Origin: Rhizobium sp. N324 | Lineage (GTDB): Bacteria; Pseudomonadota; Alphaproteobacteria; Rhizobiales; Rhizobiaceae | Reading direction: 5' to 3' | Assembly: GCF_001664485.1 (NCBI RefSeq) | Contig: NZ_CP013633.1 | Span: 310,001-374,000 of the forward strand | Length of the DNA stretch: 64,000 nucleotides | Shown: positions 1 through 64,000 of the stretch, piece by piece | Layout: each line of letters starts with the position of its first letter | Numbering within the stretch: position 1 is the stretch's first letter | The notes under the pieces: generated by a model | What the model was told of the DNA's origin: nothing | Database searches by the model: none | The model's input: the letters and a program-made list of their open reading frames with translations, nothing else | Program-made: the position numbers and the translations under genes

Positions 1-191
1 TAAGGGCACTTATTGCCGCAGAGACGCTCCATGATGTGCTGTCCGACGATGGCATCGTTGCCAAGCTCAAGGAAACAGGCGTCGACATTGCTCGCCGCAC
101 AGTCGCCAAATATCGCGAGGCGATGAACATCCCCTCGTCCGCGCAACGCCGGCGGGAGAAACGGTTTGTACTGGCGGCCGCGGAGGGATAA
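1..191 (+). CDS. rpoN: RNA polymerase sigma-54 factor, C-terminal end (partial)
   Basis: Only the last 63 codons are in the window (frame starting at base 3, stop TAA at 189-191); the 5' part lies upstream. The fragment contains the RpoN box, ARRTVAKYREAMNI, which in sigma-54 proteins contacts the -24 element of the promoter. The ending, rich in arginine and lysine, is typical of rhizobial RpoN. The gene sits directly upstream of the iscN-nif block, as does the second, symbiotic rpoN copy known in R. etli, so it is probably rpoN2. Its product would serve the -24/-12 promoters found at iscN, fixA and nifB in this window. The identity is certain. The copy designation is inferred from context. 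Confidence 0.93.
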   Translation, partial: RALIAAETLHDVLSDDGIVAKLKETGVDIARRTVAKYREAMNIPSSAQRRREKRFVLAAAEG

Positions 192-438
192 GTCCTTTGT
201 ACCGTAGGTGATGCCCTTTTCCCAAAAACCGCGGAACTGAGGCACATGTGACATTGTGCTTAGTCCTCTCCATGGAGGATCGACTTCATATGGGCTGGCG
301 ACCGCAGCCTCGTCACGGGAGCTTCAAAAGTTGTTCCGGCCGCTTAAGCTGACGTTCCAGAAAAGATTAGATGTCTGTTCCATAGCCCAAGCGCTTAGGG
401 GCTAAGCAGTTAATCACGAAACTCGTGCAGAATTTTTA

Positions 439-454
439 TGTCGCGCAAGCGACA
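439..454 (+). promoter_or_regulatory. NifA upstream activator sequence for iscN
   Basis: TGT-N10-ACA match (TGT at 439-441, ACA at 452-454), the consensus NifA binding site. It lies about 207 bases upstream of the -24/-12 element at 661. That is further than usual for nif promoters but workable with DNA bending. The rest of 192-719 shows no gene I can support. Confidence 0.7.
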
Positions 455-660
455 AATCTAGAAGCAGTTGTCGCCTCCCATTCATTTTCGCCGAACCGCT
501 GGGATTTCGGTGCGGCGGCAACGAGAGCCTCAACCGAAAATGATAGACGGAGATACGCGGGCAGACGTTCTGGAGTTGGCGCGCTTTCGAGATCTCCGAT
601 GTTCGACGACGCAGGAATACAACACGCGGGCTGATCGAACTCTTGGCCTTCCTCACCGCT

Positions 661-676
661 TGGCACGACGCATGCA
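661..676 (+). promoter_or_regulatory. Sigma-54 (-24/-12) promoter of iscN
   Basis: TGGCACG-N6-GC has the invariant GG (-24) and GC (-12) in the correct 10-base spacing. It ends about 45 bases before the iscN start at 720. With the NifA site at 439-454 it predicts NifA-dependent expression of iscN, the nifU remnant and nifS. Confidence 0.85.
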
Positions 677-719
677 CGGTAATCCGAAAATGCGCCATCG
701 AACAAAAAGGAATCATCCC

Positions 720-1037
720 ATGATCAAGCTCACAGAGAATGCCGCCGCCATCATGAACGTAACGCTTTCCCGAGCCGAGCAGGCGGAAGGCTTTCGCATC
801 GCGGTCGAGGCAGGTGGATGCGCCGGCTACAAATACCTGGTGGGGCTAGAAAGCGTCCAGGGCCAGGGCGACGCGGTGATCGAAACAAATGGGGTCAAGG
901 TGTTCGTTGACGCAGACTCCCAAGCACACATCAACGGCATGACGATCGACTTCGTGACGGGACCAGAAACCTCCGGTTTTGTCTTCGACAATCCCAATGC
1001 GCACCAGAACTGCACTTGCGGCAAATCCTTCGGCTGA
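720..1037 (+). CDS. iscN: nif-associated A-type iron-sulfur cluster assembly protein (HesB/IscA family)
   Basis: The 105-residue product is full length for the IscA/HesB family. Conserved features are the GGCAGYKY motif near residue 35 and the C-terminal NCTCGKSFG, giving the three family cysteines (Cys, CxC) that bind an Fe-S cluster or iron. It would act as a carrier or scaffold in Fe-S assembly for nitrogenase in the bacteroid. The frame is open well upstream, but ATG 720 is chosen because AAGGA precedes it and it lies just downstream of the sigma-54 promoter. It is first in the iscN-nifU(remnant)-nifS run. Because the neighbouring NifU looks dead, this protein may carry more of the scaffold role; that is inference. 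Confidence 0.9.
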   Translation: MIKLTENAAAIMNVTLSRAEQAEGFRIAVEAGGCAGYKYLVGLESVQGQGDAVIETNGVKVFVDADSQAHINGMTIDFVTGPETSGFVFDNPNAHQNCTCGKSFG

Positions 1038-1059
1038 TCACCGAGAAAGCGAGAGAGCC

Positions 1060-1790
1060 ATGCGGAATTATTGCGAAAAGGTCATGGTTTCCTTTTTCAA
1101 TCCGAAGAACGACGGCGTGCAGGAAAATCCCCTCAGCGAGACCGGGGCAGTTTCCTACGGTAGAGGGCCTGAATTGATAATTGGAGTCGATCCAACGGTG
1201 GAAGCGTTTCTGGTGACGCCGTCGTCCTTGCGTTCCAACCCAGCGACCGCCTTCTCGCCAGCGCTGGCCGAACTCATAACCCTAAAGCCCGCCGAAGCGC
1301 CTCAAACCGTCCGTCAGGAGACAGCAGGCTTTTTAAGCGGTTTGCTGCCGGAGAAAAAGGTCTGCTCATCAACGGATTATCCTGAGGCAGCAAAATTTTT
1401 TGGCGGGCATCCGGGCCAGGATTCCAAAGGAGACGCCCCCTCTGCAAGCAGTTCCGCGCCGAGGAAAGGTGAGCGAAGACGCGTGCGTGTCAAGAGGCTT
1501 GATTTCATGACCAAGTCGCTCACTTCGCTAGATCTGGCAGTAGACGGACGACACTCGTTCAAGCCGTCGAAGACGTGTCAGCGGTTTATACAGTACTGGT
1601 CGTCGAAAGCCTCGTTCCGGCAGAGGAGGACGATCAGACCGTCACAACAGAAATCTGAGGCCTGGAGAAATTGGCAGGGTCGAAATCGATGTTGTAGCCG
1701 GCAATCGCGTAGGACAGGGTCTAAAAATCGCCGCAGCCTGCAACAGTTCAGTTCTCAGCGACAAGCTAAGCTGGCGACCCATCTAGTTAA
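1060..1790 (+). pseudogene. nifU: nifU remnant (Fe-S scaffold), degraded
   Basis: The start at 1060 reads MRNYCEKVMVSFFNPKNDG, a good NifU N-terminus. Homology continues through the IscU-like domain (VDPTVEAFLV; FLSGLLPEKKVC). However, the catalytic SCGD motif has become SYGR, and the region around the second scaffold cysteine reads SNPATAFSPAL with no Cys. Further on, matches to the middle and C-terminal domains jump between frames: QAVEDV near 1563 in one frame, and GEIGRVEIDVVAGNRV near 1665 in another. The frame from 1060 stays open to 2010 only by chance. Two of three scaffold cysteines are lost and the frame is shifted, so it cannot make a normal NifU. It lies 22 bases after iscN. Confidence 0.78.
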
Positions 1791-2006
1791 GCAGCCGCGG
1801 CGAATCCAACCGTTGGAAAAGGCGCGAGCGCACAACGTTCTTCCCTTCCTACTGATGGCGGCTATGCGACGTTATCGATGCCAACAAGATCGCGTGACGC
1901 GCCATCGCACGACTCCACCCCGCGCTGCTTGCCCGAGGCTAGCAAACAACAGCATGTGCAAGACGCCGCAGCATTGTCACCGCTTCCCCTCAGTCGAGAT
2001 CCACCC

Positions 2007-3203
2007 ATGAGAGCGATCTATCTCGACAATAATGCAACGACCAGAGTCCATCCTGAAGTGGTTGAAGCCATGCTGCCGTTCTTTGCGGATCAGTTTGGAA
2101 ACCCTTCGTCGACGCACGCTTTTGGCTCCTCCATCCGCGAGGCGGTGAGGAAGGCGCGCCGGCAATTGCAAGCGCTGATCGGCGCCGAGTTCGATCATGA
2201 GATCGTGTTCACCTCGGGGGGGACGGAAAGCGACAATGCGGCGATCCTTTCGGCGCTGGAGGTGATGCCTGAGCGCACAGAGATCGTGACTTCCGCAGTC
2301 GAGCATTCAGCGGTGCTGACACTCTGCGGCCATCTGGAGAAGACGCGCGGCATTAAGGTACACAGGATCCCAGTGGATCGACATGGACGTCTCGATCTTG
2401 ACGCCTATGAGACCGCCCTCACTCATCGTGTAGCGATTGCTTCGATCATGTGGGCGAACAACGAGACGGGAACCATTTTCCCGGTCGCTAAGCTTGCCGA
2501 GATGGCCAAGAGAATCGGTGCACTTTTCCACACCGACGCGGTCCAGGCGGTCGGCAAGGTTCCAATGGACCTCCAACCTACTGCAATCGACATGCTTTCG
2601 TTGTCCGGACACAAATTCCATGGACCAAAAGGCATTGGTGCACTCTATCTCAGGCGGGGCTTATCTTTCTCCTCACTGATCAAGGGAGGTCATCAGGAGC
2701 GCGACCGACGCGCAGGGACAGAAAATACGGCCGGGATTGTCGGTTTAGGCAAGGCTGCCGAACTCGCCCTGAAATCAATAGACGACGAGAGGACCCGATT
2801 AAAGTCGCTCCGAGATCGATTGGAGAACGGCATTATCCAGCGTGTTCCAGGCGCCTTCGTAACCGGCGATAGGCTTAAGAGGTTGCCGAACACGGCGAAC
2901 ATCGCCTTTCAACGTGTCGAAGGAGACAGTATGCTCCTTCTTCTCAACCGCTATGGCATCGCCTGCTCTTCCGGCTCTGCTTGCTCCTCCGGTTCGCTGG
3001 AGCCGAGCCATGTCTTGAGGGCAATGGATATCCCTCATGCTATGGCGCACGGAACAATCCGCTTCTCGTTCTCGCGCGATAACTGTGACGAGGATGTCGA
3101 CCGGGTGCTCGAAGTTTTACCGGGCATCGTTGAAAGGCTCCGGAGCCAATCCCGTTCCGGCCACGTGGCCGACACGAGCAGCCGGGTTCGTTCAGGGGAG
3201 TAG
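2007..3203 (+). CDS. nifS: Cysteine desulfurase NifS
   Basis: The 398-residue class V aminotransferase-fold enzyme releases sulfur from L-cysteine, as a protein persulfide, for nitrogenase Fe-S clusters. Visible motifs are the N-terminal YLDNNATT, the PLP lysine in SLSGHKFHGPKG, and the mobile-loop active cysteine in CSSGSACSSGS. The length matches NifS. The frame is open from 1878, but ATG 2007 gives the family N-terminus (MRAIYLDNNATT). It is the intact member of the iscN-nifU-nifS unit and lies about 215 bases beyond the last recognisable nifU sequence. Confidence 0.96.
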   Translation: MRAIYLDNNATTRVHPEVVEAMLPFFADQFGNPSSTHAFGSSIREAVRKARRQLQALIGAEFDHEIVFTSGGTESDNAAILSALEVMPERTEIVTSAVEHSAVLTLCGHLEKTRGIKVHRIPVDRHGRLDLDAYETALTHRVAIASIMWANNETGTIFPVAKLAEMAKRIGALFHTDAVQAVGKVPMDLQPTAIDMLSLSGHKFHGPKGIGALYLRRGLSFSSLIKGGHQERDRRAGTENTAGIVGLGKAAELALKSIDDERTRLKSLRDRLENGIIQRVPGAFVTGDRLKRLPNTANIAFQRVEGDSMLLLLNRYGIACSSGSACSSGSLEPSHVLRAMDIPHAMAHGTIRFSFSRDNCDEDVDRVLEVLPGIVERLRSQSRSGHVADTSSRVRSGE

Positions 3204-3217
3204 GAGCAGGCACGCTC

Positions 3218-3562
3218 ATGAAACGGCAATTCCTTTTCACCGATACGACCTGCATGACGGCACCGGCATCGTATGAACGATCAGGTAAAAGCCGGGGCTC
3301 TCAGTCACATAGATCGCCGGTTCACCGCCCATGCGTGTTCATGGAGGGGGCCCAGCGCCATATCATCTTAATCAATCTCTCGACACCATCGGTGGATCGC
3401 ATCCGACCACCAGCCTATGCCGACTCCAGTTGCAACGCGACTGCCTTGCGCCTAGCCGCGTCGAACCACGCATTCCGTACGTTGCAGCTTAAGCTACGGG
3501 AGAACGATCTCGCGATCACCGCTCACGACCAGGGGGAATCTTATGTGCCGTTGCTCCGCTGA
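3218..3562 (+). pseudogene. Possible nifV (homocitrate synthase) remnant
   Basis: The 114-codon frame begins KRQFLFTDTT. One base out of frame, the sequence continues LHDGTGIV, resembling the DTTLRDGEQ...GVA start of homocitrate synthases. Further on, INLSTPSVDRI followed by ENDLAITAHDQGES resembles the ISIPASDK...LKVCIGCEDAS section of NifV. About 60-70 residues expected between them are missing. In other diazotrophs nifV often lies between nifS and nifW, as here. Rhizobia usually lack NifV and take homocitrate from the plant. The similarity is weak and judged by eye; the stretch could simply be spacer. It overlaps the nifW start. Confidence 0.4.
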
Positions 3563-3926
3563 CAGCAGTCCCGTCGATGTCAAAGACATCCTCAATCGGC
3601 TGAAATCTCTCTCGGCTGCGGAGGAGTTCTTCGCAGCCCTAGGGGTCCCCTATGACCCGAAGGTTCTCGATGTCTCACGACTCCATATCATGAAGCGTAT
3701 GGGCCAATACCTCGCGGCAGAGGACTTCTCCCATCTCCCAGACCGGGTAATCGCTGCTCGTGCCCGTGCCATACTGGAAAGGGCCTACTGTGATTTCGCG
3801 ACCTCCGCGCCGCTCTCGCACCGGGTCTTCAAGGTGCTCAAGGACCACAATCCGAACAGACCTGTCACACCCGGCCGCACCGTTGTCCCGTTAGACTCTT
3901 TCCTGAAGCCGTTCGAAAAGAAATGA
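3543..3926 (+). CDS. nifW: Nitrogenase-stabilizing/protective protein NifW
   Basis: The 127-residue soluble protein has family features including ILNRLKSLSAAEEFF near the N-terminus, GVPYDPKVLDVSRLHIMKR, and a C-terminal VPLDSFLKPFEK. NifW associates with the MoFe protein and is linked to full nitrogenase activity, possibly through oxygen protection or FeMo-co/P-cluster maturation. ATG 3543 follows a GGGGGA ribosome-binding site. I see no -24/-12 promoter immediately upstream, so it may be read from the iscN promoter. It sits before the fixA control region. Confidence 0.93.
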   Translation: MCRCSADSSPVDVKDILNRLKSLSAAEEFFAALGVPYDPKVLDVSRLHIMKRMGQYLAAEDFSHLPDRVIAARARAILERAYCDFATSAPLSHRVFKVLKDHNPNRPVTPGRTVVPLDSFLKPFEKK

Positions 3927-3946
3927 GCACGGTTGCGACACGACAA

Positions 3947-3962
3947 TGTCGGGAAGCTTACA
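3947..3962 (+). promoter_or_regulatory. NifA upstream activator sequence for fixABCX
   Basis: TGT at 3947-3949 and ACA at 3960-3962 are separated by exactly 10 bases. The site lies about 67 bases upstream of the -24 element at 4029, a normal spacing. Confidence 0.8.
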
Positions 3963-4028
3963 ATTCAGTCATATGCTAGCAACGTCGGAATCGAAGCCAT
4001 TTCAATGTGATAGAGAACGCCAAACGGT

Positions 4029-4044
4029 TGGCACGAATGATGCA
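4029..4044 (+). promoter_or_regulatory. Sigma-54 promoter of fixABCX
   Basis: TGGCACG-N6-GC is a full match at both the GG (-24) and GC (-12) positions. It lies 59 bases before the fixA start and should drive fixA-fixB-fixC-fixX as one transcript. Confidence 0.9.
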
Positions 4045-4102
4045 CGCAAGCATGTGTACTGACAAGCCCGCCACCCATAGAGGGAGGGAGTAAGAAACCG
4101 CC

Positions 4103-4951
4103 ATGCACATAGTTATCTGTATCAAACAGGTACCGGACTCCGCACAAATACGAGTGCATCCGGTGACGAACACAATCATGCGTCAGGGGGTGCCAACCAT
4201 CATCAACCCCTATGATCTGTTCGCCCTTGAAGAGGCGCTCCAGTTGCGCGACCGCCATGGCGGCGAGGTGACCGTGCTCACCATGGGGCCGCCCATGGCA
4301 GAGGACGCGTTGCGCAAGGCGCTCACCTACGGCGCCGACCGCGCCGTACTCTTGACCGACCGTCATTTTGCCGGCTCCGACACTCTGGCGACCTCGTTTG
4401 CTCTTTCGCGAGCCATCGCGAAGATCGGAGAGGCCTTCGGTACGCCCGATATCGTCTTTACGGGCAAACAGACCATCGACGGCGATACCGCCCAGGTTGG
4501 GCCTGGCATCGCCAAGCGCCTCGACCTCCTGCAGCTCACCTACGTTGCCAAAATCGTCTCTGTCGACATCAATGGGCGCGAGATTACGGTGGAGCGCCGC
4601 TCGGAAGGGGGCACGCAGACGCTGATGAGCAAGCTCCCTTGCCTAATTACAATGCTCGAAGGCACAAACGAAATCCGCCGCGGCTCGCTCGATGACGCGC
4701 TACGGGCCGCGCGCAGCCAGATCGTGAAGTGGAATGCGGCCGACGCTGGCATAGAGGACCTCACCAAGTGCGGCCTGCGTGGCTCGCCAACCGTCGTTAA
4801 GAGGGTCTTTGCCCCTCCTGAGCGGGCGGAAAAGGCGGAGCAGATCGACACCGCGGAAAAAACACCGCGCGATCTCGCGGAGGAGTTGATCGCTGGGATC
4901 TTTTTGCGCCAGCCGGCGCTCGAAAGCGAACTCGCCTTTGACGGCGAATGA
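4103..4951 (+). CDS. fixA: FixA, electron-transfer flavoprotein beta-like subunit
   Basis: The 282-residue ETF-beta homologue starts MHIVICIKQVPDS and contains the AMP/flavin-binding-type segment FTGKQTIDGDTAQVGPGIA. With FixB it forms the flavoprotein of the FixABCX complex. That complex bifurcates electrons from NADH to quinone and to the low-potential ferredoxin/flavodoxin feeding nitrogenase. The length is normal. It starts 59 bases after the promoter and ends 15 bases before fixB. Confidence 0.96.
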   Translation: MHIVICIKQVPDSAQIRVHPVTNTIMRQGVPTIINPYDLFALEEALQLRDRHGGEVTVLTMGPPMAEDALRKALTYGADRAVLLTDRHFAGSDTLATSFALSRAIAKIGEAFGTPDIVFTGKQTIDGDTAQVGPGIAKRLDLLQLTYVAKIVSVDINGREITVERRSEGGTQTLMSKLPCLITMLEGTNEIRRGSLDDALRAARSQIVKWNAADAGIEDLTKCGLRGSPTVVKRVFAPPERAEKAEQIDTAEKTPRDLAEELIAGIFLRQPALESELAFDGE

Positions 4952-4966
4952 AGGCAAGGAGCGACG

Positions 4967-6076
4967 ATGTTGAGCACGAATCGAGAGAGCCCTCCTCCAG
5001 CCGCTGGCCGTGCCGCCATGAAGAAAGAGCTGCCCGATCAGTTTAAGGACCATCGGCACGTTTGGGTCTTCATCGAGCTGGAGCGCGATCAGGTGCATCC
5101 CGTCTCCTTCGAGCTGCTCGGCGAAGGCCGCAAGCTCGCCGACAAGCTGGGCGTCCAGCTTGCCGGCGTCGTTCTCGGACCACCGGGAGAGGCCACGTGG
5201 TTTGCCATCGCCGAGGCTTTTGCTTATGGCGCCGACCTGGCCTACATCGTCGAGGCCCCACTGCTCGCCGACTACCGAAATGAGCCTTTCACCAAAGCAT
5301 TGACGGATCTGGTTACTAACTACAAACCGGAAATCCTTCTTTTAGGGGCAACGACGCTCGGGCGCGACCTTGCCGGTTCCGTGGCGACGACCTTGTTGAC
5401 AGGGCTCACGGCGGATTGCACCGAACTTGATGTGGATGCGGACGGCTCGCTTGCGGCGACCCGGCCGACTTTCGGCGGCTCCTTGCTTTGCACGATCTAC
5501 ACGCTCAACTGCCGGCCGCAGATGGCAACGGTCCGGCCGAGGGTCATGGCCATGCCTCCGCGCGGGAATAATAAGATCGGACGCGTCATTCAACACAAAG
5601 TGTCGATGATCGAGGAAGAGATCGTCACTAAGGTCCTCGGTTTCTTGTCCGATGGCCAGTCGGCGACGGCGAATCTCGCCTATGCGGACGTCGTGGTTGC
5701 TGGAGGCCTCGGTCTCGGCGCGGTGGAGAACGTGAAGCTTATGAAGAAACTCGCGCGGACGATCGGGGCCGATTATGGCTGTTCGCGCCCCCTCGTCCAA
5801 AAGGGCTGGATGCCTGCTGATCGGCAGATCGGCCAAACTGGCAAAACTATCCGGCCGAAGCTTTACATAGCAGCCGGCATTTCCGGCGCCATCCAGCATC
5901 GCGTTGGCGTCGAGGGAGCTGATCTTATTTTAGCCATTAACACCGATCCTAACGCGCCGATTTTTGATTTCGCCCACCTCGGCGTCGTCACCGATGCGAT
6001 CCGTTTACTGCCGTCATTAACGGAACTCTTCACCCATCGACTGTCGCCGCACAGTCGCGATAAGCTTGCAAACTGA
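4967..6076 (+). CDS. fixB: FixB, electron-transfer flavoprotein alpha-like subunit
   Basis: The 369-residue ETF-alpha homologue has an N-terminal alpha/beta domain (roughly residues 30-215). The C-terminal FAD-binding domain carries [19 protein letters not shown] and [20 protein letters not shown]. It partners FixA in the electron-bifurcating complex. The start at 4967 follows AAGGAG. An N-terminal extension of about 17 residues precedes [11 protein letters not shown], so an internal start is possible. The spacing to fixC is 9 bases, fitting a single operon. Confidence 0.96.
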
Positions 6077-6085
6077 GGGCGCCCC

Positions 6086-7393
6086 ATGACTGAGGAAAAC
6101 TTCGACGCCATAGTTATCGGGGCCGGCATGGCCGGAAACGCAGCTGCGTACACGATGTCGAACCGCGGCATGAAGGTGCTGCAGTTGGAGCGTGGCGAGT
6201 ATCCGGGCTCCAAGAATGTGCAGGGCGCCATCATGTACGCGGACATGCTGGAGAAAATCCTGCCGGATTTCCGGGATGATGCGCCTCTGGAGCGGCACTT
6301 AGTCGAGCAGCGCTTCTGGATGATGGACGACTCGTCCCACATCGGTATGCAATACCGGTCGGACGACTTCAACGAGTCGAGACACAATCGCTACACGGTC
6401 ATTCGCGCCCAATTCGACAAATGGTTTTCACGCAAGGTGCGCGAGGCCGGAGCGACGCTTCTATGCGAGACGACCGTGACGGAACTCGTTCGTGATCCAA
6501 AGGGCAAGGTGATTGGCGTTCGCACCGACCGCGCCGGCGACGTGATTCTTGCTGACGTGGTCGTTCTCGCAGAGGGCGTCAATGGGCTGCTCGGCACGCG
6601 TGCTGGATTGCGTGACACGCCGAAACCGGAAACTGTCGCGCTCGCCGTCAAGGAAATGCATTTCCTGGCCGAAGAGGTAATTGACCAGCGGTTCGGCCTC
6701 AAGGCCAATGAAGGCTGCGTCATCGAGGCAGTTGGCACGATCTCTCGCAACATGGCCGGGCTTGCCTTCCTCTACACCAACAAAGAATCGATCTCGATCG
6801 GCATTGGCTGCCTTGTCTCCGAATTCGCGGCAACAATGGAAAGTCCTTATGATCTGCTCGAAAAATTCAAAAGCCATCCGTCGGTAAAGCCGCTGATCGC
6901 AGGAGCGGAAGTCAAGGAATATGCGGCGCATCTCATTCCAGAAGGTGGTTACAAGGCAATTCCGCAGCTTTTTGGTGACGGCTGGGTCGTCGTCGGCGAC
7001 GCGGCACAACTTAATAATGCGGTGCACCGCGAGGGGTCCAACCTCGCCATGACGTCGGGGCGCATCGCCGGCGAAGCAATCGTCCAGATCAAGAATCGCA
7101 AAAAGCCGATGGTCAAGGAGAACCTCTCCCTTTACAAGTCGATGCTTGAAAAGTCGTTCGTTATCAAAGACTTGCGGAAATACAAGGACATGCCTGCCCT
7201 GCTGCACACCAATTCCCGCAATTTCTTCACGACTTATCCAAGGTTGCTGTCGCAGGCCGCACAGAACTTTGTGCGAGTCGATGGCACCCCGAAGATCGAC
7301 AAGGAACGGGCGACCACGGACACCTTCATCAAGGCACGCTCCCGCTGGGGGCTGTTTGGTGACGCGGTTCGCTTGGCGCGCGCGTGGCGATAA
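6086..7393 (+). CDS. fixC: FixC, FAD-dependent ETF:quinone oxidoreductase-like protein
   Basis: The 435-residue flavoprotein has an N-terminal FAD-binding motif ([19 protein letters not shown]) and a second FAD site at [21 protein letters not shown]. It belongs to the geranylgeranyl reductase/ETF-QO group. It receives electrons from FixAB and, with FixX, passes them to quinone in the membrane. The length is normal for FixC. It is followed after 12 bases by fixX. Confidence 0.96.
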
Positions 7394-7405
7394 AGGAGAG
7401 ATGAG

Positions 7406-7705
7406 ATGACGGTTGCAGTGACGAACATACGCGTAGAGGACAAGCTTTACCAAAATCGATACGTGGTCGATGCCGGACGCCCGCATATTAGGGTGCGTCC
7501 ACACGATTGGCCAAGCGTAAATCTGTATGCCCTCACAAGTGTCTGTCCGGCCAAGTGCTACGAATTGAATGACCAGGGCCAAGTGGAGGTTATCGCCGAC
7601 GGGTGCATGGAGTGCGGCACGTGCCGCGTACTCTGCGAGGCAAGTGGAGATATCGAGTGGAACTATCCGAGAGGCGGTTTCGGCGTTCTCTTCAAGTTCG
7701 GATAA
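7406..7705 (+). CDS. fixX: FixX, ferredoxin-like protein
   Basis: The 99-residue protein has one canonical cysteine cluster, [16 protein letters not shown], plus an earlier CPAKC. The C-terminus is [15 protein letters not shown], typical of FixX/ETF-QO ferredoxin domains. It carries an Fe-S cluster next to FixC. It is the last gene of the fixABCX operon. About 154 bases separate it from nifA. Confidence 0.96.
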
Positions 7706-7859
7706 AGGTTTGCAACTCCACGATTCAGAATCAACTTGGGTTTGCAGACGGGCGCATCGGAAACTTGCAGAGGTGCGCGTTGCAGATTGGCATTAGAAAT
7801 TACTATATATACATGCAAGCAAGGGTTATAAGAAACGTTAGACAACCCAAGGCCATATA

Positions 7860-9614
7860 ATGACCCACATGCCCGCCCGACCGGTCGATGGAGCGGAACC
7901 CCTATCTGCGCTACCTGCTGGACCTATGCGCCAAGCAGGCACGCAGCGCAGCGGAATCTACGAGATATCAAAGGTACTGACTGCCCCCGCCCGGCTAGAG
8001 ATTACGCTTGCCAACGTCGTGAACGTCCTCTCTTCCTTTCTGCAGATTCGATGCGGAGCAATCGTTGTTCTAGACGCTGAAGGTCAGCCCGACATTGCCG
8101 CAACTGGCGACATCCCCCCATCCTCTCAATCAGCCGCTCGAGGCGTTATACCTAAGGCCGTAATCGACCATATCGCGACGACCGGTATGCCCTTAATCGT
8201 AAAGGATGTCAGCAAGTCCGAATTATTTCAGGCTGAGCCGCAACCGCCTTGGAGCAGCGGCACCGTCCCAATTTCTTTTATTGGCGTTCCGGTAAAAGCC
8301 GATAATAAAATACTTGGCACAATATCGATCGATCGCGTCAGGAACGACGCCGCCCCCTTCCCCGCCGACGAGGACGTTCGCTTTCTGACCATGGTCGCCA
8401 ATCTGGTCAGTCGGACGATCAGGCTTCATCGTTTCCTGAACCTGGAGGGTCGGCGACCTATCGGCGAACAAGAGAGACCGGAGAAGCCGATCATCGCGCA
8501 AAGGGGCGCGCCAGGCCGACATCCACCCGTCAAAATCGACGGGATTATCGGGGATAGCCCGGCTCTCCAGCAGGTGGTTGAAACCGTCTCGGTGGTGGCG
8601 AGGACGAATTCCACCGTGCTTCTGCGGGGCGAAAGCGGCACCGGCAAGGAATTTTTTGCACAGGCGATCCATGAACTTTCCCCTCGTAAAAACAAGCCGT
8701 TCGTCAAATTGAACTGCGCCGCGCTGCCCGAAGGCGTCCTGGAATCGGAGCTGTTTGGGCATGAAAAAGGGGCTTTCACCGGGGCCATCGCGCAGCGCGC
8801 CGGACGCTTCGAACTGGCAAATGGCGGAACGCTTCTGCTTGACGAGATTGGCGAGATTTCGCCCGCCTTTCAAGCCAAACTGCTGCGCGTCCTGCAGGAA
8901 GGCGAACTGGAGAGGGTGGGCGGAACCAAGACGCTTGCGGTCGACGTCCGGCTCATATGCGCCACGAATAAGAACCTCGAGATGGCTGTTGCAAACGCCG
9001 AATTCAGGGCCGACCTGTATTACCGCATCAGCGTAGTTCCAATTGTCCTGCCGCCGCTTCGAGAGCGACCCGGCGATATTCCACGCCTTGCGAACGCTCT
9101 TCTTGACCGATTCAACAAGGAGAACCAACGCGAGCTGACGTTTTCGTCGTCGGCGATCGAGGTGATGTCGCAATGCTATTTCCCAGGTAACGTCCGGGAA
9201 CTCGAAAACTGCGTGCGAAGGACTGCCACCCTTGCGCGTTCAAGCTCGATCGTTTCGTCTGATTTTGCCTGCAAGAACAGCCAGTGCCTTTCGTCGCTCC
9301 TCTGGAAAACCGACGGGTCGCCCGGCGGCATCACCGTCGATGGGCATGCCCGGAGCAATGTGATGCCGACTTCATCGCCGCGCTCGGGCGGGAGCATCGG
9401 TGCGTCGGACGAGGTATCTTCCGTCAAGGCTTGTGATCCGCACGGTTCCGGTTGTCCCGCAATGGAGTCGCGCCTCACGCAACGGGACCGGTTGATCGAG
9501 GCGATGGAAAAGGCCGGGTGGGTTCAGGCCAAAGCGGCTCGTATTCTCGGCCTTACGCCTCGTCAGGTCGGCTATGCTCTACGCCAGCATCGCATCGAGG
9601 TGAAAAAGCTTTAA
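7860..9614 (+). CDS. nifA: NifA, sigma-54-dependent transcriptional activator of nif/fix genes
   Basis: The 584-residue enhancer-binding protein has an N-terminal GAF domain (about residues 45-185). The central AAA+ domain (about 220-455) has Walker A GESGTGKE, the sigma-54 contact loop GAFTGA and Walker B GGTLLLDEIGEI. The C-terminal Fis-type helix-turn-helix is AAKILGLTPRQVGYALRQH. Just after the central domain lies ACKNSQC, the CX4C pair that makes alpha-proteobacterial NifA directly oxygen-sensitive. It binds the TGT-N10-ACA sites seen upstream of iscN, fixA, nifB and nifQ. I see no -24/-12 element directly upstream. It could be read from fixABCX or from a vegetative promoter in 7706-7859. 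Confidence 0.97.
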   Translation: MTHMPARPVDGAEPLSALPAGPMRQAGTQRSGIYEISKVLTAPARLEITLANVVNVLSSFLQIRCGAIVVLDAEGQPDIAATGDIPPSSQSAARGVIPKAVIDHIATTGMPLIVKDVSKSELFQAEPQPPWSSGTVPISFIGVPVKADNKILGTISIDRVRNDAAPFPADEDVRFLTMVANLVSRTIRLHRFLNLEGRRPIGEQERPEKPIIAQRGAPGRHPPVKIDGIIGDSPALQQVVETVSVVARTNSTVLLRGESGTGKEFFAQAIHELSPRKNKPFVKLNCAALPEGVLESELFGHEKGAFTGAIAQRAGRFELANGGTLLLDEIGEISPAFQAKLLRVLQEGELERVGGTKTLAVDVRLICATNKNLEMAVANAEFRADLYYRISVVPIVLPPLRERPGDIPRLANALLDRFNKENQRELTFSSSAIEVMSQCYFPGNVRELENCVRRTATLARSSSIVSSDFACKNSQCLSSLLWKTDGSPGGITVDGHARSNVMPTSSPRSGGSIGASDEVSSVKACDPHGSGCPAMESRLTQRDRLIEAMEKAGWVQAKAARILGLTPRQVGYALRQHRIEVKKL

Positions 9615-9688
9615 GCGCCTGGGTGATGTTGGACCTTCTCGATCTCCAATGCCTGGTTTGGTGGCTTACGGACAACTCTTTTGTCGAC

Positions 9689-9704
9689 TGTCGGAAGCTT
9701 GACA
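9689..9704 (+). promoter_or_regulatory. NifA upstream activator sequence for nifB
   Basis: TGT (9689-9691)-N10-ACA (9702-9704). The inner bases are nearly the same as in the fixA site (CGG(G)AAGCTT core). It lies 70 bases upstream of the -24 element at 9775. Confidence 0.82.
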
Positions 9705-9774
9705 AGTCTGTGTCCGAACCCGGTCGGAATCGGGCAATAAATGCAAATTCTTAAAGCAAATCCCGTCCTTGGGA

Positions 9775-9790
9775 TGGCATGGCTTTTGCG
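9775..9790 (+). promoter_or_regulatory. Sigma-54 promoter of nifB
   Basis: TGGCATGGCTTTTGC: GG and GC are correctly spaced with a T-rich -12 side, a strong nif promoter. It ends 38 bases before nifB and should drive nifB-fdxN-nifZ-nifT and probably the SIR2-like gene. Confidence 0.9.
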
Positions 9791-9827
9791 TTTTGAAAGG
9801 CGACGTCAACTAGCAACGGAGCACTCA

Positions 9828-11306
9828 ATGTCCGCACCGATGATTTCGCTTGAAAGTGCGACCAGCACGACATCCTTGGATCAATTGCTGGCGACCGCGA
9901 AACCGAGTGGCTGCACATCCTCGTCATGTGGCGTGTCCACAAAACCGGCCGACGTGGACCAGGCTATCTGGGCGAAGATCAAAAACCACCCCTGCTATTC
10001 AGAAGAGGCTCACCATTATTTCGCGCGCATGCATGTCGCGGTCGCACCAGCCTGCAATATCCAGTGCAACTATTGCAATCGTAAATATGACTGCGCCAAC
10101 GAAAGCCGCCCTGGGGTCGTCTCGGAAAAGTTGACGCCAGACCAGGCGCTGCGCAAGGTCATTGCCGTCGCCAACGAAGTGCCGCAGCTTTCCGTGCTGG
10201 GTGTCGCCGGACCGGGCGATGCCTGTTACGACTGGAAGAAGACAAAGGAAACGTTCGAACGAGTTGCGGGGGAGATCGACGACATCAAGCTGTGCATCTC
10301 CACCAACGGGCTTGCGCTGCCGGATCACGTCGCCGAACTTGTCGACATGAATGTCGATCACGTGACAATTACGATCAACATGGTTGACCCTGAAATCGGC
10401 GCAAAGATCTATCCCTGGATCTTTTACCGCAACCGTCGTTACAGCGGCATCGAAGCTGCGAGAATTCTGCACGAGCGGCAAATGGTGGGCCTGGAGATGC
10501 TGACCGCGTGCGGCATCATCACCAAAGTCAATTCGGTGATGATTCCTGGTGTCAACGACGAACACCTGGTCGAGGTAAATAAATGGGTCAAGGAGCGGGG
10601 GGCGTTCCTGCACAACGTCATGCCGCTTATTTCCGATCCGGCCCATGGCACCTACTACGGCTTGACCGGACAGCGCGGCCCGCGGGCGCTCGAATTGAAG
10701 GCGCTCCAGGATCGTCTCGAAGGCGGCGCAAAGCTAATGCGCCATTGCCGGCAGTGTAGGGCCGATGCCGTCGGCCTGCTTGGGGATGATCGGGGCCAGG
10801 AGTTCGCACTCGACCAGCTTCCCGGAGAGATCACCTATGACGCCCGTAAGCGCGAGGCCTATCGGGAAGTGATCGCCCGCGAACGCGGCGATCACGCGAC
10901 CGCCAAGAGCGAGGCAATCGAGACAGTCAAAGCAGCCGGCGATGGGTCCCTCCACGTCGCGGTCGCGACAAAGGGTGGCGGTCGCATCAACGAGCACTTC
11001 GGCCATGCGAAGGAGTTCCAAGTATACGAAGCTTCGTCGAGAGGCATCACCTACGTCGGGCATCGCAAGATCGAACAGTATTGCCTCGGAGGCAGGGGCG
11101 AGGAAGCCACCCTCGACGGCATCATAACTGCGCTGGTCGGTATTGACGTCGTGCTATGCGCCAAGATCGGGGAGTGCCCTAAGACTAAGCTCATGGAGGC
11201 CGGGGTTCGGGCAACGGATGCTTATTGCTATGACTACATCGAGACCGCCATCGGCACCCTCTACGCCGACAAGTTTGGCGTCGAACCACAAGCGGCGACG
11301 GCGTGA
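9828..11306 (+). CDS. nifB: NifB, FeMo-cofactor (NifB-co) radical SAM synthase
   Basis: The 492-residue protein builds the 8Fe-9S-C precursor of FeMo-co. The radical SAM domain carries ACNIQCNYCNRKYDC (CX3CX2C), followed by the glycine-rich SVLGVAGPGDA. The C-terminal NifX-like domain (about residue 360 on) begins HVAVATKGGGRINEHFGHAK. The frame is open from 9741, but that lies before the -12 element. ATG 9828 after ACGGAG matches the usual N-terminus. It is followed by fdxN after 34 bases. Confidence 0.97.
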   Translation: MSAPMISLESATSTTSLDQLLATAKPSGCTSSSCGVSTKPADVDQAIWAKIKNHPCYSEEAHHYFARMHVAVAPACNIQCNYCNRKYDCANESRPGVVSEKLTPDQALRKVIAVANEVPQLSVLGVAGPGDACYDWKKTKETFERVAGEIDDIKLCISTNGLALPDHVAELVDMNVDHVTITINMVDPEIGAKIYPWIFYRNRRYSGIEAARILHERQMVGLEMLTACGIITKVNSVMIPGVNDEHLVEVNKWVKERGAFLHNVMPLISDPAHGTYYGLTGQRGPRALELKALQDRLEGGAKLMRHCRQCRADAVGLLGDDRGQEFALDQLPGEITYDARKREAYREVIARERGDHATAKSEAIETVKAAGDGSLHVAVATKGGGRINEHFGHAKEFQVYEASSRGITYVGHRKIEQYCLGGRGEEATLDGIITALVGIDVVLCAKIGECPKTKLMEAGVRATDAYCYDYIETAIGTLYADKFGVEPQAATA

Positions 11307-11340
11307 GCGCTCTTAATCCAACATCTTCAGGAGTTTAAAA

Positions 11341-11547
11341 ATGGCCTTCAGGATCATAGCGTCCCAATGCACCCAGTGCGGTGCCTGCGAGTTCGAATGC
11401 CCCTCCGGTGCGATCAGGTTCAAAGGTGAGATCTACGTTATCGATCCGGAAAAATGCACCGAATGCAAGGGTACCTTCGAAACGCAGCAATGCGCGGAGG
11501 TTTGCCCCGTGCCGAAGACCTGCGTCCCCGCCGCACCTGCGATTTGA
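11341..11547 (+). CDS. fdxN: FdxN, 2[4Fe-4S] ferredoxin
   Basis: The 68-residue bacterial-type ferredoxin has two cluster motifs, [12 protein letters not shown] and [18 protein letters not shown]. The longer insertion in the second is typical of nif-linked ferredoxins. It donates electrons for nitrogenase or for NifB-dependent cofactor steps. It lies between nifB and nifZ in the nifB operon. Confidence 0.96.
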
Positions 11548-11611
11548 CCTTCAGCATGGTCGGGGCTCCTGCGGAGAAGCCTTCAATGATATCCTGCAAG
11601 GAGGAATGCCC

Positions 11612-11929
11612 ATGGGCCTTGGACGTGAACAGGAGGTCGAAATCCACAGGCCTCCACGATTTACACCCGGCGAGCGGGTGCGGGCCAGACTTCACGTAAA
11701 GAATGACGGCACCTATGCTGGCAAAAAAATTGGCGAAAATTTGGTGCGGAAGGGCGACGAAGGCTATGTGCGCGACATCGGCACCTTTCTCCAGCAGTTT
11801 TACATCTATGCCGTCGAATGGGTCGAACGTGGCACTATCGTCGGCATGCGTGCCCGTGAACTGACGAGTCTAGACAACGCCGCTGCTTGCGGCGCTGCTG
11901 AAATCGCGGGGCCCCCAACGAAGGAATAG
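11612..11929 (+). CDS. nifZ: NifZ, nitrogenase P-cluster maturation protein
   Basis: The 105-residue product carries the NifZ-family segment FTPGERVRARLHVKNDGTY followed by KKIGENLVRKGDEGYVRDIG. NifZ acts in maturation of the second P-cluster of the MoFe protein. Two ATGs (11606 and 11612) share the ribosome site AAGGAGG. The second has the better spacing of 7 bases, so 11612 is chosen. The stop is 4 bases from the nifT start. Confidence 0.94.
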   Translation: MGLGREQEVEIHRPPRFTPGERVRARLHVKNDGTYAGKKIGENLVRKGDEGYVRDIGTFLQQFYIYAVEWVERGTIVGMRARELTSLDNAAACGAAEIAGPPTKE

Positions 11930-11933
11930 CGAC

Positions 11934-12146
11934 ATGAAGATAATGATTCGGAGAACGAGCGCCGGCTTGTCGGCTTACGTACCAAAGAAAGATCTCGAAG
12001 AGCCGATCGTAGATGTCGAGGCTGATGACATGTGGGGCGGCACGATCACTCTCAGGAACGGCTGGAGACTCGTCTTGCCCAAGCTATCGCGGGATACGCC
12101 TCTGCCGATCACCGTCCACGCAAGGAAGATTCCTGACGAGGACTGA
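11934..12146 (+). CDS. nifT: NifT/FixU family protein
   Basis: The 70-residue protein starts MKIMIRRTSAGLSAYVPKKD. It contains WGGTITLRNGWRLVLPKL, the core of the small NifT/FixU family that accompanies nif clusters and has no firm biochemical role. In rhizobia it is often called fixU. It follows nifZ by 4 bases, implying translational coupling. Confidence 0.94.
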   Translation: MKIMIRRTSAGLSAYVPKKDLEEPIVDVEADDMWGGTITLRNGWRLVLPKLSRDTPLPITVHARKIPDED

Positions 12147-12176
12147 TGCTGCAAACGAGAGGTAAGAGAAAACAGC

Positions 12177-13115
12177 ATGAATAAAATTTTGACCTCGGAC
12201 CGTCTCCTGATCATTCGCAACGGTGACGCCGAAAAAAGACTTAGGCTGCTTCAGGAAGCGCTCGCTGCGGATCGGATCGTTCCCTATCTCGGTCCGGATC
12301 TCCTTCGGCTGCAATCCACGGAACCACCTGTACCGGACACCCCGGAAGCCGTCTCCGCGGCACTCAACGAACGCACACCTGCCCCTTCCAGGATACGCAG
12401 CAATATGTGGTCAGTCGCGCAGTTTATTGAACAGCGACGGCATCGCCGGACGCTTCAGGCCTGGATGGCAGAAATATTTGGAGCACCCGTGGCGCCGACC
12501 GCCCTCCACGACTGGCTCGCAACGCTGCCGCTCTCCCTTATCGTCGACGGTTGGTACGACGGGACAATGCGTGCGGCTTTCGCGAAGACCGGTCGAACGG
12601 ATGTCGTCGAGATTCAGGGCGTCACGCGTGCAAACGGCGGCGGCGACATTTGGACAAAAACTTACGATCTGGCCGGGAGAGACGTCGAATGCGTCTCAGC
12701 GCCAAAGACGGTCCTCTATGCGCCGTACGGCAGTGTTATACCAGCTTCGAACTTTCTGGTGTCCGATTCCGATTACGTGGAAGTCCTAACCGAAATCGAT
12801 ATCCAGACGCCAATACCTGGAATGGTGAAAGAACGGCGTATAGATCGCGGTTTTCTTTTCATTGGCTGCCGCTTCAACGATCAGATGCTCCGGATCTACG
12901 CTCGACAGATCATCAAGCGCTCTCACGGCCCCCACTTTGCAGTACTTGATGCGGAAGGCCTTACCAAAAACGAGCGCCGTTTCCTTGCAGCAAGCGGAAT
13001 CACGGTGGTCGACCTGCCGATCGGCGAAGCCGCGGCTCTGCTTGTACCATTTGGTAGCAAGGCGGATGGTGACCATGGCCGCACGGCTTCCGCTTCGAAT
13101 CTCTGTAGCGGCTAG
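12177..13115 (+). CDS. SIR2-like protein encoded at the end of the nifB operon
   Basis: The 312-residue protein begins 30 bases after nifT behind a GAGAGGTAAGAG leader. It resembles SIR2-like (SIR2_2-type) Rossmann-fold NAD-binding domains. IVPYLGPDLLRL sits where these proteins have a GAG-x-S type loop. IVDGWYDGTM resembles the N-Y-D strand. FLFIGCRFNDQMLRIYARQI resembles the C-terminal FIG-x-x-x-D element. Where sirtuins have the catalytic His (K-x-HG), I read VEIQGVTRANG, with Gln instead of His. NAD hydrolysis or deacylation is therefore doubtful. A related fragment lies at 45018-45240. A role in nitrogen fixation is suggested only by position. Confidence 0.75.
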   Translation: MNKILTSDRLLIIRNGDAEKRLRLLQEALAADRIVPYLGPDLLRLQSTEPPVPDTPEAVSAALNERTPAPSRIRSNMWSVAQFIEQRRHRRTLQAWMAEIFGAPVAPTALHDWLATLPLSLIVDGWYDGTMRAAFAKTGRTDVVEIQGVTRANGGGDIWTKTYDLAGRDVECVSAPKTVLYAPYGSVIPASNFLVSDSDYVEVLTEIDIQTPIPGMVKERRIDRGFLFIGCRFNDQMLRIYARQIIKRSHGPHFAVLDAEGLTKNERRFLAASGITVVDLPIGEAAALLVPFGSKADGDHGRTASASNLCSG

Positions 13116-13205
13116 AGTGCCGCAGATTGAAAACGTTCTGTTTCTGCCAAGTTCGAATGCCATACTGCCCACGTTTGCTGGCGTAGGGGATTGCGGGTGG
13201 GATCA

Positions 13206-13545
13206 ATGGCGATGAGCGAGCGTGATCTTTAGCGGATCGAGGTTCTGTCGCAGGTGATCGACGGAAGATCGGCGACGACCGCAGGTTACTGTTCGCTCAA
13301 TGTCAATGCGAAGGACCGATTATGAAGAAACCTAAACCATTCCCAATACAGCGGCAGAGCCGCGGCCGGAATCGCCAGAAATAAGCCTCGCATCGGCCAC
13401 CGGGTGCCACTCGTGCGCCAATAACACGCGTAATCAACGGGATCGAGACGGCACACGCTTTACGGTCTTGCGCTTATTTGTGATCTTTATCCCAATATGG
13501 ACTTCGATACTTGGTGTTTCCAAGTGACAAGCAGTGTGGCCAATA
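13206..13545 (+). pseudogene. Remnant of an ISNCY-type transposase gene (N-terminal part)
   Basis: From 13206 the frame reads MAMSERDL-stop-RIEVLSQVIDGRSATTA. This resembles the start of helix-turn-helix transposases (MSERELxRIEVLxxVxxGR). It is broken by an in-frame TAG at 13227 and a TGA near 13323. Later bases to about 13545 have only scattered similarity. The remnant fills most of the gap between the SIR2-like gene and hisC. Confidence 0.5.
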
Positions 13546-13556
13546 ATTCTAACCGC

Positions 13557-14660
13557 CTAGCTCTGCGTCTTCATACTTCCAGAAATGATGTCCCTGGCGG
13601 CTGAAAGGAACGCGTCCATTTGGGTTCTGGTGCCGATGCTGACGCGGATAAAATTTTCCAAACCGGCATCGGGAAAGACGGCTACAAGTATGTTCTGCCT
13701 ATCCAAAGACGCTTGCCACCATTTGCCATCTCGTCCGGGTGGCACCCGAGCTAGCAAAAAGTTTGTGTGGGAGGGGATGACAGAAAAGCCCAATTGAGAC
13801 AAGGCAGTGGTCGTTCTGTGTCTTTCATGTTTAATATATCTGTGGTTCTCGTCGTAGTCGGCGCGGTGCGAAAGGATACTAATGCCCACCGCATGGCCGA
13901 TCACGTTCATGTTAAAGACATTTTGCAGGTTGCGTAGCCTCCCAATAAGTTCAGGATGACCAAAGCCGAAACCGACGCGAATTCCCGCGGCTGCAAAGCC
14001 TTTCGAAAGTGTTCTCAATACTAGAAGGTTTGGATGACGATCAACAAGGCGCAGGGCATCATCGGGTGCAAAGTCGACATACGCTTCATCCACCACTATC
14101 AACTGGTCCGATTGCGCGACGAGGCGGTCGATTTCAGCCACCGGAACGAATGTTCCCGTTGGATTGTTCGGATTGGCCAGCAGTATGAATTTTGCATCTT
14201 TTGCTGGACCAAGAAGCAGCTGCTCGATTGGCAGAGAATAAGACTCGCCCCATTCGATTTCGAGAAATCTGGCACCCTGCAACTTGGCCAGTTTGCGGTT
14301 AAAGGAAAAACCTGGCGATATCATCGCAACGCTATCTCCCGGGTCGAGGAATGCTCTGTAGATGAGCCCAAGCAGCTCCGACGAGCCGTTCCCGGCGACC
14401 ACCTGATCCTGGGAGAGGCCATACGCGCTGGCGGCTGCGTCGCGCAAGCTCAGATTGTCATCTTCGGGATACAGATAATGCCGTTCGAGGGCCGCCAGCG
14501 CACTTTGCATCACCATCATCGGCAACGGAAACGGATTCTCATTCGTGTTTAGTTTAACGCAGTTCGCATCTCGCCCCGGTTGATTGGAGGGTAGCGCATT
14601 TAGCTGTCTCGCCATCGGCGAAAGAGCCGAAAGCACGGCTTGCAGCTTTGCATCAGCCAT
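13557..14660 (-). CDS. hisC: Histidinol-phosphate aminotransferase
   Basis: The 367-residue fold-type I PLP enzyme has conserved motifs TNENPFPLP, YPEDDNLSLRDA, NPNNPTGTF and the PLP lysine in LRTLSKGFAAAGIRVGF. It converts imidazole-acetol phosphate to histidinol phosphate with glutamate. Related enzymes accept aromatic amino acids, so a role in indole-pyruvate formation is possible. It stands alone with no other his gene near, opposite in strand to the nif block, so it is probably an extra plasmid copy. Upstream (14661-14818) I see no clear nif or nod element. Confidence 0.92.
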   Translation of the reverse strand: MADAKLQAVLSALSPMARQLNALPSNQPGRDANCVKLNTNENPFPLPMMVMQSALAALERHYLYPEDDNLSLRDAAASAYGLSQDQVVAGNGSSELLGLIYRAFLDPGDSVAMISPGFSFNRKLAKLQGARFLEIEWGESYSLPIEQLLLGPAKDAKFILLANPNNPTGTFVPVAEIDRLVAQSDQLIVVDEAYVDFAPDDALRLVDRHPNLLVLRTLSKGFAAAGIRVGFGFGHPELIGRLRNLQNVFNMNVIGHAVGISILSHRADYDENHRYIKHERHRTTTALSQLGFSVIPSHTNFLLARVPPGRDGKWWQASLDRQNILVAVFPDAGLENFIRVSIGTRTQMDAFLSAARDIISGSMKTQS

Positions 14661-14818
14661 ATCTTTTCTCCGTTTCAGTAAGCCGAGTCGTGAGCGCGTG
14701 ATCGGCTGTCTCCTGTTGAAGCCACATCGGACGTTGGCGCGGCCCGCCTGCGGGCTGCTACGGTCGCCGCGTAGTTAATAGGCCAGGGACCGCCGCGGCC
14801 GCTTCAAGCCGCCAATGG

Positions 14819-15362
14819 TCAAGCCTCCCCACTCTCACACTCATGCGTCACTTGCTCCATTCGCCTTTCGAGGAACTGTTCGATCTCAAACGCCAACGCC
14901 GCAGGGTCGTGGCCAACCGCTTCGAGATGTAATTCAGCGCCCTCAGGGATTTCGTACGGCGAGGAAACGCCGGTGAAATTGGCGATCTTGCCGGCGAGCG
15001 CCTTCCGATAAAGCCCCTTCGGATCGCGTCGCGCGCATTCCTCAAGCGGCGTGTCGACGAGGATTTCAATAAGCTCCCCTCCTCCATCAGCTCGGCGACC
15101 TCGGCAACGCGGCGGATGTTTTCGACGCGATCGGGTTGATTGAAGCCAGGTCGCGATTGAGCCCGTGGCGCACGTTGTCGCCGTCGAGGATGTAGGTGTG
15201 CTTCCCGTGGGCATGCAGCAGCCGGTCGAGCGCATTGGCGATTGTCGACTTGCCGGAGCCGGAAAGTCCAGTGCATAAAGGACGGCTGGCTGCTGACTCT
15301 TCATCGCCGCGCGCGCCCTTGTCAGCGTCGGTCGCCTGCCAATGCAGGTTGTCGGCGCGCCT
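14819..15362 (-). pseudogene. nodQ: nodQ 3' remnant (APS kinase domain), frameshifted
   Basis: Reading leftward, [18 protein letters not shown] and KSQQPAVL match the end of the ATP-sulfurylase part of Nod[17 protein letters not shown] (P-loop) and [17 protein letters not shown] match the APS kinase domain. [19 protein letters not shown] and [12 protein letters not shown] match its C-terminal half. These pieces lie in three different frames (shifts near 15290-15260, 15165 and 15075), so no functional kinase can be made. Intact NodQ makes PAPS for Nod-factor sulfation. Its loss fits a non-sulfated, fucosylated Nod factor. It is fused in frame to a nodA fragment upstream. Confidence 0.88.
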
Positions 15363-15500
15363 TGCCCAGCTTTGGCTGCCACTGAAATTGAAGACCCCGG
15401 TCGGCCCTTGGGCTTTGCGAAAGAGCTCGGGAGGATCGACGTGGTCGATGAGTTCCAGCTCGTTTTCCCAGCACAGCTTCCACCGCACCTCAGAACGCAT
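15363..15500 (-). pseudogene. nodA: nodA 5' fragment fused to the nodQ remnant
   Basis: From ATG 15500 (minus strand) the frame reads [16 protein letters not shown], then [12 protein letters not shown] and GSQSWA. These are the first 46 residues of NodA, the Nod-factor N-acyltransferase. It then runs directly into NodQ sequence. Full NodA has about 196 residues, so this is a truncated relic. It lies 182 bases downstream of a nod box at 15682-15729. Two other nodA relics occur at 45515 and 58086. Confidence 0.85.
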
Positions 15501-15681
15501 GCAAAGACCTCCTCGGGTATTTCCTGCTGCTGTTTTTGAAGCACGCACTGTGCGATCGAAGCAGTGGCCACCCCGATGCATGTCGGCGCCGTTGCTCGGG
15601 TTCGCGCTATAGCCAGTCCGGATCGTCAAATGTTTCGCCGTCACTCGCGTCTGAGATCATTCCTAATGCATCATCACGGGA

Positions 15682-15729
15682 GATTGGTAAAATGGATTGT
15701 ATGAATGGAATTATCGATGCTTTGTATGT
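15682..15729 (-). promoter_or_regulatory. nod box (NodD binding site), minus orientation
   Basis: Read on the minus strand, the 3' half ATTCATACAATCCATTTTAC closely follows the nod-box consensus ATCCAAACAATCGATTTTAC. The 5' half (GCATCGAT region) is weaker. It points at the nodA'-nodQ' relic. Confidence 0.7.
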
Positions 15730-16028
15730 CGAATATACGGGTTTCTTAGACTTTGACGTGACCTCCCTGGCACTCGCGGCGTAAAGACGACCGCGCGTCC
15801 CCTCCAGCGGCCGAAAGCAGGGATGCGTTGGACCAGTTGACCCAACTGCGCCCTCCCCGGTTTACCCACCTATGTCCCGGAGTGGCGATGAACGGTCGCC
15901 AGCTAGTCCTAACCGCCTGCGCAAAGCTCGCTTCGGCAACCTGCAACGGCGCGAGCGGTTGGTCGCGGTTTCTGATGGAACTTCATCAGGGACGCACGTT
16001 CTGTTTATTGAAGCTAGCGATCTACGTC
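15730..16028 (+). other. Intergenic stretch, nothing recognised
   Basis: Between the nod box and the XRE regulator I see only short frames with no family resemblance and no clear promoter. Confidence 0.5.
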
Positions 16029-16550
16029 CTATTCGCGATCGTCTGCAGTGGCGCTGGTAGACGCGACTTTCATGGCACGATCGCCGCTATCGCTACCGGT
16101 CTCGTCTATGCGGCTTAGTAAGCTGAAAATATCTTGCAAGATCTCTTCATCGAAAGTCCGCAACTTCACGATAGTAGCCAGCAGCAGAACCGCTTTGGTT
16201 TCCGTTTCGCCCCAAAGATAAGGTGCCGCCGGGGCGATAATCTCTTCCGGAGTGGCATCCAAAACCTCACACAGATGAATCAGTCGGCTCACGGTCAAGC
16301 GGGATACTCCATTTTCGTACCGGCCGTAGACCTGCTTAGTGATGCCAAGCAAGGGCGCCAGTTTCGAGCGCGGGAGTTTTCGCTTATCGCGGGCTTCGCG
16401 AAGGCTGATGCTGATCAAGTTTTCGAGTTCGGCGCTAAGTGCAATCCGTCCGTCAAAAGGTTTTCGATAGACCGGCTTGTCTATGCCTGGATCATCGACT
16501 TGTTGCAAACCGAGTTCATTAATCCATTGCTTCAATGGTGGTCCTGACAT
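16029..16550 (-). CDS. XRE-family helix-turn-helix regulator, copy 1
   Basis: The 173-residue product starts at ATG 16550 (CGGAG upstream) and reads MSGPPLKQWINELGLQ. The Cro/C1-type HTH lies around residues 65-110 (REARDKRKLPRSKLAPLLGI...VYGRYENG). It is followed by RLIHLCEVLDATPEEI and PYLWGETE. It is clearly related to the protein at 18297-18824, sharing VYGRYE, the IHLCE segment, LWG-x-T and the VDKxxYRKP-like N-terminal strip. Similar plasmid-borne regulators occur in other rhizobia. The target is unknown. Copies 1 and 2 flank a cluster of dead IS elements. Confidence 0.85.
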   Translation of the reverse strand: MSGPPLKQWINELGLQQVDDPGIDKPVYRKPFDGRIALSAELENLISISLREARDKRKLPRSKLAPLLGITKQVYGRYENGVSRLTVSRLIHLCEVLDATPEEIIAPAAPYLWGETETKAVLLLATIVKLRTFDEEILQDIFSLLSRIDETGSDSGDRAMKVASTSATADDRE

Positions 16551-16989
16551 TGCTCCGACTGAGGTAAATGCGCCGAAGCTCTTTATACGGAAAGTGATGT
16601 GCTTGGAACCACCAATGTTTCGTTTCGATCTCATTTGGCGCATTGTGGGCCACGCGGACCTCGCCCGATAGCTATCGCTCACCAAAATATATCAGTGATT
16701 GCAAGTACATAGACATAGATCACACCGAAATCGCTTCACGCAAGGATTATCCACTTGCGCCAAATTGGCTATGACCCTCAGTGATTTTGGTGATAACGGT
16801 CGCTTCATTTCCTCGTCTAGCTCCCGGGACGTCGTGTGCGGGCATGGTGGCCTTTTGTCCTGCACGCGGAGCTCTCGGTTCACGGCAAACCAATCACGGC
16901 TCCGCGCGCTGGCTGCTCTGGTGTTTGGTTCCGGCATTTGATGGTGCAATATTTTCCTTGGCATGGAGGGAAGCACTATGGGCCGTGTT
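16551..16989 (+). other. Intergenic stretch with IS66-remnant edge
   Basis: No gene recognised. The bases next to 16990 probably continue the decayed IS66 element to the right. Confidence 0.4.
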
Positions 16990-17385
16990 CTACACGGGAG
17001 CGCCACGACGACAGAGGCAATCCAGCCGTCGGCCATTCGGCAGGCCGATCTCGATCGTCATGTCGTCTCCAAATCGCGGCCGTGAGGCTACCTCGCAAGA
17101 TGCCGCCGCCGGTGGCGAAATCGTAAGTGGCACGAAGCCCGTTGTAGCGGAACTGCTCAGAAGACCACTACGGTATTCCCGACGCCAACGGGTCAACAAT
17201 GACCGTGACAATCCATATCGCCGCGCCGTCACCGAGCCTTTCCGAAAGCCTTGTAGACTTTCCTCGACGATCCGAACCTTCTCTTCATCCGACCAATCCC
17301 GTCGGCGACCAAGATCGTCGACGGACAAGACCTCAATGGGGGAAATGATTGTAGCGCATGGCATAAGGCATGGCCTTAAAGCCAA
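16990..17385 (-). pseudogene. IS66-family OrfA (TnpA) remnant
   Basis: The helix-turn-helix segment WSDEEKVRIVEESLQGFRKG, continuing ARRYGLSRSLLTRWRREY, is diagnostic for the IS66 accessory protein OrfA. The end should read as a beta-strand region after GLPNGRRL but switches to CLCRRGAPV, so it is frameshifted. It belongs to a different IS66 subgroup from the intact element at 37427-39925. No OrfB or OrfC accompanies it. Confidence 0.8.
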
Positions 17386-17439
17386 TCAGCAAGTCAGGAC
17401 AGACGGCCTTCGCCGGATGGGTACCATCAGCCGACCATT

Positions 17440-17949
17440 TCATATCTGACGCGTTCGTCGTTGCACAGGTGTTTGCAGCGCCACGGCATTTCACGTCTGC
17501 CGGAGGTCAGAGGCGACAAGGAGCCGAAGAAGAAGTTCAAAAGCTATCCGATCGGCTACTTCCACATCGATATTGACGAGGTGCAGACGGCCGAGGGCAA
17601 GCTCTATCTCTTTGTCGCAATTGACCGAACATCCAAGTTCGCGTTCGCGGAACTCTACACCAAAGCCGGCAAGATGAATGCCGCTCAGTTCTTGCGCAAT
17701 CTGATCACGGCAGTGCCCTACACCATTCACACCGTTTTGACCGACAATGGCATTCAGTTCACCAACCGAGCTTGTGATCGAAATGCCTTCCAGCACATCT
17801 TCGATTGGGTCTGCGACGATCACAGCATCGAGCATCGCCTGACCAAGGTGAAGCATCCCTGGACCAACGGACAGGTCGAACGGATGACCGAGCCGAATGG
17901 CAAAAAGGATCGGCGCGATGGAACGGAGGCGCGGAGAGGACGGGCTTAG
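17440..17949 (+). pseudogene. IS481-family transposase remnant
   Basis: From about 17440 the reading is LTRSSLHRCLQRHGISRLP. Then come YFHIDIDEVQTAEGKLYLFV (first catalytic Asp region), TDNGIQFTN (second Asp) and HPWTNGQVERM (near the catalytic Glu), all of the DDE integrase core. The N-terminal third is missing. After VERM the frame runs into unrelated residues and stops. It is therefore truncated at both ends and cannot transpose. Confidence 0.88.
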
Positions 17950-18296
17950 ATTCAGCAATCGAAATCAAAGCATGCGCGCCGGCGGCTCGAATACCCACAT
18001 GGCATTGAGCGGGAAAACCCAACGAGGGAGTTTAACACAGACCCTACTGTCGAAGCAAAGCGCATGCAAATAGACTTGGCGTCGCTCGCCGACGAATCGC
18101 TCGAGCATCGAGCGAGATCAACGCCAACCATAGATCGAAAAATTGCGCAATCGGCGCGTATTGTTGATCAGACGGAAATTCGAGTGAAAAACTTAGTTGT
18201 GAGATTGCGGGTGTCTGCACACCGACGACAGCGCGTCGGCTGCGACAGCTATCACCAATACTGCTAACTACTGGGGGCGTCATAGACAAACCCAGC
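17950..18296 (+). other. Intergenic stretch, nothing recognised
   Basis: The 347 bases between the IS481 remnant and the second XRE gene contain small open frames only, with no family match by eye. Confidence 0.45.
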
Positions 18297-18824
18297 TCAC
18301 TTCACGGGCTCCGCTACATCACTGATATCTCTGTCGCTCTCGTCGTCATCGGGGATCATTCGCTGCAGGAGCCGAATAAGATCGCGCGTCGTGCCGTTCG
18401 GAAGTCTCCTAAGAATCCTCGCCAGTGTGAGACAATCCTCGGCCTCCTCCGATGTGCGGCCCCAAAGATGTGGCGCAGCTTCAAAGATCATATCGATAGG
18501 CATGAAGCCAAGAATCTCACACAGATGGATCATCCGAGTAACAGTCATTTTGGAAAATGCCCGCTCGTAGCGTCCGTATACAGGGATGGACAGACCAAGC
18601 ATTGGAGCAACGTCTGCGCGAGACAGGCCCTGCGCTTCGCGTGTCTTTTTCAGGAACGCGCTGATCAATTCCTCCATGTGACCCAACGATGTAATTTCGC
18701 CGCCGAAACCTGGCTTTCGATAGATCGCCTTGTCAACCTCCGGATCGGCGGTGCTGACGAGGCCTCTCGAACTTCTGTAGCTTGCTAGATCTTCCGTCAC
18801 CGCACGTCCCTGTTTTCCTGCCAC
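18297..18824 (-). CDS. XRE-family helix-turn-helix regulator, copy 2
   Basis: The 175-residue paralogue of the protein at 16029-16550 has ADPEVDKAIYRKP near residue 26. The HTH (KTREAQGLSRADVAPMLGL...VYGRYERA) spans about residues 58-100, followed by RMIHLCEILGF and APHLWGRTSEE. The C-terminal acidic tail (DDDESDRD) differs from copy 1. Two regulators of one family within 2.3 kb suggest duplication, or two arrivals with mobile DNA. The function is not known. Confidence 0.85.
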   Translation of the reverse strand: MAGKQGRAVTEDLASYRSSRGLVSTADPEVDKAIYRKPGFGGEITSLGHMEELISAFLKKTREAQGLSRADVAPMLGLSIPVYGRYERAFSKMTVTRMIHLCEILGFMPIDMIFEAAPHLWGRTSEEAEDCLTLARILRRLPNGTTRDLIRLLQRMIPDDDESDRDISDVAEPVK

Positions 18825-20199
18825 TCGTTGTAGGCTTGAGCCAACCTGAACCGATTTGAACCACTTGTCATCGCCACACTACAACCGTTTTAAATACCCA
18901 TTTTGGGCATTTTTTGCGTTATAGCAAATATTTGAGAGTTTAGCCAAATTGCTTCATGAATGCATTCAAAACAGTCTCGCTAGACCGGTGGCCCAGTTCC
19001 ATGAAAGATGAGTCGGCTATGGCCGCACCCGCCACTGAATCATCTAGGTTGCGTCGAATTTGAGCGAAAATTCACATTCAATGCTCAACATCTTCTAAGC
19101 GGTCTTCGTTGAGGACGAGACATAATCCTCGAAAACCGATCCATTTCCCCGTCCCACGATATCCCATTTGGCTAGCTGGGAAAGCTCCGCCGTGCTGGAA
19201 ATCCCTCAGCCAAGAACCCATATCGGTTACCGCTCCCGCTAGCGTGTAGGTTCGATGCTCTCTGAAAATTCCGGCATCATGGAGCAAGTGCCACAAACGT
19301 GAACTTTGCTAAACGAAGCCGCCACCTTATCGCATCCACACAAAGGGCTTGAAATAGTCGACCGTGAGGGTTACATCATTGTAAGCAGCAGACAACGAGG
19401 CTCCCGAAAGGTCGCTGTTGCAGGTGCACCCTTAGAGGTCGGTACACCACGGTAAGGCACACGCGTTCGGCGGAAACGCCATGGGAAGGCTCCTTTAGGG
19501 GGCCTTTTTTGTTTCTAGGGCACCCTTATTTGCTGGAAATGAGCCTTTTTTACGAGTTGGCAGACGCTACACCTTCGCTTGATGCGGCTGAAATTAATTT
19601 CTTTCTGATCAGCGCTTTTTACCACCAGTTCTACGTTGTGTTCGTCTGATCTGCTCGGGAAAAGGTAATAAACAACAAGATTATTAAGGCCAGAGGTCAG
19701 GACAGTGCCTGAAACGGCAAGGTTACCTGCCCAGTAAGGCATACAGAGGTAGGCACAAGATGCTCGAACGTGAATCTACCTTGCGGATGTTCGATTGTTG
19801 GGAACGAGTCGTTAATAGTCGTCATGAGGCGCGGTCACCCGAAGACAGCTCTCACGATCTGGACCCATTCACTGAACTGGATTATAGATTGCGCTGGGTA
19901 GTCTGGCTCTGAGACATTGAATTTTCTCCCGATATAAGGGCACGGGTTTGACAACCTTACGAAAGTGCTAACCCCTGAACGTGGTTTCGTTCTCCTGGTA
20001 AGGGTCCTTTCATGTTCAAATCGATACGAATAGAGCACTGACCTTTCGCTTCCGTCCTTACGACGGAGTTGTCTGCTTATGTCTCGCGTATCGACCGGAA
20101 GCCTGAACATGCTGCAGGAGCGAATTCCCATCCTGAGACCGAATTCCTACGACGCCTTCTCCGCAGGAGACCGGAGGTTCGAAATACGACCAGTGCGCC
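18825..20199 (+). other. Long gene-poor stretch between XRE copy 2 and IS1595 remnant
   Basis: About 1.4 kb, AT-richer than its surroundings near 18880-18960. The only frames above 60 codons are at 19078-19296 and 19515-19742 (minus), with no recognised family. A GC stem followed by TTTTTT at 19484-19510 could be a factor-independent terminator. I see no RNA gene I can name. Confidence 0.4.
19484..19510 (+). terminator. Possible rho-independent terminator
   Basis: AAGGC at the left pairs with GCCTT at the right around a purine/pyrimidine-rich loop, followed by a run of T. There is no clear gene upstream to end. Confidence 0.35.
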
Positions 20200-20835
20200 T
20201 GGCCTGACCCGAGAGAGGCTTCGGGCAGCCGAGGACGACACCTACGGCCTGTTCGTCGACTTCCGTTGGCCCAAGAACGTCGGGAAGCCATATTGCCCTC
20301 GCTGTGGCTGCCTGGAGCCGTACGGCGTCGTCGTTCTGATGCTCGGAGCCGGAATGCCGCGCCGAATTTTCGGTTTTCGCCAACCGCAAGCTTTCATTCA
20401 AGAAGATCATCATGGCAATCTGGGAGGAGATCACGGCCGCCAAGGGCATGGCGGCACTCATCTGAGCCGCAAGGTCAACGTCCAGTACAAGACCGCCTAC
20501 TTCCTGCTGCAGAAGCTCCGGGAGGCAGCCGACCTTCGCCGTGATGCGATCAAGCTGCACGGTACGGTGCAGATCGACGGCAAGTATGTGGGCGGCGTCC
20601 TCCGCAAGGTGACAAGAAGGAAGAGCGCAAGGACGGGCGCAAGAAGGAAAATCAGAACGGCAAGCGCATGTGAGTTCTGGCGCTGAGGGAGGCCAACCGC
20701 CATGCACCGAACAGAACGGTGACGCGGGTGATCCTGGACGAGAACGGCAAGGATGCATGGGCGGCCGTGGCCAAGCATGTCGAGCCGAAGGCGCTCCTGA
20801 TCGCTGACGAACACAAGGCGCAACCAGGGCTTTGA
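20200..20835 (+). pseudogene. IS1595-family (ISXO2-type) transposase remnant
   Basis: WPKNVGKPYCPRCGCLEPYG is the N-terminal zinc ribbon. SRKVNVQYKTAYFLLQKLRE and VQIDGKYVGG match the family's helix and first catalytic Asp region. AWAAVAKHVEPKALLIADEH, in a shifted frame near 20757, is the later part. At least three frame changes and an internal TGA (near 20684) break it. The section between the zinc ribbon and the helix (about 20340-20460) is also out of frame. Confidence 0.82.
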
Positions 20836-20919
20836 AAGAAAGCGCTGTAAAGATCCACCTGCTCCGCCCTTTTAGTCCGCTAGCAAAAGGCGGTAGGGGA
20901 CCGACTTCTCGAAGCGGTT

Positions 20920-21110
20920 TCCTGCCGGCCGACAAGGGCTACGGCAGCGCTGAAATCCTCGCCAAGCCGGTCGAGTGTAAGGCTTCGGCAACATCGCGCC
21001 GAAGAACAACTGGAAGGGCTCAGTCGTCTTCTCACGCGGGGTCTATCGGCAGCGTAACCTCGTGAAACGTCAAAAGCATCGGTTCGATCGTAATTGACGC
21101 AAAGCTGACA
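20920..21110 (+). pseudogene. IS5-family transposase C-terminal remnant
   Basis: LPADKGYGSAEI (20922 on) matches the ADKGYD segment of IS5/IS427 transposases. One frame over, NIAPKNNWKGSVVFSRGVYR followed by QRNLVKR matches the conserved IPPK...YRxRNLVER section that includes the catalytic Glu. Only about 60 residues survive, in two frames. Confidence 0.7.
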
Positions 21111-21304
21111 GTCGTGTGCGATCGCGCACATTGACAGGCTGGCATGATGCAAGCGCCGACGTGCATTGTGACCTCAACCCAAATCACTCCAATGCTGGGT
21201 TGGCCTTCGGACGGATCGCTCGCAAGGTTGACGCTGTTCAAATACTAGGCGGAGTGGCACAATCCGCGACTCCCGACACACGGTGAGCACCGGAAGGCGC
21301 CTTC

Positions 21305-21320
21305 TGTCGCCATTGAAACA
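21305..21320 (+). promoter_or_regulatory. NifA-type upstream activator sequence (orphan)
   Basis: TGT (21305-21307)-N10-ACA (21318-21320) is an exact match. It sits only 20 bases before the -24 element, much closer than the 67-70 bases at fixA and nifB. It may be inactive, or use an unusual geometry. Confidence 0.55.
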
Positions 21321-21339
21321 TTCACTAACAATGATCTGG

Positions 21340-21355
21340 TGGCACACCAATTGCT
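21340..21355 (+). promoter_or_regulatory. Sigma-54 (-24/-12) promoter, orphan, upstream of GGPP synthase
   Basis: TGGCACACCAATTGCT matches the consensus fully at GG and GC, with a TTGC -12 box. The nearest plus-strand gene is the prenyltransferase at 21901, 546 bases away. If active it would tie GGPP supply to nitrogen fixation. Confidence 0.65.
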
Positions 21356-21900
21356 TGTAGGAGCCCAGATCTCTGCCGGCAATGGTTCCGGTCCAAGCTC
21401 CAGTGGCTACTATCGACGATGACCAACACCTTTAGATGTAAGGCCCATCTTCGCGCATGTCGTACCGTACGAACGGAGCTCGTCAGCGATCATCACGCGC
21501 AGCGGCGTGCAGCCGATCCAAAGAGCTTTGTCACCAGCCACTGCTCAGCGCGGGAGCCTCTTCAGCTTTGGATCAAGACGTTGAGAGCGATGCCATTCTG
21601 GCCGACAGCGCCGCCGGAGCCAATGTTCTTCGCGCGCGATCGAAGTAACCGACGTTCAGATGTCATGTCGCCGCGAATGAGACTGCTTCAAGGGATTCCA
21701 GTGGGAGATCGCCTTGCCGAGTTAAGGCTCCCACTGGCACACGGTTTCATTGGTCACGCCGGTGCCGCATGTTGGCCGCCGCAATCCGCTAAACTTAACG
21801 GTGCCCTAGAACCTGAAGAGACACAGCTAAATCGGCCTTTTGTTTGGCACCGGTTGGACTAGGCCCGTTTTCGTTTTCGTCTCAAAAGTGGAGATGCGAT

Positions 21901-22830
21901 ATGATTTCGAATCACCAAGCCGACGTGGTTGGCGATAGCGACAAGCTCATCGAGCAAGCACTGCGAGCTGCCATGGATACTGCTCTAAGTCCGGCTGCGC
22001 CGGCTCACCTGCGTGGAGCGCTGGACGCGGCAGTGTTTCCAGGGGGCTCCCGGATGCGCCCCAAGCTCTGCTTGAAAGTCTCCTATGTGTGCGGCGAAAA
22101 AGATCCTGAGCTGGCGACAAGAGCCGCGGCAGCAATTGAATTGCTGCACTGTGCCTCGTTGGTGCATGACGACTTGCCTTGCTTCGATAACGCGGCGCTA
22201 CGCCGCGGCAGACCAACGGTGCACCGGCTTTTCGGAGAGCCTATCGCCGTTTTGACCGGCGATGCCTTGATTGTGATGGCTTTCAAATACCTCAGCTTGC
22301 AGGCTGCGCTAACACCTGAGTTGGGCGCGCGCATGATCGAGGTGGTTGCGGAGGCGGTCGGCCCCAGTCACGGACTGATCGCCGGACAGTCGATGGAGGC
22401 AATGACGCACGTCCCAATCGACCGCTATCACCATTACAAGACCGGCTCCCTCTTTGTCGCGGCGGCCACTTGCGGTGCCCTGGCAAGTGGTGCAGATCCG
22501 GCCCCATGGTCTAAGGTGGGGGAATTGCTCGGGCACGCGTATCAGATCGCCGACGACATCGCAGATACAGTCGGCCGCGCAGAAGTGCTTGGCAAATTGC
22601 CTGCCGTGGACACGCAGCTGAATCGACCCAGTATCGTTCGCGGCCAAGGATTGGACAGCGCAGCCGCCAGATTTTATGCGTATCTCGAACAGATAGGTGA
22701 CACCATTCCTGCCAGCCCTCAAAAACGGTCCTTCGTTGACTGGCTTAATCATGCACTTTGCAAAGGCGTGGCTGGACCGGGAAAAGCCGGTCTGATTCAA
22801 CAAACGGCGCTGGATTGCGCGCCTTTGTAA
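21901..22830 (+). CDS. ggps2: Geranylgeranyl diphosphate synthase (trans-prenyltransferase), distal to the GA operon
   Basis: The 309-residue prenyl-diphosphate synthase has the first aspartate-rich motif HDDLPCFDNAALRRGRPT (DDx4D), GQSMEAM, and the second motif YQIADDIAD. It condenses IPP units on DMAPP/FPP, giving probably C20-PP, the substrate of the CPS encoded nearby. ATG 21901 follows GTGGAG. It is on the plus strand, converging with the fni end of the GA operon. The operon's own ggps at about 26.6-27.4 kb is dead, so this copy probably replaces it. Chain length cannot be proven from sequence by eye, and FPP synthase activity is the alternative. The symbol ggps2 follows usage I recall for rhizobial operons. 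Confidence 0.82.
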   Translation: MISNHQADVVGDSDKLIEQALRAAMDTALSPAAPAHLRGALDAAVFPGGSRMRPKLCLKVSYVCGEKDPELATRAAAAIELLHCASLVHDDLPCFDNAALRRGRPTVHRLFGEPIAVLTGDALIVMAFKYLSLQAALTPELGARMIEVVAEAVGPSHGLIAGQSMEAMTHVPIDRYHHYKTGSLFVAAATCGALASGADPAPWSKVGELLGHAYQIADDIADTVGRAEVLGKLPAVDTQLNRPSIVRGQGLDSAAARFYAYLEQIGDTIPASPQKRSFVDWLNHALCKGVAGPGKAGLIQQTALDCAPL

Positions 22831-23018
22831 GCCCGAGTTACGGTACGCATAACCTAGCCGGCGGCATCATTACCGCTTCATCGTCAACAGCTGCTTCATG
22901 AACACTTCGTTCCCTGCATCGAACCGCTGGGCCAAGGTGGATTAGAGGTCTAGCTTTAGCGTTAACGGTTTTTGCAACCAGCTTGGAGGGCCGGCCGACA
23001 GAGCGGGCGACGCCGGCA

Positions 23019-26606
<3,588 letters not shown>

Positions 26607-26639
26607 GCGGGATGTTCCCTCTGCAGGCAGTTGACGAGA

Positions 26640-27370
26640 AGCGCGGCGAAGCGCACCTATGCTGGCGGCGGTCCGCGGTGGGCAACCGCTCCGATCTGCG
26701 CCGTGGAATCGAACACAATGTAGCATCTAGCGGTGCCGCCGGCCGATCGCAGCGCTACGGCGGCGCCTCCGTGCGGACCGGCGCCAATGCGCACGGCGCG
26801 TGCTTGAACAGATACCCTTTTGGCCCGCTGCACGGCCTGCGCCAACCGCTCCGCACGCGGGCGCATCGAGGTGATGGCTTCCTCGGCCTCTGGCCATAGG
26901 CCCGGCACTGACTGGGGCGCTGCATGCAGCTTGGTGATCGGCACGCCGGTTGCTTTCTTCTCCGCCGCATGCTTGCCGGCGGCTTGCCCAGCGTCGCGTC
27001 ATCCGCTGGCATGTCATCCTCGACCACCTACAATACAAGGCCGAAACAGGCGCGATAGCGATCCAGTGCGCGGTACAGCGTAACGCGCGGCATCCTCCGC
27101 GACGGCGCATAGCGCGCCCATGCCTATGGACGCGCGCACCGGCAATCCGCCGCACGCCTGCGCGCCCGATCCGCCGAACGGGGAAACGCCAGTTCGGTCG
27201 CCGTTTAGCGTGGAACCCTTCTGCATGTTGTTCATCTCCTTCTACCTGACAGAGAATGCCGCGGCGAGCGGCGAGCCGCCGCGGTGCTGCCGGCGTCGCA
27301 CCGCGCGCGCGCGCCGAATGCAGCAATGCCGCCCATCGTCTTCGCCGCTGCCTCTTGACACGGGGCAGAG
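26640..27370 (-). pseudogene. ggps: Decayed geranylgeranyl diphosphate synthase of the GA operon
   Basis: The region between cyp117 and cps is where this operon type carries ggps. On the minus strand I read RYRACFGLVL-stop-VVEDDMPADDATLGKPP near 27060-26980, the second aspartate-rich region of a GGPP synthase. Around it are SIGMGALCAVAEDAARYAV near 27120 (another frame) and EEAITSMRPRAERLAQAVQ near 26870. The pieces lie in at least three frames and an in-frame TAG interrupts the core helix. No 300-codon frame exists. The function appears to have passed to the intact gene at 21901-22830. Confidence 0.82.
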
Positions 27371-27379
27371 GATCCCAGC

Positions 27380-28723
27380 TCATGAGAATCCGATGCGGAC
27401 TGTCATGGACGGATGTGCGGTCGGGTAATAGCGCCGGCCTTTTTCGACGCCGCTCATCAATCGCGGCCGCACCCCGGCCTCCTGCATGGTCAATGCCAAG
27501 GCGATGCTGAACTGCACCAGCTCCAGCCATACAAGGTGATAGCCCATGCAGACGTGTGGGCCGGCACCGAACTGCAGCATGTCCACCGGCCGGATCGGCT
27601 CCGTGCGTTGCAGCCACCGCCCCAGACGGAACTGATCGGGCGCTTCGTGCAGCAGCGGCGAGGTCGAGAAATGCAGTAGTGGGATGCATAAATGAGTGCC
27701 CGCAGGAATGCGCCGCTGGCCGAGTTGTAATTCCTGCATCGCGCGACGCGGTACGAGCGAGGAAGCCGGATGCATTCGTAGCGTCTCCCGAAACAGCGCC
27801 TCTGCGACCGGACATTGCGCCAGGTCCTCGTGCCCGGTCGGCACCGCGCCCACGCGTTGCGCCTCTTCGACCAGGGCGTCCCACAGCTCTGGATGCTGCG
27901 CCAGCTCGATCACCATCCAGGCTATCGTCGAGGCGGAGGTCTCGTGGCCGGCAAGCAGCAGCAAGCGGATATTGGCGACCAGGACGTCATCGGAGAGCGC
28001 GCCATCGCTGCAATCGAAGGCGCTCACCATGTCGTTGATCAACCCGGTGCGCGCGGCGCGCGCGCGCGCGTCCCGGATGAACTGGCGCGACTGCGCGTCG
28101 ATCCAATCGCGGGCGGCGCGGCCGCGTCGCAAGGGCATCCCCGGCAGGTCGATCGGGGGCGCGACCATCAATTGCAGCAGTTGCCGGTACTTGCGATGCC
28201 ACTCCGACAGGTCTTGAGCGGGGATGCCCATGAGACTGAAGGTGAGTTTGAGCATCAGGTTGCGTGTGTCTGGCAGGATAGCGACTTCACCGCGGTCGCG
28301 CCACGCCTTGACCTGAGCCCTAATAATTGGTTCGAACAGCTCGCCAATGCCGGCCTCGGTCAGACCCCTCGGCAGAAACGCCGCTTTTATCCCATCGCGC
28401 GCCTGCCGGTGCGCGCTACCGTCCAAAGTGACCAACGTTCCGCCAAGGATGTCGGGCGCCATCTCTTCGATCAGTGCCGAGGACACTTCCTTGTGCCGGA
28501 GCAATGCGAGCGCATCTGGATCCAGGCATGTCATCAGGTGTCCGGCCGGGCCGAAGTCCAGCCAGAAGTGGCTGCCTAGGGTCCTTTCCGCGCGCCGCAG
28601 CAGGCGCGGCAGATCGCAGACGATGGCGGGGAGATGCCCGACCAGGGGGAAAGCGCCAGGCATGACCGGGATGTCGTCCCGTAGCCGGCGCCAGCGGTTC
28701 AGCGGGTTGAGCAGCATGTCCAT
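27380..28723 (-). CDS. cyp117: Cytochrome P450 CYP117 (ent-kaurene oxidase)
   Basis: The 447-residue soluble P450 has the I-helix motif LLLAGHETSAST, the K-helix ETLR (AEALFRETLRMHP) and the heme-ligand loop MLQFGAGPHVCMGYHL. In the rhizobial GA pathway CYP117 oxidises ent-kaurene in three steps to ent-kaurenoic acid. The frame is open from 28729. ATG 28723 is preferred because its A is shared with the sdr stop (TGATG). It is followed by the dead ggps. Confidence 0.93.
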   Translation of the reverse strand: MDMLLNPLNRWRRLRDDIPVMPGAFPLVGHLPAIVCDLPRLLRRAERTLGSHFWLDFGPAGHLMTCLDPDALALLRHKEVSSALIEEMAPDILGGTLVTLDGSAHRQARDGIKAAFLPRGLTEAGIGELFEPIIRAQVKAWRDRGEVAILPDTRNLMLKLTFSLMGIPAQDLSEWHRKYRQLLQLMVAPPIDLPGMPLRRGRAARDWIDAQSRQFIRDARARAARTGLINDMVSAFDCSDGALSDDVLVANIRLLLLAGHETSASTIAWMVIELAQHPELWDALVEEAQRVGAVPTGHEDLAQCPVAEALFRETLRMHPASSLVPRRAMQELQLGQRRIPAGTHLCIPLLHFSTSPLLHEAPDQFRLGRWLQRTEPIRPVDMLQFGAGPHVCMGYHLVWLELVQFSIALALTMQEAGVRPRLMSGVEKGRRYYPTAHPSMTVRIGFS

Positions 28724-29565
28724 CACCAATGCGACGCTGCGGTTGCTTCGGCGGCGTCACCGGCCGGCCGAGCCGCGCTGTTGCCACCGTCGGCGTAGGT
28801 TGGAACATGCGCCAACATGCCGCCGTCGATGCACACCACCTGGCCGGTAATGAACGCAGCCTCCTCCGAGAGCAGGAACGCGACCAGCGCGGCTACGTCC
28901 TCGGGGCGGCCGACGTGCGGCAGGAGCTGGTGCCGGTGTAGATGCCGTTGCATGCACTCGTCCAGCTTGGCGAAGAGACGTTCAGTCATGACAAGACCTG
29001 GCGCAACCGCGTTGCAGCGGATCTTCGCGTGTCCGTATTGGGTGGCAAGCGAGGCCGACAGCATGTTCATTGCGGCCTTCGACGCGGCGTATGACGTCAG
29101 TGCGGTGTCGCCGCTGAGCCCTTGGCACGATGACATGTTCACGATCGCGCCACCACCACGGCCGATCATTTGTGGGATGGCCTGCCGGCAGCAAAGGAGC
29201 GTGCCGCGCAAATTGGTCGCCATGGTCTGGTCCCAGACCGCCACGTCCAGGTCGAGGATCGCGCGGTCGTGCGGAGTCAAATGCATGGCGCTCGCATTGT
29301 TCACAAGCACGTCGACCCCACCGAAGCGCCGCTTCGCCGTTTTGAACAGCTCTGCCACCGCCTGCGCATCTGCGATGTCCATGGCCACGGCCAGCGCTTG
29401 GCCCGCTTCGGCTGCGATCTGTGCGGTGCAGGCGATGGCAGCGGGGCCATCAATGTCGGCCACCACCACTCTGCCGCCCTCGCGCGCGATGGCGAGGGCG
29501 CATGCCTTGCCGATCCCGGCGCCGGCGCCGGTCACCACGGCCACCTTGCCTTTAAATCGTTCCAT
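28723..29565 (-). CDS. sdr: Short-chain dehydrogenase/reductase of the gibberellin operon
   Basis: The 280-residue Rossmann-fold enzyme has the cofactor loop [20 protein letters not shown], the catalytic Ser in IVNMSSCQG, and the catalytic pair in YAASK. In GA operons this enzyme oxidises GA12-aldehyde to GA12. The start is uncertain between 29568 and 29565 (ATGATG). AGGAGAAC fits the second better. It overlaps the end of the cyp114::fd frame by 14 bases. About 35 residues after [14 protein letters not shown] are low in complexity. Confidence 0.93.
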
Positions 29566-31153
29566 CATGTTCTCCTGGATTGCGTAGGTCTTTCGCTGCA
29601 TGTCGCTCAGCGTCTGCCGGAGAGGGCGTAGGGCCGGGGTTGGTGCAATGGTCATCGCCGGCTTCGCTTTCGATCACCCGAATGGCCGCGACCGGGCACT
29701 GGCTGGCTGCTAGGCGCACGGCGGCGTGCAGCGCCTGCGGGACCGTCGCCATGCACACTTCCGCCACGCCGTCCGGCTCGCGCTGACGAAAGGTGCCCGG
29801 CAGCGTCAACACGCACTGACCAGTGGTTCCGCACAGGTCCTGGTCGACCACGACGCGAACCTCAGCCGCCGCCTGCGCGTGCAGCCGCACCGGCAGCGCG
29901 CGGAACGTCCTAAGGAACGCTGAGGGCTCCCGGGTCGGCTGCTCGGCCAAGGCCAACGTGGGGAAGCGAGCCTGGATCTGCGGCAGGCTCTCGGCCAGTT
30001 GCACCCTGGCGAGTTGAGCACCTAGGCAGAAGTGGATGCCGTGGCCGAAGCTCAGCATAATCTTTCCGTCGCTCGACATGCCAGGCCTGGTGCCGTAGAA
30101 CCGCACCGGATCGAAGCGGTCGGGATCAGCGAAAGCGTCCGGGTCGCGATTGCCGGCCGCGATCAGCACGCGCACGTCCGCGTCCTTCGGGATCACCACG
30201 CCATGCAGTTCGATGTCGCGCTGGGCGATACGCGGAATGGAGCTGAACATGGCCGGCGCCTCGCAGCGCAGTACTTCTTCTACAAATGCCTCCACCCCTG
30301 CGGCGTCTCCCTGCAGCCAGTGCCGCTCCTCGGGGTAGGCCAGCATCGCCAGCACCGCATGGTCGATAGTCGCAGCAGTGGTGGCGAAGCCGCCCAGCAA
30401 CATGCCCCACAGCATGCTGATCAACTCCGCGTCCGAGAGCGTATCGGCGTCGTCGGTGTGTGCGCCGACCAGTGTCGACACGATGTCGCGGCGGGGATCG
30501 GCGCGCTTGCGCAGTATGAGGTCGCCGAAATAGGCCTTCACCCTGGCGCTGGCCACGTCCGCCGCGGCGAGGTGTGGATCGCTGGCGTGCGGGCTCAGGC
30601 CTTCTAGAATGGCGCTGACGATCGCTGAGAGCTCGAAAACGTCGTCTTGGGGCATGCCGAACAATTCAGCGAAGACAAGCATGGGCAAGGCCAGTGCGAA
30701 TTCCCGATGCAGGTCCACCGCCTCTCCTCGCTCCAGTGCGGGCGCCATGCCATCCAGGCGAGCTGCGACGATGCGCGCGATGCTCGGCCGCAGGTTGTCG
30801 ATCTGGCCCACGGTGAAATCGCGCGAAATCAGCCGGCGCAGACGCGTATGCGTCGGTGGTTCCTTCATGGCTAGCGTAGACGCCAGCAGATTGAGCGACA
30901 GGCTGCTCGCCGCACGCGGGAAATAGCGCGCCAGTTCGGATGGCGCCGGCCCCCGAAACGCATCGCCCGTAGCCTTGAACGCCCAGTAGATGTCGGCGTG
31001 GCGGCTCAACAGAAAGAGGCCCGACGCCGCGCGGTGCACCGGATCGTGCTCTCGCAACCACCGCATGAACGGGTACGGGTCTTGGATGCATGCTGGCGAC
31101 GCCAGCTCGGCGAAGGCGTCGTGGCATGCTGCCGTGGTGTCTTGCACGTCCAT
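29552..31153 (-). CDS. cyp114-fd: Cytochrome P450 CYP114 fused to its ferredoxin
   Basis: A single 533-codon frame. Residues 1 to about 425 are a P450 with I-helix [15 protein letters not shown]-helix [10 protein letters not shown] and heme loop [18 protein letters not shown]. From about residue 431 a ferredoxin domain follows ([20 protein letters not shown] ... [12 protein letters not shown]), with the Cys-x5-Cys and CP motifs of small P450-associated ferredoxins. In the GA pathway CYP114 with this ferredoxin carries out ring contraction of ent-kaurenoic acid to GA12-aldehyde. In other operons the two are separate genes, so here a stop was lost. ATG 31153 lies 5 bases after the cyp112 stop. 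The frame upstream of it is open by chance. Confidence 0.92.
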
Positions 31154-31158
31154 CTTGA

Positions 31159-32439
31159 TTACCTGTCGAGTGGCTGATCTGACCGGTGCGCGCCAGGCGC
31201 CGCCAAATGAGAAGATTGCGATGCCGGGGGGCGTCCGCACCAGAGCACCGGCATCTCCTCGAACCCGCCGGTGATGATCTCCTTGCGCAACTTCAGTTCT
31301 TCGGGCGCCACGGCCAGGCGCAACGCGGGAAAGCGCTGGAAGATCGAACCGAATATGGCCTTCAGTTCCAGCCTCGCCAGCGCCGCCCCGATGCAATTGT
31401 GCTGCCCGTAGGAGAACGCCAGGTGGGGATTTGCGTCGCGTCCGATGTCGAAGACTTCCGGGTCTTTGAAATGGCGCGGATCAAACGAAGTCGCCGGCAG
31501 GCCGACCAGTACTTTGCTCTCCGCGGGTATATGCACGCCCGCGATGTTAACGTCGGTCCGGGGATAACGCATGATGCCGTCCCACCCCGCGCCAGGCGAA
31601 TACATGCGCAGTATTTCTTCCACCGCCTTGTCCACCAGGGAAGGATCGCGGACCAGGCGTTCGCGCTGTTGCGGATGGCGAAACATGGCCAGCAGGCCAA
31701 ATTCGATCTGCGCGACGGTGCTCTCGTGCCCCGCCACCAGCACACCCGCCGCGAGGCCGATCGCCTCTTCCTCGGTCGCTTTGCCCTGGTCGACCGCGGC
31801 TAGCAGATCCGTCAGCAGGTTATCGCCCGGATCCTGTCGCTTGCCCCGTATTTTGCCGTGGATGTAGGCGCGGAGCTCTTCCCAGGCCAGGCCGGACGCG
31901 CTGCGCGGGCCGCTTTCATGCTGGTGCGTCATCACCTCGTCGGAGAGCCCTGCGAAAAAGGCGTGTTCCTCGAAGGGCACGCCCATCAGCGCGCTGATTA
32001 CCTTGGCCGGAAGCGGAAAGGAGAGATGGCGTCGCAAGTCTGCGGGCTGGGGCTGAACCGCCAGCGTATCGAACAACTGCACGGTGATCGCCTCGACCTG
32101 CTGCGTAAGCAGCTTCACCCTGCTGTTGCTGAAGGCCGGCGCCACGATCGTGCGTAACCGAGCATGCTCGTCCCCTTCGTGCGAGACCAGCCATCCCGGC
32201 GAACCGAGAATGACCGAATCTGGGGTGAAATCCGCCGGAGGCATTCCCGCGGGCCGGAATGCCGCGTCAGACAGCACCGCCTTGGCCTCGTCATAGCCTG
32301 TCACCCACCAGCATTCGTGCCCGGACGGAAGACGCACGCGGTGGATCGGACCTTTGGCGCGTAGCGCCAACATCTCGGGCGAGGGCTCGATGTGATCGAC
32401 CCGCCACATCGGCAGCGTCGGCAAGGATTGTTCGGACAT
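31159..32439 (-). CDS. cyp112: Cytochrome P450 CYP112 (gibberellin C20 oxidase)
   Basis: The 426-residue P450 starts [19 protein letters not shown]. It has I-helix [25 protein letters not shown] and heme loop [20 protein letters not shown]112 converts GA12 to GA9 by stepwise oxidation and loss of C-20. The normal family end is near EEMPVLW. Here about 26 further residues follow, suggesting a lost stop close to the cyp114 junction. It is the first intact gene of the operon. No nif or nod promoter is visible upstream. Confidence 0.92.
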
Positions 32440-32507
32440 GGTGACGCTTCACTCTCTAAGCCCGGAAGGGGCGGAAGATGACGGGCAGACTGCGGGCAGC
32501 AAATGAG

Positions 32508-32720
32508 TTAAGACAGCGTGTAGACGACGTCCTCCGCGGCGATTGCCACCGCCAGATCCTCCGGCCGCACGAACGGCGGGGGGAAGGCACTCCCCAATTT
32601 CAGGCGCGCCAGCGCAGCGCCCACGCACAGATGCGGCCCCTGGCCGAGGGGCAGGTGCGGGTTTTGCAGCCGGTTGAAATCGAACATGTCGGTAACGCCA
32701 CAGGTCGGCCGACCGTAGGA
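32508..32720 (-). pseudogene. CYP115 remnant (gibberellin 3-oxidase P450), 3' end only
   Basis: The last residues of a P450 frame survive: FNRLQNPHLPLGQGPHLCVG is the heme-binding loop, followed by AALARLKL and a C-terminal VYTLS. Upstream of MFDFNRLQ the similarity is lost and the frame contains unrelated sequence. Position directly upstream of cyp112 is where complete GA operons carry cyp115, which converts GA9 to bioactive GA4. The symbol is inferred from position; only the P450 heme loop is directly seen. Confidence 0.75.
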
Positions 32721-33763
32721 ATTCGCGCAGCAGGTTCGACCCCACCCGCCCACCGACCCGTCCGCAAACATAACTTCCAAACCAGTCCCACACGCCCGGC
32801 TTCCCGCCTGGCTCAAGGTCCGCCGCTTTGGCTGTACCGCTCGCGACGTGTGTGGCTCGCAAACGAAGAACTCTAGATCGCATCCAACACTCCTCACATT
32901 TTCCCGGCGCACAACCGAGCCACTATCATTGCCACAGCAAACCATCGGACCTCACGGGACGCGAACAGCGACGCGCCGCCCGAAGACCATCGCGCTGCGA
33001 TTGGCGACATATCGTGACCAGAGCAAATCGCGTGCCGAAGTGAATTCGTGGGCTCAGCAGGCATTTCGTAGCAGCGCGTAGTGTCAAGCTCCCGCCATTC
33101 AGTCTCAATGCCGACAACCGCGGAGTACATGTCTGACAAAAGCCTGCTCTAACGCCGGTCTGCGTCCGACAGTCGGCGACCTGCATGGGATGCCCCGAGG
33201 CGAGCTATCGTGCAACAATCCGCGCCATCTTCGACGTCGAAGTTGCCCCGCCAGTTTTCGTCCCATGGGCGGGAACGTCGTCGACTGCGCGGCCGCGTTA
33301 AAAGCGCCGGCTTTGGGCAAATCTGACTGGACCCGCCTCGACCCTCCGGTAATAAAGTTTGCGGAGCTTATTTCCGCCAGATGCAAGTTCCGAGCTTGCA
33401 GTCATCTCGTTGACGTTGTTCTCAATTTTTCCACCCCCGCGCTTACCGAGACGGTCGAGCTTCTCGATCGGCGTAGGTCCAAAAGGCAACGGGAAACGAT
33501 CAAATTTCGAGGCATGTTCTCTTCCGGAAACATGTCATCTAATCAGAAGCGGCGGTCGGCAGCAGTCGCCTTAGTAGGAGGCCTTCTAAACCAGACGATG
33601 CCCGATCCATGCCGAAGATGAAGCAATCGGGAGACCAATGCAGCATCTCATGGACCGCCGCACCGTGGTGAAGAAAGCGGTCCTCGGTTGCTGGAGGTTG
33701 TTGAATAGTTCCATGACATCGAATTGAGCTTACGCCTGATGAATTCGGTCAATACCTACACCG
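32721..33763 (+). other. Gene-poor stretch upstream of the GA operon
   Basis: About 1 kb. The longest frame (33190-33621, plus) has no family features. Base composition falls from the GC-rich operon to more average values near 33000. The GA operon promoter presumably lies here, but I cannot point to it. Confidence 0.4.
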
Positions 33764-34066
33764 CTAAGGGGTGCGCCGTTTACGCCTTGGGTCAAGCTTG
33801 GGGACGTTGGACTGCTCTGTTTTATCGCGATCACGATTTTGTGGCTGGTCTGCCTGCCGAGTTCCTGAATGTATCGATCTGTCGCTCTCGCGCGTGGGCC
33901 GGAAGGACCTAAATAGCAGGCTCAAGAAATAAACGACCTGAAGGAAAACCGAAGCCGCTAAGGTTACGGCGAACGCTTTGAAGATGGAAAGCGAGGCGGC
34001 GTAGGCCGAAACAGCGCTGGTGCACGTGACCAGCAGCAGGATGCAAAAAAAGGTTCTAAAGGGCAA
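33764..34066 (-). CDS. Small membrane protein, exopolysaccharide-production repressor family (Psi/ExoX/SyrA-like)
   Basis: The 100-residue protein has two predicted membrane segments at about residues 5-25 (FFCILLLVTCTSAVSAYAAS) and 30-50 (AFAVTLAASVFLQVVYFLSL), then a highly charged tail. This layout and the SIFKAFAVTLAASVFLQ stretch match the rhizobial exopolysaccharide repressors SyrA/ExoX and the Psi protein of bean rhizobia, which lower EPS synthesis. The start is TTG 34066, supported by CGGGAG 7 bases upstream; no in-frame ATG fits. It stands alone. Whether it is the classical psi gene needs comparison. Confidence 0.7.
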   Translation of the reverse strand: MPFRTFFCILLLVTCTSAVSAYAASLSIFKAFAVTLAASVFLQVVYFLSLLFRSFRPTRESDRSIHSGTRQADQPQNRDRDKTEQSNVPKLDPRRKRRTP

Positions 34067-34500
34067 GGTCTTGCTCCCGTTCGTTCGTCCAATGTTTCAA
34101 CTGCGTCGACGCCGACGATTTCGCCCGGTTCGTCTACGCCATGAACGTGCATGACTTCGCCGAGAGCAGGCGTTGAAACAGCGTCTGCAAGCAAAGCGGG
34201 CTGCGCCGTCGACAGCGATCAACTACTTCGGCATTCAGCTGGTGCCATAGGTTGCCAAAAGCCGGGTCAGCGCGAACACGCCAAAATGGCGACTTTTTCC
34301 TTCGCGGCTTCCAACTCGGCAAATGCACTGAACGTCTTCCGCCCTTCAGTGTTGACCTTTGTCCAGTTGAACGGGAGGCCTTCGGCACCGTAATGAACGC
34401 CGCTTTGAGGCGTCAGCTTCCGTTTCTCGAGCCCATGTCGGCACGCTCGCGGACTCTGAGCGAATCGGCGCGACCTGGATCCTATCATTCGTCATTGCGC
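34067..34500 (+). other. Intergenic stretch, nothing firm
   Basis: Overlapping small frames exist on both strands, none with a recognised family. I cannot decide whether a short gene is present. Confidence 0.35.
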
Positions 34501-34938
34501 TCATAGGAGCACCGGGGAGCGGCGATCAATACGCACTTGCAGGCTTTCCAGTGCGCCCGCAACGATGAGGCCCTTGTTCGCCACTCGGTCCATCGGAGCA
34601 AACACAGGATCAAGCACCGGCCGGCAACATTCAAAACGTCGCGCGGCTTCCGTCATCGTTATTGACGGTGAACGATAAGGTTTACTACCGTCGCCTCCCA
34701 AAAGCGCTATCTGCCCGGCAAGAGGGATCGGGTACCCGTCAAAGATCGTGAAGGCGGTTAACCCAACTCGCAAAGCTTCTTCCCCAACAAATAGCGAGTG
34801 CATGTCGTCGAAGCGGATCATCTGAATAAGATCACTGCCAATTAAACCGGAGATCGATGCAATGCTGTTGCGATCAGGGAGCTCAGCGGCGCGAAAGATC
34901 GCACTTTCCGGCTCCAACAGATACACAAAATTTTCCAT
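34501..34938 (-). CDS. Hypothetical protein
   Basis: The 145-residue product from ATG 34938 reads MENFVYLLEPESAIFRAAEL. The start is supported by AGAAGG at 7-base spacing. The frame is open further upstream to 35097 without similar support. The middle, AFTIFDGYPIPLAGQIALLG, resembles conserved small rhizobial proteins of unknown function that share a YPIPLAGxxxLLG pattern. It has no signal peptide or membrane segment. It lies 435 bases from the EPS-repressor-like gene on the same strand, so it could be part of the same polysaccharide-control locus. Confidence 0.6.
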   Translation of the reverse strand: MENFVYLLEPESAIFRAAELPDRNSIASISGLIGSDLIQMIRFDDMHSLFVGEEALRVGLTAFTIFDGYPIPLAGQIALLGGDGSKPYRSPSITMTEAARRFECCRPVLDPVFAPMDRVANKGLIVAGALESLQVRIDRRSPVLL

Positions 34939-36056
34939 ATCCTTGCCTTCTAAATTCTTGAAAAGAGCCCGTGCCCAGCTGCTTTTGACGGGAGCGAAAG
35001 CGACTCGTGCATCAACTCGGGATAGCGACAACGCGCGGCAATATGCAGATTTCAGCGTGCTGTGTAAATGGTCCTGCGCCAATTCGGTTCGGTTCAATTC
35101 AAGTCACGCTCCGGACGTGTCGCTCCAATGTCACCCATCTCGTTGACTTTATTTAGATATTTGAATACGCGTGGTTTTATTCCGGCGCGCCCCCATACCA
35201 ATTCCGCGCCAAACATATACGCGACGATGTTGGACCATACCAGCAGCCGCGCAGTGGACTAAGGCGAGTTCAGCAATCGAACGTGGCGGCCATCGGCGTC
35301 GCCGCTCGTATGGCTCGACATTTGTCCCAAATTTGCGGAACGGGATCCCGACCTTGGGCAGGCTATGCAAACGGGTGCGTGTTCCAAGTTTGACGAGAGC
35401 TGTACGCTGTACGAATACCCCGGCAGAATTGGAAATCATCTCTCATGCTGCAGACGCGAGAAGCTGACGAGTGGAGCTTCTATCAAGGCACCCCTTGCGA
35501 CGCTGAAAGCAGAAAGAAAATTTGCAATCGGCAAGTTCCATCCGAGCATCACGACATTTGGCTAGCGCAACCGGGGCAACAGCCGCGCTCACTGTTGGCT
35601 TACTTAAAGTGTGCTGAGTGCCGCGGTCGCGAGTTCGCGCTCGGTCCCCAGGCGTTTTTGGTGCCGCGTTTTTAGTGCTATTCAAAACGCGGATGACGGC
35701 ATCCAATCAATCTATTTTTCCTGATTAGCGACCTTGGTGCATGATCAAAGCGTCTAACCAAACAAGGTGATCGCGACGTCAGCGGAGAACGTAAAAAAAT
35801 GCAATAGATAGGAAGCGGCAGATTTTATTGCGTATCCCGGAGAGATACTGCCGCCGCCATGTTGCTCGCTATGGCGGCGGCCCTCGGAGTGTGGCGAACA
35901 GGCCCGGTCTCCAACTACTCTGAGGACTATCGAAGAGACATATGATAACTCTCATCGACGGCTAAGGCGTCGTTGCGCAGCAGTTGATCTTCGATCTTCC
36001 CTCAGATTGCCGCACTCAGACTGCTCAATCGGCGCCGCAGATTGAAAGCCTGCGTT
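34939..36056 (+). other. Gene-poor stretch before nifQ
   Basis: Over 1.1 kb without a frame I can support. Stop codons are frequent in all frames. Confidence 0.4.
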
Positions 36057-36072
36057 TGTCCGTTTGACGACA
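36057..36072 (+). promoter_or_regulatory. NifA upstream activator sequence for nifQ
   Basis: TGT (36057-36059)-N10-ACA (36070-36072), an exact consensus. It is 79 bases upstream of the -24 element at 36151. It overlaps the left edge of a perfect hairpin. Confidence 0.75.
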
Positions 36073-36098
36073 GCGGGAGGCGGGATCGCCTCCCGCTG
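36071..36098 (+). repeat. Perfect 12-bp inverted repeat between UAS and promoter of nifQ
   Basis: CAGCGGGAGGCG (36071-36082) and CGCCTCCCGCTG (36087-36098) flank a 4-base GGAT loop. It has no T-run, so it is not a typical terminator. It lies where IHF-bent DNA would be expected. Confidence 0.85.
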
Positions 36099-36150
36099 CA
36101 CAGGCGATCGAGTGATTGAAAAGCCGGCTTCAATTGTCACTTGCTCAAGT

Positions 36151-36166
36151 TGGCACAACCTTTGAA
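36151..36166 (+). promoter_or_regulatory. Variant sigma-54 promoter of nifQ
   Basis: TGGCACAACCTTTGA has a perfect -24 box, but the -12 box reads TTTGA instead of TTGC. The same variation occurs at nifH (40241). A matching NifA site lies upstream. Confidence 0.6.
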
Positions 36167-36230
36167 TGTTCGCCTTCCGGGGACCAAAGCAGCCAACTGA
36201 ATTCGATTATTGGAGAAAGCGACGAAGCGC

Positions 36231-36935
36231 ATGCCAAATGTGCATCACATCGGGGTCTTGACGGTAGCGGTACCAACTGTGGACGCCGCACGTCAAACCG
36301 GCATAGCCGTCGACCACTGCGACGATTGCCAAACACTCTATTTCAGCCGACCATGCCAGATGGGTCTCAAGTTATTTGATGACTATGTGCTCTTCCGCTT
36401 TTTTTCGCGCGCACTTGAAGAAATTGAGATGGGGATTGCCACCGCGACCGAGGCAACCGGCCTTTCGCTTAGGGAGCTGCGGGATACAACCCGCAGTTTC
36501 CCGGCAAGGCTTATCCGCGCCTTTGCCCTGCAAGAGGCGAGTGATTGCGTGCCTGATGCGGAGGAGCAACTGTTGCGCGACATGCTCCTAGCGCATGTGC
36601 GGCCAGGCGACCCTGAGGGCGTGCGTTTTGCTAAGATCATTGCGCGACGTTCCATGCGTGAAGACCACCTCTGGCGGGATCTCGGCTTGCATGACAAAGC
36701 CGAACTTAGGAGATTGCTGTTCGCGCATTTTCCGGCGCTGGCGGCAGGCAACACCAGCAACATGAGGTGGAAAAAATATTTCTACCGCAAGATTTGCGAA
36801 GCTGAAGGCTTTTCCCTTTGTAGCGCTCCCAGCTGCAAGGAATGCGGCGATTTTAATGAATGCTTTCTCCCTGAGGAAAGCGGAAGTCTTTCTGGAGCGG
36901 CAGAGTTCGTCGGGCGCGAGATCTTGAAAACGTAA
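36231..36935 (+). CDS. nifQ: NifQ, molybdenum donor for FeMo-cofactor synthesis
   Basis: The 234-residue protein ends in the NifQ cysteine signature CSAPSCKECGDFNEC (Cx4Cx2Cx5C, about residues 204-218). The signature is preceded by MRWKKYFYRKICEAEGF, both diagnostic of NifQ, an Fe-S protein that passes Mo to NifEN/NifH. ATG 36231 is preferred over a TTG at 36210. It is a single-gene unit with its own NifA site and promoter. The N-terminal 45 residues include HCDDCQTLYF, an extra Cys pair outside the family signature. Confidence 0.92.
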   Translation: MPNVHHIGVLTVAVPTVDAARQTGIAVDHCDDCQTLYFSRPCQMGLKLFDDYVLFRFFSRALEEIEMGIATATEATGLSLRELRDTTRSFPARLIRAFALQEASDCVPDAEEQLLRDMLLAHVRPGDPEGVRFAKIIARRSMREDHLWRDLGLHDKAELRRLLFAHFPALAAGNTSNMRWKKYFYRKICEAEGFSLCSAPSCKECGDFNECFLPEESGSLSGAAEFVGREILKT

Positions 36936-37418
36936 AGGCCACAGATGCAATCTTGGCGGGCTTGTCCGGCGACGTTGAACCGATACGGGGGATTATTGCT
37001 CCCGATGTTGCGACTGTGCGGGCACGCGCAAATGTCACTTTCCTAAATATGAGCGGTGATGTCGTCGTCGGATAATGATCATCGGTCCATTCTATAGCGC
37101 CTACTAAAATTGCCTTAAGCTCTTCGCCATATTCGACTACGCGATCTACAATTTGTCGGAGCTGAGCGTGCGGCCGGAAAAAAGCATCCGCGACTAGCGC
37201 TTTAACTTGATAGCTTGCTCACGATCTTTGCTGTAGCCTTCGAGCATTTCCTCCAGAATTTGGCCCGCTGACAATCGAAACCGGCTCCGTTGTCAATCTC
37301 GCCAATGGCGGAACAATCCGGGCCTGCAAGACTTCAGCTGCCAAGCTGTCGGCATTCCTCCTATTTGTTCATGGAGACAGCATAACAGCGAGCTTGTTGT
37401 AAGCGACAATCTCTACTG
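36936..37418 (+). other. Intergenic stretch between nifQ and the IS66 copy
   Basis: No gene recognised. Near 37399 the bases GTAAGCGACAAT repeat the terminal sequence of the adjoining IS66 element, suggesting the end of an older related element. Confidence 0.4.
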
Positions 37419-37426
37419 TGCCTTCA
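37419..37426 (+). repeat. 8-bp target-site duplication, left copy
   Basis: TGCCTTCA occurs directly before the IS66 left end and again at 39926-39933 directly after the right end. IS66 elements generate 8-bp duplications. Confidence 0.9.
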
Positions 37427-37448
37427 GTAAGCGACAAGCCGTGGCCGT

Positions 37449-39041
37449 TCAGGCGGCGTAGTTCCATGGCATGAGCGCGTCGATTTCACTGCTGGGCCAT
37501 CCATTCGCAAGGCGCTCAAGCGTCTGGGTCAACCAAGCTTGCGGATCGACTGCATTCATCTTTGCCGTTTGCAGGAGCGTCGCGATGGTCGCCCAAGTCC
37601 GGCCGCCACCGTCGCTTCCAGCGAATAGACTATTTTTCCTCGTGATCGCTTGGGGTCTGATTGCTCGCTCGACTATGTTGGAGTCGAGTTCGATGCGGCC
37701 GTCGGTCAGGAAGCGCTCGAAGATGTCTCGACGCGAGATGGCATACCGCAGAGCTTCGGCGAGTTTGGATTTTCCAGAGACCCGTGGCAGGGTCGCCTGC
37801 CAGAGAGTGAAGAGGTCACGGACGATCGCTGCGGAGATCTCCTGGCGTGCAGCGACACGAGCTTCAGGGCTTTGGCCGCGCACACGCTCCTCGATCTCCC
37901 ATAACCTCGCCATACGCTCGACGGTGTCTGTAGCGACCTTCGAGCTCTTTGCGACATGCAACTCGTAGAACTTTCTCCGGCTGTGCGACCAACAGCCGGC
38001 CAGGATGGCGCTGTCATTGCCTCCATCTTTCCGGACGAGCTTGTTATAAGCGGCATATCCGTCGACCTGCAGGATTCCACGATAGCCGCTCAGGTGTCGT
38101 GCGACACACTCGGTGGCTCGACTGTCCTCGAAGCGATAGGCTACCATCGGTGGACCGCTGCCCCCAAAAGTCCGGTCATCCCTGGCATACGCCCATAGCC
38201 ATGCCGTCTTCGCTGATCCGGAACCAGGTGCAAGTGTGGGCAAGGTCGTTTCGTCGGCAAAGATCCGTTCGGCCTTCTTGATCTCATCGAGGATGTAGTC
38301 GGCGAGGATATTGAGCTCGAACCCCAGCTTGCCCATCCATTGAGCCATCAGCTTGCGGTCGAGTTCGACCTTGTCGCGTGCGTAGATGGCTTCCTGGCGA
38401 TAGAGTGGCAGCCCGTCGGCATATTTGGAAACGGCGATCTGGGCCAGAAGTGCTTCCGTCGGAATGCCACCTTCGATGATATGTGCCGGAGCCGCCGCCT
38501 GGACGACACCATCCTCGTTCCTAAAGGCATACTTCGGCCGGCGGGTGACGATGACACGGAACTTCGCTGCCACGACATCCAGCCGCTCGGAGACGTCTTC
38601 TCCAATCAGGATTTTGGTCTTACCTGCATGTTCTGGAAGCTCTTCCGGTTCGATCACGACCTCGACGCGCTCAAGATGAGGCGCAAAGCCCTTGCGTGGC
38701 CGCGGAGCGCGTTTGCTGTCCGCGCTACCGCGGCCTTTCGTGACCTGAGCCTTGATCGTCGCAATGCCGGTCTCGATCTCTTCGAAGACAAAGGCATGCT
38801 GCTCGTCATCGACGGTGGATGATGCAAGCCTTTCCGAGCGTCGGCCAAATCGGGCGCGATCGAAAGCCTTCAGGATCTGCGTCAGCCGCTCGATGCGCTC
38901 ATTGGCGTCCGCGTTGCGGGCCTCTAGATCGTCAACCTGCTTCTCCAAAGCCTCGACGCGGGCTGCTTTTGCGGCCATGGCAAGAACCATGGCTTTCAGA
39001 GCCTCTACATCATCCGGGAGCTCGATATCGGGTCGCGTCAT
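37449..39041 (-). CDS. tnpC: IS66 transposase TnpC (OrfC)
   Basis: The 530-residue product has an N-terminal coiled coil/leucine-rich region (RVEALEKQVDDLEARNADAN) and the zinc-finger-like linker. The DDE catalytic core contains RIFADETTLPTLAPGSG, LQVDGYAAYNKL and the C-terminal ERAIRPQAITRKNSLFAGSD region with the catalytic Glu. Full length for the family. Start ATG 39041. It is the third gene of the element, close to its left end. Confidence 0.94.
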   Translation of the reverse strand: MTRPDIELPDDVEALKAMVLAMAAKAARVEALEKQVDDLEARNADANERIERLTQILKAFDRARFGRRSERLASSTVDDEQHAFVFEEIETGIATIKAQVTKGRGSADSKRAPRPRKGFAPHLERVEVVIEPEELPEHAGKTKILIGEDVSERLDVVAAKFRVIVTRRPKYAFRNEDGVVQAAAPAHIIEGGIPTEALLAQIAVSKYADGLPLYRQEAIYARDKVELDRKLMAQWMGKLGFELNILADYILDEIKKAERIFADETTLPTLAPGSGSAKTAWLWAYARDDRTFGGSGPPMVAYRFEDSRATECVARHLSGYRGILQVDGYAAYNKLVRKDGGNDSAILAGCWSHSRRKFYELHVAKSSKVATDTVERMARLWEIEERVRGQSPEARVAARQEISAAIVRDLFTLWQATLPRVSGKSKLAEALRYAISRRDIFERFLTDGRIELDSNIVERAIRPQAITRKNSLFAGSDGGGRTWATIATLLQTAKMNAVDPQAWLTQTLERLANGWPSSEIDALMPWNYAA

Positions 39042-39115
39042 GGGTATGATCAGAGCATATTTTGCCGCGATCCGCCCATGGTTTCAGGGACCTGATTCAC
39101 TTCGCCGCAGCGGTT

Positions 39116-39459
39116 TTACCCAACAATCTCGGGAGGCTTCACCGGCGTGGATCGAACCCGCTTCCAGTCCATTCCGTCGACTAAAGCCAGAAGCTGGGCA
39201 TGATTGAGCTGGACGCGATGATGGCCGATGCGTGGCCAACAGAACTGTGCTTTTTCCAGCCGCTTCGCATAGAGGCAAACGCCGGAACCATCCCACCACA
39301 CGATCTGACTCGGTCTGCTCTCTTGGCCCGAAAGACATAAAGTGCACCGTTGAACGGATCACTGCCAGCATCCCGTACCAGCGAAAGCAAGCTGTCCGGC
39401 CCCTTTCGGAAGTCGATGGGATGGCTCGCAAGAAAGACCTTCACGCCGGACGGGATCAT
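39116..39459 (-). pseudogene. tnpB: IS66 TnpB (OrfB), frameshifted
   Basis: The frame from 39459 reads MIPSGVKVFLASHPIDFRKG and ...YVFRAKRADRV, as in IS66 OrfB. The expected VWWDGSGVCLYAKRLEK continues in a second frame from about 39301 and runs to DWKRVRSTPVKPPEIVG at 39116. A one- or two-base deletion near 39305 separates them. Sequencing error or programmed frameshifting are alternatives. Confidence 0.82.
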
Positions 39460-39842
39460 GCCGACCGCACCGCTCGGATCACCCGCTGCAGGTGTGCTTC
39501 GCCGATATCTGCGTCGGCCCGGATAACGACGTCGCCGATGATAAGCTCGATCATCGCACGTGTGCCAATCGTCCCAGTCTCCGTCTGACCAGCCCGATCT
39601 TGCGAGGAGGATCGTTGTCCGTCACGAGCATCACGACGCCAGCCAAATAGCTGCGAGGGATGTATGCCGATGCGATGCGCGATGGCTGAGACGCTTGCGC
39701 CGGGCTCCATTGCCTCAGCCACAGCCCGCGCTTTAAAATCATCGGACCAGCGGCGCCGAAATTGCCGTGGGGCGCCCTCAAGCCGTTCCGGAACAGCCTC
39801 GATCATATGGAAGTTTCTAGTTCCAGAGCTAGGCGCAGACAT
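39456..39842 (-). CDS. tnpA: IS66 TnpA (OrfA) accessory protein
   Basis: The 128-residue product has the HTH segment SDDFKARAVAEAMEPGASVS followed by HRIGIHPSQLFGWRRDAR. It ends IGEAHLQRVIRAVRSA as in IS66 OrfA. ATG 39842 is the first start; MIEAVPERLEG 12 codons later is an alternative. It overlaps tnpB by 4 bases. Confidence 0.9.
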   Translation of the reverse strand: MSAPSSGTRNFHMIEAVPERLEGAPRQFRRRWSDDFKARAVAEAMEPGASVSAIAHRIGIHPSQLFGWRRDARDGQRSSSQDRAGQTETGTIGTRAMIELIIGDVVIRADADIGEAHLQRVIRAVRSA

Positions 39843-39925
39843 AGAAGCTCACAGTTTGTGAATCGTCTGTCCGCAATACAGCGGCCAACGCTACTGACGC
39901 CAGATGGGGTCAGCTTGTCGCTTAC

Positions 39926-39933
39926 TGCCTTCA
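39926..39933 (+). repeat. 8-bp target-site duplication, right copy
   Basis: TGCCTTCA, identical to 37419-37426. Confidence 0.9.
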
Positions 39934-41223
<1,290 letters not shown>

Positions 41224-41237
41224 CTGCCGCTGTCGAC

Positions 41238-41269
41238 AGGACGCGCTGGCCCTTGCGCCAGCGCGTCCT
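41238..41269 (+). repeat. Perfect 13-bp hairpin in the nifH-nifD' spacer
   Basis: AGGACGCGCTGGC (41238-41250) pairs with GCCAGCGCGTCCT (41257-41269) around a 6-base loop. It is followed by TTCC only, so it is more likely an mRNA-stabilising or attenuating structure of the nifHD spacer than a full terminator. Confidence 0.8.
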
Positions 41270-41329
41270 TCCAAGAAAGCCGCTTCGGCGACGACGACCT
41301 AACCCGAACCTTGAAAGGGGCAGGGGCCC

Positions 41330-41542
41330 ATGAGCCTTGATTACGAGAATGACAGCGTTTTGCATGAACAGCTCATTGCGGAAGTGTTAGCGCAATATCC
41401 AGACAAGGCGGCGAAGCGCCGCAAGAAGCACCTCAGCGTCGCAACGAGCGGCGACGAGCCTGGCGATGAGCCGAAGGCCCTTTCCGAATGCGACGTCAAA
41501 TCGAACATCAAGTCCATTCCGGGCGTGGCATGTGCCCAATAG
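41330..41542 (+). pseudogene. nifD: Truncated nifD (MoFe protein alpha chain, N-terminal 66 residues)
   Basis: The 70-codon frame begins [20 protein letters not shown] and reads normally through [13 protein letters not shown]. It then diverges into ACAQ and a stop, where NifD should continue for over 400 residues. The breakpoint near 41528 marks where the duplicated nifHD unit ends and the hemN region begins. The peptide would lack all cofactor ligands. Confidence 0.93.
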
Positions 41543-41567
41543 GACCAAGCTTTCGAAGGAAAAAAAC

Positions 41568-42962
41568 GTGTCAAATATTGTATGTGAACGTGACACGGAC
41601 TGCAGGCGAAAGTCTTTGCGCGCACCGTCGTCGATTTTCGTTCCGAACACAAAAAGCGGAGTGCAGTTGCCTTGGTATACTATCTACCCAACAATACAGG
41701 AGTTTTCTCCAGAAATCGGCGCCCACACTTATGAGCAATGGCTGAGAAGCCAGGGAACTGATGACGCTGTCTCGCTCTATCTCCACATTCCATTCTGCCG
41801 CTCGATGTGCTGGTATTGTGGTTTTCCGACTAGCATCACTCGTCGGGACACTTTGATAACCGATTATCTAGCAATGCTGCGCGAGGAAATCCGCCTGGTC
41901 GCCGAGCAAGTGCCGCAGGCACTCTCCGTGGGTGACGTGCACTTTGGCGGCGGATCCCCGACCATTATGCCATCGGCAGACTTCCTGTCGCTAATGGAAC
42001 TCCTGCGCGGCCGTTTTGCGCTTGAGCGAGGTGCAACCATTGCCGTTGAGGTCGACCCGCGCACGTTCACCACCGATATGGCCGAAGCCCTAGAAAGAAC
42101 CGGTGTGAATCGCGCAAGCGTCGGTGTGCAGAGCTTCGATCCCGTCGTACAAAAAGCGATCAACCGGATTCAGAGCGAGGCGCAAGTGACGACTGCCGTC
42201 GAAAACCTCCGCCTGCATGGGGTCAGGCGTATCAATTTCGACTTGATGTTCGGTTTGCCGAACCAAACCGTCCAGTCCTGTCTCGAGAGCGCTATGTTAG
42301 CTATTGCGATGCGTCCCGACCGCCTCGCGGTTTTCGGTTATTCCCACGTTCCATCTTTTCGAAAAAATCAGCGCTTGATTGACACAGCAGCACTGCCCGA
42401 TATAGCCGCGCGAGCTGAGCAGGCCTCAGCCATGGCCGATACGTTAGTTGCAGCAGGCTATCTGCAAATTGGTCTCGACCATTTTGCTTTGCCGGATGAC
42501 GAGCTTGCAATAGCACAGAGAGCTGGTCGTCTGCGCCGAAATTCGCTTGGTTACTCTGCCGAAACCTGCTCAACTGTCATCGGTTTGGGCGCGTCCGCCA
42601 TTGGTCGTTGCGGCGACGGTTACGCTCAAAACGATCTCACGCAAAGCTGTTATAACCGGCACATAGCATCCGGCCGCTTGGCGATCTCAAGGGGCTACCG
42701 TTTAACTACCGAGGATCGCGTAAGAGCTGCAATCATCGAACAGCTCATGTGCTACTTGGAGGCGGACATATCAGCAATCTGTACGGCTCAGGGATTTGAT
42801 CAAACCCATCTAGTGAGTTCAGCTAAGCAGCTAGAGATTCTGGCTGAGGATGGGATCGTTGAGTTTGACAACGGTTTAGTCCGTGTGCGGCACGAACGTC
42901 GCTCTGCCCTTCGCCATGTCGCTGCCGCGTTCGATGCTTATCTTGGCCGCCAGCCGATCTAG
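41568..42962 (+). CDS. hemN: Oxygen-independent coproporphyrinogen III oxidase (radical SAM)
   Basis: The 464-residue product has the radical SAM motif YLHIPFCRSMCWYCGF (Cx3CxxC). It also has HFGGGSPTIMPSADF, VEVDPRTFTTDMAEAL, INFDLMFGLPNQT and the HemN-type VIGLGASAIGRCGDGYAQND. It decarboxylates coproporphyrinogen III without oxygen, supplying heme in microaerobic bacteroids. The frame is open to 41466 and overlaps nifD'. GTG 41568 with GAAGGA at 8-base spacing is the best start. It lies 25 bases after the nifD' stop, so it may be read from the nifH promoter. Confidence 0.92.
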   Translation: MSNIVCERDTDCRRKSLRAPSSIFVPNTKSGVQLPWYTIYPTIQEFSPEIGAHTYEQWLRSQGTDDAVSLYLHIPFCRSMCWYCGFPTSITRRDTLITDYLAMLREEIRLVAEQVPQALSVGDVHFGGGSPTIMPSADFLSLMELLRGRFALERGATIAVEVDPRTFTTDMAEALERTGVNRASVGVQSFDPVVQKAINRIQSEAQVTTAVENLRLHGVRRINFDLMFGLPNQTVQSCLESAMLAIAMRPDRLAVFGYSHVPSFRKNQRLIDTAALPDIAARAEQASAMADTLVAAGYLQIGLDHFALPDDELAIAQRAGRLRRNSLGYSAETCSTVIGLGASAIGRCGDGYAQNDLTQSCYNRHIASGRLAISRGYRLTTEDRVRAAIIEQLMCYLEADISAICTAQGFDQTHLVSSAKQLEILAEDGIVEFDNGLVRVRHERRSALRHVAAAFDAYLGRQPI

Positions 42963-43511
42963 ACTGGCAAACGGAGGGCCTTGGAGTGATCACTTAATCG
43001 AGCTCGAGTTCGTCGAGATGTTAGGCAGGAGGCAAGCCCCCAATTGCTCGATTTTAAATCGATCGCTGAATTCGCAGTCCATGGCATGTGTCGGTCTCGA
43101 TCGCGTCACAGTTCAGCTCTCGCCACTGGTAAAGAAATCCGCCGTCAAATATCGTGAAAGGTCTGGCGCAGCACGGCTTCACCGGCTCGGTTGCGCGCGC
43201 CAACTTGAAGCAGGCGACACCTTCGTTCAAAACGGACCAGACGCCCGGACAGTTCAGCTTGACGCCACCAATGCGGCTTCGATTGCGCAGGCGGCGGAGA
43301 CGCGCATCCAGGAAACCTGCGGCAGGCTCGATGTTCACGGTGGCGATCGAGCGCGGTTAAATGCCTAGAACATGGCCTAAACACTCTTGTCGTTGATCTC
43401 GACGAAATGGGACCGTGTTCGGACCCCAATTTTTGTCCTTGCCGTACACAAGTGATGCTGCCGCTGGCCCCACTACATGCCCAGGGCGACAGGTTGTTGC
43501 ACTGCGACAGG
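42963..43511 (+). other. Spacer after hemN with SDR remnant
   Basis: Apart from the short-chain dehydrogenase relic at 43100-43340, I see no gene here. Confidence 0.45.
43100..43340 (+). pseudogene. Short-chain dehydrogenase remnant
   Basis: PDARTVQLDATNAASIAQAA followed by ETCGRLDVHG resembles the VQLDVTNxxSIAxAAxxI...GRLDVLVNNAG section of classical SDR enzymes. The preceding LHRLGCARQLEAGDTFV keeps traces of the GLETARQLAxxGDTV helix. The NAD loop and the active-site YxxxK part are gone. Confidence 0.55.
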
Positions 43512-44051
43512 TCACCGTTCAAACCGCTCCAGCATTGTTCTCAACTGCGCGTTTTGCAGCCTTAGCTTTCTGGCTAGCTGCCTCCTGAGCACCCTGATGT
43601 CTTCGTCGAGGCTCATCTGGTCCGCAGTGTGAACTGCCGGGGCAGCGTTTGCAATCGCGGCTGATGCCTTCTTACGCGGGGCGACCTCGAGAGTTCGCTC
43701 GAGCCTCGTAGCATCGTGCCCAGCGGCGATGTCGGTACTAAGCCCGCCGAATGGAGGTGGATCGGCCGCCTCAACGTTTTTGGCATCTTGGCCTTCGACC
43801 TGATCGTGGCCACCGATTCCGACTTCCTTAGAAACAACAAACTCGGTGGAAATTGCAGGAGAATGGCCGTGACGGGGAGGCCCCTCGCTTGCCGGTCGAA
43901 CGGCGCTTATCAGGCTCTTCTCGGCAGGCGTTTCGGTCGGACCGGCAATGGCCAATGTGTCCGGCGTAACCTTCTGGTCCGAGCCGTTTTCTCGCTTTTG
44001 TTCGCGACCCGGTGAGATCAGTCGGGCAAGAAGTTTCCAGGGAGACGCCAT
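43512..44051 (-). CDS. Conserved rhizobial plasmid protein with coiled-coil C-terminus
   Basis: The 179-residue product starts MASPWKLLARLISPGREQKR. It has a long polar, probably disordered middle and ends in SLDEDIRVLRRQLARKLRLQ...NAQLRTMLERFER, a leucine-zipper-like helix similar in design to the C-terminus of SyrB-type proteins. The gene lies next to a SyrB-like gene on the same strand, 128 bases downstream of it. It may be a partner or diverged relative. No catalytic motifs are visible and the function is unknown. Confidence 0.7.
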   Translation of the reverse strand: MASPWKLLARLISPGREQKRENGSDQKVTPDTLAIAGPTETPAEKSLISAVRPASEGPPRHGHSPAISTEFVVSKEVGIGGHDQVEGQDAKNVEAADPPPFGGLSTDIAAGHDATRLERTLEVAPRKKASAAIANAAPAVHTADQMSLDEDIRVLRRQLARKLRLQNAQLRTMLERFER

Positions 44052-44179
44052 CTATCCGACCTCGCGTTTTATCCCGCAAGCAGGCAGTGAGTTTGGGGTC
44101 CGGCAACAGCATTACCGTTGCCGAATTGTTTGTCTCGATAAGAATGTAGATACGGTCGCTTATTGACCGGTTGCTTATA

Positions 44180-44587
44180 TCAATCGAGCTTGAGCCGTTT
44201 GCGCAGATCTTCATTTTCAGCGCGAAGTTTTTCAGCAAGAAGCTTGCGCAGCCGCTGATTTTCCTCTTCCAACTGCAAAAGGTCTGCCATTTCATCGCTC
44301 GCCGTCATCGGGGCAGCCGGCGCTGCCTGCACAGCCTTTGGAGCACGGCGCACAGGTGCGCGTTTGGCGCTCGCCGTGGCTTCGATAGCCTTTGTCTTGC
44401 GCCCTCTCCTCTTCACACCACCGTCCCCGGCCAGCGCAGCTGCCGGCTCTGCCGTAGCGTCAGCTAACGCGGTCGCGAGTGCCGCGACTTTTTTGGCGCG
44501 CGGTTTGCGCTGTTTCTTCGGCGCATTAGGCGTTTCGACAACGGTCTGTCCATCGACCTTGGTTGTCGTATTAGTCTCGTCGGCCAT
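44180..44587 (-). CDS. syrB: SyrB-like regulatory protein
   Basis: The 135-residue product starts MADETNTTTKVDGQTVVETP. Next comes a Lys/Arg/Ala/Pro-rich AT-hook-like middle (KKQRKPRAKKVAA, KRRGRKTKAI). The leucine-zipper-type end is LLQLEEENQRLRKLLAEKLR...AENEDLRKRLKLD. S. meliloti SyrB, which lowers syrM expression, has this composition. ATG 44587 has CAGGAG at 6-base spacing. The same frame is open upstream to 44908 and encodes SIWGNVDLKSVARDLEEEA, resembling another small rhizobial protein. A longer fused product from GTG 44845 or 44908 is possible. Confidence 0.72.
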   Translation of the reverse strand: MADETNTTTKVDGQTVVETPNAPKKQRKPRAKKVAALATALADATAEPAAALAGDGGVKRRGRKTKAIEATASAKRAPVRRAPKAVQAAPAAPMTASDEMADLLQLEEENQRLRKLLAEKLRAENEDLRKRLKLD

Positions 44588-45017
44588 GCTCATCTCCTGT
44601 GTATCTGATGCAGTTGTCGACGGCCCGAGAGGCGCTGTCAACAACTGCTCGGCCTGATCTTGTTCCGGCAAAGACATTTCGCTGTCGGGTTTGCCACTCT
44701 GAGAGCTACCTGACAGAAAAGGCAATGCCTCTTCCTCTAGATCGCGCGCGACTGACTTTAGATCCACATTGCCCCAGATCGAGTTCGATCTGGCATCAAG
44801 TTTTCGCCTGCCGTTCTTGTACTCGACGGCAAAACTGCGTTGCACTTTTTTCAATATAAGAGGCCTTGGAGAATCCACGGGGTGGCTGATGTTATGCTGG
44901 AACAGCACGAATAGCGCCTACCGGACTACCAGTCTATACCCACGGTCTAGCCTGAGGCCAATTTTTTAGCGCCGCGTTATTTTTTGGAGTTACCGCGGCC
45001 TCTGCCGATTTATCGTC
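44588..45017 (-). other. Region upstream of the syrB-like gene with open in-frame extension
   Basis: It contains the open frame just described (RSFAVEYKNGRRKLDARSNS and on). No other feature is seen. About 110 bases nearest 45017 look non-coding. Confidence 0.4.
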
Positions 45018-45240
45018 CCGGTCCCTAAAGTGGTGAAGGAGCCGCGCACCAACCCAGGCTTCTCCTTCGTCGGCTGGCGCTTCAAAGACCAGATGCTGCG
45101 CACTTACGCCGGGGAAAATGTTGAAGCGCTTGGCCCACGTTTCGCGGCACTCGCAGCGGCGGTGCTGACCAAGACCGAACGCAGTTTCCTTGCAGCTAGC
45201 GCCGCCATTAGGCTCATTGATGTGCCGAGACGAACATGCG
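45018..45240 (+). pseudogene. Fragment of a second SIR2-like gene
   Basis: VVKEPRTNPGFSFVGWRFKD and QMLRTYAG, followed by LTKTERSFLAASAAIRLIDV, align with residues about 214-285 of the SIR2-like protein at 12177-13115 (MVKERRIDRGFLFIGCRFND...). About half the positions are identical. Both N-terminal and C-terminal parts are missing, and the frame ends in unrelated residues. It lies 160 bases before a nod box. Confidence 0.82.
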
Positions 45241-45401
45241 GCTTGGCTTTGTCGGCTGAAACAAGAGTAGCGAAGGAGTGTTGCTTTTATGACAAGACAC
45301 GAGGAGTTTGTCGGTCGAATGTCATAGGCGGATCTGCCTTGCACACGGCCGCCATAGAGAGAAGGATGGGGTAGCCGCTCGCTTCACTGCTGAGTCACGC
45401 C

Positions 45402-45449
45402 ATCGTTTTCGTGAATGCGTTCCATCCAAACAATCGATTTTACTGATCG
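45402..45449 (+). promoter_or_regulatory. nod box upstream of nodA' - nolO - noeI
   Basis: The 3' half ATCCAAACAATCGATTTTAC (45424-45443) is a perfect core match. The 5' half ATCGTTTTCGTGAATGCG has the GTGAATG element. Plus orientation. It should bring nolO and noeI under NodD control, although nolO starts 757 bases downstream. Confidence 0.9.
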
Positions 45450-45514
45450 AAACGGTTGCCATTAGAAGACGCTGAAGAAGCGTTTTGTAAAAGCCGTAAT
45501 TCGGAGTTCTTAAA

Positions 45515-45560
45515 ATGGGTCCTCGGGTGCCGTGGAGACTGTGCTGGGAAAACGAGATGA
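45515..45560 (+). pseudogene. nodA: nodA 5' fragment (first 14 codons)
   Basis: From ATG 45515 the frame reads MGPRVPWRLCWENE, matching NodA [14 protein letters not shown], and then diverges. It stands 66 bases after the nod box, the normal nodA position, so nolO occupies a site that once followed nodA. Confidence 0.75.
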
Positions 45561-46205
45561 GGCAGTCGGTCTGCTGCCTGGTCTCGATCGTTATCTTGCG
45601 CTCGACTTGATCGGGTAGAATCTTGGTCGTTGCTTCTCGACGTTTCAGTGGGCTCTCACGGGACGCACTTTTGCCCCGGTCGATGCCGCCTCCTATTCGT
45701 CTTCACCGCGCGCTGGTCATCTTTCTACTGCTTCCCCTTCTAGCGTTGTTGCAGATCGGTTCTCACGCCGTGGGCGCCGTTCGACATGATTATCAATGGC
45801 GGCCCCACCGCGTGGGAGCTGAGTTCGGTACTGGCGCATATGCGAATGACGGAGGCCGGCGGCGGAATTCTGTGTGCTATGCCTCGGAGCCAACGCAGGC
45901 GCACTCGCCGCTGCAAGGATACGGTCTGCGACCTTTGCAGCGACCACCAAACGTCGTTGTGGCTGTCGGGCGGAAAGATGAAGGACTGGGTAATGTGGAT
46001 ACGTTACGCGGCGTTACTGCCGCAAATGCTTCGGTCTGGGGCTCTGTTAGCGCCGATTGTCCGCAATCTCACCGATCCGGTCACGATCTGATTTCGGCTT
46101 CGACCCGTGAGCTCTAGCTGCACTGTCAAGCGCCACCCTATGAAACTACGAAAGCCGGTGGCCAGACCAGAGCGACCTACCTTTCGAAACGAACTGGAGA
46201 GCAAC
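45561..46205 (+). other. Unassigned stretch between the nodA fragment and nolO
   Basis: A 164-codon frame (45623-46117) with one hydrophobic segment (ALVIFLLLPLLALLQIG), and a 101-codon frame at 45786, overlap here. Neither resembles a family I know. It may be debris of former nod genes. A small membrane protein cannot be excluded. Confidence 0.35.
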
Positions 46206-48263
46206 ATGCTGTGTCTAGGGCTCAGTGGCGGTCTAAGCAGAGTCTACGAAAATTCGTTCGATCTACCGAACACCTTTATGCACGATGGGGCTGCGGTTCT
46301 CGTTCGCGACGGGCGAGTGATAGCGGCGGTCGAGGAGGAGCGCCTTAACCGGATCAAGCACTCCAACAAGTTACCAACGCGTTCGATTCAATATTGCCTC
46401 GCATCTGCAGGTGTTCACCTGAGCGACATCGACCGCATCGCGTATTATGCGACCGAGGCCTATTGCAACGCTGTGCTCGAGCGCGTGCGCCTCTCTCACC
46501 CAAGCACCCCAATACCGGATGCGAGACTGTTGTTGTGCGGATTACTCGGGCAAGAATTTGGTGCCGAAATTGATCCCTCACGCGTGTCGTTCGTGAGCCA
46601 CCATATGTCGCACGCGGTGAGCTCGTTTTTCATGTCGGGCTTCGAGCGAAGTTTGGTCCTCTCAATTGACGGCGGTGGAGACTTTCTTTCGGGGCTTTTG
46701 GCGATTGGTTCCAGCACGGAGATTGAGCCACTCGTGACATTTCCGGAGAATGATTCTCTAGGGCTGCTATACTTGGAAACGATCCGCTACCTAGGTTATG
46801 GCGCGTTCGATGAATATAAGATCATGGGTCTGGCACCTTACGGCAATCCCGCTTCGTACCGCGAGGTCTTCGAACAATTTTACGAACTCCTAGACGACGG
46901 TGGTTATCGGGTCCATCTCGACCGAGTTGGTCCTACGTTGCTCAGTAACATTCAAATACGCCAGAAAGGCACGCCGTTCACGCAGCAGCATAAAGATGTG
47001 AGTGCTTCACTGCAGGAAGCACTGGAACGGATCGTGTTCCACGTCCTACGGCATTACACCAAGGTTACGGGCATCGAACGACTGTGTTTGGCCGGAGGAG
47101 TGGCTCACAACTGCACTTTGAATGGCAAGCTGCTGTACTCGGGGATGTTTGACGACATCTTCGTGCAACCGGCTGCCCATGACGCTGGCTGCGCACTAGG
47201 CGCCGCATTGATGGCGTCTCTTGATCTGGGGCATCCGGCACCTCGTGAGCGTTTGCAAAACGTCTATTGGGGACCCGACCTGGAGAGCGAAGGAAGCGTG
47301 GAGGAGGAACTTTTTGCTTGGGGCCAGCATCTCGAAATTGAACGGAGTGATGACGTGACAGGCAAAGCAGCCGAATGGATTGCGGATGGCGCCGTGATCG
47401 CCTGGGTGCAGGGGCGTTCGGAGTTCGGTCCACGGGCGCTAGGCAACCGGAGTATTCTTGCTGATCCGAGGCCGGCGTCAAACAAGGATCGAATTAATAT
47501 GATGGTCAAGAAGCGGGAAGGCTACCGCCCATTTGCTCCCTCGGTATTGGAGGAGGACGCCGTGGAATTTTTTGATCTGCCAGGTACCTTGCGCAAATTT
47601 CCTTTTATGAATTTCGTAGTATCTGTGCGCGAACCCAAGCGTGGTTCGCTAGGCGCCATCACGCACGTAGATGGTACGGCTCGTTTGCAGACAGTGTCAC
47701 GCGAGACAAATCCCGCATATTGGGAGCTAATCAATGCTTTCGGGAAGCGAACCGGCGTTCCGATCTTGCTCAACACGTCGTTTAACAACAACGCCGAGCC
47801 GGTAGTGGATTCGGTTAGGGATGCCGTAACGACTTTTTTGACGACCGACCTGGATGCACTTGTGATCGGTCCATTTCTCGTCAAGAAGCGAATCTCAACG
47901 ATGGAGGAGTGGAATAAACTAGCAGTTTCCTTGCCACCTTACGCAAGTCTCCATCAGGCGCGTGCATATTCCACCCTGGATCGGCAAGAGACTGTATGTG
48001 AGATCCGCACAGGCGCCTCCAGCCTGCAGGCCGTGCGTATTTCACCGGAGTTGTTTGAACAGCTAATTAGGATTGAGGGAGAAGCCCTGGTTGGCGACAT
48101 TTTGGATGGAATCGCGCCTGTTTCAGGTAGTCGTGAGACTTTCCTAAATGAACTTCGGCAGATTTGGGAGCAGCGTTGCATATGCTTAAGCCCGGTACGT
48201 GGCCGCAAATCACAGTTATCCGTCCCCGCTGAGGCCTCGGTGACTAGTGGGCTTTCAGCATAG
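46206..48263 (+). CDS. nolO: NolO, Nod-factor carbamoyltransferase
   Basis: The 685-residue NodU/TobZ-type carbamoyltransferase has an N-terminal Kae1-like domain with HDGAAVLVRDGRVIAAVEEE and metal-binding SHHMSHAVSSFF. The C-terminal YrdC-like region has RSEFGPRALGNRSILADPR, KKREGYRPFAPSVLEE and NTSFNNN. NolO adds a carbamoyl group to the non-reducing sugar of the Nod factor, using carbamoyl phosphate and ATP. ATG 46206 after GGAGAGCAAC matches the family start (MLCLGLSGGLSRVYENSF). It appears intact. It lies downstream of the nod box at 45402 and is followed by noeI after 194 bases. Confidence 0.93.
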   Translation: MLCLGLSGGLSRVYENSFDLPNTFMHDGAAVLVRDGRVIAAVEEERLNRIKHSNKLPTRSIQYCLASAGVHLSDIDRIAYYATEAYCNAVLERVRLSHPSTPIPDARLLLCGLLGQEFGAEIDPSRVSFVSHHMSHAVSSFFMSGFERSLVLSIDGGGDFLSGLLAIGSSTEIEPLVTFPENDSLGLLYLETIRYLGYGAFDEYKIMGLAPYGNPASYREVFEQFYELLDDGGYRVHLDRVGPTLLSNIQIRQKGTPFTQQHKDVSASLQEALERIVFHVLRHYTKVTGIERLCLAGGVAHNCTLNGKLLYSGMFDDIFVQPAAHDAGCALGAALMASLDLGHPAPRERLQNVYWGPDLESEGSVEEELFAWGQHLEIERSDDVTGKAAEWIADGAVIAWVQGRSEFGPRALGNRSILADPRPASNKDRINMMVKKREGYRPFAPSVLEEDAVEFFDLPGTLRKFPFMNFVVSVREPKRGSLGAITHVDGTARLQTVSRETNPAYWELINAFGKRTGVPILLNTSFNNNAEPVVDSVRDAVTTFLTTDLDALVIGPFLVKKRISTMEEWNKLAVSLPPYASLHQARAYSTLDRQETVCEIRTGASSLQAVRISPELFEQLIRIEGEALVGDILDGIAPVSGSRETFLNELRQIWEQRCICLSPVRGRKSQLSVPAEASVTSGLSA

Positions 48264-48457
48264 CTTGGGGTCGCTTCGTTACGCCAAACAAACTCGCGAA
48301 TAACAAAGCCCGCGACCGACAATGCGCCGTGCCCACCTAATCGCACGGCGACGCGTCAACAACCATGTCGAAAGAAGGGCCAAATGGCTCGGTATTTCAG
48401 TGATATCCTGCCCGAGCTCGTTCAGCAGGGGCACTTCGAAAAGTTAAGGAGACTGTG

Positions 48458-49114
48458 ATGGATCCGGTGTGTGAGTTAAACGTACATCGACAGATCGTTT
48501 CGCTTCTCGATAAGCCTAACCCTGTAGTCTTTGACATTGGGTGCAATGACGGAAGCGATGCTCAACGCTTTCTGCGCCTTCTTCCGAGCGCCCAGCTCTA
48601 TTGCTTTGAGCCAGACCCCAGAGCCGCTGCACGCTTCAAGGAGAAAATGGGTTCTGATCGGGATCGGATGAGGCTATCCGAGGTTGCGATCAGCGACCGG
48701 AACGGGATGATCGAGTTTCATCCCAGCAATGGCAATGACAGCGCTAAGGAATGGGATCTCTCGGGCTCGATACGCCGTCCCAAGAACCATCTTTCTGAGT
48801 ACGAGTGGGTTCGGTTTGACCCTCCGATTTCGGTTGAGACTAGGAGGCTGGATGACTGGTGCAGCGAAGCTGGCCTAGAGAACATAGATCTCATCTGGAT
48901 GGATGTGCAGGGAGCCGAGGCCGACGTTATTGCCGGTGGCAATCAGATCCTGATGAGAACGCGTTACATATATACTGAGTATAGTGATCATGAGCTCTAT
49001 GAAGGCCAGCTTCCCCTGCGCGCCATTCTTGAGCTCTTACCTTCCTTCCAGATGGTAGTTGAGTATCCCCGAGGAGTGGAGGGTGACGTTTTGCTTAAAA
49101 ACACAAGCCTATAG
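48458..49114 (+). CDS. noeI: NoeI, Nod-factor fucose 2-O-methyltransferase (FkbM family)
   Basis: The 218-residue SAM-dependent methyltransferase has motif I VVFDIGCNDGSDAQRFL near residue 25, YCFEPDPRAAARF, and the FkbM-type IDLIWMDVQGAEADVIAGG near residue 150. NoeI methylates O-2 of the fucose added by NodZ, which is encoded at 59.7 kb. GTG 48455 and ATG 48458 compete; AAGGAG at 6 bases favours ATG. It is probably transcribed with nolO. Whether it is active in this strain cannot be told. Confidence 0.85.
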   Translation: MDPVCELNVHRQIVSLLDKPNPVVFDIGCNDGSDAQRFLRLLPSAQLYCFEPDPRAAARFKEKMGSDRDRMRLSEVAISDRNGMIEFHPSNGNDSAKEWDLSGSIRRPKNHLSEYEWVRFDPPISVETRRLDDWCSEAGLENIDLIWMDVQGAEADVIAGGNQILMRTRYIYTEYSDHELYEGQLPLRAILELLPSFQMVVEYPRGVEGDVLLKNTSL

Positions 49115-49189
49115 CCGGTTCCCTTTTTGAGATTCAAGAACCGCGCCGAGTTTGCCGGAGGCTTCAACTCATGAGAGATTGGAGCCGAT

Positions 49190-49505
49190 ATGAGCAAGAC
49201 AACGAACAAATTCTCGCCTGAAGTCCGTGAGCGTGCCATCCGCATGGTGCTGGATCACGAAGCCGAGCACCCCGCGCGGTGGGCTGCCGTTTCATCTATC
49301 GCGGCCAAGATCGGCTGCTCGCCGGCCACGCACGCTGCACGAATGGGTGAAGAAGACCGAGGTCGATAGCGGTAAGCGAGCAGGCCGGCCGAACGATGTC
49401 GCCGAGATTATGAAGGCTCTTGAGCGGGAGAGCCGCGAGCTTCGTCAGGCCAACGAGATTCTGCGCAAAGCGTCGGCGTATTTTGCCCAGGCGAAACCTG
49501 CCACC
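49190..49505 (+). pseudogene. IS3-family OrfA remnant
   Basis: [20 protein letters not shown] from 49190, then (one frame over) [20 protein letters not shown] and [18 protein letters not shown], match the HTH/leucine-zipper OrfA of IS3-group elements. A frameshift lies near 49330. OrfB is absent. The sequence jumps into an IS21 helper gene. Confidence 0.85.
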
Positions 49506-50098
49506 GGAAAAGACGCTCGACAGCTTTGATTTTAATGCAGTCCCTATGGTCTCCAAGGCCCAGGTCATGGCCATTGCCGCTGGCGACAGCTGGGTCGCGA
49601 AAGGTGCCAATATCCTCATGTTCGGTTCGCCGGGCGGCGGAAAGAGCCATCCCGCCGCGGCCCTCGACCTCGCGCTGATCGAGAACGGTTGCGGGTGCTG
49701 TTCACTCGCACGACCGACCTCGTCCAGAAACTGCAGGTCGCACGGCGTGAACTCCAGATCGAATCCGCCGTCGCAAAGCTCGACAAGTTCGATCTGCTTA
49801 TCCTCGACGACCTGGCCTACGTCACTAGGACCAGGCCGAAACCCGCGTGCTCTTCGAACTCATCTCCCAAGATATGAGCGGCGCTCCATCATCATCACCG
49901 CCAATCAGCCCTTTGGAGAATGGAACCGCGTCTTTCCGGACCCGGCCATGACGCTTGCCGCGGTGGACCGACTTGTTCATCACGCTACGATCATTCGAAA
50001 TGAACGTCGAAAGCTAATGGCGACGTTCCGCGATGGAAGCCAAACGTGGTCGACCCAGCCGGCTTGCGGCCATTACCTCTATCTCATTGCAAAACGAT
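49506..50098 (+). pseudogene. IS21-family IstB (ATPase helper) remnant
   Basis: [20 protein letters not shown], the altered P-loop [42 protein letters not shown] and [20 protein letters not shown] together cover most of an IstB-type protein. They are spread over three frames (shifts near 49690, 49835 and 49880). It is joined directly to the IS3 OrfA remnant. No IstA is seen. Confidence 0.88.
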
Positions 50099-50557
50099 GA
50101 CACTGAAACGTCAGGAATCCGGTCTTTCTCCATACAAGGCAGCCGATCGAACAAAATGTCGTAGCCTGACGGGAGACGCAGGGGTGTCCCTCCCGCACGC
50201 GGCGCCCTTTGCTATCCCGGATGAAGGGGATGGCGGCAACGACATGCGCAAGCCCACTGAGGATAGAAGGACTGGGTGAAAAGGCGCCCCTGAAAACAGT
50301 GGGTTTGGCGACACTTGTTGGTTCGGGCAGGCAAGACGTCGTCTACATGCATCAAATGGATGACTCGCATTTAAACAATAGATTTCACCAATTTTCGCGG
50401 ATGCTCCATAGACGGCCGTCTCCACTCCACCGGGTATGATCCGTTGAAAGGCTCTCAACCAATCCAACAACGCCTGTAGCCCCGAAGCACTGGCGGCGGG
50501 AATGGCATCAATCCTACCTGGTATCGCCTGGCCTTAGCCGAAGAAAGGAAACGTCTC
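50099..50557 (+). other. Intergenic stretch, nothing recognised
   Basis: About 460 bases with small overlapping frames on both strands; no family or regulatory motif seen. Confidence 0.4.
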
Positions 50558-50890
50558 ATGAAGGTTATTGGTTACTACGTCATCGTTGCAGCGTTGCTCG
50601 CATTGACATTGCGGGCCGGGCCGTCACTTGCAGCAGATGATCGTAACCAAGATTGCGGCCCGGCGGCAAGTGACCCCCGCGCAAACCTGAATGGTGCTGA
50701 CAAAGCCAATTCAGCGGAGCACACTCAAGACTTCAATTGCCAAGATACTCCTGCCGAAGAAGGTGAGTGCTACGAGTGCGTCTTACCCCCCGAAGTACAT
50801 ATTGAAGGCGCCGAAGTGATCGACGTCGCAGACCGAAACCTTTATCCGCGGAAAACACTGCTACTCGCCAGAATGAACAGGCACCACTGA
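50558..50890 (+). CDS. Small secreted hypothetical protein
   Basis: The 110-residue product has a clear signal peptide (MKVIGYYVIVAALLALTLRA ... SLA, cleavage likely after residue 25). The short acidic mature part has four cysteines (DCG, FNCQD, GECYECVL). It ends in LYPRKTLLLARMNRHH. No family is recognised. Disulfide-bonded periplasmic or secreted protein is inferred. It lies 166 bases before nodD on the same strand, so it could be co-expressed or independent. The start is supported by GAAAGGAAACGTCTC. Confidence 0.65.
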   Translation: MKVIGYYVIVAALLALTLRAGPSLAADDRNQDCGPAASDPRANLNGADKANSAEHTQDFNCQDTPAEEGECYECVLPPEVHIEGAEVIDVADRNLYPRKTLLLARMNRHH

Positions 50891-51056
50891 ATCGTGTCGG
50901 TTGAAGGTAGCAGTAAGACCATCAAAGCCACGGCGGCTGGAACATCGATACTTTCTCAATTTTAGGCGACCCTTTGCTTGCTGATCTCTCGTGGCGCCGC
51001 ACTGCGAGACCAAGCCTTTTCACCTTTTATCTCGCCACCTCGCTATGGATGAAGAC

Positions 51057-51995
51057 ATGCGGTTCAAGGGCCTTGATCTGAATCTCCTCGTCGCACTCGA
51101 CGCCTTGATGACCGAGCGTAATCTCACGGCGGCAGCGCGCAGCATCAACTTGAGCCAACCGGCCATGAGCGCGGCCGTCGGCAGGTTACGCACCTATTTC
51201 AATGACGACCTTTTTACCATGGTCGGTCGCGAACTCGTTCCAACCCCGCGTGCGGAGCGGCTCGCGCCTTCGGTCCGCGAGGCTCTGCTTCACATCCAGG
51301 TTTCGATCATATCCTGGGATCCGTTTTGCCCTGCTCAATCGGATCGCTGCTTCAGAGTCATTCTTTCCGATTACGCCGCACTCGTTTTTTTTGAAAAGGT
51401 CGTGACGCGTGTCGCCCGAGAAGCGCCCGCCGTCAGCTTCGAGTTGCTGCCGATCGCCGATAACTACGATGATTACTTGAGGCGCGGTGACGCCGATTTT
51501 CTCATCTTTCCGGAATTGCTCATGTCGCGCGCACATCCTAAGGTGGCGTTATTCGAGGAGACCCTCGTGTGCGTGGGCTGCCGCTCGAACAAGCTACTCT
51601 CGGAGCAACTTACACTCGAGAGGTATATGTCGATGGGACACGTTGTGGTGAAGTTTGGGAACGCTGCTTCCATCGAGGAATGGTGTTTGCTTGGGCACGG
51701 GCTTAAGAGACATGTCGAAGTAGTCGTGCAGGGCTTCAGCATGGTTCCGTTCATGCTTTCAGGGACCGAGCGCATAGCGACAATGCCCTTACGCCTGGTC
51801 AAGCAGCTCGAAAAGACAATACCCCTGCGGATCGCTGACCTTCCGCTACCTTTGCCCGCGTTCACACAGGCCCTCCAATGGCCCGCGCTTCACAATAGTG
51901 ATCAGGCAAGCCTCTGGATGCGGGACGTGCTATGCCAGGAAGCATCCCGCATGCCTTCGCCCCATGAGGTAATGAGACGTCTCAGGATTTCCTAG
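51057..51995 (+). CDS. nodD: NodD, LysR-type activator of nod genes
   Basis: The 312-residue product starts [20 protein letters not shown]. The winged [23 protein letters not shown] is near-identical to NodD proteins. The effector domain contains [19 protein letters not shown] and [21 protein letters not shown]. It binds nod boxes and responds to plant flavonoids. ATG 51057 gives the family N-terminus; the frame upstream to 50991 is chance. No nod box lies directly upstream, so this is one of several nodD copies typical of bean rhizobia; which number cannot be told. Confidence 0.95.
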
Positions 51996-52346
51996 CATTC
52001 TTTCGTGGTTTTGTCGTTCGGCGTGATTCATGGCGTCGGAATGAGGAGCCTCTTTGAAACGCCGCCGCTACAGTCTCACGGATGATCGATCATCCTGTCG
52101 CCGCTGGCCCAACAGCCGCGCTGACTGACGACCAAGTATGGAGGAACTGGACAGATGCTCTCTTACGCCCGCCGTTCAACCGACCGATGAAACAACCTCC
52201 TCGACAGTTTGTCGACGACGCAAGTCGAAGGTTCACGCAGCTCCAATCGACATTGGCAAGGAGCGGCAAACCAACCCTAATATGGGACGGGTTCACCACA
52301 TCCGAGCCGTGGCGCCAGATTGCCCTCCGGTAACACCTCAACGTCT
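51996..52346 (+). other. Intergenic stretch between nodD and the cupin gene
   Basis: No gene supported. A perfect 16-base palindrome (GGATGATCGATCATCC, 52080-52095) is the only structure seen. Confidence 0.4.
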
Positions 52347-52763
52347 TTATTTTTGCGGCAGAACATTCTCACTGCCCTTTTCCACCTGATCGATCACGAG
52401 CAGCTTTACCGGCTCGGTGCCGTTGTTCGCCCCTTTATGCCATATGCCCCAGGACTCGACGATAAAATCCCCTGCCGTGAAAATGCTTTCTTTCCCAGAT
52501 TCTGTATTGGTGACCGTGATCTCCCCCGAAAGCACATAGCCATAGCGCTGATAGCGATGCTGATGAATTGGCAACGTCGCACCGGGCGCAATCTCATAAA
52601 TCGAAGCGATGACCTCGACGTATTTCCGTGGAACGATGATGGGCTGACCGGCAATCGTACGATCGGTCCTTAAGATAAGCGTAGCCGCGACCGCTTTGTT
52701 TTCGAACGCGTTCGCGGGACACGCCAGAGCAAAGAGCGCCGTAGCGATTGAGATGACCTTCAT
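52347..52763 (-). CDS. Secreted cupin-domain protein
   Basis: The 138-residue product from ATG 52763 (AGGAG upstream) has a signal peptide (MKVISIATALFALACPANA). A single cupin barrel follows: APGATLPIHQHRYQRYGYVL is motif 1 with metal-type histidines, and FTAGDFIVESWGIWHKGANN is motif 2. It is periplasmic by prediction. The substrate is unknown; such proteins may bind small ligands or act as dioxygenase-like enzymes. It lies downstream of nodJ on the same strand after about 200 bases, so it might be the last gene of the nod operon. Confidence 0.75.
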   Translation of the reverse strand: MKVISIATALFALACPANAFENKAVAATLILRTDRTIAGQPIIVPRKYVEVIASIYEIAPGATLPIHQHRYQRYGYVLSGEITVTNTESGKESIFTAGDFIVESWGIWHKGANNGTEPVKLLVIDQVEKGSENVLPQK

Positions 52764-52969
52764 TTGCTTTTCTCCTGATACACGCCGGATCTTCCTGAAG
52801 GGTGTTTGCTTCCGAGTTCGGCCAGTTGCAGAGCGAAAAACCTGCATCGTCTCGCCGGCGCCGACATGGGTTCGTTTGTTCCCGGACTATGATGATTATC
52901 TTCAGAGCTCTGCGGGTCCTTTCAAGACACTGCATCGCAATACCCCTCCTGGCGTGGTGGCGAGTGGCG

Positions 52970-53758
52970 TCAAGACATCAGGCGCCGACGCAACAGCGCT
53001 GCCGACAGGAAGAACGGCAAAAGCGCGTAGATGCAAAGCGCGCCTATATGCAGGCCCATGCTGCTCGCGGGGCGCCCAAGCATTGCCGGGCGTATGAGGT
53101 CGATCGCATGCGCTAGAGGCAAGAACTGCGCTACCTGCTGAAAAGTCTGGGGCAGTTGCGTGATTGGAAATACCGCGCCGCACAAGAACAGCATTGGTGT
53201 GAGGACGAGCGTCTGGTAAAAAATGAAATACTCGTAACTGGGCGCAAGCGCCGTGACTACCATCGCAAGGCTCGCGAATGCAAATCCAGTGAGCATGATA
53301 ATTGGCAGCACATAGACGACTGATGGCCACGTCGCATAGCCTAGCACGGTGGCGACGATTATGATTCCCGTACCGGCAAGAAATGCCTTGCTCGCTGCCC
53401 ATGCCAACTCACCCAGGATGATGTCCCCAAGTGTCATTTGCGTGTAGAGCATGGCTTCCCAGGTGCGTTGGGCGTGCATTCGCGTAAAGGCCGCGTAAAT
53501 CGTCTCGAACGTCGCAGAGGTCATCGCGCTTGTCGCCACCATGCCGCCCGCCAAGAACGCAACGTAAGTTGTGCCGTCAACGCGACCCACAATAATTCCG
53601 AGGCCAAGGCCGAGGCCAAAAAGGTAGATCATAGGATCGGCCAGACTTCCAACAATTGACGCAAGTGCTACTTTCTTCCATGCCAGATAGTTGCGTCGCC
53701 ATATCGCAATCCAGTTAAAAGCGTTGGCGGGCAGAGCCGCGGCACAACCTTCACCCAT
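52970..53758 (-). CDS. nodJ: NodJ, ABC-2 type permease for Nod-factor export
   Basis: The 262-residue inner-membrane protein has six hydrophobic segments (for example [52 protein letters not shown]). The ABC-2 signature [19 protein letters not shown] is present near the end. With NodI it forms the lipochitooligosaccharide exporter. The start lies 3 bases after the nodI stop. It is full length. Confidence 0.95.
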
Positions 53759-53761
53759 CGT

Positions 53762-54712
53762 TCACTTCTCCATCTCGCGCCCGGTCAACCGCAAAAACAC
53801 ATCCTCAAGATTCGGCGGACGCTGCAGAATGCGCAAGCCCGCGCGCTCCCGCAACCGCACACGCACCTGCTCCGGGTCGGACACATAGCAAAAAAGGGTC
53901 TCGCCGCTAATTTCGACGCGATCGGCATATGGCCCGACCAGCGATTCCAATTCATGCGGATCGCCGCCGTAGATCTCAATGACTTCGCACCCGATCAGTT
54001 CATCGATCAGGTCATGCGGACGCCCTTCGGCAATGCTGCGACCTCTTTCGAGTACGCAGAGTCGATCGCATAGCCGTTCGGCCTCTTCCATGAAATGGGT
54101 GGTCAAGATGATCGTTTTGCCGCGCGTAAGGAGGGAACGCAGGCGCTCCCAGATCAGGTGGCGCGCGTGCGGGTCGAGACCGGTGGTCGGCTCGTCCATG
54201 ACAAGTAGTTGCGGGTCATTGATCAACGCACGCGCTAGCGTCAGGCGCCGCTTCATGCCGCCTGAAAGTTCAGACACACGCGCATTCACCTTGCTCTCTA
54301 GGCGTGCAAACTCAAGGAGCGACGGCATGACCGCCTCGACTTTGCGTGTATTCATGCCGAAGTAGCGGCCGTAGACCAGCAGATTCTCGCGCACAGTGAA
54401 TTCAGGCTCAAGGTTGTCGAATTGCGGCACCACACCGATACCCTTTCGCGCCAAGCGAGCCTGGGCAGGCACCGGCACGCCGAGCACAGTAATCTTCCCC
54501 GCATCAGGGGCTGTCATGCCAAGGATCATGCGTGCGATCGTGCTCTTGCCCGCGCCGTTCGGTCCAAGCAGCCCGAAGCATTGCCCCGGAGAAACGCGGA
54601 ACGATAGCGCGTTGACCACGGCCTTGTCGCCATATGTCTTGCTTACATCGGAAAAATCTATTGCGGACATGAACATGCGCTCATCTGACCGTCGGGCGCC
54701 GTTGACTGGCAT
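53762..54712 (-). CDS. nodI: NodI, ABC transporter ATPase for Nod-factor export
   Basis: The 316-residue product has Walker [17 protein letters not shown], the signature [15 protein letters not shown], Walker [13 protein letters not shown] and the switch His in [11 protein letters not shown]. It energises NodJ. The start is uncertain: ATG 54712 has GAAG upstream, while ATG 54676 or 54670 ([15 protein letters not shown]) gives the common NodI N-terminus. The gene directly abuts the nodU relic. Confidence 0.95.
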
Positions 54713-54719
54713 TTCTTCG

Positions 54720-55396
54720 GTTGGTTGTGTTCTTCTTGGTCCATCGCACCGTATGTGTTCATTGCGTCTCCATTAAAGGGCCGCAGCAGCATCCGGGAAA
54801 ACGCCTCGTCCGTGGTAATTGGCACTCGTGTTGCAGAGCAGCCGAATGTCCCTGAGCTTGTTACATTCGAAGAGTAGCTCGGCGACTTCACGGAGAGAGT
54901 GCCTGGGATGGTCTGCAATCGTGCAGATTCATCGAGATGGACAACAGCCGGAATTCTGTCCTGGCATCTCATCCGCGTCTGATGCTTAAACAACATTTCG
55001 CAATCCGGAGTTCGAGGGCTGACTATATAAGGCGCACGGGTCCTCCAGGCAGATCGGCGCCACGAGGCCGAGCCACGGGCTGCGGTGGCCGCGCGGCACC
55101 TGTCACGAGGATAGTTCTTGCAGGGAAATGCCCTGTCATTGGAACGAGACCGGAGCCCTCGACGGATTCGAGAGAACTTTCAGCATTGCACCCCAGCCGT
55201 CGATGATGATTTGATCAAGAACGCGTGGATCCGGACCGTGTTGCGCCAAAGCGGCGCCAATCGCGTCGAGATTGTCGACAGTTTCATATCGCGGGTTGCT
55301 GCCCCGCTTCTCCTGCTCGACGCAGAAGGCGAGCCACCCATCCTCGACAAGCGCGTCCGCTCCGTCATGGGTCAATTTGATACCACAGATGCGCAT
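54720..55396 (-). pseudogene. nodU: nodU with large internal deletion
   Basis: The first 65 or so residues from ATG 55396 are NodU-like (MRICGIKLTHDGADALVEDG; FCVEQEKRGSNPRYE) and the frame stops at 55136. About 150 bases on, two further NodU pieces appear: RIPAVVHLDESARLQTIP near 54950, and, in another frame, LLCNTSANYHGRGVFPDAAA near 54820. These belong to the carbamoyltransferase C-terminus. About 400 codons between are missing. The 6-O-carbamoyl function is thus lost; intact nolO remains at 46.2 kb. Confidence 0.9.
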
Positions 55397-55431
55397 AGTG
55401 TCTCCATGTCTGAACGTCGAGGGTTGAGCCG

Positions 55432-56049
55432 TTAGGAGGCAGAAAACGGATTTCGGAAACAGGCGAGCAAGCAATCTTCGTTGACCGACTCACCCCGACA
55501 CTCAAGCCGCTCTACCTCGAGCAAAGTTTCGTTCAGCATGCCGAGGATCGTCTCAGCACCAGCAACGTGGCCCCAGCGACGACAGTTGGCGTCGCGCGCC
55601 GATCCGAAAACCAGATATCCATCTGGCGCAAGCATCCGCACTAAATTCCGAACAGCCCCTCTCATCTCGGCTATTCCTCCGATGTAGTAGAGCACTTCCG
55701 CCACAACGATCAGATCAAACCTCTCGTCAGGTGAAAACTGTTGAACATCAGAGACTATCCAGCTGATGTGCGGAGAATCCCTTATGCGTCGACGCGATCT
55801 TTCTATAGCCTGAGGCACAACATCGATCACGGTGAGCCGTTTGCAGTGGGGGGCTAGCTGCACCGTAAATGCGCCGGCAGCGCATCCCACTTCGAGCGCA
55901 CTTGAGATGGATCCCTGGGCAAGCGCCAAGCGGAGCATTTGCGTGTGACGCTCACGCTCGAATGGATTGGCGTCGAGTCCCCATGGATCGGGTGCAGCCA
56001 GTTCCCGATTCAGCAATTGATAATTGTCGCTCTGTGTCAACTCGTTCAC
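55432..56049 (-). CDS. nodS: NodS, Nod-factor N-methyltransferase
   Basis: The 205-residue SAM-dependent methyltransferase has motif I ALEVGCAAGAFTVQLAPHCK and FDLIVVAEVLYYIGG. It methylates the free amine of the deacetylated chitooligosaccharide before acylation. The N-terminus NYQLLNRELAAPDPWGLDAN is typical. It lies 15 bases after nodC and 35 bases before the nodU relic, within the nodBCSUIJ operon. Confidence 0.95.
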   Translation of the reverse strand: MNELTQSDNYQLLNRELAAPDPWGLDANPFERERHTQMLRLALAQGSISSALEVGCAAGAFTVQLAPHCKRLTVIDVVPQAIERSRRRIRDSPHISWIVSDVQQFSPDERFDLIVVAEVLYYIGGIAEMRGAVRNLVRMLAPDGYLVFGSARDANCRRWGHVAGAETILGMLNETLLEVERLECRGESVNEDCLLACFRNPFSAS

Positions 56050-56064
56050 CTCGGTAAATAGATC

Positions 56065-57396
56065 TTACTCGTCGCTGCACATGCAGTCAGACGTCGCTCG
56101 CCTGGCAGGATGGCGGGCGGGCTTGAGCCTTCGAGGCGCTGTCGCATGTCCAGAACATTCTGTAGTGCGTGCATCAGTCGTCGGATGTTGATTCGAGTTG
56201 CCAGCAGAGCTGCGCGACAGCCAGTCGCTATTGCTCAGCGTGCACAGCGCGTAGGCTTTCAAGGGCAGTAGCAGAAAAATATTGATGAATGTATGCAAAG
56301 AGAACCCGAGGAACCGTAGTTGGCGGGCCCGAAGCGCTACAACGCTGCAGCGGATCATCGTCATGGCCACAATCATCAGGGCTGCCAACCAAGGCGCGGT
56401 GCCCGTCAATGCAAGCTGTGCGAGTCCCGTCAGCACTGATAGTGCCAGAAGCAGCGGTCCGAGGTTCTGTCCGACGACGTCGAGCGTAAGGAAGCGATTG
56501 AGGTTGGGCAGCAGGCGCAGCCCAAGCAACGTGTCCCGGAACGTGCTCCGCGCCCAGCGTAGTTGTTGGCGCAGATACGGTCCTAGCTTGTTCGGAACGA
56601 CTGTCGCTGCGATGGCGCTCGGCACGTACTCCGTTCGAAAGCCTGCCTTCAGCATGAGAATGGTGAGATGCCGATCCTCACCGAAATCGCTTGGCTTTCC
56701 CCGAAAATACTGTGACTCGTACTGGTCAAGCAGCGAAGCGAGGGCAGAGCGACGGTACATAACACATGGACCGCAGCAGCACATAACGGCACCGAAGCGA
56801 GCTTGTGCCGCACGCTCCTCGTTGCAAGCCAGCCAGTACTCCATGTCGATCAAACGGGTCAGCCAACTGTCGTTTCGGTTGCGGGCCGTCAACTGTCCCA
56901 TGGCCGCGCCGACAGCCGCATCTTGCATTTTAGGCACGAGCTTCCTGATGACATCAGATGCGAGGATTGTGTCGGAGTCGACGTTTAACACCATATCTCC
57001 AGCAGAGCGGCGTATCGCAGCGATCTGTGCCTTCCGTTTGCCGACATTCTGGGGAAGCACGAGAATATTGAATCTGGGGTCTCGTGCGAAGGCCTCGTGC
57101 ACAAGTTGCAAAGCCTCGCGATTTTCGGAACCGTCATCAACTAGGTACACCTGCAGCCTTCCCCCGTATTCCTGACCCGCAATAGAAGCTAGGCACTCCG
57201 AAAGCGTGCGGGGATCCTCGTTGAAGCTTGGCACGATGACATCTACGCTGGGCAGCTCGTCAAAGCCGCCCAAGCCGTGGGACGCCAATGAAACATCGGT
57301 CGGCAGAGAATAAACGGCCTGCATGCTTTTATATGCAGTCGATAGAAGTGCATAAAGCGAGACGGCGACAGTGCTGGTTGTGTCAAGCATATCCAT
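56065..57396 (-). CDS. nodC: NodC, chitooligosaccharide synthase
   Basis: The 443-residue family 2 glycosyltransferase has an N-terminal membrane segment, VDVIVPSFNEDP, VYLVDDGSENRE, VLNVDSDT, FGEDRHLTILML and QQLRWARST (QxxRW). Two to three C-terminal membrane segments (LGPLLLALSVLTGLAQLALT; FSLHTFINIFLLLPLKAYAL) follow. It polymerises GlcNAc to the Nod-factor backbone at the inner membrane. ATG 57396 (MDMLDTTSTVAVSLYALLS) matches known starts; the longer frame to 57447 overlaps nodB. The C-terminal tail after SDWLSRSS is longer and basic. Confidence 0.96.
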   Translation of the reverse strand: MDMLDTTSTVAVSLYALLSTAYKSMQAVYSLPTDVSLASHGLGGFDELPSVDVIVPSFNEDPRTLSECLASIAGQEYGGRLQVYLVDDGSENREALQLVHEAFARDPRFNILVLPQNVGKRKAQIAAIRRSAGDMVLNVDSDTILASDVIRKLVPKMQDAAVGAAMGQLTARNRNDSWLTRLIDMEYWLACNEERAAQARFGAVMCCCGPCVMYRRSALASLLDQYESQYFRGKPSDFGEDRHLTILMLKAGFRTEYVPSAIAATVVPNKLGPYLRQQLRWARSTFRDTLLGLRLLPNLNRFLTLDVVGQNLGPLLLALSVLTGLAQLALTGTAPWLAALMIVAMTMIRCSVVALRARQLRFLGFSLHTFINIFLLLPLKAYALCTLSNSDWLSRSSAGNSNQHPTTDARTTECSGHATAPRRLKPARHPARRATSDCMCSDE

Positions 57397-57403
57397 CGGA
57401 TCT

Positions 57404-58063
57404 TCAGAACTCCCGAGGAAGCGAGCGAAATACAAAGCCGCGATCATGCAAAGCTGGAATTATGCTAGATAACGCCATGATAGTCTGGTGGCGCAGACTG
57501 TGGTCAGCTCCTTGCTGCATTTCACTGGAGGGACAACCGTCGTGCAAGAGCACGATTGACCCCGGCCGGACAGACTGCAGCACATCATTAACAATGGCGT
57601 CGGCCCCGGGAAGAGACCAGTCTCGCGGATCTACCGACCAGTGCACGGCAGTGAGTTCCGCATTCGCCGAAGCCTTGAGCACTTCTTCGGTCCAGATGCC
57701 GTAAGGAGCTCGGATGTGCCGCACCACCGCCTGAGGCGACGCCATTTTTATGGCTCTGTTTGTCTCGAGTATCTGACGTTGCACCTCGTCGGGTTCGCAG
57801 TCAGACAGGTCTGGATGCGTCATTGTGTGGTTGGCGACTTCATGCCCCTCTGCAATCATTCGCTGGATCAATTTCGATTGATCGGCCAGGAACTCGCCGA
57901 TGACGAAGAATGTTGCCGGCACCCGGTGTTCAGCCAGAATATCGAGAATCTCCGGTGTACAAAATGGATGCGGACCGTCGTCGAACGTCAAATAAACGCT
58001 GTGACGACCAGTGCCGTCATCGCGCTCACCGTGCACTTCGCACGAGCAATCGAGGTGCGTCAT
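57404..58063 (-). CDS. nodB: NodB, chitooligosaccharide deacetylase
   Basis: The 219-residue polysaccharide deacetylase (CE4) has catalytic motif 1 YLTFDDGPHPF, metal-binding motif 2 GHEVANHTMTHPDLS and motif 3 HIRAPYGIWTEEVL. It removes the N-acetyl group of the non-reducing GlcNAc. ATG 58063 with AAGGACGAG upstream gives the usual MTHLDC start. It is the first intact gene after the nod box at 58563, because nodA here is only a relic. Spacing to nodC is 7 bases. Confidence 0.96.
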   Translation of the reverse strand: MTHLDCSCEVHGERDDGTGRHSVYLTFDDGPHPFCTPEILDILAEHRVPATFFVIGEFLADQSKLIQRMIAEGHEVANHTMTHPDLSDCEPDEVQRQILETNRAIKMASPQAVVRHIRAPYGIWTEEVLKASANAELTAVHWSVDPRDWSLPGADAIVNDVLQSVRPGSIVLLHDGCPSSEMQQGADHSLRHQTIMALSSIIPALHDRGFVFRSLPREF

Positions 58064-58085
58064 TGCTCTCGTCCTTTCCGGTAAA

Positions 58086-58215
58086 TTATCCTGGTGGCCA
58101 TTCGGAGACCGGGCGCCCAAGGTAGGATGATGACGCCGCGCGTGGACGCAGGTCGAAACGCGCGTGTGGCAGCGTGTAGCGTACGCCGTTTCCCAAAATA
58201 GCGGTCACCAGACCG
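58086..58215 (-). pseudogene. nodA: nodA 3' remnant upstream of nodB
   Basis: GNGVRYTLPHARFDLRP then LGRPVSEWPPG matches the NodA end (GVRVRSTLPDARLDLPP ... [21 protein letters not shown]), with a frame change between the two parts and an early TAA. About 40 of some 196 codons survive. R. etli is known for having its functional nodA away from nodBC, which fits. Confidence 0.82.
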
Positions 58216-58562
58216 CCTCGTTTGAATCTGTCAATACCGCGGCTCGTTGCGGACTGTACCGAGTGCGAATGTAAATTCCCTCGACATGGCATGCGATTTA
58301 ACGTGCGTTGGGAACCGTTGCGAAAAAGGAATCGCAACTCCGACCGCATCATCTTGCAATCGTCGACAGGTCGGGGTTCGCGACCAATCGTCACTTTGAT
58401 CGCAAGATCGAACGTTTTGGCAAATCGGCAAAGACAATGGGCTGATCGAACGCTTATGCTAGCATTACATTCCAAAGCCACACATTTGACCCCTCTACAC
58501 CACTGGCGCGCCATCGACGACTTGATTTCCGTCAAGATGCTCGTCTAATGGATCATGCCATT
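58216..58562 (-). other. Spacer between nod box and nodA relic
   Basis: About 350 bases that should have been nodA. I cannot recognise nodA or other genes in it, so foreign DNA has replaced most of nodA. Confidence 0.5.
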
Positions 58563-58610
58563 CAATTCGTAAAATCGATTGTTTGGATGATACCCATCCA
58601 CGCCATAGAT
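58563..58610 (-). promoter_or_regulatory. nod box of the nodBCSIJ operon
   Basis: On the minus strand it reads ATCTATGGCGTGGATGGGT, then ATCATCCAAACAATCGATTT and TACGAATTG. It is a near-perfect nod box in both halves, oriented toward nodB. Confidence 0.93.
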
Positions 58611-58884
58611 AAAATTCGAGCTCCACAGTTCCTGCTAACGGACCGAGCCCTGTTGTCGTGGCTGACGCCGGATTTCCGTCGTCGCTCCCTTGACGAACTT
58701 ATCATGGCTCGGCATTGGCGGCTTTCTAACCTACTCTGGGTAAAGCTCCGGAGCAGATTGAAACCATCCGGAAGCCTGAAAGCGCCGGATAGAATTGGTC
58801 GGCTATGGCTGTCAAACGACTCGAGGAACTAGTCCCACTTGCCGAATCGAAGAACGGACCCCATCGGTTTGCGTTTCGTTAGAT

Positions 58885-59200
58885 CCGAGCACTGGCCCCA
58901 ATCTTCCGCAGACGGTCGGAGCGTCGCTTTTGGCTAAGCCGATAACTGTCGCCCGGATGGTGACCACCGTCGAGAGGTGAAAGCAGGCGGTCCAACAATG
59001 CTGTGACGACCACCCGACTATGGATCGAGCTGTTGTCGTAGCGCGGGACACATTTGGAAAACAAACGGGCGCGATGGGCCTCCAAGTGGAGGTAACCGAG
59101 CTCGTCTGAATCAACAACCTGGGCCGCGGCACGATCATCGACTGCTTGTCCAGCGAGCAGCAGTTGTGAGACTCGCCAGCATCGCCACGGTGGCAGCTGT
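58885..59200 (-). pseudogene. IS21-family IstB C-terminal remnant
   Basis: On the minus strand DELGYLHLEAHRARLFSKCV matches the Walker B part of IstB (DELGYLPLE...ANLFFQLV). VVVTALLDRLLS ... GDSYRLSQKRR matches its C-terminal ATALLDRLLHH...GxSYRLRQ. The P-loop half is missing. It is a different lineage from the IstB remnant at 49506. The remaining bases 58611-58884 show nothing. Confidence 0.7.
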
Positions 59201-59221
59201 GACGCAATGGTGGCCACACTT

Positions 59222-59269
59222 ATCCATCAAGCGGATGGAGATTATCCAAACAATCGATTTTACGGATTC
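59222..59269 (+). promoter_or_regulatory. nod box of nodZ
   Basis: ATCCATCAAGCGGATGGAG, then ATTATCCAAACAATCGATTT and TACGGATTC. Both halves are good. Plus orientation; the next plus-strand gene is nodZ, 412 bases downstream. Confidence 0.92.
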
Positions 59270-59680
59270 CCCAGGATGCTCCAGAAGACGCATGAAATAG
59301 AGATCAGGTAGCGGGAAAGGACGGGAATTGGCTAGATCGGCGCCACCCTCGATCAATCGGCGAAGCGCGCCAACATGAGCCGTACCGCAACGTAAGCTCC
59401 GGCCTCTCGCTCCGAGCCAAGTGCGATGCCGATGGGTTGGATCGGGTGCGAGATAAACGACTGAACGATGACGGAGGGCTATGCGGCGGCTTCAATGCCC
59501 GGACTGAAAAGGCGTATGGCGCCGCAACTTCCAGTCTGGCGTAAAATGGTAAATCTGTGCGACGAAGGGTCATGCATAAAATTGGCGAGAATCACGAGCG
59601 CTGATGCAGGTCCGGGAATTGATATGCAAAATTTCAGCAGAATTTAAGCCGATGCGCTTTTCCAGAACAAGGCAACGAAC
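59270..59680 (+). other. Long leader between nod box and nodZ
   Basis: No gene or motif recognised in these 411 bases. Small frames lie on the opposite strand only. Confidence 0.45.
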
Positions 59681-60667
59681 ATGCTCGCTGGCGACCTGAA
59701 GAGGGATCGGTATGTTGTTTCTCGACGGCGGACTGGTTTCGGTGATTGTCTCTGGTCGCTGGCGGCAGCTTGGCGCTATGCACAGCGAACGGGGCGGACG
59801 CTGGCCATCGATTGGCGTGGCTCCTGCTATCTCAATCAACCCTTTACGAACGCTTTTACGGTGTTCTTCGAGCCGATTCAAGATATTGCTGGCGTACGGG
59901 TTATTTGCGATGACCAGATCAACCAGTTCTCATTTCCGGGACCGTTCTTCCCATCATGGTGGAACAAGCCCTCAATCGAGAGCGTTTACCGCCCCGATGA
60001 GCAAATTTTCCGGGAACGTGACGAACTGACCGAGCTTCTTCAAGCCCAGGACGATACTGATGCCAACACGGTAGTCTGTGATGCCTGTTTAATGTGGCGG
60101 TGCGACCAAGCTGCCGAACGCCAGATATTTCAGAGCCTCAAGCTTAGACCTGAAATTCGGGCTCGTATTCACGCCATCTATCAGGAGCACTTCAAGGGGC
60201 GCAGTATCATCGGTGTGCACGTACGGCATGGCAATGGCGAAGATATAATGGACCACACGCCCTACTGGGCCGATCCGGAGTTGGCCTTACGCCAGGTGTT
60301 CACTGCCATCGAGAAGGCCAAAGCGCTACCGCATCGACGCCCTGTGATGGTTTTCTTGTGTACGGACAGCGCGCAGGTACGGGACCATTTGCTCGATGTG
60401 TTTCCCGATCTAATCACTATCCCGAAATGCTTCCAGGCGGCCCAGGCCGGGCCATTACACAGTGCATCGCTGGGAGTGGAAGGTGGTATCTCTGCTCTTA
60501 CAGAGATGTACCTTCTCGCCCGATGCGATACGGTAATTCGCTTTCCGCCGACCAGCGCCTTTACGCGCTATGCCCGTCTCTTCGTGCCACGTGTTATTGA
60601 GTTCGACTTGAAAAATCCGACTCGCTTGATCTTGACTGATGAATCGTCCGAGCATGAGCTGGCTTGA
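59681..60667 (+). CDS. nodZ: NodZ, alpha-1,6-fucosyltransferase
   Basis: The 328-residue GT23 enzyme has SRRRTGFGDCLWSLAAAWRY at the N-terminus. The GDP-fucose-binding arginine motif is GVHVRHGNGED near residue 180. FLCTDSAQVRDHLLDVFPD and EMYLLARCDTVIRFPPTSAF match the conserved C-terminal motifs. It adds fucose to O-6 of the reducing-end GlcNAc of the Nod factor. ATG 59681 is preceded by GGCAACGAAC. It is under its own nod box, and NoeI would act on its product. Confidence 0.95.
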   Translation: MLAGDLKRDRYVVSRRRTGFGDCLWSLAAAWRYAQRTGRTLAIDWRGSCYLNQPFTNAFTVFFEPIQDIAGVRVICDDQINQFSFPGPFFPSWWNKPSIESVYRPDEQIFRERDELTELLQAQDDTDANTVVCDACLMWRCDQAAERQIFQSLKLRPEIRARIHAIYQEHFKGRSIIGVHVRHGNGEDIMDHTPYWADPELALRQVFTAIEKAKALPHRRPVMVFLCTDSAQVRDHLLDVFPDLITIPKCFQAAQAGPLHSASLGVEGGISALTEMYLLARCDTVIRFPPTSAFTRYARLFVPRVIEFDLKNPTRLILTDESSEHELA

Positions 60668-61356
60668 TGGACCGGCACTCCGCTGAACAAATTCTCGGCG
60701 CCCTCGCAGGATTGAGGAGAGGTGTTCACTGGATCGCGACGTGGGCGCAGCACCCGACGAGACAAGGTCGGGGCGCATCTTCTCCTAGCGTCTCGCGCGT
60801 CCAAAGGCTTGCCGAATCATTGTTGTGAAGGGTAGGTATTGGGCGCCTTCGGTGAATGGAAACGGCACCGCGCGCTCGACCCGCATCATTGGCATAGCAA
60901 GCTCGCACTTTGGCGATTCCGATGGGACGAGGACGTTCGCGCGCCACAGCCTCATCGGCGCCTTAGCCGACGCCCTGCCTGATGCGAGGGCGTTCGTCGG
61001 GCTTGGTCGACAGATCGCCATCAAGCTGATGTTCGTGCGCTATGCGGTCGTGGGCGTGGCCGGTGCCGTTCTTTATTCCCGCATCCCGACACGTCTGGCA
61101 AACCGCGCGACCATAGAAGCCGCCGCCGCGCTAGGTCCTTAGCGCGCATCGTCCTTGCAACTCGCAACTCACTCAGCCTCGACGCATTCGCAGGCGTGAT
61201 AACGCCGGCTGCGAAAGACAGAAGACGCACTGCTGTAGTCTCCGGCTCCCGCCGCTGCTTGGATGACGGCTTGCGCCAGTCGTTGACAAAACTCAATTGG
61301 CCAGCCATCATTCCCGTTGCCCGGCCATTTGTAATGATTAAGTCTGAGGTGGTGCC
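60668..61356 (+). other. Spacer with probable transporter remnant
   Basis: Around 60985-61210, YAVVGVAGAVLYSRIP and, in changing frames, LGP...LQLAT...SLDAFAG resemble an MFS-type transporter (AxxVxGALxYxxL...LGPSRxIVxxLAxLFSLDAFAGG). It is heavily decayed. Nothing else is recognised. Confidence 0.4.
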
Positions 61357-61560
61357 ATGCCTCGCATGATCAGGTTCATGCTCACGCGGTTGGCGACGGG
61401 GTTCGCAATTGGATCCGCCGTGGGCTTCTTCGTTCGGCAAAATGGATTTGCCGCGGCAGGCACGCTTGAGGATTATCTCGCGCAGGGCCTGTTCATCTAC
61501 CTCTTCGCAAGCACCATCAGCATGGGTTACCTCGCGACGGCCCTGCTCCTCGAAGAATAG
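61357..61560 (+). CDS. Small predicted membrane protein
   Basis: The 67-residue product has two membrane segments, LATGFAIGSAVGFFVRQNGF (about 10-30) and GLFIYLFASTISMGYLATAL (about 44-63), and a basic start (MPRMIRFMLTR). No family name is known to me; similar short proteins are common next to rhizobial fix genes. It is convergent with the regulator at 61822. The start is preceded by GAGGTGGTGCC. Confidence 0.65.
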   Translation: MPRMIRFMLTRLATGFAIGSAVGFFVRQNGFAAAGTLEDYLAQGLFIYLFASTISMGYLATALLLEE

Positions 61561-61821
61561 CGCCAGACGCTCTCCGTCGCATGTTGGTGCTCGTTGCGCC
61601 CGTTCGTCTGCACTTCCCTATAAGCCCGCCAGTCCGACGGTATCCGCATGTGTCGTCAGCGCCACCGTTGATGCGGACAAGGCCTGAAGCAAGCGATGAA
61701 GACAGTCGAGATGACAAAAACAATCCGTCCTAGAGCATTTTTGCGCCTGGCCATAACGGAGCAAGCGATCGCCATATTGACGGTTGTCGAATTCCGGCGC
61801 GGTTATCGCCCTGCCCCGAGG

Positions 61822-62487
61822 TCAGCACGCCTTCCGCAGCAGATCGACGCTGTCGACCACGACGACCCTGCCTCTGACTTCGACCCCTGCAGGACCGAGG
61901 GCAGCGAAAGCCCGCGAAAGGGCTTCGGGCGCAACCCCGAGTTTGCCGGCCAGAATTCTCTTCCGGTAAGGCAGGCGAAAGGTGGCCTGCGATGCTGAGG
62001 CCGGGCAGCGGCTGACGAGGTAATTCGCAACACGCTGTGCAGCCGTGTGCAGCCGGTCTCCCGCTATGCAATCCATGGCACCGAGCAGATGCCGGGCCAT
62101 GATGCGCATGACGTTGCGACGCATGACGGGGTCCCGGTCGGCAAGCGCCCGCAACTCCACAAGGTCGAACAACGCGACCTCTGCGCCGTCGGCGGACCAT
62201 GCGCTGTAGGTGTAGGAGCCGCCTCCCGACAGGAGATATTCACCGAACGTCTCGCCCGGTTCGCAGATGCAGATATCTGCCTGGCGCCCCGCGGATTCCG
62301 ACTTCGAAAGTCGCACGAAGCCGCGCATCACGCAATAGACGAACGACGCCTGCTGGCCCTCGGCGATGATCCGCTCGTCCGGTGCGAAGCTCTGGAACTG
62401 AGCCGTGTCGGCCAGTTCTTCTATCCTTGCTTTGTCCAGGCCGTGAAACAGGTCAGATCGCAAAAGTATGGGATGTCTCGATAGCAT
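61822..62487 (-). CDS. Crp/Fnr-family transcriptional regulator linked to fixIS
   Basis: The 221-residue product has a cyclic-nucleotide-like beta-barrel (about 10-120: FAPDERIIAEGQQASFVYCV, CEPGETFGEYLLSG). A dimer helix follows, then a C-terminal winged HTH (YRKRILAGKLGVAPEALSRAFAAL). It lacks the N-terminal cysteine cluster of FNR/FnrN, so direct Fe-S oxygen sensing is unlikely. ATG 62487 with AAGGAAG is chosen; the frame upstream overlaps fixS. It lies 31 bases after fixS in the same direction. Position and type fit the Fnr-type regulators described as StoR in R. etli, but I cannot confirm this. Confidence 0.85.
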   Translation of the reverse strand: MLSRHPILLRSDLFHGLDKARIEELADTAQFQSFAPDERIIAEGQQASFVYCVMRGFVRLSKSESAGRQADICICEPGETFGEYLLSGGGSYTYSAWSADGAEVALFDLVELRALADRDPVMRRNVMRIMARHLLGAMDCIAGDRLHTAAQRVANYLVSRCPASASQATFRLPYRKRILAGKLGVAPEALSRAFAALGPAGVEVRGRVVVVDSVDLLRKAC

Positions 62488-62518
62488 CGATCTTCCTTTC
62501 GTTTCGGCCGTGAGCGGT

Positions 62519-62677
62519 TCAAGGTCTTTTGCAATCGGTTTCGTCCTCGACGAGGATTCGCCAAGCTGCTCCTTCAAGGTCGTCGTACTGGCGGTTCGAC
62601 AGCGACCAGAGGAACGCCAGGAGACCCATTCCCCCCATCAGCATTGCGATCGGCATCAGATAGATCAGCATGTTCAT
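62519..62677 (-). CDS. fixS: FixS (CcoS), cbb3 oxidase maturation protein
   Basis: The 52-residue protein reads MNMLIYLMPIAMLMGGMGLL, followed by AFLWSLSNRQYDDLEGAAWR. It has a single membrane helix followed by the conserved QY(D/E)DLEGAAWRIL motif of FixS. It works with FixI in copper delivery to cytochrome cbb3. Its ATG overlaps the fixI stop (ATGA), so the two are translationally coupled. Confidence 0.94.
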   Translation of the reverse strand: MNMLIYLMPIAMLMGGMGLLAFLWSLSNRQYDDLEGAAWRILVEDETDCKRP

Positions 62678-64000
62678 GTGGTTTCAACTTCCGCACGTCC
62701 GCCGGCAAGCGGCTCGCTCCATAGGCCGAAGGCATTTAATCGCAGCGCATTCGTCACGACGATGATCGACGAAGTCGACATGGCCACCGCCGCTATCAGC
62801 GGCGTTGCCCCGCCGGCGATTGCGATCGGTACCGCAAGCACGTTGTAACCGATGGCGAGAGCTAAGTTCTGGCGAATGAGGCTGGCGGATCTTCGTGCAA
62901 CGGCGATTGCCTCAGGAACGGCATCGAGACGATCGTTGAAGAAGATAAGGTCGGCGGCTTGCCTGCCGACGTCGGATGCGGTTGCGGGCGCCATCGAGAC
63001 CTGCGCGGCGGCCAGCGCCGGTGCGTCGTTGATCCCGTCGCCGACCATGAGCACGCGATAGCCCTCGGCCCCCAGCCTCTGGAGTTCCTCGACCTTCTGT
63101 TTCGGCCCCAGGTCGCCCAGAGCTTTGCCGATACCGAGAGCCCGCGCTGTGTTGTCGACGACGGCCTGCCTGTCGCCGGATACTATCAGCGTTTCGATAC
63201 CGGCTGCAGCGAGCTGGCGGAAAGCCTCCGCGGCGCCCGGACGAAGCGTGTCGTCAAACAGGAAACGGGCGAGATCGACGCCGTTTTTCGACAGGACCAC
63301 CTCCGAAAACGGAGTATCGCCCGCGGGCGTGAGCCCGGTTCCGCAGGCAAAGGCCCGGTTGCCGAGCCGATAGAAGTCCGCTCCTTTCCAGGCTTCCAGC
63401 CCCCCGCCGGCGATTTCCGTGACCCTGTCGAAGGCGAAGGGGTAAGAGATGTCTATGTCCCGCACCAGACCCTGGGAAAGCGGATGCCGTGAATTCGCCG
63501 CCATTGCGCAAACGATGGCGCTGTTGCCCGCGATCGCGTCGCTTCGGACGAGGCGGGGCCGGCCCATCGTCAGGGTGCCGGTCTTGTCGAAGGCCACCAT
63601 GTCCGCGTCGGCCAGTCTTTCGAGCGCCGAACCGTCCTTCACCACGATGCCCCTGCGGAAAAGTTCGCCGGCGGCGACCACCTGGACCACCGGTACAGCA
63701 AGGCCCAATGCGCAGGGGCATGTGATGATCAGCACCGCGACCGCGACCAGCATGGCCTGTTTCCAATCGCCCCCAAGCAAGCCCCAGGCGAGAAAGGAGG
63801 CCAGCGCCAACAGGTGCACGGCGGGAGAATAAAGTGCTGCGGCGCGATCGGCGACCCGGCGATAACGAGCCCTGCCGCCCTCGGCCGCTTCCATCAGGCC
63901 GATGATCTCGGAAAGAAGCGAATCCCTTGCCACTTTGGTCGCCCGCAGGACGAGCGAACCGGTCAGGTTCATCGCACCCGAATTCAGCGCGCTGCCTGCG
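62674..64000 (-). CDS. fixI: FixI, copper-transporting P1B-type ATPase (3' part)
   Basis: About 442 codons are visible, and the frame is open past the window edge (AGSALNSGAMNLTGSL at the border is the actuator domain). Motifs are CPC in the membrane helix (LIITCPCALGLAVP), phosphorylation site AFDKTGTLTMG, HP locus SRHPLSQ, and MVGDGINDAPALAAAQVSMA. It supplies copper for cytochrome cbb3 assembly under microaerobic conditions. The metal-binding N-terminus is outside the window. The fixGH genes presumably lie upstream, beyond 64000. Confidence 0.95.
   Translation of the reverse strand, partial: AGSALNSGAMNLTGSLVLRATKVARDSLLSEIIGLMEAAEGGRARYRRVADRAAALYSPAVHLLALASFLAWGLLGGDWKQAMLVAVAVLIITCPCALGLAVPVVQVVAAGELFRRGIVVKDGSALERLADADMVAFDKTGTLTMGRPRLVRSDAIAGNSAIVCAMAANSRHPLSQGLVRDIDISYPFAFDRVTEIAGGGLEAWKGADFYRLGNRAFACGTGLTPAGDTPFSEVVLSKNGVDLARFLFDDTLRPGAAEAFRQLAAAGIETLIVSGDRQAVVDNTARALGIGKALGDLGPKQKVEELQRLGAEGYRVLMVGDGINDAPALAAAQVSMAPATASDVGRQAADLIFFNDRLDAVPEAIAVARRSASLIRQNLALAIGYNVLAVPIAIAGGATPLIAAVAMSTSSIIVVTNALRLNAFGLWSEPLAGGRAEVETT

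What the first reader, a model, noticed from the sequence alone, without database searches (positions are those of the whole stretch)
12177..13115. SIR2-like protein coupled to the nifB-fdxN-nifZ-nifT operon
A 312-residue protein with SIR2-like architecture directly follows nifT by 30 bases in an operon headed by a strong NifA/sigma-54 promoter. The position of the catalytic sirtuin His appears to hold Gln (EIQGVTRANG), and the usual GAG-x-S loop reads YLGPD. It may have been turned into an NAD(H)- or ADP-ribose-binding protein without hydrolysis. It might sense redox or energy state for nitrogenase, or be a remodelled defence-type SIR2. No established role is known to me.
Basis: partly seen in the sequence, partly recalled or inferred. 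Interest (0 to 1): 0.72.

Follow-up and report, generated by a model that had tools for sequence, protein, structure and literature searches.

The report
Enzyme-dead sirtuin-like nitrogen-fixation companion
A gene at the end of a bacterial nitrogen-fixation operon makes a protein with the shape of a sirtuin enzyme but without its usual catalytic residues; it is known from other nitrogen-fixing bacteria and may help the nitrogen-fixing enzyme to work where oxygen is present, though that is not yet shown.

The parts
9689..9704 (+). NifA-type upstream activator site TGT-N10-ACA
   Evidence: exact match; 7.4 expected by chance in the window, so position, not count, is the argument
9775..9789 (+). 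sigma-54 -24/-12 promoter TGGCAT-N5-TTGC
   Evidence: exact match, 0.35 expected in the whole window; 39 bp before the nifB ATG; the same strict pattern is found near nifB in 50 of 80 near loci
9828..11306 (+). nifB (the open frame begins at 9741, but the promoter lies inside that stretch)
   Evidence: TIGR01290 E 7.6e-211; 492 aa from ATG 9828
11341..11547 (+). 4Fe-4S ferredoxin (fdxN)
   Evidence: ORF; ferredoxin families below their cut-offs; '4Fe-4S binding protein' in R. etli CFN42
11612..11929 (+). nifZ
   Evidence: named NifZ in the same operon of R. etli CFN42; no NCBIfam hit
11934..12146 (+). nifT (fixU)
   Evidence: TIGR02934 E 6.1e-30
12177..13115 (+). nif-associated SIR2-like protein (pseudo-sirtuin)
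12291..12299 (+). G39-P40-D41, the place of the SIR2 GAG loop
   Evidence: profile alignment
12552..12560 (+). W126-Y127-D128, the place of the catalytic N-Y-D
   Evidence: alignment; first residue W in 121 of 121 and 120 of 120 sequences of two search lists, N in 120 of 120 of the distant branch
12615..12617 (+).
12726..12728 (+). Y184, the column of the catalytic His
   Evidence: alignment; H in 72 and Y in 8 of 80 loci
45018..45227 (+). relic fragment of the same gene (residues 212-281, 53.5% identity)
   Evidence: tblastn

Best explanation
The gene encodes a member of a nitrogen-fixation-linked family of SIR2-fold proteins that lacks the Asn-His catalytic pair. Shown here by computation: operon position, fold, absence of the pair in every sequence examined, occurrence only in nifB-bearing genomes of the two samples, and purifying selection. 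Inferred: it is made with nitrogenase assembly proteins under NifA and acts as a non-hydrolytic binding or scaffold protein (altered nucleotide pocket, SIR2 shape kept) that keeps nitrogenase or its maturation working when oxygen or electron flow is unfavourable. In the distant branch it is coupled to hemerythrin or Fe-superoxide dismutase, and in one nearer relative to the FeSII shield protein. In nodules, where the plant limits free oxygen, it is dispensable or nearly so.
For: Fold. Active site: ThsA N112A and H152A abolished NAD cleavage and neither mutant bound NAD; the DSR2 pocket is N133, Y134, D135, H171; the window has W126, Y127, D128, Y184, and 0 of 361 sequences has both Asn and His. 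Nif linkage: 17 of 17 hits lie among the 43 nifB genomes of 398; 6 of 6 among 9 of 270 in a partly overlapping class sample; 80 of 80 near loci keep the operon order. Selection: dN/dS 0.13-0.21 in six comparisons with dS 0.8-1.4. Oxygen link: hemerythrin or Fe-SOD within 400 bp downstream in 6 of 9 distant-branch loci; FeSII 21 bp downstream in L111. Genetics in a likely relative: pnfA non-polar mutant 23% nitrogenase activity at 0.5% O2, like wild type without O2, nifH mRNA unchanged. Rcc03262 protein found in wild type, not found without NifA.
Against: The M. loti msi351::lacZ mutant was fully effective on Lotus. The pnfA mutant also lost activity under anaerobic nitrate respiration, so the phenotype is not simply oxygen. 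PnfA's own sequence was not in hand; kinship rests on layout, size and the label 'SIR2 family'. In the window no oxygen-handling gene adjoins the gene. FeSII was not found in any of the 5 genomes of the window's own family. Cytochrome oxidase was found in 48 of 48 nifB genomes, one weakly, so no aerobe-anaerobe contrast could be made. The oxygen neighbours were noticed after the fact, without a background rate. His184 is kept in 119 of 121 nearest sequences, which a wholly dead site need not do. 26 of 43 nifB genomes lack a hit.
Confidence: 0.45

Rival explanations
1. A nitrogenase maturation or assembly factor acting with NifB, NifZ and NifT, with no special oxygen role.
For: Conserved place at the end of the nifB-fdxN-nifZ-nifT operon; NifA-dependent protein in R. 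capsulatus; nifT next to the gene in 4 and within about 2.1 kb in 3 of the 7 intermediate loci L108-L114.
Against: The fully effective M. loti mutant; distant-branch genes sit beside nifH or sod/hemerythrin rather than nifB-nifT; the pnfA mutant was like wild type without oxygen.
Confidence: 0.22
2. A sensor or reader of NAD(H) or ADP-ribose, tied to the DraT/DraG ADP-ribosylation switch of the Fe protein.
For: SIR2 fold; DraT (PF07357) directly beside the gene in L177, one gene away in L178, about 3.3 kb away in L115, and within the same 20 kb stretch in L111 and L112.
Against: No DraT found in the window's own genome or in 4 other family-bearing genomes (the 14 control genomes were silent too, but the search does find DraT in G716). 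P. stutzeri A1501 is reported to lack DraT/DraG yet pnfA has a phenotype. GAG loop, Asn and the usual GYS serine (R232 here) are all changed.
Confidence: 0.2
3. A protein deacetylase acting on nitrogenase or NifA, as proposed for Zymomonas ZMO1821 (PMC8600466).
For: SIR2 annotation; nitrogenase and NifA are reported acetylated in Zymomonas.
Against: Catalytic Asn is Trp and His is Tyr here; 0 of 361 sequences have both. The Zymomonas sequence itself was not examined.
Confidence: 0.06
4. A remodelled phage-defence NADase carried with the symbiotic plasmid.
For: Nearest solved folds are defence proteins; weak PADLOC ThsA match, E 3.1e-5.
Against: Hits only in nifB genomes in the samples; nif promoter; catalytic pair absent.
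Confidence: 0.04
5. A vestigial passenger of the operon.
For: Fully effective M. loti mutant; the same paper says the gene is missing from NGR234, S. meliloti 1021, two Bradyrhizobium strains and R. leguminosarum; relic copies on this plasmid.
Against: dN/dS 0.13-0.21, like nifT; 14 invariant columns in 97 sequences.
Confidence: 0.03

Closest known systems
msi351 of Mesorhizobium loti R7A (PMC3538637, passages seen)
   Same: Same operon nifB-fdxN-nifZ-fixU-msi351, same NifA/RpoN control, called prokaryotic sirtuin-like
   Different: Its sequence was not compared by name; the Mesorhizobium loci read here keep His184; mutant fully effective on Lotus; active site not discussed in the passages seen
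Rcc03262 of Rhodobacter capsulatus (PMC6925177, passages seen)
   Same: Last gene of nifB1-rcc03265-nifZT-rcc03262; protein not found without NifA
   Different: Sequence not compared here
PnfA (PST1325) of Pseudomonas stutzeri A1501 (PMC2820453, sections 8 and 9 read)
   Same: 31.7 kDa, homologues reported only in diazotrophs, labelled SIR2 family in PMC11332353; the divergent-from-nifH layout matches branch B loci L175 and L176
   Different: Its authors compared it with UspA and ETF-alpha, and the text has no 'SIR2'; sequence not in hand
SIR2 domains of ThsA, DSR2 and KomC
   Different: ThsA and DSR2 hydrolyse NAD with Asn and His; here Trp and Tyr; no further domain
ZMO1821 of Zymomonas mobilis (PMC8600466 and PMC8594446, passages seen)
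   Same: SIR2-like gene in a nif cluster, protein raised under N2 fixation
   Different: Proposed there as a deacetylase from its annotation; sequence not compared here

Membership tests
SIR2_2 (PF13289) | score above the curated Pfam cut-off | tested here: met
   67.1 bits against 24.5
SIR2 fold | SIR2 fold like solved members | tested here: met
active SIR2 NADase / sirtuin deacylase | catalytic Asn and His (N112/H152 of ThsA) | tested here: not met
   W126 and Y184 by profile alignment; 0 of 361 have both
active SIR2 NADase / sirtuin deacylase | NAD+ binding and cleavage | not testable with these tools
   needs purified protein
Thoeris ThsA | C-terminal SLOG-like domain | tested here: not met
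   312 aa, SIR2_2 the only Pfam match over its cut-off
nif regulon | NifA/sigma-54 operon with nif genes | tested here: met
   sequence sites and order only; NifA dependence itself shown in other species
PnfA family | sequence homology to PST1325 | tested here: inconclusive
   branch B aligns with branch A (hhalign probability 99.7) and has the pnfA layout, but PST1325 itself was not obtained
KomC / DSR2 defence systems | defence partner genes | not tested
   no partner search was run

The most novel reading that the evidence does not exclude
A whole family of enzyme-dead sirtuin-fold proteins, split between nifT-linked and nifH-linked branches, is an unrecognised oxygen-protection or oxygen-recovery part of proteobacterial nitrogenase. 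It works as an oligomeric scaffold beside FeSII, hemerythrin or superoxide dismutase and is dispensable only where a plant buffers oxygen.
Probability: 0.28. Interest if true: 0.78.

Novelty: new variant of a known kind. Interest (0 to 1): 0.52.

Why it matters
This gene travels with nif in many Proteobacteria and is annotated as a deacylase or SIR2 protein. If it is a pseudoenzyme, the acetylation model that was built on that label (PMC8600466) loses its enzyme, and a testable oxygen or redox role takes its place. A protein that raises nitrogenase activity under oxygen would also be wanted in engineered nitrogen fixation.

Tried and rejected
Q147 as catalytic residue: rejected by profile alignment. 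Aerobe test by cytochrome oxidase: 48 of 48 nifB genomes positive, one weakly, so no contrast. FeSII co-occurrence: 11 of 19 family-bearing against 4 of 29 other nifB genomes, Fisher p 0.003; the genomes are not independent, all 5 of the window's own family lack FeSII, and for G428, G494 and G528 'no family member' rests on the A1 profile alone, so it is a hint only. Single-sequence PDB search: no hit; the profile found KomC, E 2.5e-6. Tree of 60 rows: the 47 nif rows are one side of a branch (99/97), but the 13 outgroup rows have long branches and were picked by an Asn-Tyr-Asp-like motif, so no count of Asn in them is claimed. hhalign with the three-sequence outgroup was weak for A1 (probability 36) and A3 (79, and misregistered); A2 gave 98, and A1 and A2 agree on the columns used. 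PF13289 matches occur in 36 of 48 nifB genomes, the nif ones included, so other SIR2_2 proteins live beside this family. The nifB row was out of frame and is replaced. At most 4 to 8 first-look candidates per genome were scored, so distant members may be missed. DraT absence in 5 genomes has a positive control only in G716. The gamma-class sample (5 of 115) was not searched for nifB; the stretches L119 (19 kb) and L178 (13 kb) show no nif gene by tblastn, though G068 has nifB on the same contig and L178 has DraT. Papers opened and not used: PMC7860042, PMC11227200 and PMC6053447 (passages). The Foldseek pdb search never ran, as the machine was busy.

Full report
1. What is there. The ORF at 12177-13115 (+) is 312 codons long and begins 30 bp after the nifT stop. 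Upstream lie nifB, a 4Fe-4S ferredoxin, nifZ and nifT. The same order is annotated on the R. etli CFN42 symbiotic plasmid p42d, where this gene is RHE_RS30545, 'SIR2 family protein'. A TGT-N10-ACA site at 9689 and a TGGCAT-N5-TTGC site at 9775 stand before nifB; the latter lies inside the open frame that begins at 9741, so nifB more likely starts at 9828. The next annotated gene in p42d is an opposing hisC, as is the ORF at 13557-14660 here. The window is position 310001-374000 of contig C4 (447 kb) of its genome.

3. Active site. In ThsA, N112A and H152A abolished NAD cleavage and neither mutant bound NAD; the authors note that H152A also changed oligomerisation (PMC7272460, passages). The DSR2 paper lists the pocket as N133, Y134, D135 and H171, matching N112, Y113, D114 and H152 of ThsA (PMC11263360, passages). 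Aligned with three SIR2_2 proteins of related genomes (L142, L143, L145), of which L143 reads TTNYD ... KFHGDF ... LTETDY, the window reads VDGWYD ... APYGSV ... VSDSDY; by my own count the distance from the His column to the final Asp-Tyr is the same, 15 residues. The pocket here is therefore W126, Y127, D128 and Y184. The Gln of EIQG lies opposite an ordinary strand. The columns were then counted in 361 sequences: the window and the best 120 of each of three searches (which found 4662, 4343 and 1314 proteins). First list (121 with the window): Trp with His in 119, with Tyr in 2. Azospirillum-like list (120): Trp with Ser 54, Leu 33, or others. Distant branch B (120): Asn with Met 117, Leu 2, Thr 1. 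None has both catalytic residues. The Tyr is a local change: 8 of 80 loci, L001-L008, all Rhizobium with 98-100% identical proteins; 72 have His. That His stays in the nearest list although Asn is gone is unexplained. P183 is constant and D124 and R232 are nearly so where the three ordinary SIR2_2 proteins differ, so the pocket has perhaps been rebuilt rather than left to decay.

4. Nif linkage. The family profile hit 17 of 398 phylum genomes; all 17 are among the 43 with NifB over its cut-off, none among the other 355. A profile of the distant branch alone hit 16 of the same 398, all within those 17. In a class sample (270 genomes, partly the same) it hit 6, all among 9 with NifB. Not every nif genome has it: 26 of 43 and 3 of 9 lack a hit at this sensitivity. 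All 80 near loci have nifB-fdxN-nifZ-nifT-SIR2 in order (80 kept of 125 confirmed; many are close kin). In seven more distant loci nifT is next to the gene in 4 and within about 2.1 kb in 3. A distant-branch protein (Haliea) searched against 72,556 plasmids found 71 records, 54 Rhizobium, 7 Sinorhizobium, 7 Mesorhizobium and one each of Methylococcus, Paraburkholderia and Bradyrhizobium; of the 20 listed, the features are called SIR2 family protein in 19 and hypothetical in 1. The two branches align with hhalign probability 99.7 over 262 columns. dN/dS is 0.13-0.21 against six Sinorhizobium, Mesorhizobium and other Rhizobium loci, near nifT (0.14-0.21) and a little above nifB (0.11-0.14); against the closer L009 and L010 it is 0.32 on a dS of only 0.12.

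5. Neighbours of relatives. Nine distant-branch loci were read (L115-L119, L175-L178). On the same strand within 400 bp downstream lies hemerythrin in L115, L119, L175 and L177 (in L177 a small ORF may lie between) and Fe-superoxide dismutase in L117 and L118 (also after the hemerythrin in L119): 6 of 9; L116, L176 and L178 lack this. In L175 and L176 the gene is divergent from nifH without another recognised gene between, and in L177 DraT lies between. In L111 (nearer branch) FeSII, matching its solved structures at E about 1e-38, follows 21 bp downstream. L112 and L113 have another kind of 2Fe-2S ferredoxin beside the gene. FeSII forms an oxygen-shield filament with nitrogenase according to PMC12998174 (passages). 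No background rate for such neighbours was measured.

6. Genetics in print. P. stutzeri pnfA (PST1325), NifA-sigma-54 dependent and divergent from nifHDK: non-polar mutant 23% activity at 0.5% oxygen, nifH mRNA unchanged, complemented (data not shown there), like wild type without oxygen, but defective with nitrate as acceptor (PMC2820453, sections 8 and 9). A later table labels PST_1325 'SIR2 family protein' (PMC11332353, passage). The pnfA authors listed a second subfamily at 20% identity and their text has no 'SIR2'. M. loti msi351, orthologous by operon place: fully effective mutant (PMC3538637, passages); acetylene reduction is not tabulated for it in the passages seen. R. capsulatus Rcc03262: protein not found without NifA (PMC6925177, passages). 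Zymomonas ZMO1821: raised under N2 fixation and proposed as a deacetylase (PMC8600466, passages). Rhodovulum: SIR2-like protein after nifT in a figure legend (PMC9412634, passage). Ten paper searches were made; in their listings and the passages opened I saw none that treats the active site of these proteins or joins the two branches. The library lacks most subscription papers, and most listed papers were not opened.

7. Reading. The fold, the missing catalytic pair and the nif linkage are shown by computation. The oxygen role is inferred from neighbours of relatives and from one mutant in a likely relative. The lack of a symbiotic defect in M. loti counts against a general need, but is what an oxygen-linked factor could show inside a nodule. 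That last step is argument, not data.

Noticed in passing
window 45018-45227; L120 (C4:255001-275000) 6032-6226 and 8793-9402: Relic fragments of the SIR2 gene (53.5% and 69% protein identity) and of the nifB region (74% DNA identity) elsewhere on the same contig, which suggests an old second copy of the operon.
   Followed up: partly
L001-L008 against L009-L080: His184 is Tyr in 8 Rhizobium loci and His in the other 72.
   Followed up: partly
L111 9500-9883 (-): FeSII (Shethna protein II) gene directly behind the SIR2 gene in a nifB-fdxN-nifZ-nifT cluster.
   Followed up: partly
L115, L177, L178: DraT gene beside or near the distant-branch SIR2 gene.
   Followed up: partly
window 21305-21354: A second NifA-type site and sigma-54-type site, 19 bp apart; the downstream gene was not studied.
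   Followed up: no
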